In this document: positions 1-64,000 of the stretch, piece after piece | Layout: every line of letters starts with the position of its first letter | How positions within the stretch are numbered: the first letter of the stretch is position 1 | Assembly (NCBI RefSeq): GCF_000204055.1 | Contig: NW_006768841.1 | Coordinates: forward strand, 96,824-160,823 | Direction of reading: 5' to 3' | From: Melampsora larici-populina 98AG31 | Lineage: Eukaryota > Basidiomycota > Pucciniomycetes > Pucciniales > Melampsoraceae | Length of the DNA: 64,000 nucleotides | Notes under the pieces: model-generated | Databases searched by the model: none | Told to the model about the DNA's origin: nothing | The model's input: the letters and a program-made list of their open reading frames with translations, nothing else | Position numbers and translations under genes: made by a program

Positions 1-46
1 TCTAGAAAGTCGTGTCATGGTGGCACTTTTCTTGGGTTTTTCCCCC
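1..46 (+). repeat. Left terminal inverted repeat of element A
   Basis: Begins TCTAGAAAGTCGTGTCATGG and ends in a run of C. It matches 4937-4982 in reverse complement essentially without mismatch. Confidence 0.92.
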
Positions 47-301
47 AGCGCCACAGGCAGATACAGGCGCTGCGGAACGCAGCGGGCCTGAACAACCCGT
101 GACCCCCAAACCCTGACACAGCCCATCGGGCCCAAACAACCCATTGAGAAAAATTTTTTGTCGCATTGAGAATTTTTTTTTCGCCGCATCGAAAAATTTT
201 CCGCCCCAACAGTTTGTCACACCACCTCTTCAACGGTTTGTTCGTTTCGCTTTTGTTCGGTGAAACCATCATTCTGACTCTTCCAAATCCCCCTTCTAGG
301 C

Positions 302-1421
302 ATGCGAGGGCAACAACGGGGTCCATATCAAGTTAGTCTCAAGGTGCTGGCGGTTCAGCACCTCCGCGCAGGCAAAACCATCGATCAAGTCCGGCGGATC
401 TTGATCTCGCCCGTCAGCCGGCGAACGATATCACGTTGGCACTCGCTATACCGACGAACCTATGCGGTAATTCGCAATCCTGAAGAATACGAACAAATCG
501 GAAGAAAGACGGCTCTGAACGACAAAGACAGGGATTTCATGTTGGAGTTACTGGCCGGTAATCCTGCTCTGTACTTGGACGAGTATCGCCACGCAGTTTA
601 TCGACGTACCGGCGAATGGGTCTCGTTACAAACCATTGCGAGCAATCTGAAGGATCGACTACACCTCACCCTCAAGAAAGCCTGCACTGTGCACCCTAAC
701 CAGAGCCCTTCGAAGAGAGCGCGGTATCTACACGCAGTTGGAGCGTTGAACCCCAACATGCTCGTTTTCCTAGGTCCGTCATTCCTTCCGCCTGGCAGAT
801 TGTGACTGCATCACTAACTTTTACCTTGTCCAATCCAGACGAGTGCTCAGTTCAAGAGAGGCATCTTGGCAGGCAGTTTGGTCGCGCTAGACGAGGGGAA
901 CGGACTACCCAAATACCTTGGAGCCGTGGTGGCAAAAGGTTTTCTCTTCTACCAGCTATTTTCAAAGGTGGTGTATTAGCGCTGGACTGCCAAGAAGGAA
1001 GTTATCTGCGACGAGATTTTGAGGGCTTCCTCAAACATTGTTTGGTAAGCTCATTTTCCCTTTCTTTGACTCTCATCTTGATGATATTGACTGGTGACCC
1101 CCATAGTTTCCGATGATGAACCCATACCCTGAGGTCAACTCCGTCTTAGTAATGGACAATGCTAGAATCCACCACGGGGGCCGTATTGAAGAACTTGCGT
1201 CAGAGAGAGGAATCCGATTATTGTATCTCCCACCTTACTCACCCGATCTGAATCCGATTGAGAAGGCATTTAGTGTCCTCAAATCCTACTTTCGACGTAC
1301 CCAAGTACTCATCCAAACCGCGACGGACGAGAAGATGGATGTAATCATGGATGTCACATGGGACTTGTTCTCAGGCGCACTCATGCACAAATTGTATGCT
1401 GTATGCGGCTATTGGGTTTAG
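302..1421 (+). CDS. Tc1/IS630-like DDE transposase of element A
   Basis: Three exons fit (302-773, 839-1044, 1107-1421), giving about 330 residues with no internal stop. The N-terminal ~150 residues are helix-turn-helix type and include a VSRRTISRWHSLYRRT segment. The catalytic triad is visible: first Asp in VFLDECS (formed across intron 1), second Asp in MDNARIHHGG, and Glu in the PYSPDLNPIEKAF block. It would bind the element's terminal repeats and catalyse cut-and-paste transposition in the nucleus. The length matches the family. It converges on the second gene of the element. This is the only DDE gene in the window that looks undamaged. Confidence 0.9.
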
Positions 1422-1581
1422 ACGTCTATTAGCGATTGTAGATGAACGATAAGTAGCAAGTAGCTTGTAGTCACAATGACTTTGATTAGTTTTGATTTAA
1501 TGTTCAATTGATTCAAAAAATATCTCTGATTGATTCCAATCACCTCACCCCGATAATTTTGACCTTATACAAATGGTTTTT

Positions 1582-1720
1582 TAATCATCAATGCCTTGTG
1601 ACTTGTGCGAGCAAGAAATCGATGTAACGAGACTCGTTCTCGTTACATCTTATCATCAATGCCTTTTGAGTTGTGCGAACAAGAAATCGATGTAACGAGA
1701 CGTGTTCTCGTTACATCGAT
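1582..1720. repeat. Duplicated perfect hairpins between the two genes of element A
   Basis: Two tandem ~68-bp units each end in a perfect palindrome. The first has 12-bp arms (GATGTAACGAGA / TCTCGTTACATC, 1621-1649, 5-nt loop). The second has 15-bp arms (ATCGATGTAACGAGA, 1686-1720, 5-nt loop). They lie in the gap between the converging 3' ends. Confidence 0.85.
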
Positions 1721-2149
1721 TGGTGAACAAGTTGGGCCCTCATTACTCCTTCTCTATCATCCGCTGCGATAGAGAGGTGAACATTTTTGGGGTAGCAGTC
1801 TGGCCAGAAACGTAACAGGACACAAGGTTAAGGGGCACATGTCATTGTGGGCATAAAAGTGTGAAATGACCGGTAATCACTTAAGACTCATGATTGCATC
1901 AAAACGCTCAAACACAAATGGGCCGAGAGCGTCCAACAAAAGGATGAGTCATAACAATCGACTCTAACATTGAATCGCACATTGTAACACAGCACCAAGG
2001 GGAAAAGAATAAGAAAACATAACATTTCCAGAGAGACCGTAGTTCTGAACCTTGATCAAACATTGATAATTTTTGATACACATAGAACCATTGAGTAACG
2101 TGAACAGACATAGAACATGACCTTTGAGCAATGATTACCGAGGCGAAAC

Positions 2150-4609
2150 TCAAAGCGATTTGAGATGATGGTTAAACTTTGGAACAGCCTTGTGAAGGTC
2201 ATCGGCGTGAGCGAAGGGTATTCCCATGCTTCGAAAGCTATCCAAATTGTAAGTTGAGCGGTCCAAAAGCCTTCTAAACGAGTCAATACCTTCATTAGAT
2301 AAAATCTTGCGAGTCTTCTTCATGTTGGCCTCGATGCCCGCGAAGATGAGAAACGCTTCGAACTCTGGTATCACTGGGGGCGGGGATAACCGAAGGGCCT
2401 CAGACGGGGTTTGTGGATAAGTCGGTCCAGATGGTGGAGGTCCAGGCTGGCCAGTCCCCAGCGGTGGAATGGGCTGATTGGTTGGAGAGGGAAAAGCGGC
2501 TGAAGGAAAGGGTTGTCCATAATAGTTGTGGTGGACTACAGTAGCTCCGGAAGTGGGTGTGGCCTGAGGTGTAACAGATAAGCCAAGAAGAACGTTCTTC
2601 TCCTTCTCGTAGTCAGCAACAGGAAACCAACGAAATTCCGGGCGTTTGGTCGGCGGGTTAACTTCGTCTACCCCGGGTACATCGTCAGCCTGTGAAACAG
2701 AGATGGAGACGTATGAGTATCAAATTCAAGACGAAAAAATGAGGATGTCAGAAGCATAATGACTTACCCAATCATTTGCCCATGTGCGAATACGCGCAGT
2801 GTTGAGAAGCATGCAAAGGCCATGGTCTTTGGGATTGATAAGTCGGCCAATGTTTTCGCCGGCCTTGAAGTCTTTGGAGAATCGCGTCCACAACTTCTTG
2901 TTATAACGTTCGCCGAGGGATAAAATGCCAGACTAATAGGCCAAAGGGATATATCAGTGTTGGTCGAGCAGTGCGTGAAACACTAGGAGGAAGGTGACTT
3001 ACACCTACAGAGTCGTCCGATTCGGGGTGAGCCTCCGAATCCGACGAAGGAGCCTTAGGTGTGTTCCTTTGGCGCGCGAGTTCCAAGTTGCGATTAGCGT
3101 TGGCGGTTAGCTTCGGATTTTTGTGGAAAATTTTGCACCCCATGACCGTGCTTGCAGGAACCAACTGGCAAAGGCCCATGAACTCCCTGAAAGAATCTTC
3201 ATCTTCAAGGGCCATTTTGATGGCCTTATGTTGACGTGACCCGTGGATGAAACCTTGAATCTCCACGGTCTGGTCAGGGTCATACCACGCCGATTTAAGA
3301 GCCTCAGAGACCCAGGGGCGATTTTTGTCGCAGGTTTGAAATAATTTGAGTTTGAATATGACAAAGGGGAAGTTTTGGTGTAAAAGCACAAGTTTATTGG
3401 CGACCTTGGGGCAGTAATTCTCGTACTTGGTAACTGGTGCCTTGTTCCGACTAGTTCGTGCACCGGGTGTTTTCTTACTTTTTTTGCTGTTAGAAGGCGC
3501 GGCGTCGGGGGGGACTACAAGTTGCCAAAAATTAAATGATACTTGAAATGTACGAGCTGTCTCGCCAGTCGAATCGAATACGTCGCCGGCGTCTGGGTTA
3601 CTCATGGATTTTGAGGCTTTTTCGGTAGTGGTGTGCGGGTCAAAACAATCTAGAGGTAGGTCTACAGATGAACCAAAGGTAAGTTGAAGACCTACCTCTG
3701 TATTCCCGATAGAGAGGAAAGATACGGACCTTCAGCTTCATCCGGACCATCGTGGGTCACATTCGCAGGTCCAGTTGGAGCAACTTTGGCGACTGAGCCA
3801 CTGCCAAAAAAATCGACAGGTTCTACAAAGAGAATTGGGTAAGTGTCACGCTTTCAAGTTGGATAGAGTAGACAAAGCGATGGAGAGAAAAATGACTGAC
3901 CATCGTCTTCATCCCTCTCTGCAGTGTCCAAGGCAGCCAAAGTGGCTGGCCTCTTGTTCGAGGCTCTTGTTTTGGAGATCGGTGTAGCAGCGGTCGACAG
4001 GGTAGAGTAGACAGTGGATGGTGAAGGGTTTGGGGTCAATTGAGGCGAGTTGAAGATCAAAGGGTTTATGTGGGGGTTGATGGCGGAAAGCGAGGACGAT
4101 TGTGAGCTGAGGACAGAGGGTGGAGGTGGAGCATCATTCCACTTGGCTATCAAACTCGGCGTAAGTAATGATTCCGCGTGAACAGAGTGTTTGATGGGAT
4201 CCTTCACAGGCGACGTAAGCAGTGATCCGCCACCGGTCCTTGAGGGAGCCAGGTAACATCAGCCTGGTTTCTTTCCGTTGGTCCGACCGAACGATAGCAG
4301 ACTTACCAAGGTACACCAACACTGTGTCCCATGAGGGCTTGTGAATACGTGCGAGTCCGTAGAGTACGGGATATGCCATCGATTCGGGCATCGGACCTGA
4401 AGGGAATCAATCCATGTCGTCAGAGGGCTTTCACGATTGAAGAGGAAAAAGAAATGCGAAACCGAAGTGAACTCAAACGAAGGTATGTGAGAATTCTTGT
4501 TGTTGACCATGCTGCGAGTAGTGATTGAAAACGAGCTTGTTTTTTTGACGTTGATTGGGACGTTCTTTGGCTTATTAGAGGGGGAACGGGTGAGGGAGGT
4601 CGTCATTTT
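2150..4609 (-). CDS. Second gene of element A, unknown function, SAM-like C-terminal domain
   Basis: The largest exon is 3605 down to about 3000 and the last is about 2690 down to the stop near 2150. Upstream coding blocks (about 4207-3860 and 3830-3730) and an ATG near 4609 suggest the protein starts further 5' than the ATG at 3605; exact 5' exons are uncertain. Order: Ser/Thr/Pro-rich N-terminus; a globular block with FKLKLFQ and a WYDPDQTVEIQGFIHGSRQ segment; a second block (KLWTRFSKDFKAGENIGRLI); a Pro/Gly linker; and a C-terminal ~55-residue helical repeat (FLIFAGIEAN...SNEGIDSFRRLL...MGIPFAHADDLHKAV) resembling a SAM domain. The second gene of element B has the same order of blocks. I know of no function; a role in DNA binding or in targeting transposition is a guess. 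Confidence 0.6.
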
Positions 4610-4936
4610 ATAGGTGTTTGGGGGCGGCCTGCCGGTGGTTGAAGTTGGCCAATGGTTCTTTTTCTTTCCAGGCGGTGGGTGGTTCAAATGGAGACCAAAC
4701 ATTGAGACGCCGACCGGCGTTCCAATTTTTGGTAGGCGGTTGAGGTGTTGCTGGCTGAGATTGGATCGAGGGTAGCTGAGCTAGGCATTGGGTCATTGAA
4801 CTGGGGGAGCACACACCGACAAACAAAGCCACCAGATTGGTACATGATGGCTTTGGATCAAGCCGGATCAATACCTCAGACTGCCCACTCGAGCTATGCT
4901 GCGCTCCGCGTCACCTGTATTGGGGCTGTATCTGGG

Positions 4937-4982
4937 GGGGAAAAACCCAAGAAAAGTGCCACCATGACACGACTTTCTAGAA
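4937..4982 (-). repeat. Right terminal inverted repeat of element A
   Basis: Ends ACACGACTTTCTAGA and is the reverse complement of positions 1-46. Confidence 0.92.
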
Positions 4983-5275
4983 TAGCTGTACTTTGCACTT
5001 AGCAAGTGTCTTAAAGATAATGCATTCTCTGCCAACCTTGACCTCCCTGCATAATCAACTCATATCCCCAACCTACGGACCAGATGATAGATTGTGTGAC
5101 TAAGTTTGCGATGGACATTCCAGGCGCAAAACCAAGGGAAGCTTACGTGAGTTTGACTGACTCGGTCAGCGCCACCTATCAAAAAGGAGCATTGTAGAGT
5201 CCCAGAGCATGCATCTAGTATAAGCAGAGTATATCGAATATCAGTGCTGAGTATAATGATCATAGTGAGATGAGT

Positions 5276-5686
5276 ACCGACCTGCCCTTGTATATACTCC
5301 GTCCAATATTGGCGGCCTCTGTTATCGGTGTATAATAGTCTTTTAATACGGTTGAAAACCATGCGAATGTTCGTTTGGGACTCTCCGTCTAACCCCCTCC
5401 ATTGTTGCCGATGGGCAATGAACTCTTGATTGGTAAGGTCGAGTAAACAATTAAGAAACTGGAACACAGAGATTTGTTGGATTTGCATGAAATGAAAAGT
5501 GTGATAAGTTCTATCCACGAGTGAAGGTGGTTCCAGGTTCGGAGGCCGCGGTGATGATGAATGGAGCAAAAAAAGGAATGCGGACACAGACAAGCCTTCT
5601 GCTTGAATGGCCCCTATGATGTTGGAAAGAGCAGTCTGAGCTTCTGGAACACCGTCGATATGGTTTTGTTCGTTTGGTGGATCCAT
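5276..5686 (-). pseudogene. Fragment resembling the N-terminal part of DUF6589 proteins
   Basis: An open frame starts at an ATG at 5686 and runs about 135 residues to a probable donor near 5280. The segment EFIAHRQQWRGLDGE, followed by a helix and the pattern QYWTEYI, resembles the N-terminal helical block of the two DUF6589 genes in this window (LIVRRKKQW...KWNDWVLKK). Downstream coding sequence is not recognisable before element A's right end at 4982, so the copy looks truncated. Similarity is by eye and weak. Confidence 0.35.
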
Positions 5687-6428
5687 GCTGAGGGAATACG
5701 ACTGTTACGAGTTGATTCCCTCGTAAACAGTGACCTGATAGTTATATTTATATATACTGCCATCCGCGGTTCCGGAACACGGACAAGTGTGGCCCCCCCA
5801 TGTGGACAAGCATCTAACATTGGGGGACGCTTGCTTTACCAATCCAAAAACCACATCCGTATTGATTCGACTATGCCAGTTGGTCATAGGATGAAACACG
5901 TTGCCGATTGCGAACGCGCTCAGGTGGAGGGAGGGCGTATGACTCTAACACTTGGGTAAGACATTTAGCGCGACCGGAAGCTCGGTTGGGAGTAGATTGG
6001 GTACCAGAGTCCACCGGGTCATTGTTTGACTATGTCCCAATTTGGGATATTTGGCATAGAGATATCTTGATGGAACTATGGACTATAGTGAAAGACCGGA
6101 TGCCTACTAGTCACGATCAAAAGAACTGTTTCAAAATATGACAGGTTAGCAGGTCTTTTGATTGTGACTATCAATGGCACCGGCGCCAGTGCAGCTTTTC
6201 AACTGGGCCAAAGGGAGGTTAGTTTGCACGATTGGCTATAATCGTGACAAGACTTGAGATTTGTCATGTGCAAGGGTGATATCAATCACCAGTGGGCAAC
6301 ACGGTACAGGCGTGTTCCACCAGCGGGTGGTTAGGATGATAAGAGGTCACACACTCACTTCACAATGCGCACCAGAAATAAATTTGGCATTTATTTCTGC
6401 TGTGTGACGGCCACATCCTTCGGAAAGC
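5687..6428. other. Intergenic, no gene recognised
   Basis: Several short open frames in both directions have no coherent domain or splice pattern. I searched here for terminal repeats belonging to the following gene pair and saw none. Confidence 0.5.
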
Positions 6429-9294
6429 ATGCCTGCCGCTATTCCAATGACTGTGCAGCATTGCCTGAAGATATGTGAACATCTGACGCAGCTAGAGTTC
6501 TCGCCAAAAGAATTCATGGTTACCTTTTTCTCTTCGCCTCATCCGGATTTGGTCTTCCGTAGACGCCTGATGAAAGGAGGGCTAGGTGCCAAATCGACAC
6601 GGTCCATCGTGAAGAATCTAGGGAAATTGGCGTCCTCGTGTACCAAAGGCCAATCCGACTGGGAAAAACTTATTTTGGAGGAGGTGAGTGACCTCCTCTA
6701 AACTTCGAAGCTTCGTCACTAAGCGTGCCATGGTTTCCAGGCCTCCGAAATCGTGAATCGTCAGGAACCACCACGAGGGCATTATCCGGCTGGAGCGTAT
6801 GTCAGCTCCAATCGTGTGACCCCAGATTTCTTTAGCAAGAGCGACGAAAGGCACCGCAAAGAACAAATCACGACCGGAATGAGCTTTCTTCATTCACTCA
6901 TCCACCAAAAGCTCACGGTTGGTCTGAAGAAACCAGACACTGATCATATTGAAGATGATGAATCGAACCTTCCCGCGGAAAGAGGTCCTGAGGCTTCTAG
7001 CGAATCTTTGATGGCTCGTGACGGAAGCGATCCAATCCTGGATACTGTGGATGATGCTGCCATTATGTCGTTGGAGAACCTGGTTTTTCTAAACCCGACT
7101 CCGGCGGAACAAGCTGCCCACAAACTGGACACGGTGAGCAAATCATAACCCTATACAGAGCCTGGCAGGCTATGCTGAATCAAACACAGACCTCATTGAT
7201 AATTGTGCGTTTCGTTCCGCGGGTAGATCCCCATCATGATTTGTGCTATGATTGCAAATGCATGTAACCGCCGGTGTAATGCAATCCCGCTCGCGAATGG
7301 ATTGATGACGTTGGCCGGCGGAGTTTCATGTCGCGTAAACGAGTGGCTCCAAGCTTTCAGTATGACGATTTCCAGGCCTTCGATCCTCAAGGCGTTAGAT
7401 CACCTTAGCTGTTTACAAGAAAAACGTATGATGGAACTGTTTAAAGTAAATCATAAATTAATGCCGCTCTTGTGCTATGACAACATCGACATCCAATTGC
7501 GAATTCATAACACCCGGATTGAAACCTCATCTCGCCTCTTCCATGGCACATGGGGTTTCTACTTCGTGATCCGGTCGTGTTTGCAGGAGAGCTGTACCCA
7601 AGAAGCCGCGAGCCTTGCTGGCTTTTTGGACTAGATGGCCAAGGCAAATCGTAAAGGGGTCGGTCTCTCATTGTTCACTCCGACTCCGTCGGAGAGCTGC
7701 CACTGGAATAAGGTCATCAAGTGTCAGCTTGCCAAAGTATTGAAAGAATACGTGAAACACATACCAGGGGCTCCTGAGCGCGCGCAACTGGCACCTATCA
7801 AGACGAAACCACCGCCAATAGATCCGATCCAAATGCACCGTCCAAACATTCATTTCTTACGAATGATGGACGCTCCTGATTCATCCGCAGAGGGGGTCTC
7901 TTGTGTGATCGACGAAGTCCTAACACAGATAGGGGTAAATCCCAAAAAATATGCTGAAGAGCTTTTGGTTGCCGCTGGTGACGTCGGGTCAAACCAACTC
8001 CTCGAAAGTCTCAGGGTCAAGCGATTCCCTCCCGTCAATGGAATGGAAGGATTAGAGTGGGTCCTTTCGGTTTTCGGAGGGGCCCACACCACTTGGAACT
8101 TTTCCAAAGCAATATGGTCTCTCCATTGGGGGAATGCCGACAACGGCAATGATACCGGCACATGGAGGTCTTCATTTGCCATTGGGGGCGAATATAAAAA
8201 ACCAGAGGCGGCGCAAAGTTTCAATGCCATCATGCGTTCCATGCAGATGGTCCATAAGGCAAACCTACTCTTTATTATCACGTCAGTTTATTCCCGCGTT
8301 ATGCTTAACGATGTTGGGACTTATCTCATTGGCCCAGGCCACGGCAGCCAGGTCATCAAGTCTAACAAACAGCTCGACTTGACCAAAACCTCCGACGTCG
8401 AAAACCTTTTGGACCTAGTTTGGAGTGACTATTTTGACGTTTCGGCTTTAGAACATGCCAGGACTGAGTGTGATCACACTCGATACAACTTGTTGTTAAG
8501 ATTGCGTGATTTCGCGACCGTAGTTGAAGGACACGACGCCAGTCGCGCCGGAGACATTGGGCGAGTGATCGCGATGTGGAAGCGATGGGCCATAATGGCC
8601 CAAGGACTTCAAGGCCTATCGCACTACGCCAGGCACATCCCGCGCATGGTTTTACTTTTGGAGGAGGACTTACCTCCAAGCCTGTCACATGCTATAAAAC
8701 ATTCACTTCTCCTGCCCTTCAACGATAGAGATGCCCATTGGTTGGCCTTAGACGAGTTCCTAGAGGTGAACATTTTCTGGTTAAAGCAGGTCTTTGGCAA
8801 CACGGTGAGTGACTTGCGCTTTGGTTCTATTGCTTTTCGAATATGCACGTGACTTCGAACCGCTGTGTGATCAGGGACATGGTACCGACATTGAGGCGCT
8901 CATGTATCGTATTTCCAATAACATCCCATTGGTAAGCACATAATGATTATATATTTCAAAAGGGGTTACATTAACTTGATCACGACTACAGTTAAGGAAG
9001 CTAATGAAGTTGCTCAAAGCCTTGTCGGGTCACAAGATCATTTACCAAAATAACCTCAACATCATTACGGATTCTTCGATAGAGTCTTTCTTGACGTATG
9101 CCAACAAGCATTTGTTGGGAGATCACACCTCCCGTCCTCCTGTCCCAGTCACTAACGTGTGGCGCACAGGCCTTCGCGCTATGATCAAGTTGATCAGAGC
9201 TGACACAATCGCGGGTCGATCATCCCGGTTTCAATGGGGGTTGGCGAATGTGATGTCGTCGTTTGAACAGGAGGAGTGCCCTGATGAGGTGTGA
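6429..9294 (+). pseudogene. DUF6589-type protein, copy 1, with one in-frame stop
   Basis: Probable exons are 6429-6683, 6741-7133, 7227-8281, about 8349-8804, 8875-8931 and 8992-9294. The reading is interrupted by TAG at 7632-7634, after which the same frame continues for 400 codons. It shares order and motifs with copy 2 (37570-40661): an NRRCN block, YDNIDIQ, RLFHGTWGF, a GD.G segment, GGAHTTWNFSKAIW, HWGNADNGND, then LRLRDFATVVEG and a long helical C-terminus. DUF6589 has no assigned biochemical role that I know of. The acidic DN and GD motifs are compatible with an RNase H-type nuclease fold, but that is inference. It converges on the helicase with a 62-bp gap between stop codons. Confidence 0.8.
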
Positions 9295-9356
9295 AATTCT
9301 GCATTGTAACCAAAGGGAAAATGATCAAATCATGAGTGTCATTGTCATAAGCCAAA

Positions 9357-11911
9357 TCAACTCACTGCCGATGTTGATGACCTTCGTTTCGGATCCACTT
9401 CGGCTGGGTGACCTACGCCGATTCGCTTTGAGCCATGACTGGTCGCTCGCACATTGGTGGCACCAACAGCCGCGCGAGCCGCAGCCTGCAGTTCCAGTCG
9501 CCGCTGACGTTCTGCCGTCGCCGCATCCTTCGTCGCTTTTTTCTGAGCTTCCAACCTTTCTTTCTGCTGTAACTTTTGAAGCTTTTCCTCCATCTTTGCC
9601 TGTCTAATTCGGTCCTGCTCGGCCTTGCGAGTTTTTTTTGCCGGGGCTTTCGCGGCGTCCGCGCGTGTTTTGGCAAGGCTAGCTCCCTCAGTTGACTGGG
9701 CCGCTTTGCCCGGTCCGTTTGGTCGGTTGGAAGTGTGTCTTCGCTGAACGGCTTCATCCATAGCAGAAGATGTGTCCAGCTCGAGTTGCCACTTCAGGAA
9801 CGTGTCGAACAAGCACGCAAATTGGCCCGGGGTCGATTCACTAGCTAAGACCAATCCCAAATCGCATGGTTTAGAGAACAGGTCGATGTTCTTGGCTAAG
9901 TCCCAGGCGAGGTCTCTTCCGAAGTAGTCCTCCGGTCCTAAGTCCCAGGGCTTGGGGAATTTACTCGTGAAGAACTCTGTAAACGCTAGATCCAAACGGG
10001 TAACGAGGCTCTCCAGGACATTGGATTTCAGTATTGGGTCATCAGGCCCACAGAGGAATGCCACAGGTGTCGATTCGACCGTAGGTGCGAGGGGAGCGTC
10101 AGGCAGGGAGGCTAGCAGATCCATAAGTCCTTCCTCACTCATCTTCAGTGCGTCATCGAAGTTTTCGGTGGTCAACGCAGGTTGCGCTAGCCATAGAGCT
10201 TCACCTTCTGCTGGTCGACAATTAGAGCAATCGCATTCTGGCATTCCAGCCACGCGCTGACGCTGGACTTCTTCTAGCACCACAATTTCTTGAGCATTGA
10301 GGGGTATGTATCTGTGACTATGTAAGATAGTCAGTTTACCAAGCCATGATCAATTGTAAATTATACTCAAGGTAGGGTTGAGTACGAACCTAAGATCCAC
10401 CGCCAGTGCGACACGCAGGCAGACTGCAGTGATTGCTAAGGCGTCCATGCGGTCATCGTCTGACATGATTGTTGGAGTCACAAAATCTTTGATACTGTTC
10501 TTCCCGTTGGTTCGGTGATGTTCAACTAGCATCACTCCCAAACCTCGACGCCCATCCCTTCCGCAACGGCCGGACATCTGGATTAAGTTGCATGGATCTT
10601 GTCGTCCATATATAAACACCCGTTGTACGCGGTGCCAGTTCTGCCCTAGGCCTAAAGCCAAGGTGCAGCAAATCGTGGAGAGTTCCCCATTGACGAAACT
10701 TTTCACGGCCTGTTCTTTCGCCATCGGACCCGTTGTCGCATGGTACCAGCGTGCGAAATCCGAATGGCCATTCGCTGTTTCGTTGGAAAGCCCTCGAGAA
10801 GTGTTGATCATTTGGAGAAATTCCAAAGTAGCATTTTGTGTACCAGAATACAATAGAGTGGGAGGAATCGCGGAGTTGGAAACTATTGAGTGATGGGTGA
10901 ATATCCCGCGCAAGCAATTCTTGAGAGGACATTTAAAAGATCGTCGTAGCAGTCGGATTTCCGGACGAGTGAGCTCGCCTCGAGTGAAACAAACATCTCG
11001 CATGTCCAGTTTGAGGTTGCGTATGATAGCCTGGACTTGTTGAGGTGGGCAAGTTGCAGTCATCAACAACAGTGGAAACCGGTCCGCCGAGAGGAATCTT
11101 CGAGCTAGGTCACCGTATGAAGGCCGGAAAGCTCCACCGTCCTGCACACGCACATGGCTTGCCAATCGTTTGGCTTCGCCAGTCTCAACAATGCCCCAAC
11201 TGTACACCATATGTGCCTCATCTACGACGTTGAGGACCAGCCGCGCCTGGAAACGCGGATCGGTCCACATTTTGTCAAACACTTTGCTTGTCAGTGCAAC
11301 CTCGGGGCTCTGCATTAAATCAATAACAATGACTCAGTACAACTCACGAGGTCAGTCATTCAGAGCTCAAGCACTTACCACATATCCAAATGCAAACTTT
11401 CCCTGCAGTATCGCGTCACAGTTCCCCTGCGTGCAGTTTGGGCCGTCCAGGTTGATCGCGGTAAGCCCAACAGCGGTTTTTTTGCTCACCTGTGAAAGGG
11501 TGAAACTGGTGTCAGGGCCATCCAACTACAATTTCCATGTGAAATTTAACTTGCCTGATCATCACCCAGGGATAGTAATGGGTTAATGCAGAGTACGACT
11601 GGTGAATATTTCGGGTCGTGTGCAAGGTAGAACATCTCTGGTACGTGGCTTTTGCCAAATCCAGTACCCGCAATTAAGAAACTTGTGCATCCATTGATTA
11701 GATCCACTATGGCTTTGTTCTGAGGGGGCCGAGCGCGGTATCCAAAGTGCGACTCAAAGTGTTCGTCCACAGCTAGAACATGGGTGGCTTCCGTGGTGTT
11801 AATGTATACGTCTCGCAGTTTTGGTTTGGCCGTGAGCGAGATGAGTCGACGTTCTTCCTGAGACTGGCTCATGAGAGCTGCGTTAGTCGCGGAATGACTC
11901 CTGCAAAGCAT
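9357..11911 (-). CDS. RecQ-like DEAH helicase, copy 1, apparently intact
   Basis: Four exons fit: 11911-11555, 11489-11379, 11309-10390, 10311-9357, about 780 residues. Superfamily-2 helicase motifs are in order: RPPQNKAI (Q-like), Walker A AGTGFGKS, DEAH in NVVDEAHMVYSWG, MTATCPP, LALGLGQNW, and QMSGRCGRDGR (motif VI). A cysteine motif CDCSNC follows the helicase core; the tail is Lys/Ala-rich coiled coil. Intron 1 uses a GC donor (CAG/gcaagt). RecQ-type enzymes unwind DNA 3' to 5'; here the adjoining convergent DUF6589 gene and the second copy in a transposon imply an element-encoded helicase rather than a host repair enzyme. Start at 11911 is the first ATG in frame; another Met lies nearby. 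Confidence 0.88.
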
Positions 11912-12535
11912 TGTTGAAGGTTCGGACGTTGGTGAGGGAAGGTGTACTTCACGTGAGGGTGTTGAAATCGCGTACTTGTTAATTTGCGCGTGCTAGCAGG
12001 TGGTGATACGTGAAACTGCAGTTTGCCAGAAACTTATTGAGAGTTTTGTGAGGACGCCTCAAAGTAATTGTGTGTTTCGGCCTGCTGTAAGGTATTTTGG
12101 GCCGCGCAGTCGCCCAATGTACATGAAATCCCCGGGGCCTGACCCCAAACGTCTTTTCCTAAATATTTCGTGAACTAGGATAGGTAATGAGAGGCCGAGG
12201 GTGTTCAATGGTGGCTATATGATGAGCGCGTGTTTTTCATTATCGAGTAAAACTGCCTTGATTAGCGAGGATCGTGAGTATGAGGATTGGCAGTTTTTTG
12301 AGAAACTAGAGAACTCGCGGGCAGGCCCGCAACAGTTTCACAGCTTCTAATCAGCGACCTCCCCAAATTTAAAAACAGTTATGTAGTGTTTAGGCTTCCG
12401 CCTTACTCTCCACATTATAAGTTCAACACGCTAAAGAATGGATTACAACCACAAGATCTTATCAAAACAAGAGCAAAGAACAACATGTACAGCATAATTT
12501 TTCGAAGTCCAGGTAATTTGCAAATACCTTTGTAT
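11912..12535. other. Intergenic, no gene recognised
   Basis: This is the upstream flank of helicase copy 1. It contains a short GC palindrome (GCGGGC/GCCCGC near 12320) but no coding sequence or terminal repeat that I can see. Confidence 0.5.
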
Positions 12536-12944
12536 CTACAATTCTCCCTTATTTACCAAGTGTAGTAATCCTGGGAAGCATACTATGCCTGCTTCTAGGT
12601 CCGTAAAAAATTCCACCACTTTTTCAAACTCCTCCTGGTCCATGTTCTTAACTATCATGCGCTTCGAAGTTTGAGTGTAGTACGGTAATCTTGAGGCCAT
12701 ATCCACGAGCGCTATGAAGTCCTTCATACCCGTCACATATAACCTGAAAACAGTCTACATTAACAACTATACATTTTCACGTAGAAAGTGAATTACCCGC
12801 CTGCAACTCACGTTTCCCACTCTTCTGGTACCTCGTCGTATCTGTTCGCCCCGATGTGGCTCAGTCGATTAATGTCCAACGGTATATGATTCCTGCTCTC
12901 CCAACAACTTGTGTGGTGGACCGTGGCACGGCGACTTTCAAGTA
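12536..12944 (-). CDS. Hypothetical protein fragment, two or more exons
   Basis: Exon 12944-12812 (reading ILESRRATVHHTSCWESRN...) splices in frame at a GTGAGT donor to exon 12743-12536 (LYVTGMKDFIALVDMAS...), ending in a TAA stop. Together they give about 110 residues. A good acceptor (TTTTCAG) precedes the first exon, so a 5' exon is expected, but none is clear before the element at 13286. No family recognised. It may be the 3' end of a gene disrupted by that insertion. Confidence 0.4.
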
Positions 12945-13285
12945 CTGAAAAGAGGCACCTTATATAGACGAAAGTTGGCGGTTAAAAGCAACGATAGAGA
13001 AAAGCACACGGGTAACATAGTGCTTTCTAGAAATGACAACAATTGGAAACACAATTAGAGAAAAGTTGCACAAAGAGTGGCAGTCGTAGAGTCGAAAGGC
13101 AAGGGATATAACATCACACCTAAGAGACAAAGGAAGGCGCTGTTAGGCAATTATTCCCGAAAGGCGAAGTGTGAGGCAAAGCGAAAGCAATACGGAAGGA
13201 CAATGTATATATAAGGAAAAGCAAAGCACGCGCGAAAGCGTGAGTTAGGAAAAGAAGCACAAGAACGAAAGGGAGGGGAGTGTTA

Positions 13286-14645
13286 TACGGTGGCCCCGAG
13301 GCAAAATCGCCGCCACCCCTTTGTGTGATTTGCGATTTGTGATCTTTACTCGCATCATTCAAAAATGTCCCAGATACTTTCCTCACTGCTTCTCACTCAT
13401 CCATTCAAAACCCCAGAAATCAATTCTATCTTGATGTAGACCACAACATACAAATCAAACCTTGCAAGTGCATCAGACGTGCGATTGGCAATTTTTCAAG
13501 ACGAGGACATCCTAGACAAGCGATTGTCATCAATCCAAGGAAGCGACATCAATGATGAACTGGGAACTTCTATGGTATCTACTTATCATGAAATGGGACA
13601 TAGGAGAGGCCTCTGAGGGCTTTGTGAAGCTAAGGAGAGGTGAGAATTGGTCGCCATCTCATCTCAATCAAATTTTGAAGATTCTACTTCGATCGTGTCG
13701 CTGCATACACTTGTGCCATCAAGGTACGCGTCTATCAGGGAGATTATCACCTCAAGAAACTTGATCGGCGACTCGATTTGGGGTAAGATCAATATTGAAC
13801 ATTAACTGCTTAGTGATCACCCATAGCAAAATGTAGGTTACTTCTGTCGATTCCAAAGTTCAGCCAACCGCATCAAAACATGGACCCAAAGCTTTACACC
13901 AGTGTTACATCAAATGCTGGGGCAATCTTCATTGTTCAAGTCTTTAGGAGAACACAGTTGAGTAGGACTTCTCCTCAAACTTATCAACTGTTGCTCTCAA
14001 TCACCATGCTCACTCACTGAATTTCATATCATTGACTAATTTTCTCAAATTAGGATAAAGCCTTCCTCTTTGTTATTTAATCTCATTGTACTATATACTA
14101 AATAGATCCAAACTCTTGATAGATATTTTTGATACTTTGATCAGGATCACATTAACTGCTTTTGATTCACCCATGAAAAATAGCCAACCTATCTGATTTT
14201 GATTCTAATAACGGTTTTACTAGAGTCTCATGTGGTTTATTTACCATGATCCAGTTGTAAAACAGCAGAAGTCGACATATTCTTCAGATGAAGATGGTCA
14301 TTTGATGCAGTTTCTTGAAGAAAAAATATCAAGTTGTCAGTCTCCAATTGATACAAAATGATAAGAGGCTGTGATTTATGGGTTCAACTCAATTTTGAGA
14401 TTCAAACTTATTGTGTGTAATTTGAATTTTTGAGAGAAAAAAAAACGCGTTTAATCCGCTTTTGGATATCTGGGTCAGCAATCTATGACAGAGTGAAGGT
14501 TAAGAAAGTGGTATATAGTCAACACTGAGACTGAAGAATGCGCTGGGGACGTTTTTGAATGATGCAAGTAAAGATCACAAATCACAAAACGCAAAACGCA
14601 AATCACAGAAAGGGGTGGCGGTGATTTTGCCTCAGGGCCACCATA
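13286..14645. mobile_element. Non-autonomous DNA transposon (1360 bp) related to the helicase/DUF6589 element
   Basis: Long imperfect inverted repeats occupy 13286-13379 and 14543-14645. They start TACGGTGGCCCCGAGG and TATGGTGGCCCTGAGG. The element is flanked on both sides by GTGTTA (13280-13285 and 14646-14651), a perfect 6-bp target duplication. The first 10 bases and the following GAGG match the ends of the 7.2-kb helicase element at 34466-41642, which also makes a 6-bp duplication. The interior is AT-rich and has no convincing gene. Mobilisation by the larger element is inferred. Confidence 0.85.
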
Positions 14646-14675
14646 GTGTTAAGCAGAGCAGACAAAAACAATAGG

Positions 14676-14723
14676 AACTAAAACAGAGAAAGAAAAGCAA
14701 ACTAAAACAGAGAAAGAAAAGCA
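14676..14723. repeat. Two copies of a 24-bp purine-rich tandem repeat
   Basis: AACTAAAACAGAGAAAGAAA-type unit repeated twice with no mismatch. Confidence 0.8.
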
Positions 14724-14947
14724 GAGTTGGGAGAGAGGAACAATAAGAAACAACAAAAGATACAGATGAAAAGTGGAAGAGACACAAGTTAAGGGAGCGA
14801 CTTCAAGATGAAAAAGTAGAAAAGCAACGCAGGGCAACAAGAACCGAATCGAAGAAGTGTACTGAACGGTACTTCATGCGAGTCGATTCGACGTATTTAT
14901 ATTTTAGATGCCCCGGCAGATCTCACGCCATTTTTTTGACATTAGAT

Positions 14948-15002
14948 GTAAGTCCCTCGCTGGAGTTGGTGGTTAGGTCCAGCTTGGGACTTAGTTAAGT
15001 TT
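14948..15002. repeat. Relic of a subterminal hairpin motif
   Basis: GTAAGTCCCTC ... GGGACTTAGTTAAGTT matches the outer arms of the hairpins inside the terminal repeats of the helicase element (34591-34636, 41061-41106), but the centre differs. It is probably a decayed solo end. Confidence 0.45.
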
Positions 15003-15545
15003 GCAAGGAGGACTGATTTTGCAATTGGTTTGTAGACAAAATTGGTGTGTGGTCACATACACCAAGAACTAGATGTAATCAGATCATGCGGGTTTCTAAT
15101 GTTTTTGTTATACTCATGCTCATGTTTGGAACAAAGCACATCTTCATAAACCCAAAATTTTGATAGAACAACCGAGAAAGAAAAATGACGCAAAGACAAC
15201 AGGCTTTAATAATTCAAATGGGGTGAGAGTGGTGATGGGAACAATTGGATATATCGACACATAAAGAGGTCCTGGCGTAATTAGTCACTGTGATAAGAGT
15301 TTGAAAGGGAGAGAAAAGAGAGAACTGAGAGGAGTACGGATATATTTGTTTATGAATCTATCACAAGGCAAACTTTTACAGCCACAATTCTGAATATGAA
15401 GAATATTCTGGCAGAAGCACATAATGTATTGATTCTAGGTCCACAATGCAATGACAGCAAATCGTAATTATAGTTATAAATTTATAAAGAGTGGCGATGT
15501 ACATTGAATAGAGATATTTCTTTGATGATGTTTGCGAATCTGACT
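15003..15545. other. Intergenic, no gene recognised
   Basis: AT-rich with short open frames only. It includes the probable 3' flank of the downstream minus-strand gene. Confidence 0.5.
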
Positions 15546-15555
15546 TCATGGACTC

Positions 15556-16953
15556 TCAAGATCTTTCGCCATAGTATTCTCGCCTTCGGTGCAAATTTTG
15601 TCTTCCGCTAGAACTCGTGGGTCGACGAGATGACCATCCTTCATCATAGTGTCGTACATTGTGAGATGTCCCGTTTGAATATCCCCTCGGTAGTTTCTGG
15701 GCGTAATCCGCCAATCTTGCAGCAAATTCTGGTTCACGAGATCTTATGTGCTCCCGGCGATATACGTATTCATTTGCTCTATTATTGGCTGGCTTACTGA
15801 TTCTATCGGAGATGGGTGGCTGTCGAGCTGGATAACCCGTTTTCCTGCCAGGAATATGAATTGGCTCTCTCGTGTCCTGGTAAAGGCGCCTAGGTCGTGG
15901 TGTTTGATGGTGTGGTCTACCTCTAGAATCGAAACTTGCTGATGCTCTCATAGCAATACTTGAAGACCTAAGTGAAGCCGATGCCGCAATGCGATAACAT
16001 TCTTTGAAGGAACTTTTTGAGAACCGATGCCACGAGGACTGAGGGTGTTGGGATCGCCTATATAACGCCCGTGTTCGAGCTTTCGACTCCCTGTAATCCT
16101 GGCTAGGAGTTCTAGCGATTCTACTCGCCAGTGCTTTGGTTGTTTCGATTTTAGGAGGATTTTGTTCCTTCTGCAACGCTGACACAGAATCCAACATTGG
16201 AGTATCGACTTCCACTTGAAAGGGATACTCTTCTTCCATTTCATATGATTCAGAGTAAGGCGGCGTGCAACATTCATCCAGACTATCAGGTAAGGGCGAG
16301 TCACATGTTCGTTGCTGGGTCGAAAACTCGTCCTCGTGGTGTCGGTCTTCGTATTCTTCAGCCATTTGATCGACAGGACCTGGACTCTTCCCAGTAGAGT
16401 AGTTCGACCCGTGTAGATGAGAAGTAAAATTTACTAGCGTTGGTGAGGAGAACTGGTCTTGCGCTTGGGTTTCCGAATAAAGTTCATCGCTTCCAGACAC
16501 TGGAAATTCCTCGATCAAATTGCCATCAATGCTGTGATCGGGATAGAGTAGATGATTGAGAGTCTCGATGGTACGGTATGATTCTTGTAAAAGCTCTTCT
16601 AGCTCCTCCACTCTTTTTTTCAATCCTACAGACAACACACGTTGTTATCTTAGTATTTGTGGGTGAATCTGGTACCTATCACGGGTGAAGGGTTTCTCAC
16701 CCTGGATTGTTTCATCATTGGTAAGAGAATCGGAGGAATATGTCTCTGGCATCTGCTGTAAAGGGGTCACGTCGCAATGATCCACACAATTGGATGCCGG
16801 GGTATGTTGTACTGGTTCTTCAGAGAGATCTATTGGCAAACATGGTTCGCACACTTCGTCGTGATTAACTTCTTCCTTTGTCTGTTCGAAACCCGCTGTG
16901 GTCGCCATTAATGTTGATGGCGATCGTAGTGGCGATCTGACTTGCGTGTTCAA
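15556..16953 (-). CDS. Hypothetical coiled-coil, Arg/Ser-rich protein
   Basis: Two exons: 16953-16701 and 16625-15556, joined in phase (donor GTGAGA). The protein has an acidic N-terminus (about 84 residues), a short coiled coil (RVEELEELLQESYRTIETL), a long acidic Ser/Pro/Glu-rich middle, and a basic C-terminal ~180 residues rich in Arg, Ser and His (RSSSIAMRASASF, SSGRQNLHRRREY). A second possible start is the Met at 16908. No catalytic domain is recognised. The composition suggests a nuclear or RNA-associated disordered protein, which is inference only. Confidence 0.6.
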
Positions 16954-19124
16954 GTTGAAAAGTTTTGAGGCTTGGCCGCGTCCTCACCTGGTGATTCCTG
17001 GCTGGCAAGGAAATTTAAGGATGCCGAAGGCTATAAAGCGTACAAGAAAACAATTAGGGTTATGTGAAGATCCTTTGACAATCACAAGGGATGAAAGCTA
17101 TTGCCTGGAATTGAATCTCACCAACTACGAGGTCTCAAATAAATCACAGGAAAACTGTGGGGCTTTCAGAAAAGGACCACTCGGCGAATTTTATATATAG
17201 GTAAGAATGATAGAAGATGCGATTTGAAAGGATGTGATTTGTTGTCAGAAAACTATGCGGTAAGCCGAGACGTGAGGGGCTGATTGAAAGATAACAACTG
17301 ATATAGGATCAAGATCAAGATCTGTTGCACTCAGAGTCGAACACTACGAGAATCACTGCACGCCACAGTCGATCAATACTAATAGATGTAACGAGGTTGG
17401 AGTGTACCAAAGGCATACCCTCATGAGCCTTAGCGAGGTCCTTGACGCTAACCCAAGCTTTGACGTAGCAATCATTATCACGATTATCAGCGCAGTGAAG
17501 GACGATTTTTTAAATGGGCCCGCTTGCTCTTGAATTGCTTGAAGCCATGGATGAAACGCGTGTTAAGATCTCATGTTGTACTATGAAGACTTGCGGTAAC
17601 GTCTCATTCTTTGCAATCCCTGCAGTCATGCCAGCAGGCATCATAACATCGCAGACCGCACAGTGCCCTCTCTCATCCGAGGCATTGTTTCTGAAATTGA
17701 TTATGGAGCGTGACTATCATTTGATCGGCATCGGCTTGTATTTCTTGCGTACGCATTCGATTGATGCCCCTCTGACCTGAAACATGCTTGCTATTGTACT
17801 ACAACTTTATTTTTCTTCTTTTTTCGTCGGCAGTGGGACGATAAAATCCGGCCGCTGAGCCGCTGAGCCGGAATGGGCCATTGATGTTGCCCACAGATTA
17901 GCACACACAACTAGTCCTATGATTTGTTGTGATTCTTGAGAGCATACAAAGGGTTACAATCTTTCACTGTTTTTTATTCTTACTAGAAAGATGGTGTTCT
18001 GGAAAACAAAAAATATAGGAATGAACCCTCGCTCATCAGATTAAGAGCAGTGCCATGGTGTTGAGCTTGTCACCTTTACTCTCCAAGTACCAATCAGTTA
18101 CTTATAGTTCTTCTCAATAACCTCTCGCGGTCTGTCCTTCCTTGCTATAGAAGGAAAAGGTAAACAGGACCCGAATGGGTTCAAATGAATCCAGATTGGC
18201 CGTGTTGTGCATTGAAGTATAGCAGAAAACAATCAGATTATGTTTTTTGTCATGTACGAGTAAAATTACCTTCATATATCTATCACTCTCCTTCATGCCC
18301 TCTTGTGTCGTTTCAAAAAAAATGAAATTATCTCTAATCTGAGGATGAGATGGAGAAGCTTATAATTCCTTGGGTCGGATGTACAAATCAACATGACATG
18401 TAGCTGACAGCAAGATGTCTATTGAAGGGAATGTTCATACACTCAAAAGCTGCTCTCACCCCTTCGTCCAATATTTGACTGATAATTCCATGATGAGGAA
18501 ACCAATAAATTTTGCCTTTGCTGTGGAAGGTTCCAAGAAGACTTTGACACCCAACAAGACACAATTTTTCTGGACAAATGGGGATAAGATGTGCCAAGAC
18601 AGGAGAGTAGAAAAATGTTACCCTGTTCAGACAACAAGAGAGTGCAAGTCCATTTCAGCAAAGCTACAAGTGAAGCCACCTTGTGACTTCTTATCAGTGG
18701 TTTTGCTGCATAAGATGACTGCTTGAAAATAAGTTGATTGCATCAAGAAGAGGACGATGCAGTAGTACCTTGGGGTTGACTCCTGATTGAAGGAACATCA
18801 CAAATAGTTGGATGGAGGTCCTTGGAGGAGGTTATGGTGAGTCAAAGTGAAAGAATTGATATGTAAAAGTGATATGTTATTGTGATAGGGTACCCCCTTG
18901 CTGTGTGAATGTGTGTGTGTGTAAATAAAAGATCATCGATTGTCATTTCAACCGAAGAGTCTGCTGAGTGCTGAGTTCAGTTTACTATTTTCTCATTTCT
19001 CATTTCATTTCATCAGCAACCATCTGGAAAGTTATCGACTCAACTTATCATCATTCTTCATTCACTATTCTTCTAAAATATCTAAAACTATCTTCATCAA
19101 GACTTCACCATAAACTTATTCCAA
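16954..19124. other. Long intergenic region, no gene supported
   Basis: Scattered short open frames have no conserved features or splice structure. A short TG microsatellite lies near 18908-18922. The last few hundred bases should contain the promoter and leader of the MBF-type gene. Confidence 0.5.
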
Positions 19125-22046
19125 ATGACAACCGTAGTCATCTTCAAGGTACGTGGCTTGTTTATGTGCTTCGTCTGCTTTACCTACTCTCTTCTGATTC
19201 ATCAACATCCTTTACCTTCAAAATCACCATCCATGGTATTTAATCCAGGCTACCTATTCAGGTTAGACTCTTTTTAGGCATTCCCGATTGGTCAGAACTC
19301 CCTCAATCGCGCTAATAAAGCGACTTTCTATTCATTCTCATTTAGGGGTTCCGGTGTTCGAGATGCCATGTAAAGGTGTAGCGGTGATGAGGCGACGTAA
19401 TGATTCATGGCTGGTCAGCTCCTTCAAAATCCTTTTATAAATCCCCCTGGTGGTATCCCGATCGATTTTCAACACATTAGCTCAACTCTCTTTGGAATCC
19501 TTAGAACGCAACCCAAATTCTCAAAGTAGCAGGCTTCGATAAACCTCAAAGAACGAGAGTACTTGAACGAGAGGTTCAAAAAGGCACACATGAAAAGATT
19601 CAGGGTGGTTACGGAAAATATCAGGGTGAGCTTGGATACTTTTTCATGACTTTAGACGTTCCGGAATACGCTCAATGTTGACTTTGGTGAAATCTCCAAT
19701 CGTCCGCGTCACTTTCAATGACAAAAAGGAACCTGGGTACCCTTCGAACGAGGTGTAGAGCTCGCGAAGCAATATGGTGTCGATCACCTCTTAGCCCCTA
19801 TTACGGATTATCAACCTTCCGCGAACGAGTCACCGCCTTTAGCACCTAAACATGTCACCGCCCCTTCAAGCCGAGCAAAGACCTCTAAAGCGGCAGCAGC
19901 AGCAGCGCGCGCAAATGCGGCCACTCTTGGCTCCAAGTTGCCAGCGATAGGTGGAAGCGGTAGGAAAACGAACAATTCAAGGTCGAATTTTGATTCGGAT
20001 AGCGATAGGAGCTTCAGTGTGACTCCTCTACGCGATCCACCCGTAGGTACTGTTAATTGGCAAGTCCCAAGCCAGCCGAACCGATCTATAAGCGCGACTT
20101 ACAGTCAGACTAAGATGAATGTGAGCACACCTGATGTTCCCCTCGAAGCAGAACATCTCGGTGAACCGGTCAGGTCAGTCATTCACCATTTGAGCATGTA
20201 TTGAACGTCGCATCTAACCCCAGATCAATTTGGAACTCGCTTTGCTAGAACGCCAACACCAGCCGAAGAGCTTTGGTTAGCGCAGCAAGCTGCGGGAGCC
20301 AGTCGCAATAAGGGCAAGGCGCGAGAGACCGAGGAGCAGTACGAAGAAATCAACGTTCAACGTGGCAAGCGAAAATACGAAGATGAACCTGTAGCAGAAG
20401 AGGGTTACAACGATGTTCTTGATGACAGTTATACCGACGAAAACGGGAACGATCCTGCGTCATCTAAATACGCTAGAGCCATCTTGGATTACTTTGTCTC
20501 TGAGTCAGGGGAGATACCCGATTTCTTGATCCACCCTCCCAATGACTTTGATCCGAATGTGATCATTGATGATGATGGACACACAGCCTTGCATTGGGCT
20601 TGCGCTATGGGTCGAACTAAGATTGTGGAACTCTTGCTGGCTTGTGGAGCAGAAATCTTTCGCGCGAATCACGTTGGTCAAACGGCTCTCATGCGCGCTG
20701 TGATGTTCACCAACAACCACGATCTCGGCAAATTTCCTGAGCTCTTCGAGGTTTTGAATCAGTCTACCATCAACATCGATAGGAACGATCGAACTGTGTT
20801 TCATTATGTAGTTGATATTGCTCTACAGAAAGGCAAAGTGCATGCTGCCCGATACTATCTCGAGACGATTCTCAACAGGCTGTCGGAATACCCTAAAGAA
20901 TTGGCCGATATTTTGAACTTTCAAGATGAGGATGGAGAAACGGCCTTAACGCTGGCTGCAAGATCAAGAAGCAAACGACTGGTCAAAATCTTACTCGATC
21001 ATGGTGCCAATCCAAAAATAGGAAATCGTGAAGGGAAAACAGCGGAAGATTATATCCTTGAAGACGAGAAATTTCAGGGAGTGCCAATGGCTCAATACCT
21101 TACTAATCCAAATGGACTTGAGCTACATTCCTCGGATACACAGTCTAGCATGCTTACAGGGATGCCACCTCCTCCCTGTCCAGATCCGTACATCATACCG
21201 GCTTTGATTCCCGGTCCATCAAGTTATCAATCCCGATCACATCCCTCTAAGACAGGACAGAGAGTAATGGACGAAGCGATGCCTCAGATGGTCCAAATGA
21301 TCGAATCACTAGCAGCTAGCTTTGATTCGACGCTAAACGAGAAAGAGCACGACTTGAACCATGCCAATGGCTTACTGAACGGGATTCAATCTGAATTAGC
21401 GGAAGGTCAACAGAAGCTTACCAACTATCAAGCTCTACTAGCTGACTTTAGCGATAAGAGATCCGAACAGGCTAGGCTGGAAGCTGAATTGAATGAAAAG
21501 ATGAGTAAACGGTATCGGTTTGGGTGGGAGAAGTATGTGAGAGATGAGGAGGAACGAGAGAAGATATTTAAAGAGCAACAACATTCGCTCACGCAACAGA
21601 TTCAAACATCAGAACAACAGTCTGGCTCAGGCACCAATATCAACCTTCGTGCTCATCATCAAAATCTTACTTCTGGTTTGCGCTCACTGGAAGATGGAAA
21701 CGCTGATTTGCTACAACTTTTGGCGATGCCAAATGATGTGGAAGGTGAATGTGATCGAGTGCGAGCTAATTTAATGAGTTTACGTGATGAACGGGCGGAA
21801 CTTTTTCGAGAATTTATCAATCTATCAAGTGAAAATGTTCCAAGTGATGAGAGAGGTGAAGGATCCGCAACTGCTAATAGGCTGAACGATTATCGAAGAC
21901 TGATTAGCATAGGATGTGGAGGCATTGGTTTAGATGAAGTGGATGAAGTGATTGAGAGCCTGAGTGAAGGTATAGATTTTCCTGTTTCTGACTTACTGGC
22001 AAGCAACGTACCGGGCGAGCAAGTGGGTAGCGTTAGCTTGTCGTAG
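19125..22046 (+). CDS. MBP1: MBF/SBF-type transcription factor: APSES (KilA-N) DNA-binding domain plus ankyrin repeats
   Basis: The ATG at 19125 opens a tiny exon (19125-19148), followed by short exons spelling [29 protein letters not shown]. The APSES domain covers residues ~1-110, with [36 protein letters not shown] and the GKYQGTWVP signature. A basic Ser/Ala-rich linker follows. The main exon (about 20224-22046) carries ankyrin repeats ([51 protein letters not shown]), then a coiled-coil C-terminus. Known role of the family: sequence-specific activator of G1/S genes, as a heterodimer with a Swi6/Cdc10-type partner in the nucleus. It looks complete; exact intron borders in the middle are inferred (donor GTCAGG at about 20169). 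Confidence 0.92.
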
Positions 22047-23458
22047 ATGGGACCCCCTCCAACGTCGAACATCACCCTGATCCGGATTGGCAACAGCCTC
22101 GTACAGTTCAATGATACCATACATCCCACAGCTTCCAGTCTCTTTCAGATACTTCACATTGAACATCCTTCGTGACTCGTCGGTTCGAGAAATGTAGTTT
22201 TACCATTTCATCAAGCGGTCGGATCCCTTTTCCAAGATCACATTGCCACTAATAAAGACATTAGACCTCAACTCTTTCTTATCTTCATTCACCATAATAG
22301 AGACATTCTAGATGTCAAACTGTTCATGTAAACGTCGTTGCCATTCTTTCTTTTTATCAATGTTATTTAAGTGACCAATCTGTGTTGTATATCATCATAT
22401 GTTGTTGTGATTGTTATGTACTTGGGGAATATATAGAAAAGGAGAGAGAAAGGAAAGGATTGACGATTTGAGAGATCAATGAGTTTTGCTACACTTGAGT
22501 TTATTTTGGACGAGATGTCCTTCTACTGTTTTCTTACAATACATCATATACTATCAGCTTGGCAGGAAAAACGGAAGAGAAGTACGGGTCTTTGTGGCCT
22601 GAAAAGTGCTGTTCTATGCAGAAGAATGAGCCTTCTTCTAGCATCACCGTTTGAAAGCTGAATGCAGTTGAACAGATGTATAAGACTTTCTACTCTCTTA
22701 TGTTATTAACAAGGTCCTTTCAACTTTTTCCCTTTTCTCCATAGACAGTTTTTTGGCTTATGGGATTATTTGTTCAATGTCTTTATACCTTTCAAGGTTA
22801 CATGATGGAGATGGATCATTAGGTGCACTAGGTGGAAGCTGTTCTTTGATATTTTGCATTTGAGCATGATGAAGGATCACCACCACTTGAAAATCTTGAA
22901 ACAGGTTTATCACCTGCCTGGGATCAGCAAACTTTGGATCAACAGGATGAAGACTTCAAAATTTCAGAATACCCTAATTATGGTATCACTCTCCCTACAG
23001 GATGAAATTGAAAATTTTCTGCCTTGTTACTCACTCATCACGTTCGAATCTCAAACTCACATCCACAACAAATCTCACAGGGAGGAAAAGTCAAGTACCA
23101 AAAAAACTGCTGAATTTTCAATGACTCGTGTATGAAAGTGTCGAAAATTACGCGAGAAAAAAATGGATGGGATAACAATTCAAGGTACTAACAAGGTACT
23201 AAAGACACAACATAAGAATCCTTAAAAAACACATTGAAAAAGACAGTCTACGCAGGAAGGATTTGTGCATATGGAGCCATCAAATGATACCCACATTGAG
23301 CCACGTTATAAGTAAAATGAACGTGATGTAGTGCGGGAAAGTGGATCAAGAATTAATCCACCCTTGGATTGAGTTTCAGCCGGGTCATCAGCTGAGTCTT
23401 TACCGCCTTTGAAAGCTGGTTATTTCACGTTTTGGGTTGGAAAAGTTGAGCTTTTGCT
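22047..23458. other. Intergenic; possible isolated coding block near 22857-22999
   Basis: Mostly AT-rich. On the + strand, 22857-22999 reads as an acidic peptide (FEHDEGSPPLENLETG...ISEYPNYGITLP) of protein-like composition, but I find no start, no second exon and no recognisable family. It may be a gene remnant. Confidence 0.3.
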
Positions 23459-25814
23459 TCAGCTGGGGATGTGATTGGGCCCAAGGAGCGGAGTCGTCTC
23501 TGACTCTGAGGAAACTGTATCACTTCTATACCGGCTCCACCATCTATTGGTAAAGGCTGTGTTTTGCACTTTCTTTCTAAGTCGTGGTAGCCATGATGTC
23601 CAGGATCCTTGAGATAGGCTGGGAGTCTCACCTGATGAAGCTTGATCGCTCCAGCCAGGTCCTCGGACACCGGAAGGGGGTTCTGCTCTCAAGTCAGCAT
23701 TACCTGAGGTATCTACACCTTTAACAGATGTAGCTTCAACTTCTGGTTGTTTTGGAACTTCAGGTGTATGTTTGCCTGGCTTAACTAGGTTCTGCTCTGA
23801 TTGATATGCAGGTTTGGTCTTTGGTGTTGATTCAGGGACTGTCTTTTGTGTTGGTCCGTCTACGGCTGATGGCTTTGCTGTTGTGGTCGCTTCTTTGTTC
23901 TGATGTCCTTTCCTTTCACGTCCAAAAAACCAATCCAAGATCTTTTGCATAAACCTTTTAAACGACCAACCCGGATATCTCAAGTCTGCAGGATTTTGGG
24001 TTACGGGTCAAAATAATAATTAGCTTCAATCCTTCAAAACAAGAGCTTGATAAGTGTAATCTTGATAATACAGAAGTCCTTTCTTACCTGCAGATTCCAA
24101 AATCTTGTTACGTTTGAATATTTTATCAGCACTTCTTATTGCGTTATTTTTGGCATTTCGAGTAGTTTTTTCCCACGACTTGATCGCAAACGCAGCTTTT
24201 TTAATCTCAGGATCTTTGAGGGCCTTTGCTTCTTTGACAAATTGTCTCTCAGCTTGTTTTATGACTTCAGGATCAGTCGATTCTGCTGTTGCATGTGGAT
24301 CCAGTTTTTTAATTATGCTACGCATCCTCCCATTGAACTTCTCCTCACCCTTAATCTTCTTGAATCTTTCCAAGACTTTCGGATACAACTCGTTGAACTT
24401 TTGAGCTGCTTGTTTTTCATAGAACATCCAATCATCAAGATTTTGTGCCACAGTTTCGTCAAAAAATGCTGCCTTTCTCACATATTCGGCATCGGTGAGC
24501 TTGGCAAGGGCTCCTGGTGCGAGTGATTCACTAGAAATAAGCTTCTGTGCATCCTCATAGGCGAGGTTGAAAGCTTGGTCGTAAGTTGATTTGGCCGTCT
24601 GCAGTTTCGTGTATCTCGTTCTGAATTCGGTGCCTAGGTCCGATGCTCCCGCTTTTTTGATGAAATCTTTTTCAAGCGAGTTTCGTATATTTTGGGAGAA
24701 CGTTGTGAAATATTCCTGAGAGAATTTACCCTTCGATACAAGCACTTCATTCCTCTTCTTGACCAAATTCTCAATATCTAAATCAATGCGATCTGCACTT
24801 TCACCTGCAGCCGCGTAGAAAGCATCTTTTTGAGCCGAGTAATAATTTCGTGCGAGGTCGTCCAACTTTCTGGTATTTTTACGCACATTGACATCCCTCT
24901 CTGAAATGTATCGGAGAAGTTCATAAGGAGGGAGTTTTTGCACTTCAGCTGGCTTGAGATATTTAAAATCTATACGGAAAGCCTTGCCGAGTCCTTTTGC
25001 AAATATTGGAGGTAGATCAGGCGCTCCCGGCGCTTCCAAATTTGTAGTTCGTTGAGGATATTTGAGTGGATTATTTTCCATGTTCAACTTTTCGTAATCT
25101 TGCTTGACTCGAGCCCAAATTTCAAGGCGTTCGGCGCCACTCTTGAGACTCTGCAGTATTTTTCCATCTTCTCCGCCAGAACCTCCAGTGGAAGGACTAC
25201 CCTTCTTGTCTAGAGGTTCAGCTGAGACATCTTTGGATTTTGGGGGTTGCTCAGAGCTTTTGGTGCCCTCGTGCACTGGTGGAGTGGACTTGGAGTCATC
25301 AACTTGACTAGCCAACAATCTTACATCCGCACCAGAGAGATCATTCTTTGGCTGTTCACGGAGTGCGTCAAGACTATTAAGGTGACCATTGCCCATGGCC
25401 CCGGCAACTTCTGAATCCTCTAAGCCGGTCTTTGGACGTTTAACAACCGCGGTGGTTCCAATGTTTCTACCTATGAAGCGTCAAATACGTTTGGTTTCAG
25501 CTATCACCTCAAAACCAGGTATAAAATCTAATAAGAGTTCCATCACCATCTGGGGTTTGATGCGAGAAATCACTGGATACTTGAAGAACTGTTCAAGTCA
25601 TGAATCAGATAGAGAATAAGCTAATGTTCAGCAATTGGAACTAGCTGTTGTACACACCATCATCCCCATGGGCAGTAGCTCCAAGAATTTTGGCGTCTTC
25701 AGCAGCACATAGTGCGTTAGACATAGGGTGTCCCGTAACACAGAACTTCAGATTGGAAATGGTCCATAGAAGCAATATGTCCTTCAAGGTTGACTTCCAA
25801 AGGATCTTCATCAT
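23459..25814 (-). CDS. Putative secreted protein, tandem paralogue 1
   Basis: Three exons in phase: 25814-25658, 25470-24088, 23985-23459. The N-terminus is short, basic, then hydrophobic (LKDILLLWTISNLKFCV), consistent with a signal peptide. The mature part begins after a PKTGLEDSEVAGAMG segment. The centre is Lys/Ala/Glu-rich and helical, followed by a Trp-containing motif (YPGWSFKRFMQKILDWFFGRERKG) and a Pro/Ser/Thr-rich tail. No enzyme domain is seen. A second copy with the same exon structure lies at 27163-29454. A tandem family of secreted proteins without known domains is what one expects of lineage-specific effector candidates in a plant-pathogenic rust; that role is inference. Confidence 0.75.
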
Positions 25815-26219
25815 GAGTGCTTTGGCACTGATTTCTTTTCGAAGATATATTACGCCTTAGAAGTATGGATCAGTACAAAGAGTATATATGTGTTAAGGGT
25901 GTATTACAGGCTGATATTGTCAACTGGAGCCAGATGAATTGGAGTCAAGGTAATGGATGTATTTGAAAGGAACTGAAATATATTTGAAGTTGTGAAATAT
26001 AGAAGAGTAAATGATCAAAGACCTTGGTTAATACTTTGAAAGTTTACGCGAATTGCCAAGTATAAGTAACGATTCGGAATTGAAGTGGGCAAAAAGAACA
26101 GAGGGACCGTATATAAGCTAGTTTTAAGAAGTCTCTTGAAAAAAGAACAAACAAAAGATATAGAGAAGTTACAAGCCAAGATGGACAGAAGTTGAGCTGG
26201 CGCTTGATGTAATGACATG

Positions 26220-26440
26220 AGATAAGGAGTGCTGCGTACTTCAGCTGAGGCTTGAAACGCAGCGAAGCGAACCAACTGAATGTCAACAAAACTCGTTTTA
26301 CGCCAAGCTGTCTCATGATTCCTCGTCGCGACAACTGACAACCATACTCAGCGATGTCGCATCGACAGATGTAGGCTATCCATGCGCAATTAGCTGATCA
26401 AGTCCGATATGACTTTATGTTTCAGTGATGTGTATGTCTT
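26220..26440. repeat. Upstream segment repeated beside the tandem paralogues
   Basis: Sequence around GACAGATGTAGGCTATCC is repeated in diverged form at about 29880-30090 and again at about 30150-30400. It therefore marks the segmental duplication that produced the paralogues and a third, gene-less partial unit. Confidence 0.55.
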
Positions 26441-27162
26441 TTTTGAGCGAGCTTGTTGGAGCCTCACAGAATCTCAAGACGTGAATCCCTAGGAAAACTC
26501 TAGTCCGGGACGGCTCACAGCTGGGGATTGTGCTCATCGCAACAGTCCATCCTCGTTACGAGGGTAGCTTTCACTTCTGACAACGTCGTCCACTGAAGTG
26601 TTCAGATGCATTTCAAGATAATCTCGTCAATCTTTTGGACATTCTTGGGCTTTTTCTACCAAACCTTGAGGGATATCTTGACCTGCGTCTATCTGACCAC
26701 AATTCCGAGAAAGAATGCTTAATATCCAGTAACTGATGTATACAAGTGTTACAGTCAATTTCACAAAGCTTGGAAAGAATTCCACGCCAATTTGCCCAAG
26801 TTTGGCGGGCAAAAGTTTCCAAGCTTTCTGCAATCGACTGTATAAACGTTGCGAGAAGAAAAATGAATGATATAAAAAAGTGAGCGTGGTAAAGGAAAAA
26901 GAGAAGAGTCCTCTGATAAAAGAATCAATGTGATGGAAAATTTACGCAAGAGTAATGTATATGGTGTCATCAAAAGTTAAATCTACATCCTGATAGATGC
27001 ATGCTGTGAGATAAACCTTATGCACTGTGGAGAATTGGACGACAAATCATTCCACCGCTTGATCAAGTGTCAGCGCTTTGTCAACTGAACTTGGGGCGCC
27101 TTTGAAAGCTGGTGGTTTCATGTTGTGGTGTGGACAGGTTGGACTTTCTCTTCAGCAGGCGG

Positions 27163-29454
27163 TCAGAATGGACCCAAGTAGTTGTCATCTGGGTCTGGAG
27201 CCTTTCCTGAGGGAGGTCTATTGCTTCTGAACCATGAAAACCATCCATTGGGAGAGGCCGCGTTTTGAACAGATTGAGCTTCGTTCTCTACAGGTTGGAC
27301 TTTAATTTTCTCTTCAGCGGGCCGTGAGAATGGACCCAAGTAGTTATCGTCTGGGTCTAGAGCCTTTTCTGAGGGAGGTCTATTGCTCCTGAACCGGGAA
27401 AGCCATCCATTGGGAGAGGCCGTGTTTTGAACAGATTGAGCTTCGTTCTCCACCGGTTGGACTTTCTTTCCGGACCACGGTAGCCATGATTCCCAATATC
27501 CTGGAGATCGGTTGGGGCTCTCGGCTGATGAGGCTTGTTTGGTCCAGCTAGAGGGCCAGAATCTGTAGGCACGGGAAGGGTTTTCTTTCAGTTCAGCATC
27601 ACCTGGGGTATTTACACTTTTGCCAGATGTCGAAGCTTCAGGTGTGTGTTTGCCCGGGCTAACTAAGTCCTTCTCCAATTGATCCGCAGGTTTGGTAACA
27701 TCCTTTGTTGCTGCTTCAGAGGCGCCTACTGGTCTATCTCCTGTTGTTGTCTTGACTTTTGTAGTCTTCTGTTTGCTTTGCTGTCCTTGAGAAGGGTTTT
27801 CTTTCAGTCCAGCACCACCTGGGGTCTTTACACCTTTGCCAGATGTTGCTTCAACTGCTGGTTGTTTTGAAACTTTAGGTGTGTGTTTGCCCGGGCTACC
27901 TAAGTTCTTCACGCTTGTAGTCGATGTTTTGTTTTGTTGTCCTTTTCTCCCAAGCCTGAAAATCCAAGCAAAGATCTTTTTGAAAAACTTTGTAAACGAC
28001 CAACCTGTGTGCTTATATCTCAAGGCTTTAGCATTTGAGGTTAGGGGTTAGAATGAGTTAGCTTCAATCAACCAAGAATCTTGTGATAAAGCAGGGGTCC
28101 CTTCTTACCTGAAGATTCCAACAGCTTATTACGTTTGAAGAATTGATCAGCACTTCTTAAAGCAGCACTCTCAGCTTTTGCAGCACTTTGTTCAGCAAGT
28201 TTGATTGCAAGAACAGCACGTTGAAGTCCTTCATCTTTTAGATTCTTTGCTTGCTCCTTTATGAACTCCTTTTGAGCAGCCAACTCTATTGTTGATTCTG
28301 AATCCGTTGATCCTCCTCTTCCTTTACTGCCTTTCAATATTTGGGTTATGGCCCCCATCCTCTCATCAAATAGCGCATCACCATTACTTTTTATGAAGGT
28401 GGTTTTTGCTTCCCCAAACCATCTACTTCTTAAGTCACGTAGATATTCTTCCGCACTCATCCACTTGTTATAGTTTTGAAGCACCTTTTTGTCAGATGCT
28501 GCTGCTTGCTTTATGTATTGCGTATTTGAGAGCTTTGAGAGTGCTTCTGGTGTAAGCAGTCCTTTGGATGCTACCGAAGTTGTAGGCTTTTTATTTTTTG
28601 GAGTAGATTTGACTGGATTTTCTTTGGTGTCCTTCACGCTGGAAGGTTGAGCATCCTTCACGCTGGGAGGTTGAGTATCCTTCACACTGGGAGGTTGAGC
28701 ATCCTTCAAATTTGCCTTGGAAGCTTCCAAAGTACTGTGAGCTGCTGAGGTCTCTTTGCTATCTTGCCCAGGAATCTTCGACCCTTGCCCATTTGCTGCT
28801 TCAGGATTTTGAGTTGCAGGTTTGACACTTTCATCTACATGAGGAGATTTATCAGGGATATCTTCAACCGGTCCTTTGTTGGGTTCCATGGGTTGCTTGG
28901 AGCTTTTTGAGATCTTGGGCATTGGTTCAGTAAACTTGGAGTCATCGACTTGACTGGCCAACAATTTTCCATCTGAGCCAGATAAATTTGGCTGTTCATG
29001 GAGTGCGTCAAGACTATTAAGGTGACCCTTCCCCATGGCCCCGGCAACTTCTGAATCCTCTAAGCCGGTCTTTGGACGTTTGACAGCTGCAGTGGCTCCA
29101 ATGTTTCTACCTATGAAGTGTCAAATACGTTTGATTTCAGCTATCACATCAAAACAAGGTATCAAATCTAATGAGAGTTCCATCACCATCTGGGGTTTGA
29201 TGCGAGAAAGCACTGGATACTTGAAGAACTGTTCAAGTCATTAATCAGATAGAGAATAAACTAATGTTCAGAAACTGGAACTCTCTGTTGTACACACCAT
29301 CATCCCCATGGGAAGTAGCTCCAAGACTTTTGGCGTCTTCAGCAACACGTAGTGCGTTAGTCATAGGGTGTCCCTTAACACAAAACTTCAGATTGAAGAT
29401 GGCCCATAGAAAAAATACGTCTTTTAAGTTTGACTTTGAAAAGATCCTCATCAT
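27163..29454 (-). CDS. Putative secreted protein, tandem paralogue 2
   Basis: Three exons parallel to paralogue 1: 29454-29298, 29110-28109, 28025-27163. The N-terminus (LKDVFFLWAIFNLKFCV) is signal-peptide-like. Shared landmarks are the start of exon 2 (MGKGHLNSLDALHEQ) and the motif after intron 2 (HTGWSFTKFFKKIFAWIFRLGRKGQ). The exon-2 core is shorter than in paralogue 1 and has three copies of a Lys-Asp-(Ala/Thr)-Gln-Pro-(Pro/Ser)-Ser-Val unit. The C-terminus holds a duplicated ~45-residue unit (VQPVENEAQSVQN...DPDDNYLGPF). Internal repeat growth and divergence suggest fast evolution. Function unknown. Confidence 0.75.
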
Positions 29455-29879
29455 GAGGGATTTGAGGCCGATTTCGTTCCTGGATAGGTTTTCTTCTTAC
29501 TGTTAGGGATCACTGGACATGTACTAGATGCGGTAAAAGTCTATTATAACAGACCAATCACTATTTGAAGCGGGAGGTGGAAAAGGGGAAAGTATTGAAT
29601 TTATTCGACCAGGAGATGTAAGACTTTCCAAGTTGAGCAAGGTAGATGCGTAAACAATTGAAGACCTTGGTTGATAGTTTGAAATAAATAATAAATAACA
29701 ATTTTAGTGATGAAGTGACGAAAAAAGAACAAAACAACCAGATGTACTAGTGTAAAGTGAAGTCTTCTAAAGGAAGGTAGAATAGATATAATATAGACAA
29801 ATGCAAACACAAAGAAGGTGATGAAGTTGAGGTGGGCGTTGCCAATATAACGTGAGAAGAGAATGATTGTGGACATGAC

Positions 29880-30400
29880 TAATCTGAATTATACTGAAGC
29901 GAAGCGAAACAGGATAATCAACTTCTCACTCGCCTCGTCAACGCCAATGAAGCGTGTGTTCACTCCGAGCTGTGTCGCCGTCCCTTGCCCCTACTCCTGA
30001 CAAGCGTGTTCAGCAATGTTTCTACGACAGATGTAGGCTACCTATTCAGATTTAGAATGGGTTCGATGTGTGTGTTCCAGTGAAGGATATGCACCTTTAT
30101 TGATTGCGAGCATGTTGTTTGCTTTCGAATTCAAGCCTCATAGACAGCATTGAGAAGTGAAAGATGAGACGCGCTGCGTACCTGACTCAGCTAAGGCTCA
30201 CCCAATCAAAGCAAAGCTAAAGAACTAAACTCGCACTCCTCTCGTCAACGCCGACGGAACTTGGTTGGCCTCGGTCTCCGTTCTGATCCGTTGCCACTAA
30301 ATGATGCAAATTCAGTGATGTCGCTCCAACGCATGTAGGCTATCTATCCGCGGTTATACCAAGCACGATGTGAGTTGTGTTCCAGTGATGGATTGAATCA
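29880..30400. repeat. Two further diverged copies of the paralogue upstream segment
   Basis: Copies at about 29880-30090 and 30150-30400 share the GATGTAGGCTA(C/T)CTAT core and the GTGTTCCAGTGA tail. The second one has no gene attached. Confidence 0.5.
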
Positions 30401-30622
30401 GATCTCTAAAGAGAGAAACTCCGACCCGCCACACCTAAGTTTGCCCTGAGAGGGAGATATGTGGGTCGGTACTTTGAAGCTCACCTTCACTCGTTCTGGC
30501 CCGAACCGATCGATTCCTCAACGCCCATCATCACCCTCACCCACCTCGACCTCGACCTCGACCGCAACGTCGACAGCAACCTCAACCTTGGCCGTCCCAC
30601 AACCTCAACATAGACTCAAACA

Positions 30623-31955
30623 ATGCCTAAATCGAAGGCTTATGCCAACCCCTTACCTTCCAATGCCGATGAACAACGCTATAGTGCTAAATGTCAGGAA
30701 TTGCGTACCAAGATTCGTGAGATTGAACGCGTACGTCCTTTGTGTTCTGTTTGCTTTTCTCCTAGCGTATCACCCCATCATCCGTTGCTTGTCTTCTTCG
30801 AATTAAATTCACATATGCTGTTACTTCTTTCGGTTCAGGAAAACCAAATCGTACAGTTGAAAATCGTCAGATCGAAGAAAAACATACAACGCCTTCGGAT
30901 TGAGAGATCGTGAGTGGGTTTCCAGTTGTTTTGTGGTCCTTTTTCAATCATCTTATGGATCTCGGATATAATTGAATTCCACTTCCTGAAGTGTGCTGTA
31001 TGATGCTTTGGCTACCATCACTACGTCCGCTGCCCAATCGTCGGGTCTCGTGCCATCCTCTGCCAATCCTCCTGCGACCTCATCATTACCTCCTATCAAC
31101 ACGAATCATCAACAGGCCCCTCAATCAACAACTCCAACGCCTCAAAATCTTGATCCTCACACGTCTTCGCACGAGACTCTTTCGGCCCCTATCCAGGCCT
31201 CTACCACTCCGATAGATGATATTCATTCAGTACCCGGCCGAGGACATGTTACATCAATCGACGCAACCAATCCCTCCTCTAGCAATGGTGTTAATAGCGC
31301 CTTGAATTCTACTGGCGTCAATATCAATGGACACACTGCCGTTCCACAGAATCAATACCCTTCACATAGTGGCTCAGCGAATCACTACCATCAAAATCAA
31401 CCGGTAGAACTCCTCTCGGTAGAGCCCGCCACAGCTCCTGTGCATTCTGTCGCTCAGACAATTCCTCTTCAATCTCGTCGCAGCCCGAACCACGAAGCCT
31501 CTCCAATTCAACCTCCCAGCGCCTCCACTGGCCACTATCAACAACCACATCAAGCCCAGCCCACTTATCCACCCTCAAACCATAGTGCTCCCACTTCGGC
31601 TACAAGTTACCACGCGCCCCATGCAGCATACCAAAATGCACACCCACACCCTACATCTACTACTCATTCGGCGGCTGGTATCGATAGCAATGGCGATAGG
31701 CATATGGCCATGCCAGATGACCCTCGGGGTCTTGAGGACGCTGATGGTGCAGGTGGTGGCGAGGGGTCTGAAGAAGAGGAGGAAGAGGGCGAAGAAACAG
31801 TTGAAGAATTTGATCAGCAAGGGCCGCGTGAGGAGGCCGAAGACGAAGAAGATGCTGAGGATGATGAGGGAGTAAATGAAAATGGCGCTCAGCATCCCAT
31901 GTCGCACAACTTTCAAGAGCATATGGCGATGGAAACATCCGAGTCAACGTACTGA
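30623..31955 (+). CDS. INO80F-like coiled-coil protein with acidic C-terminus
   Basis: Three exons: 30623-30730, 30839-30909, 30992-31955, in phase. Residues ~20-70 form a helical motif (RYSAKCQELRTKIREIER, then ENQIVQLKIVRSKKNIQRLR, then a VLYDAL end). This resembles the helical domain of the INO80 chromatin-remodelling subunit F and Nhp10-like fungal proteins, as I remember that family. The rest is disordered: Pro/Ser/Gln/His-rich, then a Glu/Asp-rich stretch (EEEEEEGEE) near the C-terminus, as common in chromatin proteins. The assignment is from motif memory and should be treated as probable, not certain. Confidence 0.55.
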
Positions 31956-32673
31956 GATTGCCTGTTGAAAATGCAGTCAAAGACAACGCCACAAATTACG
32001 TAGCTCATCTAGGATGGACTGAAGTTTTGTAATTAAAGTTAACAAATAACGTTGTATTATATTGTCCAATGATCATCACCATCTGACGGTACCACCCGAG
32101 TTACTGTACGTTGCGGGATCTTTGACAAAATGCTTGCCTGACTCGTCTCAAAATAGCGAATATACGTTTGAAGCCTTCAATGTGCTAATCTGCCAACAGA
32201 CCTGCAGGCCTTGAATTGTATGAATCAAAACACCAAGACTGAGACCCTGGAATTCAAAAAGAGTAAGGTTATGGACAACAGGAAATGTAAAGGTATACAG
32301 TGACTGTTCTGGGGATACTCTCCTTAAATTGAGAAGTGATTGAGGAGATCTATCTTTGGCATGTGTTCTGTTGAGTCCACATATCCTGACATCCGTATAT
32401 ACATTTTGGCCAGCATTAACTGATGACTTTCCTGAAGAGTCCAGCACAACTTTTTCATCAAGGTCATCCGCATCAACCGCTGAGGAACTCGAAGCAGTGG
32501 AAATCTGTATCGATTCTCTTCCAGACTTAAGGTTAAGTGTGACTTTTAGCCTTTAAGGATAAAATTCGATTATGCTATGGCTTGTGATATGTTTGTCGAC
32601 ATTAACCGATTTGAAGCAGCCACTCTTTCTCATTCCTTTGCTTCTTTTCCTGCTTGTGGTCAGCTTGATCGAT

Positions 32674-34042
32674 ATGCCGCCCAAGGGTCCAAGAAACCTT
32701 ATCAATTTTGCCGGTCGTCTAAGATGTAGGAGCCGATTCGAGACATCAAAATTTGATAATGCCATGTCAACTTCAGTCCTTGGCCTTAATCCGAGCTTTC
32801 CTAGATCGCGTTGGCTTTCCCTTCCCTCGACATCTATAAACGGATCGGATCACAAGAATACTGGCCGTAGACAAGCTGTGCGAATCATGGAGGTTTCTCC
32901 TAGGGACGGCCTTCAGAATGAACCCAACATTCTACCAATACCAGTAAAAGCTGAACTGATCAGAAAACTCGTAGATCTAGGCCTACGGCACATCGAGGTC
33001 GGAAGTTTCGTGTCACCTAAGTGGGTTCGTGTCCCAGAATTCGAATCCTTCCAGAACAATTCAAACACTCAACAATGGAACCTTTCGCTAGGTGCCCCAA
33101 ATGGCTTCTACTGCCGAAATCATCTGCCACCCAGACATTATATCGTCCAAGTTAGGATCAAACCCCACCTTTAGTGTATTGATGCCCAACCGTAAGGGAC
33201 TAGATGGATTCAAAGCTGCCAATTTCGAGGAATCACCTCATCGTGAACCTGTCGTAGACGAGATCGCACTTTTTGCCTCGGCTACCGAAGGCTTCAGTCA
33301 GGCCAACCTCAACTCGTCAGTTTCAGATTCCATTGAGAAAATGCGACCAGTGGCCGAAGAAGCCCAAAGGCTGGGTCTGACCATCCGAGGTTACGTGAGT
33401 TGTGTGTTTGGATGTCCATTCGAAGGAAAAGTGGACTTTAAGCAAGTTGCATCAGTATCACAAGCGCTCTTTGATCTCGGCTGTTACGAAGTGGCAATCT
33501 CAGACACCATCGGAGTAGCGGTCCCGTCGCAGGTCACCGACTGTCTTGACCATATGATAAAATCCGGCATTGACCCTGGTCGTCTGGGGATCCACTGTCA
33601 CGACACCTTTGGGACCAGTCTAGCAAACATCCTAACAGCCGTGAGTTTGGGCGTCAAGACTGTGGACTCGAGCATTGGAGGTATAGGCGGTTGTCCATAC
33701 TCTCCAGGTGCCACTGGCAGTTGAGTATATTCATCATCAGCAACTGTGATATCAAGATGTTGCAGACTTCAGCTGATGTTTCTGACACGATGCTCAATTC
33801 CAGACGTTGCAACTGAAGACGTGGTATATGCACTCGAGTCTTCTGGATACTCTACTGGCATCCTGGATGGTCCGATCTCAGGCCACACAGTCTTAGGGAA
33901 CGACCCGGCATTGTTGAAGAAATTGGAACCCTTGGCTGATGCAGGAAATTGGATCAATTCCAACCTGGGTCGTTCAAATTCAAGCCGTGTGGGAAGAGCC
34001 GTCTTGGCAAGAAAATCCCGTCGAGAAAAACAGGCATCATAG
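32674..34042 (+). CDS. HMGCL: Hydroxymethylglutaryl-CoA lyase
   Basis: Three exons: 32674-33024, 33092-33719, 33804-34042, about 405 residues. The basic N-terminus suggests a mitochondrial targeting peptide. Catalytic and metal-binding features are present: RDGLQNE (Arg-Asp), [12 protein letters not shown] across intron 1, GIHCHDTFG (the two metal-binding His), and [15 protein letters not shown] across intron 2, carrying the catalytic Cys and the metal-binding Asn. It splits HMG-CoA into acetyl-CoA and acetoacetate in the last step of leucine degradation. An upstream in-frame Met at 32572 would add a hydrophobic stretch; 32674 was chosen because it gives a targeting-like N-terminus. The gene is intact. 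Confidence 0.93.
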
Positions 34043-34590
34043 CCTCCCTTGTTTTTTCGTTGGTCGATTATTGATCCATGTTTTGTTTTCTTTTCACTTA
34101 TCTGACATCTCTTATCGCATTTCATTATATGTTTGAGTATGTAGTACGGCCTTCATGTAATTCCTACACGTGTTTTGTCAACTATTTGCATTTTTTGTAA
34201 TTTTATGCTGTGTGTGACTCCCACAAGTTGACATGGATCGTTGTACCCTACCTGTGAGCAACACGCAAACCCCGCCGCTGAAAACTGGGGCAGCGCGGCG
34301 GAGGCGTGGCGGTCCCACCGCACCCTCAGTGTGAAGGGTCTTCACTGGGGTGAAACCGCTGCGCAGCACGGTTTTCACTGCGGTCCGACCTCGCCGCTGC
34401 CCCATGGAGGGCACCCCAGCAGGAACGCAGGGTCGCAGTTACCCATACTGTACATAGGTCATTAGTACGGTGGCCGAGGGGCGCCACATGCGCCATAACC
34501 TCAAAATACAAAAATCGCACTTGAAACTCACCCTGAAAGCCCCGCCAAACGTATCCCGACCCCAGTCCGTGGCGCCGCTAACTTAACTAA

Positions 34591-34636
34591 GTCCCTCCTC
34601 CTCGCAGGCGTCCTCCGGAGCCTGCGGAGGAGGGAC
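34591..34636. repeat. Subterminal hairpin, left end of helicase element
   Basis: GTCCCTCCTC...GAGGAGGGAC, a 46-bp imperfect palindrome with inner arms CGCAGGC/GCCTGCG, about 125 bp from the tip. It is matched at 41061-41106. Confidence 0.85.
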
Positions 34637-34933
34637 TTACGACTTATCGAGTTGTTTCAGCCTGAGTAGATTCCCAAAATCCAGATTTTCAAACATTTGA
34701 AACTGGACCTACATTATTACCTTCATCATTGCTTTGTTGAAAAATCTGAACAGACCAAAAAATTCTCGCACATCCTGTACATAGTCTCATCAACATGATC
34801 ACATTGGTTAATATGATTCTTTTCCTTCAATCATCAGATTGAAATCTGTAACAATTTTTGAAGTCGATTGTACCACTGCGGAGGCGGTTGAATCCGAAAG
34901 ATGCCCAAAAGGTTTTGGACGATGGCAAAAGAG

Positions 34934-35035
34934 AGAGAACCATGTCAAAAGAGAGAGGCGATCAAGGAGTAAGAGGGAGGGAGAGAGAGCGTCGTTTTGA
35001 TTACGAGAGAGAGAGAGACAGACTCGTTTGTCTGT
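34934..35035. repeat. GA-rich low-complexity tract upstream of helicase copy 2
   Basis: Runs of GAGAGAGA occur twice within 100 bp just upstream of the helicase start. It could be promoter-associated, but nothing proves it. Confidence 0.5.
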
Positions 35036-35172
35036 GAGACACGGTGCAAAAGTTTCAAGGGAGGGATTGGTCCTGGCTCAAGCTTTTGAAAAGCATACGA
35101 AAAATCAAGCTTTCAGCCCGGTTCTCAAGTTACCCAACCGATCAACTCACGGCGTGTCGACGTTGCTTTTCA

Positions 35173-37707
35173 ATGGTCACCATCGATTCGCCTGCTTTCG
35201 AGCCTGAAGGAAGAAGAGATACTCTTCGTAGCTCAGCTAGAAACAATCTGACACCCGCGAAACATGTACAAAATAATCGACGACCTACTGAAGTCCTCGC
35301 TTATTTGCCTTCGGATGCAGTTCCTAAGCAAACTCATGCAAAGGTTGTTCTTCCAGACTGGGTCCTGGCCTTGACCGAGGAAGAATTGAGGAAGCTAATT
35401 GAGGACAATCATTTGAAAAGATATAAATGCAAAGCTAAAGAGCTACAAGTAGAAGCAGTTGTGGCTTTGGTCGCGGGGCGTGATACATTTATACTGGCGG
35501 GCACTGGCTATGGAAAGACTCGAGTTGCAGAGATGTTTCTGGATTTGTTTGCAATAGAGTCAAAGGCCACGCTTATTGTGTTAAATCCGCTGGATGCTTT
35601 GGGTGACAATCAGGTAAGTGATACATATTCCATAATCATCATCGGAGCCCATCATGTTACTATACTTTACTTATTAATGTAATGTTTTGATCTAAGGTTA
35701 CTGAGAAAAAGATATGGAATATCACCGCTGTGAATTGAAAAAGGACAGCTNNNNNNNNNNNNNNNNNNNNNNNNNNNNNNNNNNNNNNNNNNNNNNNNNN
35801 NNNNNNNNNNNNNNNNNNNNNNNNNNNNNNNNNNNNNNNNNNNNNNNNNNNNNNNNNNNNNNNNNNNNNNNNNNNNNNNNNNNNNNNNNNNNNNNNNNNN
35901 NNNNNNNNNNNNNNNNNNNNNNNNNNNNNNNNNNNNNNNNNNNNNNNNNNNNNNNNNNNNNNNNNNNNNNNNNNNNNNNNNNNNNNNNNNNNNNNNNNNN
36001 NNNNNNNNNNNNNNNNNNNNNNNNNNNNNNNNNNNNNNNNNNNNNNNNNNNNNNNNNNNNNNNNNNNNNNNNNNNNNNNNNNNNNNNNNNNNNNNNNNNN
36101 NNNNNNNNNNNNNNNNNNNNNNNNNNNNNNNNNNNNNNNNNNNNNNNNNNNNNNNNNNNNNNNNNNNNNNNNNNNNNNNNNNNNNNNNNNNNNNNNNNNN
36201 NNNNNNNNNNNNNNNNNNNNNNNNNNNGTCGATCGAATATCAGAATCATTCGAATTCAAATGGACCACGGGTTAAGGAGTGCATTAGATTTAAAAGCGCT
36301 TTATGCTAAAAAGGAAGCAGTGCCCGATTGTGATCTAGTGAAGGCACTAATCTACTCAGGTTCAAGGAATGCTACCTTTGAGGTGATGAAAGTTATCAAC
36401 AAAGCCCGAGGCACACCAAAAGGCGAGCACGATCCAGACAGCTCTCTGATCCGAAGGTACCATTCATGTATCGGAAATAAAGAGAAAGAACGTGGAATTT
36501 TGGGTTATACAAAAGACGAATTCCCTCTGATTTCATGTACAAATGCTCTTGGCCTTGGTCAAGATTGGCCTTCGGTGATGGAGGTGATTGTCATGGGTCG
36601 GACAGCCATTCCAGAGCTGACTCAACTGTTTGGCAGATGTGGACGCGGAAGAAGTGCAGGGTTAGCCATCCTATTTGTGGAAAGAATTCGGTCTGGAGGT
36701 GAAAATGATGTTGAGAAGGTTGATGATAAAAAACAAATGACTGACGATCAGCTCATGGATATGTATGCTTTGACACCAATCTGCCTACGAGTGGCGCTAT
36801 CACTGGCAAACACGTAAGTCGTCATTTGTTGGAACAATCACTCGGCGGGTTTCTCAGACTGACTTTGATATCTAGGATTGGAACAATCCCCCGTCGCGTA
36901 GATGATCCCCGAGTGATTGCCGAAAAGGAACGGGAAGCAGACGCCGGATTCCCAAAATGCACTTGCTCGAATTGTGACCCAGAAGCTGCTGAGATGCTAG
37001 TTTGTAACTTACCTCGATTGACAAAGGCGAATTATCAGATGGCTATGGAGGATGTATTCAAAGTTGATGGGTTTTTGAAACCCATCGATATCGAGGCCGA
37101 GAAAGTTGCAGCTCAGGCGGGTAATGCACCAGCATTACCTAAAAAAACCTTGTCAAGAAAAAGAAATGGTCCTTTGGATACAGCTTTGAAGGAACTCGCT
37201 GATGAATTGGTTTCCATTTATAAGTTGCATTACATCAAGATTTTTGGAGATGATGATTATTGTGAAAGTGAAGATTATTTTGGAATTGGTGAGGCAAGAA
37301 CAATAGTCAATTCACTTGATAACATTAAGCAATCACAGGACATCGAGCAGGCTATGGGTGGGGATATAATTGAAGGAGGTGTCAAGCTTGTTTTTGAATA
37401 CATCGAGGAATGGAGGAAACAAGACATTGCATTACAATATTCGCAGAAACAAGCAAAGCTGTTAGAGATGAAAAGAAAAGCTGATGACAAGCGTGTGTTA
37501 GCAGATGTCACAAACGTCAAACAAATTCCGACTGGTCCTGCAGCAGCAACCAAGAAAAAGAGAAGGTCTTCAGCTCAGGTCAAAGCCAATAAAGAAGCTG
37601 CCATCCTTAAAGCTGATTTCAATCGGCGGTGTTTGAAATGGATGAAAGAGGATAATGTTCCAGCTGATAAACTTGATGAAAGAGAGGAGGCTTACCAAAA
37701 CGAGTGA
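35173..37707 (+). CDS. RecQ-like helicase, copy 2, interrupted by an assembly gap
   Basis: Exon 35173-35613 holds a QVEAVVALVAGRDTFILAG block running into Walker A AGTGYGKT. Exon 2 starts at 35697 and meets TGA at 35736-35738; one missing T there would restore the reading seen in copy 1, and the 477-N gap starts 13 bp later, so sequence error is as likely as mutation. The DEAH motif falls in the gap. After it, IYSGSRNATFEV, NALGLGQDW and QLFGRCGRGR are visible, then intron 36814-36875 and an exon to 37707 with the CTCSNC motif and a Lys-rich tail. It is the element's own helicase, colinear with copy 1 at 9357-11911. Its 3' end overlaps the convergent DUF6589 reading frame. Confidence 0.8.
35751..36227. 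other. Assembly gap (477 N)
   Basis: Run of N inside the helicase gene; it hides the DEAH box region. Confidence 1.
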
Positions 37708-40661
37708 GTTGTACTCTTTGCTGAACCAGTCCACAAAATCTTCATCAATAGTTCCAAATCCATGTCGCAGATCAGATTCATTAATTTCTTTGCTTTCAAC
37801 CGGTTGATTTTCATCTTGTTCTGGACTGTAGTTTGAAGCAACAGGCCAGTGGAAACGCTCAAGTTGATTTTTGCGATACTCGGCTTTAAGCTTCTCAACC
37901 CCAAGGCAATGGATATCTCCCAGAGGTTTCCCAGGTATGGTTGAGTTTGGACTAGATTGGTGGATCCTTTCGCTTCGGGCCATCTTTAGAAATCGAATCA
38001 TGGAAGCTGGTGTGATTTTATTTTGACGGGATTGTCGCACATTGTTCAGACCTGCTCTACCCTTCATTGTATTAACCAAATGTGAAAGCTGCATCCAATT
38101 GATTTCAGCTATGAATGGTGATGACACCATGATTAAGCCCGATGAGTAACATACCAGACCCACTGTAAGAGAGTATGTCTCTTTTAATCTCTGAATGTCT
38201 GTTCCGGGTCCCTAATTCAGAACAAAGCGATGAGTAGTCAGTGTGCAAAAGAAATAGATGTGATAAAACTTACGGCATGATTATAGAAGTATTTCAGCCA
38301 GTAGTTTTTTATCTCAAGATGGAAATCTTTAGCAACAAAGTGGCCATGTCGACCAGTCGGCGATATTAAGAGCGAGTGGAGGATAACATGGGAAAGATTC
38401 TTGGGAAGGACTTTGGTAAGCAGCCGAATCAGTCGAGGGAGATATCGAGAGTAATGAGTCAAGCCGTTGATTCCTTGGATTTTCACACTCCAAGACTTCC
38501 ACATCAGGAGAAGTCGACCAATATCACCATCCGACATTGCACGATTGGCTTCAACCACGGTGGCGAAATCCCGAAGTCGTAGTACCAGCTGGAGTTTCTT
38601 GCTATCTCCATTTTGGCGCGCCAGACGTGTGGCTCGTCCCGAAAAGTAAGCTAAATATACTTTATCAACGGCTTCCTCAAAGAGCTCAACAGTCATATCA
38701 ACGAGATTGTGAACTGTATCAACAGGCAGATCTAGTTCATCACTTGAACGATGTACATCATAACCTTGTCAGTAAACATATTTATTTGGTGGTAAGAAGC
38801 CTCGGGTGAACTCACAATATGCAGCTTGCAATGGTGGCCTCATGTATCTGTTCAATCCATCTGATCATCGAAGTGAAATCTTTCTTAGCAGTTGGTTTGA
38901 GTTTACTTCCGCCGAGCTCAACTGCAGTTCGCCACGCTCCTAGATCGTTCTTGTTGTCCGGATTGCCCCAGTGATGTAGTAAAATGGCTTGTCCAATGTT
39001 CCACAAAGTGTGGCCCGCACCAGGAATCATTATCAGATGTGATAGACTTTCTTCGGCGAATTTTGCAGGAGTTCTTTGGCTTTGTAATCCGTGAAAATTA
39101 AGACAGGTCCCAAGATCCCCTTCCAAGATTTGCAGTCGACTCGAAAAATCCTCAGGGGAGAGGCCGGTCTGTTTACTGATCTCGTCATAAAGGGAAGCGA
39201 TGCCTTCAGAACCGTTGTCTGATGAATCCATCAGTTTGAGCATGTTGATATCAGGTATTTCGGGCTTGATCTGGTCAATGGCGCTAAGGTTCAATATTGA
39301 CAGTTTCTTGAACTTCTTGGGACTCTTCATATATCGTAGGAGGACCTGAGCAATTTGATTCTTCAGAGTGAGAGTCCATCGAATTTGTTCATCTTGTGTA
39401 GGAAGTAAATCTCCTGAGTTTACAGGCTTTTCACAATCGGATTTGACAAAACCCTGAAAAGCTGGCACTGTACATTCTTCTGAATTTACAAAAGTGAGTA
39501 AATCGGGTTTCAGATAATGAACATAACCCCAAGTACCATGGAAAATTTTGCTAGTTGCATCCAATCGCCTAGTGTGTACCCGCTCCATCATGTCCAGATT
39601 GTCAATACATATAAGGAAACCGAGAGTCCCAGCAGCTTTGATTTTCTTCTTGATAGACTTTGCGTTATCCTTGGCAAGTACTAAAAGACCACGTAGAGCT
39701 GATTTCCGACTTGCACTGAGTCCAATCTGATACAAATACTGGTTTACTCGTTCCGAAACGCCACAGGCAAGCAAAGTGATTGTATTTTGAACTTGAAGGG
39801 AATTGCATCGGCGATTAGATCCAAAGGCAAGCATTTGAACAATTGTGAGAGCCATCTGCAGATGATATAAAGGGTCAGTGTGGCATTCTTACCGGGCACT
39901 TTCAGAAAATCCTTACCGCTTTCAATCGGGTCTTTGTGTTTTCTGCTTTGTTATTTGATTTGTGATAAACGTCATCTTCAGGCAACTTAGTTTTCGAAGA
40001 AAAGTTGTTGTGCAAGGCCAAGCCGGTGTCGGAATCAATGTTGAAGTCCTCTTCGGAACCTGAGCTATCGGAAGTCATTCCAACTCCTGAATGCTTATCA
40101 ACACCAAGTTTAAAAGATATTAATTCATGGATAAAGTTCATGCTTTTGATGATAGTTGCCTCTCTTTTAACATCGGTTTCGCGGTCAAAGAAAGTTGTAT
40201 CGAGTTTGTTGATGTTGATGTAAAGACTACCAGTTGGGGGAGATTGTGCTGCTACAATCACCTTGGCCTGTGGAAGGGTAAAATATTATAATTGAGCTCA
40301 CTTCACTTGTTAGATATCTGTATCAAATACTCAAGTGTACCTTTTTCAAGACCCAATCATTCCATTTCTGTCGACATTGAGGCTTTTCATTAACTAGGTT
40401 GTCAATCGCATCAAGAACTTCTTCGGTGGTTTTCCATCCCTTCTTCACGGAACCCCACTGTTTCTTACGCCTGACAATCAATTGGTCAGAGGATCGTAGG
40501 TAAGCCAGGAGAAATTTCTTGGTGTTGGTTTTGTGTGTTGACATATACCGACAAATCCTTTCGACAAGATCGGGTGTTCCTTCAGGGGTTGGTGCTGATA
40601 AACCTTCCAGTGTAGGATCCAGGTGAAAGCTAGTGTCTGATCCTTTGGAACTGCTGTTCAT
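37570..40661 (-). CDS. DUF6589-type protein, copy 2, no internal stop seen
   Basis: Exons: 40661-40341, 40267-39917, 39855-38816, about 38735-38274, 38211-38155, and 38108 to a stop at 37570. The N-terminal helical block is ERICRYMSTHKTNTKKFLLAY...KWNDWVLKK. An acidic linker follows, then SNRRCNSLQ, CIDNLDMMER, KIFHGTWGYVHYL, EGDLGT, GAGHTLWNIGQAIL, HHWGNPDNKNDLGAWR, LRLRDFATVVEA and a helical C-terminus. It is the probable catalytic gene of the 7.2-kb element, since the helicase alone cannot cut DNA; this is inference. The last ~137 bp overlap the helicase 3' end on the other strand, and a GTAAGC donor near 37700 means the true end may differ. Confidence 0.75.
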
Positions 40662-41060
40662 TTCGAATGTTGTCTGAGTACAACTGAGGAATAAGGTGTG
40701 AGGAATTCAAAGAAAAGGAAATTGTGTCCGAAATAACAGAAATAATGTATGGGTCAGCAGAGAGAGTCCAAAACTTGATTTAACATATATACAGATGCAC
40801 ATGTACTGTTCTCGCAGCAAAAAAATAAAAAAATAAAAATAAAATCACGATTTTAATGATTTTTGAGGTCCTTTGGACTTTTTGATTTGAAACCTCTTGA
40901 GAGGAATCTGAAGAGGCCAAAAGATGGGCAAGACTTTGTTCTATAGTCTGCCCGGATGAAAGTGAGGAGTCATTTTGTGTGACACAGTGAAAATGAGGAT
41001 TGGAGATGGCCCCTGCCAAATCCAAATCTACTCAGGCTGAAACAACTCGATAAGTCGTAA

Positions 41061-41106
41061 GTCCCTCCTCCGCAGGCTCCGAAGGACGCCTGCGAGGAGG
41101 AGGGAC
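41061..41106. repeat. Subterminal hairpin, right end of helicase element
   Basis: Mirror copy of 34591-34636 with one or two substitutions. Confidence 0.85.
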
Positions 41107-41127
41107 TTAGTTAAGTTAGGTGGCGCC

Positions 41128-41531
41128 GGGGTCATCACTCCAAACTCCAGGAGTGCAGATGACAGCCAGCCTCAGCCAGCTCGATGTAAATCGACTTCAT
41201 CATAGATCTGTCATGTCTGCCACCAATATTACTTTGAAATCACCGGGTCAGTACTTAAAGAAACATCATTGTCATGAATAAGACTGTTACAATGAATACA
41301 ACGGGCAATATCATGATGCTTTTAAAAATTTGATCGTTCCTTCGGATCAATCAAAGCTGCCGCAAATGTTGCTTTTAAACCATTGTACTTATAAACAACA
41401 ACTGGAGTAGTTCATGAGTGGACCAATTACAAGTCTTTTACAAGGCTCACTATAACAACTCCTTCACTGTGATCTGGAAAGTAAAAATTGGTGAAAGGAT
41501 TTAAGAGGATCAAAGTAAGAGCTTCTGGTCC
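41128..41531. repeat. ~404-bp insertion inside the right terminal repeat
   Basis: The left terminal repeat runs straight through GGCGCC, while in the right one GGCGCC occurs on both sides of 404 unrelated bp (41122-41127 and 41532-41537). This could be a 6-bp duplication of a small inserted element. However, GGCGCC is its own reverse complement and the insert's ends (GGGGTC / GGTCC) are only weakly inverted. Confidence 0.55.
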
Positions 41532-41647
41532 GGCGCCACGGACTTGGGTCGGGATACGTTTGGCGGGGCTTTCAGGGTGAGTTTCATGTGTGATTTTTGT
41601 ATTTTGAGGTTATGGCGCATTTGGCGCTCCTCGGCCACCGTACATTA

Positions 41648-42132
41648 GGGCGTCTCAGGTTGAATTTTTTTGTTTTTCATTTCACACTTGGACCTTGTTT
41701 GTATTTTTCATTTACTAGCTCCAAGTGATCGAATCAAACAAAGGGTTTTGGCCTCTGAGCTTAGGAAACAAACAGCGGCCCGCGCTCTGCTTGGGCAGAG
41801 GTCCGAGAGAAATCGCCCGAAAAGAATCATTCTAAGCCCATGATCTTGAGACTTAACATAATTTATACACTAATGCAATTCATTCCCCTTGTTTTTCATA
41901 TCCTTCTGTCACTGTCTAATCCCATACTTATGTCCCACTCGGACCCATTTCAGCGTCAAAAACTCTCATGTCGAGGTGTGAGAAAGGGACCTGTGCTGAA
42001 ACAAACAGAACTCACAGATCCCTTCGCTCTGGTATTGAGAAGGTCAAGGCTCAGAATCGCTCTCGGATAACTGTTTGTTTCACACTTGGACCCTGTTCGA
42101 AAATCGCCAAAAAACCTCTACTTGAGACGCCC
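41648..42132. mobile_element. 485-bp MITE with TA target duplication
   Basis: Ends GGGCGTCTCA...TGAGACGCCC, with imperfect continuation for ~25 bp. It is flanked by TA on both sides (41646-41647, 42133-42134). Inside, the sequence TTTCACACTTGGACC is repeated directly near both ends. No coding capacity. Size, ends and TA suggest a mariner-type non-autonomous element. Confidence 0.8.
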
Positions 42133-42432
42133 TATTGATGTACCCCTTGATTCCAGATTCATCTTGATTTGCAGCCTCCAACACCCCATTCAACCACTTT
42201 CCTTCTTGATTGGGAAAGTAGTCATGATGGGCGAATGCAGGATGGGTGTAAGTGTTTTTTTTCTCATCTCATATTCATCAAATTTTCCTCGTTTTGTATT
42301 CATCGAAAGCATCTCACTTGTACTTGCCATCCTCAGTGCGAGTCACTTCGACTTCAATCCTTCCATCATCACTTACCTTTTTCATTTCAAGTCAATTTCT
42401 TTGTGGATTGTCCATCATCCTTCTATCATGCT

Positions 42433-44273
42433 ATGAGTTTGACATCAAATCTTCTTCCACCATCCACTCCAGCTCGCCAATTACGGAATCGATCTCCACA
42501 ACAACCGTTGCCTGGGTTTGTGTTGACTGGGTCGGATTCACAACGCCGGATCACCAGAGACGACGACGAGACACCCTCATCTTGTCCTGCTGATGGTACA
42601 ACCAACCTTACAACCATTTTGCCTGTTACAAATTTGACTGACCCAGCATCCAAGAAAAGAAGTCGAAATGAAGCTGGCGGTGAAAGTAACAGTGTTGATA
42701 AGACTGTCAGTAAGAAAAAGAAACCGGCACCTAAAAAAGTGAGCATAACTATTCTCATCTGTTACCTTATTTAACGCTTACACCAATTCTCTTTGGTTGT
42801 TTTAGGTTAAACTTACACAAAGCAAAGAAGTACCCAAGGTGGTCGATGTTGATCAGGATTCTTCGGGAGATGAAGCAAGCGAGACACACCCAGGTAAGAA
42901 GGGCGATGTCAAGGAGCTTCTCAAGTACTTCAGAGTTCCAAAGCACAAAGATAACAAGGTGAGTCACTTAGTATTTTAGTTTCCATGTAAATGCTTTTGA
43001 GACTTGCTAATCCATATTTGTATTATATTTATTTTTGTTTCAAAGACCGGGCCTTTCAAAAGGTACTACCCGTGTAATTGGTGTGGAGAATGGTACACTC
43101 AAGGAATTAAATCCAACAATAACCTATACTCCCATCGAGACAGCAATAAGCATTGTCAACCATGCTCTGGCCGTCAAAAAGCTATAAAATCCGGTATGCG
43201 GTTCCCCCCAACCTATCAACAGATTCAGAAAGCGAGTAAAGCAAATACGGTCAGTGGGAGAGTAATGCAGGCTTTCATCAAGTGACCCACCTTCACTGTT
43301 GAGATACTGAACGTCATGTTGGTTATATGGGTGATTCGACATGCCCTTGCATGGAGAAGGTTTTCCGACATTACGCTGCGAAGTGCCTTCAAATTGGCCA
43401 ATCCTTCAGCTGATATGAGATCGCCCATGTGGGCAGCGCAAACCGCCAAAAAGTTACACAAATCTCTCCACTCTGAGGTTTTACGTAAATTAAAGGTAAT
43501 GTTCATAACTTCATATCTAAACAATTCATTGCTTCTTATTCTTTGACATTGGTTGCTTACATTTCATTGAGTTACAGGACAACACCAGTCGCATCTGGTT
43601 AATCCATGATGTGTGGACTACACAAGGTAATTGATATGCGTTCATCACATTGATTGCATGCTACATTGACTCGGACTTCAAGTACTGCAAAGTGGTATTA
43701 ACCCTCAAGATGGTTGCTTGGAATCACTACGGTATTCTTTTAGCCCAACCGGCTGCACGATACCTGATTTGTCACAACCTACACGCAAAGATAAGTTTTT
43801 GTATCATTAATCATTCCCACCAAAGTAATATCTGGCTGAGCATCTTTGTATATCTACGTTTTAGGTCAGACCACCAACTCTGGGTCCAATAATTACTTCA
43901 CCATGGCCCTCGAAATGGAGGTAATGTTTTTGTCAGCTGAAAAATTGGTGAGCTGGGACAGCACCCAAATGCATGCTTGGTGCTATTGTCATAAGCTGGC
44001 TTTGGTGGTGAAAGCAGGATTGAAGGCGCTGTCAATCCATTCAGGGCATTCCAAGCCCACCACCAATGCAACTTTCTCTATTCCAATTCCTACGTTCCAA
44101 CTAAACGACAGCGAAGAAGAGATTGATGTGGAATCTGACGACGGGGACAATGAAGATACTCCAGACAAAGTTAAAGAAGGACCTGAAGATAAAGAAGATC
44201 ATCTATGTTCATCTGTTCAAGATGTTTTGGTCAAACATTCTGGTAACATTTTTGCTTCAGTAATTCAAAAAGT
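42433..44273 (+). pseudogene. hAT transposase, 5' part
   Basis: Exons about 42433-42738, 42806-42958, 43046-43495 and further. After a basic Ser/Thr-rich N-terminus comes a BED-type zinc finger (YYPCNWCGEW...NLYSHRDSNKHC). Then an in-frame TGA (43283-43285), after which the same frame continues (WRRFSD, HSEVLRKLK). Next come the hAT catalytic-core signatures DNTSRIWLIHDVWTTQG, YCKVVLTLKMVAWNHYG, QTTNSGSNN and WCYCHKLALVVKAGLKAL. The last exon ends at a GTAAGT donor (44274); element B is inserted 7 bp into this intron. The stop codon and the insertion indicate a dead copy. Confidence 0.85.
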
Positions 44274-44675
44274 AAGTTGTTACAGCTACTAAAAAAATTA
44301 TCGGCAAAATTGCCTGTTTGTGTTGCACAGGGTTTTTACTCCAAACCGGTTAAAACCCCCCTAGGACCGTGAGATACCTGTCAAGATATGTCAATGTGCC
44401 TCTCTCCGGAGCCATGACAGACAGGTTCTATATCGCGACCGGAGAAGAACACCGAGGTCCCCTTATCTTCAATCTCAACCCTGCCCCAAAGAAACCATGT
44501 ACGTACATACCCTTTACCCAAATCACCCTCCACCACCACCTTTTGATATGATATCATCGAGTATAGGTATAGGCTATCACCTCCTTCCCTTCTTCAACAC
44601 TCCGTTGGCCTTGCTTCTATTTCTTTAAAGCTGTTTCAGTCTCAATCACCCTCTCTTTCTCACCCGACAAAATCT

Positions 44676-44731
44676 TTAGAACAATTCAAAATCATTAGAA
44701 CAATTCAAAGTCATTAGAACAATTCAAAGCT
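44676..44731. repeat. Three copies of a 19-bp tandem repeat
   Basis: TTAGAACAATTCAAA(A/G)TCA-type unit, three times in a row, within the 5' flank of element B's second gene. Confidence 0.85.
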
Positions 44732-45411
44732 TTCTTTCAATACCAATACGGAGCTTCCGGAGCTTCAGCTGGCAGACTCTCTTGCCGTTTGAGACATCAA
44801 CTTCTTTCAGACTTCTTTTGATTTCATTAGAAAGCTTTCTTTCAATATCGTTACGGAGCTTCAGCCGGCACTTTCTCTCACCAAACTTCTTTCCACACTT
44901 GTTTCAATTTCTTTAACTCATCTTTTGGTTCAATCACATTATTTGATTCCATCAAGACGATTCCATCAAGATGTTTATTACCGATAACAATTCTAGAAAA
45001 CCATTACGTACGGACTTTCAGGTGGCACAATCTCACCCTGCGTAGAACCCTTCCAAAGAAACCAACAATGACTCCTTTCAAACCGTGGCCTCTCTGTTTG
45101 TTCTCCTCCAATCAATGTGTTTTCAATTTGCCAACCAACTTTAATCTCAATCAGCTCGTCTCAAGTGGTCTCAAGCTACCAAAATCAACTAGTTTCACGT
45201 TTCGATTATTAAAACCTTATACCGAAGATTTTTTCCAACTTCCAAGCGGTGCACATCAACAAGTCTGAAGCTAGTCAAAGGAATTTGAAGCCCATTCATT
45301 CCGGACGGTCAAATACACTTGACGCTCCGGAACCAAATGCCTTCAAGTGTTCACCACTGCGATTTTGTACTCTTAGCGTGCAAAGGCCCATCTACTCAGT
45401 GGCCTACCGCC

Positions 45412-45419
45412 TATAAAAG
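45412..45419 (+). promoter_or_regulatory. TATA box candidate upstream of element B's second gene
   Basis: TATAAAAG about 340 bp before the first ATG at 45753, with a pyrimidine-rich leader and a probable leader intron between them. Confidence 0.45.
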
Positions 45420-45752
45420 CCAGCCAATCAGCCCTTCTTCAAGTTATCCCTCAAGATATTCTGCTTTCATTTGGATTTATTCAAAGTTTTCAAGTTTACT
45501 ATTTCATCCGCTCACAACACACACATACCTTCTTAATCATAGTCATAGTTAGTTTTGCTTAGTTTTCACTTGTTCTGATCTTGTGTCATGCATGTTGATA
45601 CATCATGCTTTTTCTTTCAGCTTCAGCGCAGATTTTCAGTCTTTTTGCTATATTGATTAGTAAGTGTTTCAAATCGCTTACTTCCCTATCTTCGCGGATC
45701 ATCGTGATTGATTATGTTGTTTTTTTGTTTGTTTGTTTGATTCACTTTAGGA

Positions 45753-47973
45753 ATGTCTCAAGTTTTGTCTCAAGTTTCCAAAAGCTCCAGGCCTCAGTCA
45801 AATCGGCCCTACCCGCAGCTGGTGCCCATGATCAGTGTAAGCAGCATTCTATGACAATGATCTCATTGTCATTATGCTGATGACTTCATTTCAGTGTTGA
45901 ACCCAATGACAGGTATTAATGGAGGGGATGACACTCCAGCCCGCTTGGCTGGTCATCCTGATTTCGCGAAGGGTACCAATGGACGAGCCGCCTTCAAAAA
46001 GAAGCACGAGGTCGCCATTGCTGTGGGATTCAAAATCCACACTCAAACCGAAGTGGATGTTGTACCAGTCGCTGCTCCCACTAAGATCGCCACCCGCAAG
46101 TCGACCAGCTCCGCCAGCAAGATGCATATCCTTGAATTGAAATTCTTCAACGATGGAGACTTTATCGAGCTCAAGTCTTGTCTCTACGGTTTGTCTTTGA
46201 ACGAGTTCAAGCACTTATGTGGTGGTATTTGTAACGCTTATGCCCCTGGTATGAGTAACATCATACTGGCGAGTGACTTGGCACCTTCCGTCACTTGGAA
46301 AGGTACAGTGGGTCGGTCCAAGGTCACCTTACGCGGCCATGAGAGTTGGCAAGCCTACGTGGATCTACTTGAAGTGTCCAAGAAAAAAAAGGGTTCTATC
46401 TTGATTGAAACGGAGAATGAATCAGCCAAGGCTAAAAAATTTGCTCAGGTAAGTGATTCACTTACCTTTTTAGACCTTTCTTTCTCTCGTCTTCATCATG
46501 TCCTGTTCGTTACTAATGTGTTGGAATTGGTTCAGGTCAGTGCGGCCAAAAAACTTATCGCTTCTGCGACTGGACCTGGTCTGGCGACTGAAGACTTGGC
46601 AGAGGCTCATGCCCAATTAGAGGTAAGCGGTGAAGTATCACCTTTTCCATAGTGTTTTTACGTTTTCTATTGATCTTCTTCATGAGTTCCTGTTAGCTGA
46701 TGTGTTTCACCACAGGCTTCCGAAAAACTTGTAGCTTTGCACGAGGACTGTGCTGCGATTTATCACAAGCACACTGAAGAGGGCAGTGCCGGTGGCGATG
46801 GAGCCATTCTGGTGGCTCCTTGGGATCCTCACTTCCATTACCGATTTACGCTCCGGGCCGCCTTCATCTGGGCAAAGGCCAAAGTGAGTCATATGTTCTT
46901 TTTATTAAACCTTTATCTGAGCTGACGAAGTATGTAATATCTTTACCTAGGCTCAAGGAATGGCTACGTTGCATATTTGTCCCAACACGGCTGAATACAA
47001 GGCCGAGATGATGAAATCTCGTGTCTTTCATAAGGACATGGATGTTCACAACCGCGTCCTTCAACGTGGCCTCAACCCTTCAGCTTGCCGCGATGCCGCC
47101 CGATCAAGCCGTTCAACTTGTGGTCTTCACAGTTGGGCATACATCAAACAAGAGTCTACTTCCACTTCCAAACTTTTTGGAAAGGATATCATCAATTTAT
47201 GTACCTCCTCTCCTGACGAGAAGCCTAAGCCTTTTTTTGGACCCCTTCCAACTGTCAAACAGGAGTCCCCACCTCTTCATACCACTCCGACTCGAACTGG
47301 AGGCGTGGCCACCAACTTGGCATCTTCTTCACCTTTGCCTGACTTCAACTTGAGTGACTATGAGAACTGGCCCCCTTTGAGTCCTCCCGTGATGAGTCCG
47401 AAGAAACCCAGCCGCCCACAATTTGGTAAGTATCCTAGTTTCCTCCTTTCTCACCGTACAATTTAATATATTAACTTTTTGTTCTATTGTTCATCTATTC
47501 ATTCAAGCCACCGGTCGGTCAACTCGTCATTCAATATGGTTTGATGCCCCCATTGATGACAAAGCCGATTTGTCTGACTCATCTGATGGCCTTGATGTCA
47601 TGGCTTCTCATGAAGCCCCCCTGGAAAACTTTGTTTACTTGGTTGGTATACCTCCAGAAGACATCAATACCCAAATGGCCCTGTCCAACGCTGGTATCGA
47701 GTCTTGGATGGACTTAATTCCCTCGGTCAATATGACCGAGGCCTCCTTGATCAACCAAGGAATTGATGCCAACATGGCAGCTCGTCTCCTTGCAGCAGCC
47801 CAAGCACGTAATGACCGTTTGAATCGTAAGTGACTAGGTTCCTCATTCTTCTCTGTTTGGATGTGTGGGCTCACTAACAAACTTTCACCGATCATACCTC
47901 CACAGCTCCATTCCTTGGTTCCACACCTCAAGATGAAGACACCAAGAACACGTGTTGCCTTGATCTAGATTGA
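45753..47973 (+). CDS. Second gene of element B, unknown function, SAM-like C-terminal domain
   Basis: About seven exons: a short first exon from 45753; about 45894-46449; then blocks near 46536-46622, 46714-46882, 46951-47424, 47507-47825 and a final exon to 47973. Order: Ser/Pro-rich N-terminus; a globular block (MHILELKFFNDGDFIELKS, SDLAPSVTWKGTVGRSKVTL); a block with HFHYRFTLRAAFIWAKAK; a Pro/Ser linker; and a C-terminal ~55-residue helical domain (FVYLVGIPPEDINTQMALSN, IESWMDL, LINQGIDANMAARLLAA) of SAM-like pattern. Block order and key positions parallel the second gene of element A. No stop codons were seen, unlike the transposase of the same element. Function unknown. Confidence 0.72.
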
Positions 47974-49298
47974 TCAGTATCTGTTTCCCAACCTTTATAA
48001 ACATTTCCATTATTTCTTTAAATTTTCTAGTCACTCGTTCAAGTTTCGGTTATGTTTATCTTTATCAAGTTTTAGGTTATCTTTACTTCCTCTTTATCTT
48101 TATCTCAAATAGTTGCTTATGTTCAATTTGTGGTCCAATGAAGGCTTCTAAATGTGCCCGAGAATTAGTATTGGTTATGTCAGTCTTTATCAAGACTTGG
48201 GTTTTCTTTTCCTTTCTTTATCTTTTCTTCGTTATGTTCAACTTTATGTCCGATGAACATAACTAAAGTGCTCGAAATGTTTACTTCTGTTTCTGTTTGA
48301 AGATTTGATGATTGAAATATGTTTATCTTCCTTCTCCTTCTGCTCAATTTCATTTGATCTAAATTTTATTACTGTCACTTGTTTTAGTTAAATTGTTCCT
48401 TGAATCACTCAATTTTATATTTTTCGTTGTGATTTTGTTCCTTAGTATGACTTGTTTTTATGTTATGACTTTTTTTTGTCCATATTATTTCTATGTTTAT
48501 GATGAAAAAAAATTGTGAATATACCACGCCTTCTGGCCAGAGAATAGAGAATACGCTCCAATTGCCCAATTATTACCTATGTGAATGTGATAATTGGGCA
48601 ACAGTTTGAAGTTCTAACATTTGCGAATATCAATTTTCACTTTGATACGCAAATTGAAACAAAATAAGCAACTTTAATCATGACTTGACATGCAAAATTT
48701 TTTTTTATACCAATTTAGCAATTTAATGCTTCAAAAAAATTATGTCCGGTCTCAAACTGGCTTCACTTTTTTTTAACAAAGTTTCGATTGCTTAATGAAA
48801 CAAATATGAGTTATCATGATGTATCATGATAACTCAAGTCTTCTCATTGTATTTGATTAATGAAACCAATATGAGTCAATTGATTAATTAGGCAACTTTG
48901 GGCAATGATCCCTTTCTTTCAGAACACCATCGATATCATAAGAGCAAAAAACAAATCATGTATGTATTGTAAAACAAAGAAAAACCAATGAAAGATCACC
49001 ACATTAGAGATAGCCTTTTGGAAAGGAACAGGACTTCTTGGTTTTGGATAACAGTCACATTTTTTTTTGTATTTGTATTTGTCGAACAGAATATGAAAAA
49101 TAAAAAAAAGAGATAGGCATTTCAAATCAAACTTGTTGATTTCAAATAACATAACTGAAATCAATAAAATAATGAGGTGCAAAGGGAGTCCAATTTACCA
49201 TAATCCCAGACACAATACCTGATTATACAATACCTGAATATAATCTTTTGAAATGTAATAGAACTTTGTATCTTGAATAATCAGATGAGTTTTGCTTA
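47974..49298. other. AT-rich gap between the converging genes of element B
   Basis: T-rich and A-rich runs and short inverted sequences (for example ATGATAACTCA near 48810-48840). No gene seen. Confidence 0.55.
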
Positions 49299-50420
49299 TT
49301 AGAGATAGCCACAGCCTCTAAAGAGGCTCTCACAGAGGCTCGGTGTGAGAACATCCATCACGGTTACAAAAATTGCTGCCTTTTCTTCTTCCAAGGTCAT
49401 GGCACCTTGGAGTGCTTGTGATCTTCTCAACCGCGCCTTCAGAACCAAAAACCCTTTTTTGATAGGGTTAAAGTCGGGACTGTAAGTGGGAAGATACAAA
49501 AGTCGCACCCCACGAGCTTCACATAGCTCCGCAACCCTACCGCCGTGATGGATAGGGGCATTATCCATCACCAAGACTGAATTCCTTGCCGGCCAAGCGT
49601 TCATAGCAGGTAACTAGACCAAGACCAAATATAATGATGTCAGCTTTGAGAAAAACATATACATGACTAAGTAAAAACTTACAACATCATTCTCTAAATA
49701 GGATTCAAAATCTATACGTGAATAACCTCCCAGCTGAATCTTACAAGCAATGATTCCATCCATGGAAATTGCAGGTAAGACCAACCATCGAACCGCAGCT
49801 GTAGGTCTCTCGAGACGGGTAGACCGTTGGCCAACTGGTGCTTGGGCGTAATCCCGATACAATCTGCGCTTGGTGATTGCGCTTTTGTCTGTAATAGAAT
49901 GAGCAAAGAAGTGTCAATAATCGAATAAATATGTGAAAGAATAAGGCAAGAACGCACCTGTAAAGACCAAACATCTACGGTCAATTCCATGAACCACCGC
50001 AATGTAAGCTCCTCGGGCAAGCAGGGATTGGTTGGGGTGTACAGTTCGGGCCTTCTTTCTGGTCCACTTCAATCAATTTTGCAATTCATTGGAGAGGGTC
50101 ATTGTTGAAACGTGAAGGTCAAATTGATCTTGAATCTTGGTTTGTAATTCATCTAGGTAGAGAGTGGGATTGAGTCAGAGAGCTTCAAGGATAAAGTCTT
50201 TCTCAGCAGCTCCTAGAGTCGTAGGAGGTCCTCGTTCCATGTAATCGGCAGGGTTGGTGACGACAGCTCGAGTCCTCTGGTATAGATCAAACCACCGTCG
50301 AACCAAAGTCAGGGAGATTCCCACACCCAGAGTTGTGATGATATTGTGATATGCCATTCCACAAAGGGCCATCCGGACCACGACAAATTTGATATTGGCA
50401 CTGTAAAGGTTTGTTGGCAT
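49299..50420 (-). pseudogene. Tc1/IS630-like DDE transposase of element B, inactivated
   Basis: Starts MPTNLYSANIKFVVVRMALC at 50420, with a helix-turn-helix region (LGVGISLTLVRRWFDLYQRT). Two in-frame TGA codons break it (50175-50177 and 50073-50075). Then VFTDKSAITKR (first Asp across an intron), WLVLPAISMDGI, and the exon 49604-49299 with MDNAPIHHGG (second Asp). The third catalytic position reads FNPIKKGF, where element A has LNPIEKAF, so Glu is replaced by Lys. Both stops and the Glu-to-Lys change fit C-to-T or G-to-A transitions. Length and layout otherwise match the element A enzyme. Confidence 0.88.
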
Positions 50421-51017
50421 CTGAAACCAAGAAAGTCAAAAAAAATTGAAGAAGCATTGTGAGTTTGATATCCTAATGAAAGCTTGATGATAAGGAAGGA
50501 AAGGACATACAATGATGTACTATACTAGAGCTAGATCCTTCAAATGATGAAACCAAACAAAATCGGAAATCGAAATCAAATCGAGTGTAATCGAATGACG
50601 AAATAAGGAGGAGGCAAGGCTAAATAGGGAATCAAATAGAAAAAGGATCAAAAGTGAGAAAGGATGGCAAGTGAGTCTTTCATAGAGCAAAGATTGCGAA
50701 AAAGACCCACCCGATCAAAATTGGAAAATGAGACACAGGTCAAGGAAAGAGGAAATGAGAGAGAACGGAAGCTGTAAGGGGAAGGATCGAAGTCAATGAA
50801 AGCCGATAAAAGTTGGCAAATGAGACCGAGTTGGACAAAGGGGGGGGGATCAAGAAAGAGGGAGGAAATGAGAGGAAGCTGTAATAGGAAGGATCAAAGT
50901 CAAAGGAAGGGAGCAAGGCCAGGCGAGACCCTCGTTCCATAGACTGTCGTCATATGGAGAATGGCAGGTTGACAGCTATGGAAGCTCAAACTACACGACA
51001 AGGAGAGAGGGGAGTCT
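50421..51017. other. Purine-rich promoter-side flank of the element B transposase
   Basis: Long GA-rich stretches on the + strand (about 50580-50930) and no coding potential. Confidence 0.5.
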
Positions 51018-51176
51018 ACAGGTATCTCACGGTCCTAGGGGGGTTTTAACCGGTTTGGAGTAAAAACCTGGTGCAACACAAACAGGCAATTTTGCCGATA
51101 AATTTTTTAGTAGCTGTAATTTGTTCAATTCATTGTAATTCATCTCTTTCAATAAATGACTAAGGGCTTTCATTAG

Positions 51177-52424
51177 GTCGATTTTGTCAGCAAGAAGATC
51201 ACTGGTTCTCACTCGCGCCATCAGGAATTCAAAGGACTTTGCAAGCAAGCCGGATTGAACCACCAGACTCCTATTGCTGGGTATGGAATCTGCTGGAATG
51301 TAATCTACAACTCACGGACTCGCATGTGTGCTGCACAAGATGTCAGTTTTCTTTCTATTTCATTAATGATTCCTTAAATGATACTAATTCTTGTTTACTT
51401 TGACAGGTAGTTAACAAGATGCTTACGGCCAATCGGAAGAAGACTCAGCAGTTTTTCAAAGGAACTCTCATTCATGCTGATGAATGGGAGGCGGTTGAGG
51501 CCCTGAACAATGTCTTAGAGGTGTGTCATGATCTTCTTTCCCTCTTGTTTCAAAACTAAATGACCTTACAATTTTTCAGTTGTTCTCCATTGGCAGGAAA
51601 CATATAGAGGGGGACTTCCCCTCTGGAGTGATGGTGCTTGTCGAATACAATCAAATCAAATTAGCCCTCACCGAAGCTCGCTCAAAAACAAATATGATCC
51701 CTCTGAAAGACATGATTGGGGTTATGTTGGATCAATTAAACCTTTATCTGGATGAGGCTCTGGAATGCAAGGCGTTGATACTTGCAACAGCCTTGCATTT
51801 TTTCAAAAGTTCTATTTGGATCAATACAATAACGCCAAGACACTAATCACCACCGAATTTACTTCTGCATTGGAAAATGCCAATCAACGACAACAACCTG
51901 TGACTTCACCAGCAAATACTCCGGTGGTGCCTATTCCTGAAGATGATGGTGATTTCAATGAGTTTACTAACTCCAATCCAGTGCAAATGGTGCGTGAAGG
52001 AGAGATTGACTCTTACCTTGCTGGTCAGCGAGAATTTGACAAAACAAAATCTGCACTTGATTGGTGGGCAGTAAGTTGAATTTTTCACAATCGTTGATCT
52101 ACTCAGAGCTAACTATTTGTTACATCACATCAGGCAAACAAAGCATTCTTCCCTGTACTTGCCGAGTTGGCAAGGGACTAACTGGCAGTTTCAGGCACTA
52201 CTTGCGCAGCCGAGCGAGTTTTCTCCTGTGCAACGGATGTGTGCTCACAGGATCGTGCAGGCCTTGTGCCTGCTAACATTACCCGGTCAGTCTGCTCACG
52301 CAAGTGGACTAAAGATGGTGTAGACCCAGGTGGTGACTTTGGTGAAGCAATCAAGGTTGTCAACAAATACTCCTCTGAGCAAGCTAAAAGTCAAAAGAGG
52401 CGAGTAATTGAGGTTGTGGATTGA
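51177..52424 (+). pseudogene. hAT transposase, 3' part
   Basis: After the acceptor CATTAG the reading resumes with VDFVSKKITGSHSRHQEFKG and the hAT motif IAGYGI.WNV. Exons continue through VVNKMLTANRKKTQQFFKG, LFSIGRKHIEGDFPSGVMVL, then LDWWA and ANKAFFPVLAELARDYLAVS, with the C-terminal dimerisation signature (ERVFS). A frame change near 51795-51845 (LILATALHFF versus the KFYLDQYNNAKTLITTEFT frame) suggests a small indel. It is the downstream half of the gene split by element B. Confidence 0.82.
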
Positions 52425-52539
52425 TATTCCTTTTGTAATTCACTTTCAAATACTATTTTAAAATACTGTTCTTATTTGTCTTACTCTGAATGTTGTCTAT
52501 GAAATCCTTTTGTTCATATTCCCACCTTTACCTGCAAGA

Positions 52540-52720
52540 TAGGCCGCCGTCAGGCGGACTGCGGCGCGCTGAGCACCATTTTAGCTCGCCGCTGTCCCAG
52601 GGGGATCTTTTTTGCCTGCAATAGTGCTGCGGTGTGCTACGTAGCCACTGCAACAAATCCCAGCGCGCTCCCCATGGACCCAAAATGCGGCGGGACACGG
52701 CGGGGTCTGCGTGTTGCTCA
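52540..52720. repeat. GC-rich right terminal region of the hAT element
   Basis: Contains GCCGCTG-type motifs in both orientations and ends with the reverse complement of the left tip at 34255. Confidence 0.55.
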
Positions 52721-53167
52721 AACCACCTGACCCCCTGCACAATCCTCTCCATGTTGGAGCCTGACCACCACCTCTACCAAGACCAAAGCTCTGGTTATCT
52801 CCTCTTCCACAACCTCTCCTTCCTCCAAAGCTTCTGTGTCCACCACTTCAACTGTTAAACTGTCTCTGCCATGAGTGTTTTGATTACTTCCACTAGGCAT
52901 ATTGGAGATCAATCTTTCACAGGTCACCACTTGAATGGGGAATCTGAATGATTTGCTGCCAGATCCCACCCCATGTGGTAAATTCCTGTCCATGGAAATA
53001 TGTATCTCATTGCACCTCCAATCTGGTATGGTTTATCTGGCCACATGTGATCACCATTTGCCTTTGAGTCAGAGCTTGCTCCCATAATTCCTTGTTCTTG
53101 GTTCCAACATCTGATAAAATTTTATCTTAAATCAAGTGGCCCCACATGTTAGGCCGGTGAGTAATAT
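52721..53167. other. Intergenic; possible Gly/Arg-rich remnant on the - strand
   Basis: On the - strand one frame reads a Gly/Arg-rich stretch (GGRRGCGRGDNQSFGLGRGG) with stops before and after. It could be a retrotransposon gag or RGG-protein remnant; too short to decide. Confidence 0.3.
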
Positions 53168-53169
53168 TA

Positions 53170-53379
53170 GGGGGTTTCAAGTTAAAAAAATGCCTAAAAT
53201 TCAAATGTCCCTACATAAAAACATTGCTTGTAATTTTCAAATTTTCAAAAAATTTCTAGAATGCCCTTCCCAAGAAGCACATTCTAGTGTTTATTCTATA
53301 AAAACTGAATGAAAATTCAAGGGTTGGGAGGCAAAAGTACAAACATTTTTAGGCAATTTTTGGCCAACTTGAAACCCCC
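53170..53379. mobile_element. 210-bp MITE with TA target duplication
   Basis: Ends GGGGGTTTCAAGTT...AACTTGAAACCCCC, flanked by TA at 53168-53169 and 53380-53381. A subterminal TGCCTAAA / TTTAGGCA pair is also inverted. No coding capacity. Confidence 0.88.
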
Positions 53380-53381
53380 TA

Positions 53382-54128
53382 TTGTTCCCAACTGGAGCCC
53401 AGGCTTGGTGAACTTTTGATTTGAGACTTAGTAGGATCTTTTTGTGTGCCTCTAGTCTTGTTGCAATGTCTTCTCAGTTGTATAATTGTCCCCAGTATTG
53501 CACACATCAGTCAAAGGAGTCTGGCCACTGTAAGTAATTGTTGCCAGTCATTTGGCACTTTCATTCCTGTATACCAAATCATGTCTGTACAAGGTTTTTC
53601 TGGTGTTGATCTAGTTGTCATATGGGCCTTGTCTGCTAGTAGCCAAGTCATATACAAGACCGTCAAACTTAAGGGGCTATATCCCAAGAATGCCTTTTTC
53701 ACCCCAGAAGGCAGACAATATTGATATAGAGTCTTAACAATTGTTGTGCATATTGTGCATGTTCTCTTTTGAGGTGACCATCTGTGTTGGTGAAGTCTGC
53801 TTTGTCATCTGGTGTCACAAGCAGGTGTGGGAGTCATTGACTCTAGTCAGTATCATTCTATCATCATCTCTAACTCTTTTTATTAATTATATTCTGAGAA
53901 AAAAAGTTTTTAAAGGGTTCAATTTTTCAGGAAAACATCATGGCCACTGTTTTCATGTCAGCACAGTCATATGTTGGGCTATATCTGCCTTCTTGGCCAC
54001 ACTTTGTATCTAGGCCACACATCATAGTTAGGCCACACTTTATATCTTGGCCATACTTATTATCCTTCACTTCCTTCTTTGTCTGTTGTTTCTTCTTCCT
54101 TTGGCTGCCTAGCATTTCCATCTACATA
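53382..54128. other. Intergenic, no gene recognised
   Basis: Short unrelated open frames. A run of near-direct GGCCACAC(T/A)T(T/C)(A/G)TA motifs near 53995-54050 is the only structure seen. Confidence 0.45.
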
Positions 54129-54295
54129 GGGGATACAAAGTTAAAACTGGGATTTTTTTCCCAGTTTCCCAGGCATTGTCATTGGCTGTGTTTGGAACTT
54201 TCCCACGTTCTCCCAGTTTCCCAGTTTGAGTTTTTGGCTGTATTTGGGAAACTGGGAAACTGGGAAAATACTCCCAGTTTTAACTTTGTATCCCC
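54129..54295. mobile_element. 167-bp MITE with TA target duplication
   Basis: Ends GGGGATACAAAGTTAAAACT...AGTTTTAACTTTGTATCCCC, flanked by TA (54127-54128, 54296-54297). The interior is a second inverted array of CCCAGTTTC / GAAACTGGG units, so the whole element can fold on itself. Confidence 0.9.
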
Positions 54296-54662
54296 TAATA
54301 GAGGTAACTTGAGCGCTGGATTTTGAGGATGCTTTGGGATTGGTGATGATGAGGTGGGCAAGTGTGAAAGTGGAATTCAACTATGTTGTGATATCTTATG
54401 TCAAGGACTTCAGTTTCTCTATTACCTTTCTTTTCCTCTCATGTCAAGAACGGTACTTCACAATGTTGGAATAAATCATTGATACATGTAACAGCTTATT
54501 TCATTTCATAACATTACATTCAAAAGTGTTAACAACAACATGTATGACTAATACTCAATACCTTTTGTCCCAGATCATAAACCTAACCTTGTTTTGTATC
54601 ACATGATCTAGTATATCATATCTTGTTGGCTGTGAAAACTTTCTTCTTCTTTTCCTCATCAC

Positions 54663-54925
54663 TTTAGAAAGTTTTTGCATAAACAACCATCTTATCATTC
54701 TAAGACTCTCTCCGGACTCATAGTTCTTCATTCCTGTTTTACTGATGAGCGTGTTGTTGTTTCTGTTCAGGTATGATAATAATGCTCATGTTTTCTAAAG
54801 TAATAAAATTATCTCTTTAGAAAGTTTTTCCATAAACAACCATCTTATCATTCTAACACTCTCTCCGGACTCATAGTTCTTCATTCCTGTTATACTGATA
54901 AGTGTGTTGTTGTTTCTGTTCAGGA
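54663..54925. repeat. Direct duplication of a ~110-bp unit
   Basis: 54663-54772 and 54816-54925 match almost base for base (TTTAGAAAGTTTTT ... GTTGTTTCTGTTCAGG). Confidence 0.88.
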
Positions 54926-55400
54926 TTCTGAGAATCCTTTACACAAGACTTTACCAAATACGGTTAAATTCATTTGTAACATGTGTATGACAGTATGATT
55001 TAAGACTAATAAATAAGGAGTCAGGAGTTGATTAATAAAGTGAAGGTTATGTAAGAATTGAAATATGAAGTAATGGATGGCTAGTAGGATATGTAAGAAT
55101 TGAAATGAGGATTGTTAATGTTTTTCTTTTGGGAATAAGTTGTTTTGCAACTTGAGCTTTGACCATTTTCTCTTCTGTGCTGTGTCCGCATGTCCGGTGT
55201 TTACTTTCTTATTTAAACTCATGTGATGTTCGACCCAGATTCTTTTCTCTCATTGAAAAGAATCTGTACGTTGTTTTACTAAATACTTACACAAATTATC
55301 AACATTTCTCTAATGTCTTGTACATTCCTCTTTATTTTAGATTATATACTATTACTCATGTTTCTCATTTGATCTTATTTTGATCCCTGTTGCCTTTGCA

Positions 55401-55625
55401 CAGGTTTGTCCTGTTCTGAAGCTCTTTATAGCTTAGAGGCTTGTGCCGATTGACTTACATACTACCTGATTACCCCAGGTTTGTCCTGTTCTGAAGCTCT
55501 TTATAGCTTGGAGGCTTGTGCCGATTGACTTACATACTACCTGATTACCCCAGGTTTGTCCTGTTCTGAAGCTCTTTATAGCTTAGAGGATTCTGCCGAT
55601 TGACTTTCATACTACCTGATTACCC
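55401..55625. repeat. Three copies of a 75-bp tandem repeat
   Basis: The unit begins CAGGTTTGTCCTGTTCTGAA at 55401, 55476 and 55551; copies differ at only a few bases. Confidence 0.95.
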
Positions 55626-56722
55626 CAGGTACCTTCCTTATTATTGGCAAAGCCACGTTGCTCACGAGCTGTTTCGAACGACAACTTTACAAACTAGCTT
55701 GATGATGGTGTGTGGTGTGTCTCAAAAGGAAAGACTCGGATGGGGTGTGTGATTTGGTGCAATGACTTGTTTAAACCCATACCTTACACATCTCACCTAT
55801 GGCTAAATACCCAAAGGCAAATTTTGGTTCTCGATCAATCGAAAGTTTTCTTTCATTCTCCTCATCTGGCTCATTTAACGGGCGGTTTCAATACCAATAT
55901 CAGCAATATTTCTCAAAGGGAAGCGCATGCTTTGAACGCCTGAACATCTCTGATGTCGATTGAAGCTGGAAGAGTTGGGAGGTTTTCCTCAACTCACAGC
56001 GTGAAACGTTTTTTGCTGAGCGACACGCTGCACGCATCGATTCGGTTATGGAATTTAAATTCAAAGATGACTGAACCTATTTTTATTATCCAAACTCTCA
56101 ACGACGTCCACAACGGAACAAAAGATTGCGAAGGAGGCACACACAGGAATTTTAAAAAGCTTACGGGCATATCGATGGTTCCTTGTACGAGAGGAAATCA
56201 TTATCGAATTGCGCAAGTCCTCAAATCAGATTCTACAGGTTCTTCGTGCTGTGGCATGCTTCCAGTGGACCAATTTGATTTTGGAATCCCAAAGCACAAA
56301 TGACTGAACATATGATTGATTCCTATGCACAATCTCAACTTCGATGTCAACGGAAGAAAGGATACTACAAAGGCATGAAAAGGAATTTGAAGAATCTTTC
56401 TACGGTCTTGATGCTTCTTTGTACTTTAGGTACAAATCCACTGAATGGGATCATGTTTGAATCAAAGTTGCTTGAACGAATTTAAAGAATCCTTATCAGT
56501 AATCTGTTTGTACATGAATTAGATGTAGGATCAGCACTGAATGAAATTCATGATTCAAAAATGTACAAGTTGTATGGGAGTATGGATCGGTCTCATGAAA
56601 TCTATCATCAAAAACATACATTTGGCGAACACTTCTCACTGAGAGCGCAGAGCATATAGCCCAGCTGAGGTTTGCCCGAAAGCTTCCGCTAAACTCGCTG
56701 TTTGAGGTTTCGATCCAGGATT
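55626..56722. other. Intergenic or decayed sequence, no gene supported
   Basis: Several open frames of 60-116 codons on the + strand (for example 55953-56303) lack recognisable domains and consistent splice sites. Confidence 0.4.
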
Positions 56723-58176
56723 ATGGGATCATCAAGAGTACCATCACAATCAACATCCGAAACCGAGCCAACACCATCAACCTGTTCGAACACTACAATA
56801 GAAGTACAGAAGGACATTTCGAAAATATTGCAAGAACCACTGGGCCTATTGAACCAATTGGAAGACTTATTGATATCGAATCCTAAACTACTTCAATCAT
56901 TAATACAAGAACTCAAACATTGATCAGAGGAAACATCTATTGTGAATTTCTTCGTGAGTTTATCTTTCATCACTCAATGCTTTGTTCTCTAACACGTTAT
57001 TGACCGCTCTCTGAAAACCTTCAATTCTTGATTTCTAGGACCAACTTTCACTCGATCTACCTGATAAACTGATTCATTTAGTTTATAGTAGGAATACACC
57101 AAACCCTACAGAAGATGGTGTAAACGAATCAAATTCTGACCCTATCATAGGATTATTGAAAACTTTCTCAAGATTTGAAAATTCACGTGAAGTGTTTTTG
57201 AGTATTACTGGAACGATCTCTACTATTTGTCGTTGCAATACATTTTCAGAAGAAGATGATGATAGTATTCAAGGATTCTCACAACCTTTGATCGGTTCTG
57301 GATTTATACTGGTTATGGTTGAAATCCTTTCGATTGGTCAGTTTATAAGTTTTCTTACTCTCATTTCAATCCAACGCACATATTGATGTTTTCTTGTTGT
57401 TCGAATCGATAGTCCTTATTCGGATCCTCAAAACCTCTAAAAAGCCGATATCTTTTTTTCAAACGTATTCGAAAACTACAATCGAACTACTCAAGAACTT
57501 TCCAACTTGTTCATCACCTTATCAACACTTGAAATTATTACTCGATCAATCTTTATTAATCTACGACTCGAATCCATCACTCAAATTACACATTATAACT
57601 TTTATACTCTATTCTATTCATTCAGTTATATGCGATAAAAAGATAATTTCATCAGGTAGAATATGTTTTATGAAAAAGTATTCGGGTTGGAATAGTAGTT
57701 TAGAAAGAATCGTAAATTTAGATAATGAAAAAATGCAAAAGATTGAAATCATAGATGAACAAGAGTCTAAGATGATTTGTGATTCATTAGGAGAATTTGC
57801 TTTGAACTTTGGTTTTGATCAAGTTTTTGAGTCAGGTGAACTCGAGAAGGAAATAGAAGTTACAAAAGAGCTTTTGACTGATCATTTCGGTGATGAAGAA
57901 GAATTGAAGAAGATACTCAGATCGAGTCGGTTTTTGATCTATGCGATGAATCAATTTAATCAATGGGAGGAGACTGGATCAATCGATTCTTTAATTCACA
58001 TTGATGAAGAAGTTTTAATAGAAGCACTCGAGGACTCTGATACCAATATGATTCAAGCTGGGATATTTATAATCCTCTCATCTTCTGTTCTGCTAATTTG
58101 GTATCTTATCCATTCGGCCACTACGAAACATTTGAAAGGAGATGTTGATATATCTTTTGATTACAAATTAGATTGA
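56723..58176 (+). pseudogene. Hypothetical helical protein with C-terminal membrane segment, one in-frame stop
   Basis: Exons 56723-56953, 57039-57336 and 57413-58176 join in one phase, but TGA at 56921-56923 interrupts the first exon (reading ...QSLIQELKH, stop, SEETSIVNFF). The protein would be ~430 residues, leucine-rich and helical, with a hydrophobic segment near the C-terminus (IFIILSSSVLLIWYLIH), so it may be tail-anchored. No family recognised; an armadillo-like fold is a guess. If the stop is real, a shorter product could begin downstream, but no good Met lies at that exon start. Confidence 0.6.
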
Positions 58177-58522
58177 AGAATAGAAGTAAAGGAGCTCAGA
58201 GTGAGGGTATTGAAAGTACTAATTGATTCAAATATCGGCAACGACTCGATACGAATATTCAAAAAGTAAACTCCTGCTCATCATCGCAAAACAAAAACAA
58301 CAAGAACACATTTCAAACGAGAGAATGGAATGGTCACCAAACAAGACATTGAGATAAGGAAATAGATCGAGGAACACGTCGCCTGCCAAGTCACAAGAGG
58401 TTTGGGAAGAGTCAAAAGGATTAGATCACTCAAAATACATAATGAATTTGCGCTCAGAAAAGATGAATCGATGGGAAATGAAGGCAGAGATAACATACCA
58501 AGATGAAATCGAGTCGAGTTCT

Positions 58523-59031
58523 TCAAACTTCACATGTTAAAAAAGGTCGAGGAGGACCAGGAAGACCGCAGTTCGAGGGACCTTCACCTAGAAGCAAATG
58601 TAAAATCAGGAAGAGTTTGTTAGACTGGTTTATAAAATCATGAGAAAGAAGAACTGTAGGAAAGATAACATACCTAGATCAATTTCAACAAATTCGTCTG
58701 GAAGGGGGATTGGAGCATCGAGAGGTTTTGGAAGAGGAGCTACTGGACCGAGTTCGATATCTTTCTCAGGAATAGTCGAACGCTTCTTTGGAAGAGTGTC
58801 GTGGCGAGAGTAAAGAATATGAGAATAGAAATAAGCCCAAGGAAGAATGATGTACAACTTTTTAGCGATGAGTTTAAGGATGAACGACTCTGGAACTTTG
58901 AAACGAGAGATCTTGTGAGCGCCACAAATCAAAAAGATAACAAAGAAGAAGTTCAACGGGAAGTAAACAAAGAGGGTTTTTTGAAAACGAGGACCAAAGA
59001 TCTTTTTAAAAGTTAACTTGGGGAGATTCAT
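58523..59031 (-). CDS. Small integral membrane protein, hypothetical
   Basis: Two exons, 59031-58674 and 58587-58523, about 140 residues. After a basic N-terminus (MNLPKLTFKKIFGPRFQK) there is a strong membrane segment (FVYFPLNFFFVIFLICGAH). A second, weaker one follows (LYIILPWAYFYSHIL), then a charged region with KKRSTIPEKDIELG and a Pro-rich tail (PLPKPLDAPIPLPDEF). No enzyme motif. The intact frame and clean GTATGT/CTAG intron favour a real gene. Role and compartment unknown. Confidence 0.7.
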
Positions 59032-59400
59032 GATGAAAGAGAAATGGAAGAGAAGTGGGAAGAATTCAGGAAATAGTAAAGGTTTTTATGAAATGGTATG
59101 CTGGTGTGGTGGTTGGTGTGGTGGTGGTAGAGAGTCAGGATGAAGAGGAACGGCGATCAGCAAAAGGTAAGATATTTATATCCTATACATACAGCTTTGA
59201 AGCTGATCCACACGTGACATTTACAAGAAATTTTATCAGATACTTAGGATGATTGTATTTGAAATGTATTGTAATGTTTTATTTCTCGTTTTCATGAGAT
59301 TCATACAAAGATTAATAGTTTATATGTTGGATTTGAAAACAAAATAATAATGTGTAAAAAAGCCAAAAAAAAAAGAAATGTGCAGGAATGAGTTCTTTAC

Positions 59401-59709
59401 TCAAACTTCTTTTTTCATCATGCCTTCGAATGATTTCGTATTTTTATTATTCCCAGCTCTAAAAAACAAAGAGAACAATGCAATCAGGTTAAAATTTCGA
59501 TCATTTTTTAATGAATGAATCTAAGATTTCACCTCTCAGAAAAAAAAAGCTATAAAGTTAAAGAATTGTGATTCAACTCACAATCCTAGACCTTCTAGAG
59601 CACGTTCTACATAGACTTCGCTTTGTGGTTCTACAGCGTCAGATTCTTGAATACATCCTACTTTGATCATCGCTCCATCTGGTATCACTTCTAAGCGACT
59701 GACGGTCAT
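59401..59709 (-). CDS. Small two-exon ORF, hypothetical
   Basis: Exon 59709-59582 (MTVSRLEVIPDGAMIKVGCI...ERALEGLGL) joins exon 59458-59401 (AGNNKNTKSFEGMMKKEV) in phase across a GTGAGT...TTTTTTAG intron, giving about 61 residues. The composition is globular. The strand pattern (IKVGCIQESDAVEPQSEVYV) is faintly like the C-terminus of GFA/CENP-V-type proteins, so an unseen upstream exon is possible. No cysteine cluster is visible nearby, so that idea is weak. Confidence 0.45.
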
Positions 59710-60603
59710 CGAAACCTCCAAGACGAATTGAATTGCTCAAGTTTTGATATCTGAGGAGTTTCGAAATATATGCAACCAGGTCAAAGGCGTCTAGGTCTTA
59801 TCAGCTAGAAATTCATGACAATCACTGTGGGACCCCAAGACCTGGTACCTAAACTCTGTTTCGCTTTTTGCTCCTGGATGATTGAGTTTTGAATAAAAAA
59901 CTGGTATAGGCACTACCCACAAGCATCAAATTGAAGGGATTATGCTGTCACAGAATGTTCACAAGGATCTAAGCAAGTACAAGTGGAAGCAGTGTATAAA
60001 TAATTCCTCATATCTATGAAGAAGTACACTGAAAAGAGCCCAAGACCTACCAAGTGAATACTCTCCCCTTGCTCTACAGTTTTGTACCGAAAAGCTTGTC
60101 AAAACACTCTCTTTCATGCGGTAAAGATGTTGCAAGCGATGTATTTGCCGTATGGGCTGCTTGGAGGCAAAAGAGGTGCCTGCACTCAACTTATGAAGCC
60201 AGACTAAAGTGAACTCAAGCTATATGTATACAGTCCACAGCACCATTTAGCAGTTGTTTGATTTTATTGGATACACCATTCAAATTCAAGGACATTTCAC
60301 TTGTATGCTGACTTCACCCTGCAACATATGCGCGATGGAAGTGCCAAGAACCATGCTACAGATTTGGAGGCTTATTTCAAGCCTCCGACCAGACGTGTCA
60401 AGCAACGTGAATCCAGACTTGGACATGAACACAAAGAAGGCATTAGAGAGAAGGTGAAATGAACGCTTTTTACTCGCAAGGCTCAAACAAAAGTTCCATC
60501 AGGTTGTGATGGTGTTATTTTTTTACGAAATAGTGATACAAGTCTTATCGTCATTTATTTACTTGGCAAATCTGTGCATCATTGAGAAGTGCACATGCAT
60601 CAA
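59710..60603. other. Intergenic, no gene recognised
   Basis: Short frames only. It includes the 3' flank of sds22. Confidence 0.45.
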
Positions 60604-62435
60604 TCACCATAAAGTCAGCTGAGTAAAACAAAGGGAGTATGATTGATAGGACACCACCCGAGACAAAAATGGAAAACTCAACGTTGCATCGATTTGGCTG
60701 ATTTGCGGACATGCCAGCTTGATCTTCCGACGATAATTGGCACCCATGTCGGCTTGTAGGGGGTTACCTTCAAGATACACCGTTGTCAAATTCGGCATAC
60801 AAGATTCAGATAATGAGGGCGAGATGGTATTGAAAGCCAAAACTGTCAATTGGTTATTGTTTGCCTGGTATAGATGACGGGTCAAACATTTCAGCATTAT
60901 CGCTATAGGAAGCACAGGCTTCAAAATCAAAGCCTGAAAGACATTTTTGGGCTCGTACTTACCCATAATTCTTCAAGTTTAGTCAAACATTCGATTCCAT
61001 GTAAATCGTCAATGCGATTAGCTGCAATGTCCAAGACTCGTAGATTTATCTGCGAGCGTGCACACCATGGCAATGAATCAGGTGCGAAATGCAATCGGCT
61101 ATATGCGGCATCAATCAGGTTTGTGATGAGAAACATTGCTTACATTCTTCGCTAATCCATCTCCAATTTTTGTCAAGCCATTGTGACTGATATACAGCTC
61201 CTCTAGGTTCGACAACTCTTCGAGCCCTTCCAGCTGAACGATACGATTTGATTGTATTGACAGCTATATGAGAGAGATGCGTATCAGCTAAAATGCTCAT
61301 TGTAGAGTAGAAAACCGACCCATACCGTTTTCAAATTGACCAGCGTGGATAAGCCTTCAAGCTTCGTGATCTTATTCTTACCAAGCCAGAGCTCTGTCAA
61401 GTTGGTTAAAGCAGCGAGGTTAGAGATGCGCTACAGCATCATGGACATCCCTATTAGCACATTTAGAGGAATACATTATCCGAAACAACTGAAGGCACAC
61501 CCGAATTCGGTTGCTGCCCAGCTCAACACTTGTCAAGGTCGACGATAGGTGCTCGAGTCCTTCGATGGTGGAGATCTTTCATAGTCGCGCTTCAATCAAT
61601 ATAAAGTCTCGCAGCATGGAAAGATCGAAACCCAGAGGCAGCTCACCTTGTTTTGTATGAGATAAAGGATCTTCAATGAGGTTAAGCTTTCCAAGTTGGT
61701 GATCTTCCGCAGAAGGTTAAAACTCAGATCCAAGGACCTAGACAAATAATGAAAAGGTTCGCATGAAATTTGGTATAAGTGTAGATGTGATGATCGTCGA
61801 TGAGAAAGATTGAATGCTACATGTGAGAATAGAAGTGCCTACTGGAGCGCACTGAGTCCCGTGAGTCCTTCAATTTTGCTCAACTGATTGTCATATAGAT
61901 CAAGTTCTTCGAGGGCTGTTAATCGCTCCAAGGGACATATAAATTCTGGTTCAGTTGTAGCTTCTTCAGCCTTGGTAGTCGTTTCATCTCCATCAGGTAG
62001 CTCTATGATCTTGGCTTCCAACCGAGATTGTACACAGAGTGCGTTGATCAGGTTTTGCCTCAAGTTGACTTTTTTGAGAGAGGGAGAGAGCCGAGCCAAG
62101 TGTCGGTCGAATCCACGTAAAGTACGGATCCTGGCATGCGATAGCTCTAGCTCCTAATCCACGACAAAGACTTCTTCAGCCTGTGGTTCGCCAACCCCTT
62201 CGCAAGGCCACTGACCTCCGTCCCAAGCTTAAATTCTTCCAATAATTCTAAGGAGCGGCGTACAAACAGAGAACTTCAGATGACCACCAAATCTTTTTCT
62301 TTGATTGCCCTTTGCATACGAATATAACCCACCTTCATTCTCTGTAGCCCAGACAAGCTCCTTGTCCGAAGAGGCGGCTTCTGGGGCGGTTGCCTCATGA
62401 TCGGACAAATCAGGTGATGCGATACGTGCACTCAT
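60604..62435 (-). CDS. sds22: sds22-type leucine-rich-repeat regulator of protein phosphatase 1
   Basis: Starts MSARIASPDLSDHEATAPEA at 62435 and spans about nine small exons to a stop at 60604. LRR units of the sds22 class (22 residues) are visible in order: SPSLKKVNLRQNLI, LEELDLYDNQLSKIEGLTGL, LDLSFNLLRKITNLESLTSL, LYLIQNKISTIEGLEHLSS, LTELWLGKNKITKLEGLSTL, SIQSNRIVQLEGLEELSNL, LRVLDIAANRIDDLHGIECL. A C-terminal cap follows (LTTVYLEGNPLQADMGANYR, then RKIKLACPQISQIDAT). An acidic insert lies between the first and second repeats (ELPDGDETTTKAEEATTEPE). The family binds the PP1 catalytic subunit in the nucleus and acts in mitotic exit and PP1 maturation. It looks complete; exact splice points near the start are uncertain. 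Confidence 0.9.
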
Positions 62436-62585
62436 AAGTGGATATCGGTTTCGGTTTGTTGAGGGAAGAAAGCCAAGGTGGTTTTCTGATAAGGAATGTA
62501 ACGAAGAAAGTTCGAAGCGTATGCGACCAAAAATCAAAGACAAGCGATTGATGCATATTTACCCTTTTGGTTTCACATTTACCCT

Positions 62586-62930
62586 TCAGCCTCCGCCGAT
62601 CGATTGCTTCGGGGGCAAAGCGGTACCGGGGAGTATCCTGCGGTCGGGACCCCAAACCGCCTGTGTACACCACCGGGGGCTCGTGACTGTCCAGAGGCGG
62701 TCACGGACGCCCGCCCCCAGGCGGTCACCCCCTCCGCGAAGCAGGGCGGTCATCGGGTGGTCAGTGAGTTGACCGCCCATGGGTGACCTCCAGGCGCGCC
62801 AGCCACTTGAGCGATACCCAGCGTGCCACCGCCCATTGATTGTGTGCTCCCCGGTAGAAGGCCGTCGGGGTGCTCGTTCGGCCGGCGTCAGGCCGCCAAG
62901 GGTGTTTCCCAATGCAGCCGACAGGATTCA
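62586..62930. repeat. GC-rich island with repeated GGCGGTCA motifs
   Basis: Sharply GC-rich against AT-rich surroundings. GGCGGTCA-like words occur at least four times, with the inverse TGACCGCC near 62770. TACCGGGGAG (62632) is inverted as CTCCCCGGTA (62850). It looks like a small inserted repeat; ends and target duplication were not resolved. Confidence 0.5.
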
Positions 62931-63194
62931 ATTCTCGCATTGGGGGCAGACGGACTGGGGTACTGGGTGGTTCGCAATGATGAGAGTTACGCTGGCTGGA
63001 GGCATGAAAGCCTGTGCATTCCGCAGATTTTGTTCCCAAACACGTACGGGATGTACAGACAAGTTGTAATATATCATATAATGGAAGTAGAAATTTTGTT
63101 GAAGCGAGCTCGTTTCCTATCAACAAGAGTGAAATAATGAAATGAAAACGCGGAAAACAAGTGCATCCTCTCGCTATGGCTATGAAGTACTCGG

Positions 63195-64000
63195 TCAATC
63201 GTCCAGAGCCATAGGGCCCGCTCCTTCCAAAACCTGCATTTTTTCCCTGATCTCCTCATCAGACGGTAAGTCAAAAGTGACCCCTACGTCAATGTCTACA
63301 AAGTACCCTTTCCCATCGAAAGTGGCGCGATCTTCGTCGTAAATGATCTTGTAGAACCTGGATAAACAATATACACCTCCAAGTTTTGATCAGCGTGCAT
63401 CTTGCGCATCAGTCCGCATATAAAAAACTTACGCGGAAGCATACAAAGGCTCCTCCTGTGCCAATAGGTGCAGCTGGCTGTCCACTCGGTGCCAGATATT
63501 GGCTGTGCCCCCGCCGGCTCGAACTGATTGAAAGATGCGAATCGCCTCACGTCGCCAGTGTCAGAACCATCAAATTGTCGTCAGTGATGACAACGAGATG
63601 ATCGCCGCGGAAAACAAAAGGTGCTTACGAGGTACGCGATACGGACTCGTTGAGTCCACGCCGTTTGAGCCCACAAGGTATCCACATCGCGATGTTCTTC
63701 GGTCCTATTGCAATGTTTCGCAATCTGAACAAGGGGTGCTTGCGTCAGTAGTGTGTTGAAAGAAAAATGATAAAAACAAAGCACCCAATTGGAAACACCC
63801 CAGTCACTTACTCGATGAGCAAGCCTCTTCAAGCTGGGGACCGTGCTGCCCTCGTTTTTGCGAATGTTATGCAACACCTGTTGCATAACATCTGTCAGTA
63901 ACTTCGACAGGACAATGAGACAGGAAGAGTGAGAGGACTCACTTCTTTGTGGAGACGTTCACGGGCGTGTTTACCCGCGTCCTTCACCAGTGTCGTGTAC
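63195..64000 (-). CDS. Unrecognised protein, 3' part (continues beyond the window)
   Basis: Read from the right edge: YTTLVKDAGKHARERLHKE, VLHNIRKNEGSTVPSLKRLAHR, IAKHCNRTEEHRDVDTLWAQ, TAWTQRVRIAYL, then a block with FQSVRAGGGTANIWHRVDSQ and LHLLAQEEPLYAS, a final exon starting RFYKIIYDEDRATFDGKGYF, and the end VLEGAGPMALDD followed by TGA at 63195-63197. Introns (GTGAGT, GTAAGT, GTAAGC, GTAAGT donors) keep phase, so the gene is probably functional. I do not recognise the family. Being mostly helical and charged, it could be host or element-encoded. Confidence 0.6.

Follow-up and report, generated by a model that had tools for sequence, protein, structure and literature searches.

Helicase-bearing DDE transposons are already known from the literature, KolobokH and AcademH being the examples. 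In passages of PMC9587614, KolobokH is described as a DDE transposon of fungi that carries a RecQ helicase, the RecQ of the related Kolobok-1_CCri of a red alga is encoded on the complementary strand, and Kolobok elements are characterized by a TTAA duplication, 5'-RR..YY-3' ends and a C/DxxH motif between the second D and the last E. AcademH (Kojima 2020), known to us second-hand and by description only, is presented in passages of PMC10799480 as a source of DEAD/Helicase_C helicases that is found in Basidiomycota and is low-copy. IS3EU elements have been described in rusts including Melampsora larici-populina, with 6-bp duplications, ends of the type TAYGG..CCRTA, terminal inverted repeats (TIRs) longer than 30 bp and, in the families presented in passages of that paper, TET/JBP genes (PMC12730594, 2025).

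The window analysed here is a stretch of 64,000 nucleotides from M. larici-populina 98AG31 (contig NW_006768841.1). It contains an interval with inverted repeats, CATTAG on both flanks and two convergent genes, one for a RecQ-like helicase and one for a DUF6589 protein, all of which were recovered by repeat alignment, flank reading and Pfam matches. An earlier note had read this interval as one transposon with a terminal repeat of about 207 bp and a 6-bp target duplication. We consider it very probable that the interval is two nested, unrelated DNA transposons, an outer IS3EU-type MITE and an inner helicase/DUF6589 element with a DDE transposase (Table 1).

The inverted repeat consists of an outer block (34465-34577 against 41531-41643, 113 nt, 96% identity) and an inner block (34578-34672 against 41025-41119, 95 nt, 99% identity), which are contiguous on the left side and 411 bp apart (41120-41530) on the right side. 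When the left 207 bp was used as a query against the genome (98.3 Mb, 243 contigs), 53 matches were listed (40 of 81 candidates scored), 12 of them being a palindrome matching itself. Leaving aside the left end of the element in the window, all of these matches fall in approximately positions 1-112 or 104-207, and none spans both. The inner block borders helicase/DUF6589-type copies on contigs C9, C41, C11 and C21 and more distant copies of this type on C112, C86 and C36; it also borders short elements, namely those on C7 and C52. At the ends of the short elements on C14, C57, C17 and C12 it is the outer block that is found, as it is, partly preserved, on C19. Since the two blocks are found apart elsewhere in the genome, the helicase/DUF6589 element is delimited as 34578-41119, and the single 207-bp repeat turns out to be an artefact of nesting.

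An empty-site alignment had been set beforehand as a test that could refute the earlier reading, and it shows a different insertion, namely 34578-41119 with a 9-mer. Rejoined without the insert, the outer element is 626 bp long and aligns gap-free across the junction with all four sibling MITEs compared (L061-L064; L065 and L066 were left out), each of which has an uninterrupted empty site where the 9-mer GTGGCGCCG, or a variant of it, is present once. L064 carries two substitutions near the junction. The CATTAG duplication thus belongs to the outer element and not, as first proposed, to the gene-bearing one, which is flanked by the 9-bp GTGGCGCCG. In the order of events that we propose, the non-autonomous 626-bp IS3EU-type element (34466-34577 plus 41129-41642) would have inserted first, duplicating CATTAG, and the 6542-bp transposon would then have inserted into it, duplicating GTGGCGCCG. 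Nesting of this kind can mimic a new transposon superfamily.

Table 1 Features of the nested transposons in the window.
Feature	Position	Strand	Basis
Left CATTAG, 6-bp target duplication of outer element	34460..34465		flank reading
Left 112-bp terminal repeat of outer IS3EU-type MITE, ending in the left copy of the inner 9-bp duplication	34466..34577	+	repeat alignment, genome search
GTGGCGCCG, left copy of inner 9-bp target duplication	34569..34577		flanks and empty site
Helicase/DUF6589 transposon, 6542 bp	34578..41119		genome search, duplications, empty site
Left 95-bp terminal inverted repeat, begins CTAACTTAACTAAGT	34578..34672	+	repeat alignment
Subterminal palindrome (TAAGTCCCTCCTCCTC ... 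GCGGAGGAGGGACTTA)	34588..34639		palindrome scoring, folding
RecQ-like helicase gene	35173..37707	+	Pfam matches, profile search
477-N run inside helicase gene	35751..36227		sequence
DUF6589 (PF20231) gene, candidate DDE transposase	37570..40661	-	Pfam matches, splicing
Right 95-bp terminal inverted repeat	41025..41119	-	repeat alignment
GTGGCGCCG, right copy of inner 9-bp target duplication	41120..41128		flanks and empty site
Rest of outer IS3EU-type MITE; terminal repeat 41531-41642	41129..41642		repeat alignment, sibling alignment
Right CATTAG, 6-bp target duplication of outer element	41643..41648		flank reading

The 15-bp inner terminus, with one mismatch allowed, occurs at 611 places in the genome compared with 168 for the reversed control. 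One hundred of these places, all exact, were listed and gave 27 neighbouring +/- pairs. Target duplications were scored at 30 elements, made up of 20 of the 27 pairs and ten elements gathered earlier (the C9 and C11 pairs were already among the ten; the five pairs left out are C6, C20 and three palindromes of just 52-75 bp). Twenty-four elements have a 9-bp duplication (22 exact, two at 8/9), two have an 8-bp duplication (one 8/8, one 7/8) and four have none, while mispaired flanks gave 0 of 870. The four without a duplication include C7 and C17:1340332, which among the long pairs listed are the only ones enclosing both DUF6589 and a listed helicase match. The 9-bp duplications have no fixed sequence, and the elements end in 5'-CT..AG-3'. 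It appears from the shared termini and duplication length that many short elements are moved by the same machinery. A second gene pair in the window (7635-11586) was searched for flanking terminal repeats and none were found. A palindrome of approximately AAGTMCCTC...GAGGGACTT is present at positions ~10-67 in all 12 ends examined, and in 11 of these it scores better than all 50 single-base shuffles (C39 is the exception), the ends being related and not independent. Folding of the window element's left end as single-stranded DNA gives a z of -6.25 against dinucleotide shuffles.

In the genome, DUF6589 gave 104 matches (102 of 248 candidates scored), which merge into 94 loci, whereas 14 control genomes gave none. 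With a rust helicase as query, 142 matches were obtained (71 of 412 candidates scored), and the best 71 of them form 70 loci. DUF6589 lies within 10 kb of 43 of these 70 loci, in convergent orientation in all 43 cases, where chance would give approximately 0.02 per locus; the other 27 have no DUF6589 among the matches listed. Long terminus pairs (3.5-25 kb) enclose a DUF6589 match in 9 of 12 cases and lack it in three. Among 108 DUF6589 proteins and the best 120 of 146 helicase proteins, all matches with an organism name come from rusts (Puccinia or Melampsora), and a few metagenome matches carry no such name. Neighbouring locus tags place the helicase and DUF6589 genes side by side at least four times (PGTG_17610/17611, MJO28_008683/008684, PSTG_01049/01050 and PCANC_07071/07072), which is a lower bound as one name was shown per cluster. 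A joined query of 1736 aa, with 7991 candidates scored, found no long fused DUF6589-helicase protein at E<=0.001, which is weak evidence as the search is word-based, and of 47 pattern matches to DUF6589 in viral contigs none was confirmed.

The DUF6589 gene has five exons (40341-40661, 39917-40267, 38816-39855, 38274-38742 and 37570-38211), two of which carry Pfam DUF6589 matches (E 3e-33 and 4e-29), and spliced it encodes 940 aa with no frame break. Its relatives lack a small part of the last exon, which is probably one more intron. Predicted structures of DUF6589 proteins show an RNase H-fold DDE domain with the Hermes, P element and ISCth4 transposases as nearest structures. For the second model Foldseek alone gave no transposase in the first 50 rows, and it was a renewed look at Foldseek's candidates with VIA-align that ranked transposases. 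The secondary structure of the models has a helical insertion ahead of the last acidic residue. H261 is found in 54 of 54 alignment rows, and the G at -3 is nearly invariant (GxxH). DUF6589 had no match to PDB sequences at E<=10, and nothing above a probability of 0.14 was found among the best 50 rows in a viral fold library. A Pfam scan of eight DUF6589 proteins (E up to 0.5 or 1) gave DUF6589 as the sole domain above the cut-off. The weak rows below the cut-off in these eight proteins are unrelated to hAT.

From these models we take DUF6589 to be the probable RNase H-fold DDE transposase of the inner element, in agreement with the earlier proposal of a DNA transposon with DUF6589 as its transposase; the DUF6589 matches within 9 of the 12 long terminus pairs point the same way. 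Judged by the predicted fold, the ends and the duplications, the protein would bind the 95-bp ends, excise the element and join it to the target with a 9-bp stagger. PF20231/DUF6589, which has many members in rusts but no assigned function, thereby gains a testable one as a DDE transposase, and the boundaries, termini and duplication length allow correct annotation of the inner elements and their probable short derivatives. A literature search in PMC found no paper containing "DUF6589" and no title on the helicase/DUF6589 gene pair; papers containing "PF20231" are, by title, on other subjects.

The helicase gene, read by eye, has exons at 35173-35613, 35697-36813 and 36876-37707. Its frame is interrupted in the window by the run of 477 N and, compared with two sister copies, by a one-base length difference beside it; one sister copy on C11 (L053) has no N and open frames at the same place. 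Pfam matches are DEAD (E 4e-6) and Helicase_C (E 8e-5). A profile built from 30 relatives found 37 PDB sequences at E<=1e-5, of which 34 are named WRN, RecQ, RecQ1/4/5 or BLM and three just "ATP-dependent DNA helicase", so by profile comparison the helicase core is RecQ-like. The sister exon of the window helicase as a lone query gave weak matches with DEAD-box RNA helicases on top. TIGR00614 matched at a best E of 6e-31 and a best score of 107.6 bits in three helicase proteins, below its curated cut-off of 219.8, and no RQC or HRDC domain was found at E<=0.1 in six. The RecQ-like helicase is proposed as an accessory protein that would open the palindromic ends, resolve them or aid gap repair, its action at the subterminal palindromes being a guess on our part. 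Passages of PMC9370660 treat the expanded RecQ helicases of rusts as an enriched effector family, which raises the question whether these are partly transposon genes.

The claim that no described superfamily has this gene pair does not hold, since KolobokH and AcademH are known. The inner element has the RecQ-like helicase in a fungal DDE transposon in common with KolobokH, but its helicase and DUF6589 genes are separate and convergent, its duplications are 9 bp without fixed sequence, its ends are 5'-CT..AG-3' and its motif is GxxH and not C/DxxH. Membership of KolobokH is rejected on the absence of both the TTAA duplication and C/DxxH. With hAT (Hermes), the P element and ISCth4, DUF6589 shares the predicted RNase H core and the helical insertion described above, whereas sequence comparison revealed no similarity to them, the Pfam domains listed include none of hAT, MULE or P, and the inner element has a 9-bp duplication and a RecQ helicase as partner. 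For hAT, duplications of 8 bp (or 5-7 bp) are given in passages of PMC12730594, and this superfamily is rejected on the duplication lengths above together with the lack of a hAT Pfam domain in the eight DUF6589 proteins. The 9-bp duplication is within the range of 4-10 bp stated for IS256/MuDR in passages of PMC10045372; MULE is rejected as PF10551, the MULE transposase domain (passages of PMC8290104), is absent from the matches of the same eight proteins.

The alternative that survives best concerns only the name and is compatible with our explanation: the inner transposon could be AcademH, the helicase-bearing Academ of animals and fungi, with DUF6589 as its transposase, and we rate the chances of this as even. 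The target duplications of Academ are 3-4 bp, which misfits the 9 bp found here. The DEAD/Helicase_C helicase of the inner element and its occurrence in Basidiomycota are as described for AcademH in passages of PMC10799480, but the low copy number described there stands against 104 DUF6589 matches in this genome. Neither the transposase sequence nor the duplication length of AcademH is given in the passages of PMC10799480, PMC12210899, PMC10045372, PMC8290104 and PMC9970103 that were consulted. We put forward only tentatively that DUF6589/RecQ is a separate DDE superfamily (DUF6589, a convergent RecQ-like helicase, CTAACTTAACTAAGT-type ends with a subterminal palindrome and 9-bp duplications) outside AcademH, Kolobok, MuDR, hAT and P, in which the helicase would act on the palindromic ends; the comparison with AcademH is by description only.

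Much less credible is a Helitron-like element with the helicase as the essential enzyme and DUF6589 as a passenger. The helicase adjoins DUF6589 at 43 loci and occurs at 27 without a listed DUF6589, as such an element would allow, but TIRs and fixed 9-bp duplications indicate a staggered double-ended insertion, DUF6589 has a DDE fold by prediction, and the Pfam matches listed include no HUH nuclease or Helitron domain. Passages of PMC4522978 describe Helitrons as having neither TIR nor target duplication, and the 95-bp TIR and 9-bp duplication do not fit this pattern. Finally, a single transposon spanning 34466-41642, with ends of about 207 bp, a 6-bp duplication and a right end broken by a later 411-bp insertion, would agree with the contiguous left blocks and the perfect CATTAG flanks, but is ruled out for practical purposes because the outer and inner repeats are found separately elsewhere and differ in the length of their duplications, because the four sibling MITEs have an uninterrupted site with one copy of the 9-mer or a variant, and because the supposed 411-bp insertion is the remainder of the MITE.

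The outer termini TACGGTGGCC..GGCCACCGTA, with a repeat of 112 bp, agree with IS3EU ends and TIR length, and on these sequence features the outer element fits the published IS3EU of Pucciniales in termini and 6-bp duplications. The copy in the window is non-autonomous. For a 3.2-kb copy on C65, the ORFs listed in the central 2.0 kb included no clear transposase on inspection. Unlike the IS3EU families with TET/JBP genes in the passages of PMC12730594, the copies here are mostly short. Ten outer-type elements were scored for their duplications (L065 and L066 again left out), of which eight have an exact 6-bp duplication, one matches at 5/6 and one at 4/6, compared with 1 of 90 mispaired flanks at 5/6 or better.

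Besides the nest in the window, two further insertions of inner-type elements (the helicase/DUF6589 transposon type) into IS3EU-type MITEs were seen in the host rust genome, on contigs C39 and C5, and their 9-bp target duplications were read by eye. The nested C39 element contains both a DUF6589 match and a helicase match; inside the C5 element neither match was found. Since three such nestings stand against only 62 outer termini found genome-wide, these raw counts suggest a target or retention preference.

At the main locus there may be three levels of nesting, because a third, short inverted-repeat element (...TAGGGCGTCTCA) appears to surround the outer MITE in turn. An ORF at window 33092-34042, putatively the terminal part of a gene resembling HMG-CoA lyase, stops roughly 0.4 kb upstream of the nest. 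The window also carries a separate 1.36-kb IS3EU-like element.

Elements of 0.55-0.68 kb with CTAACTTAACTAAGT ends and 9-bp duplications are numerous in the genome, and are probably MITEs of the helicase/DUF6589 transposon. Two long elements, on C18 and C19, share these ends and 9-bp duplications, and no DUF6589 match was found in either. The window holds a second convergent pair of DUF6589 and RecQ-like helicase genes, which looks degraded because a search for flanking terminal repeats found none. RecQ helicases are reported in PMC9370660 as an enriched effector family in rusts, and some members of the family described there may be helicases of DUF6589 transposons.

Positions of nested, related and additional elements in the window and on contigs (C) of the host rust genome
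Feature	Location	Ends or strands	Target duplication
Possible third short inverted-repeat element, around outer MITE	window 34448-34465 and 41649-42137	...TAGGGCGTCTCA	
Inner-type element within IS3EU-type MITE	C39:227482-236061		9 bp, CATTTGGCG
Inner-type element within IS3EU-type MITE	C5:2454069-2459576		9 bp, TGCTCCATG
Short element (example)	C3:2794694-2795279	CTAACTTAACTAAGT	9 bp
Short element (example)	C8:199740-200325	CTAACTTAACTAAGT	9 bp
Long element	C18:1161838-1166602	CTAACTTAACTAAGT	9 bp
Long element	C19:300294-306912	CTAACTTAACTAAGT	9 bp
Second DUF6589/RecQ-like helicase pair	window 7635-11586	DUF6589 +, helicase -	
IS3EU-like element	window 13286-14645	TACGGTGG..CCACCATA	6 bp, GTGTTA
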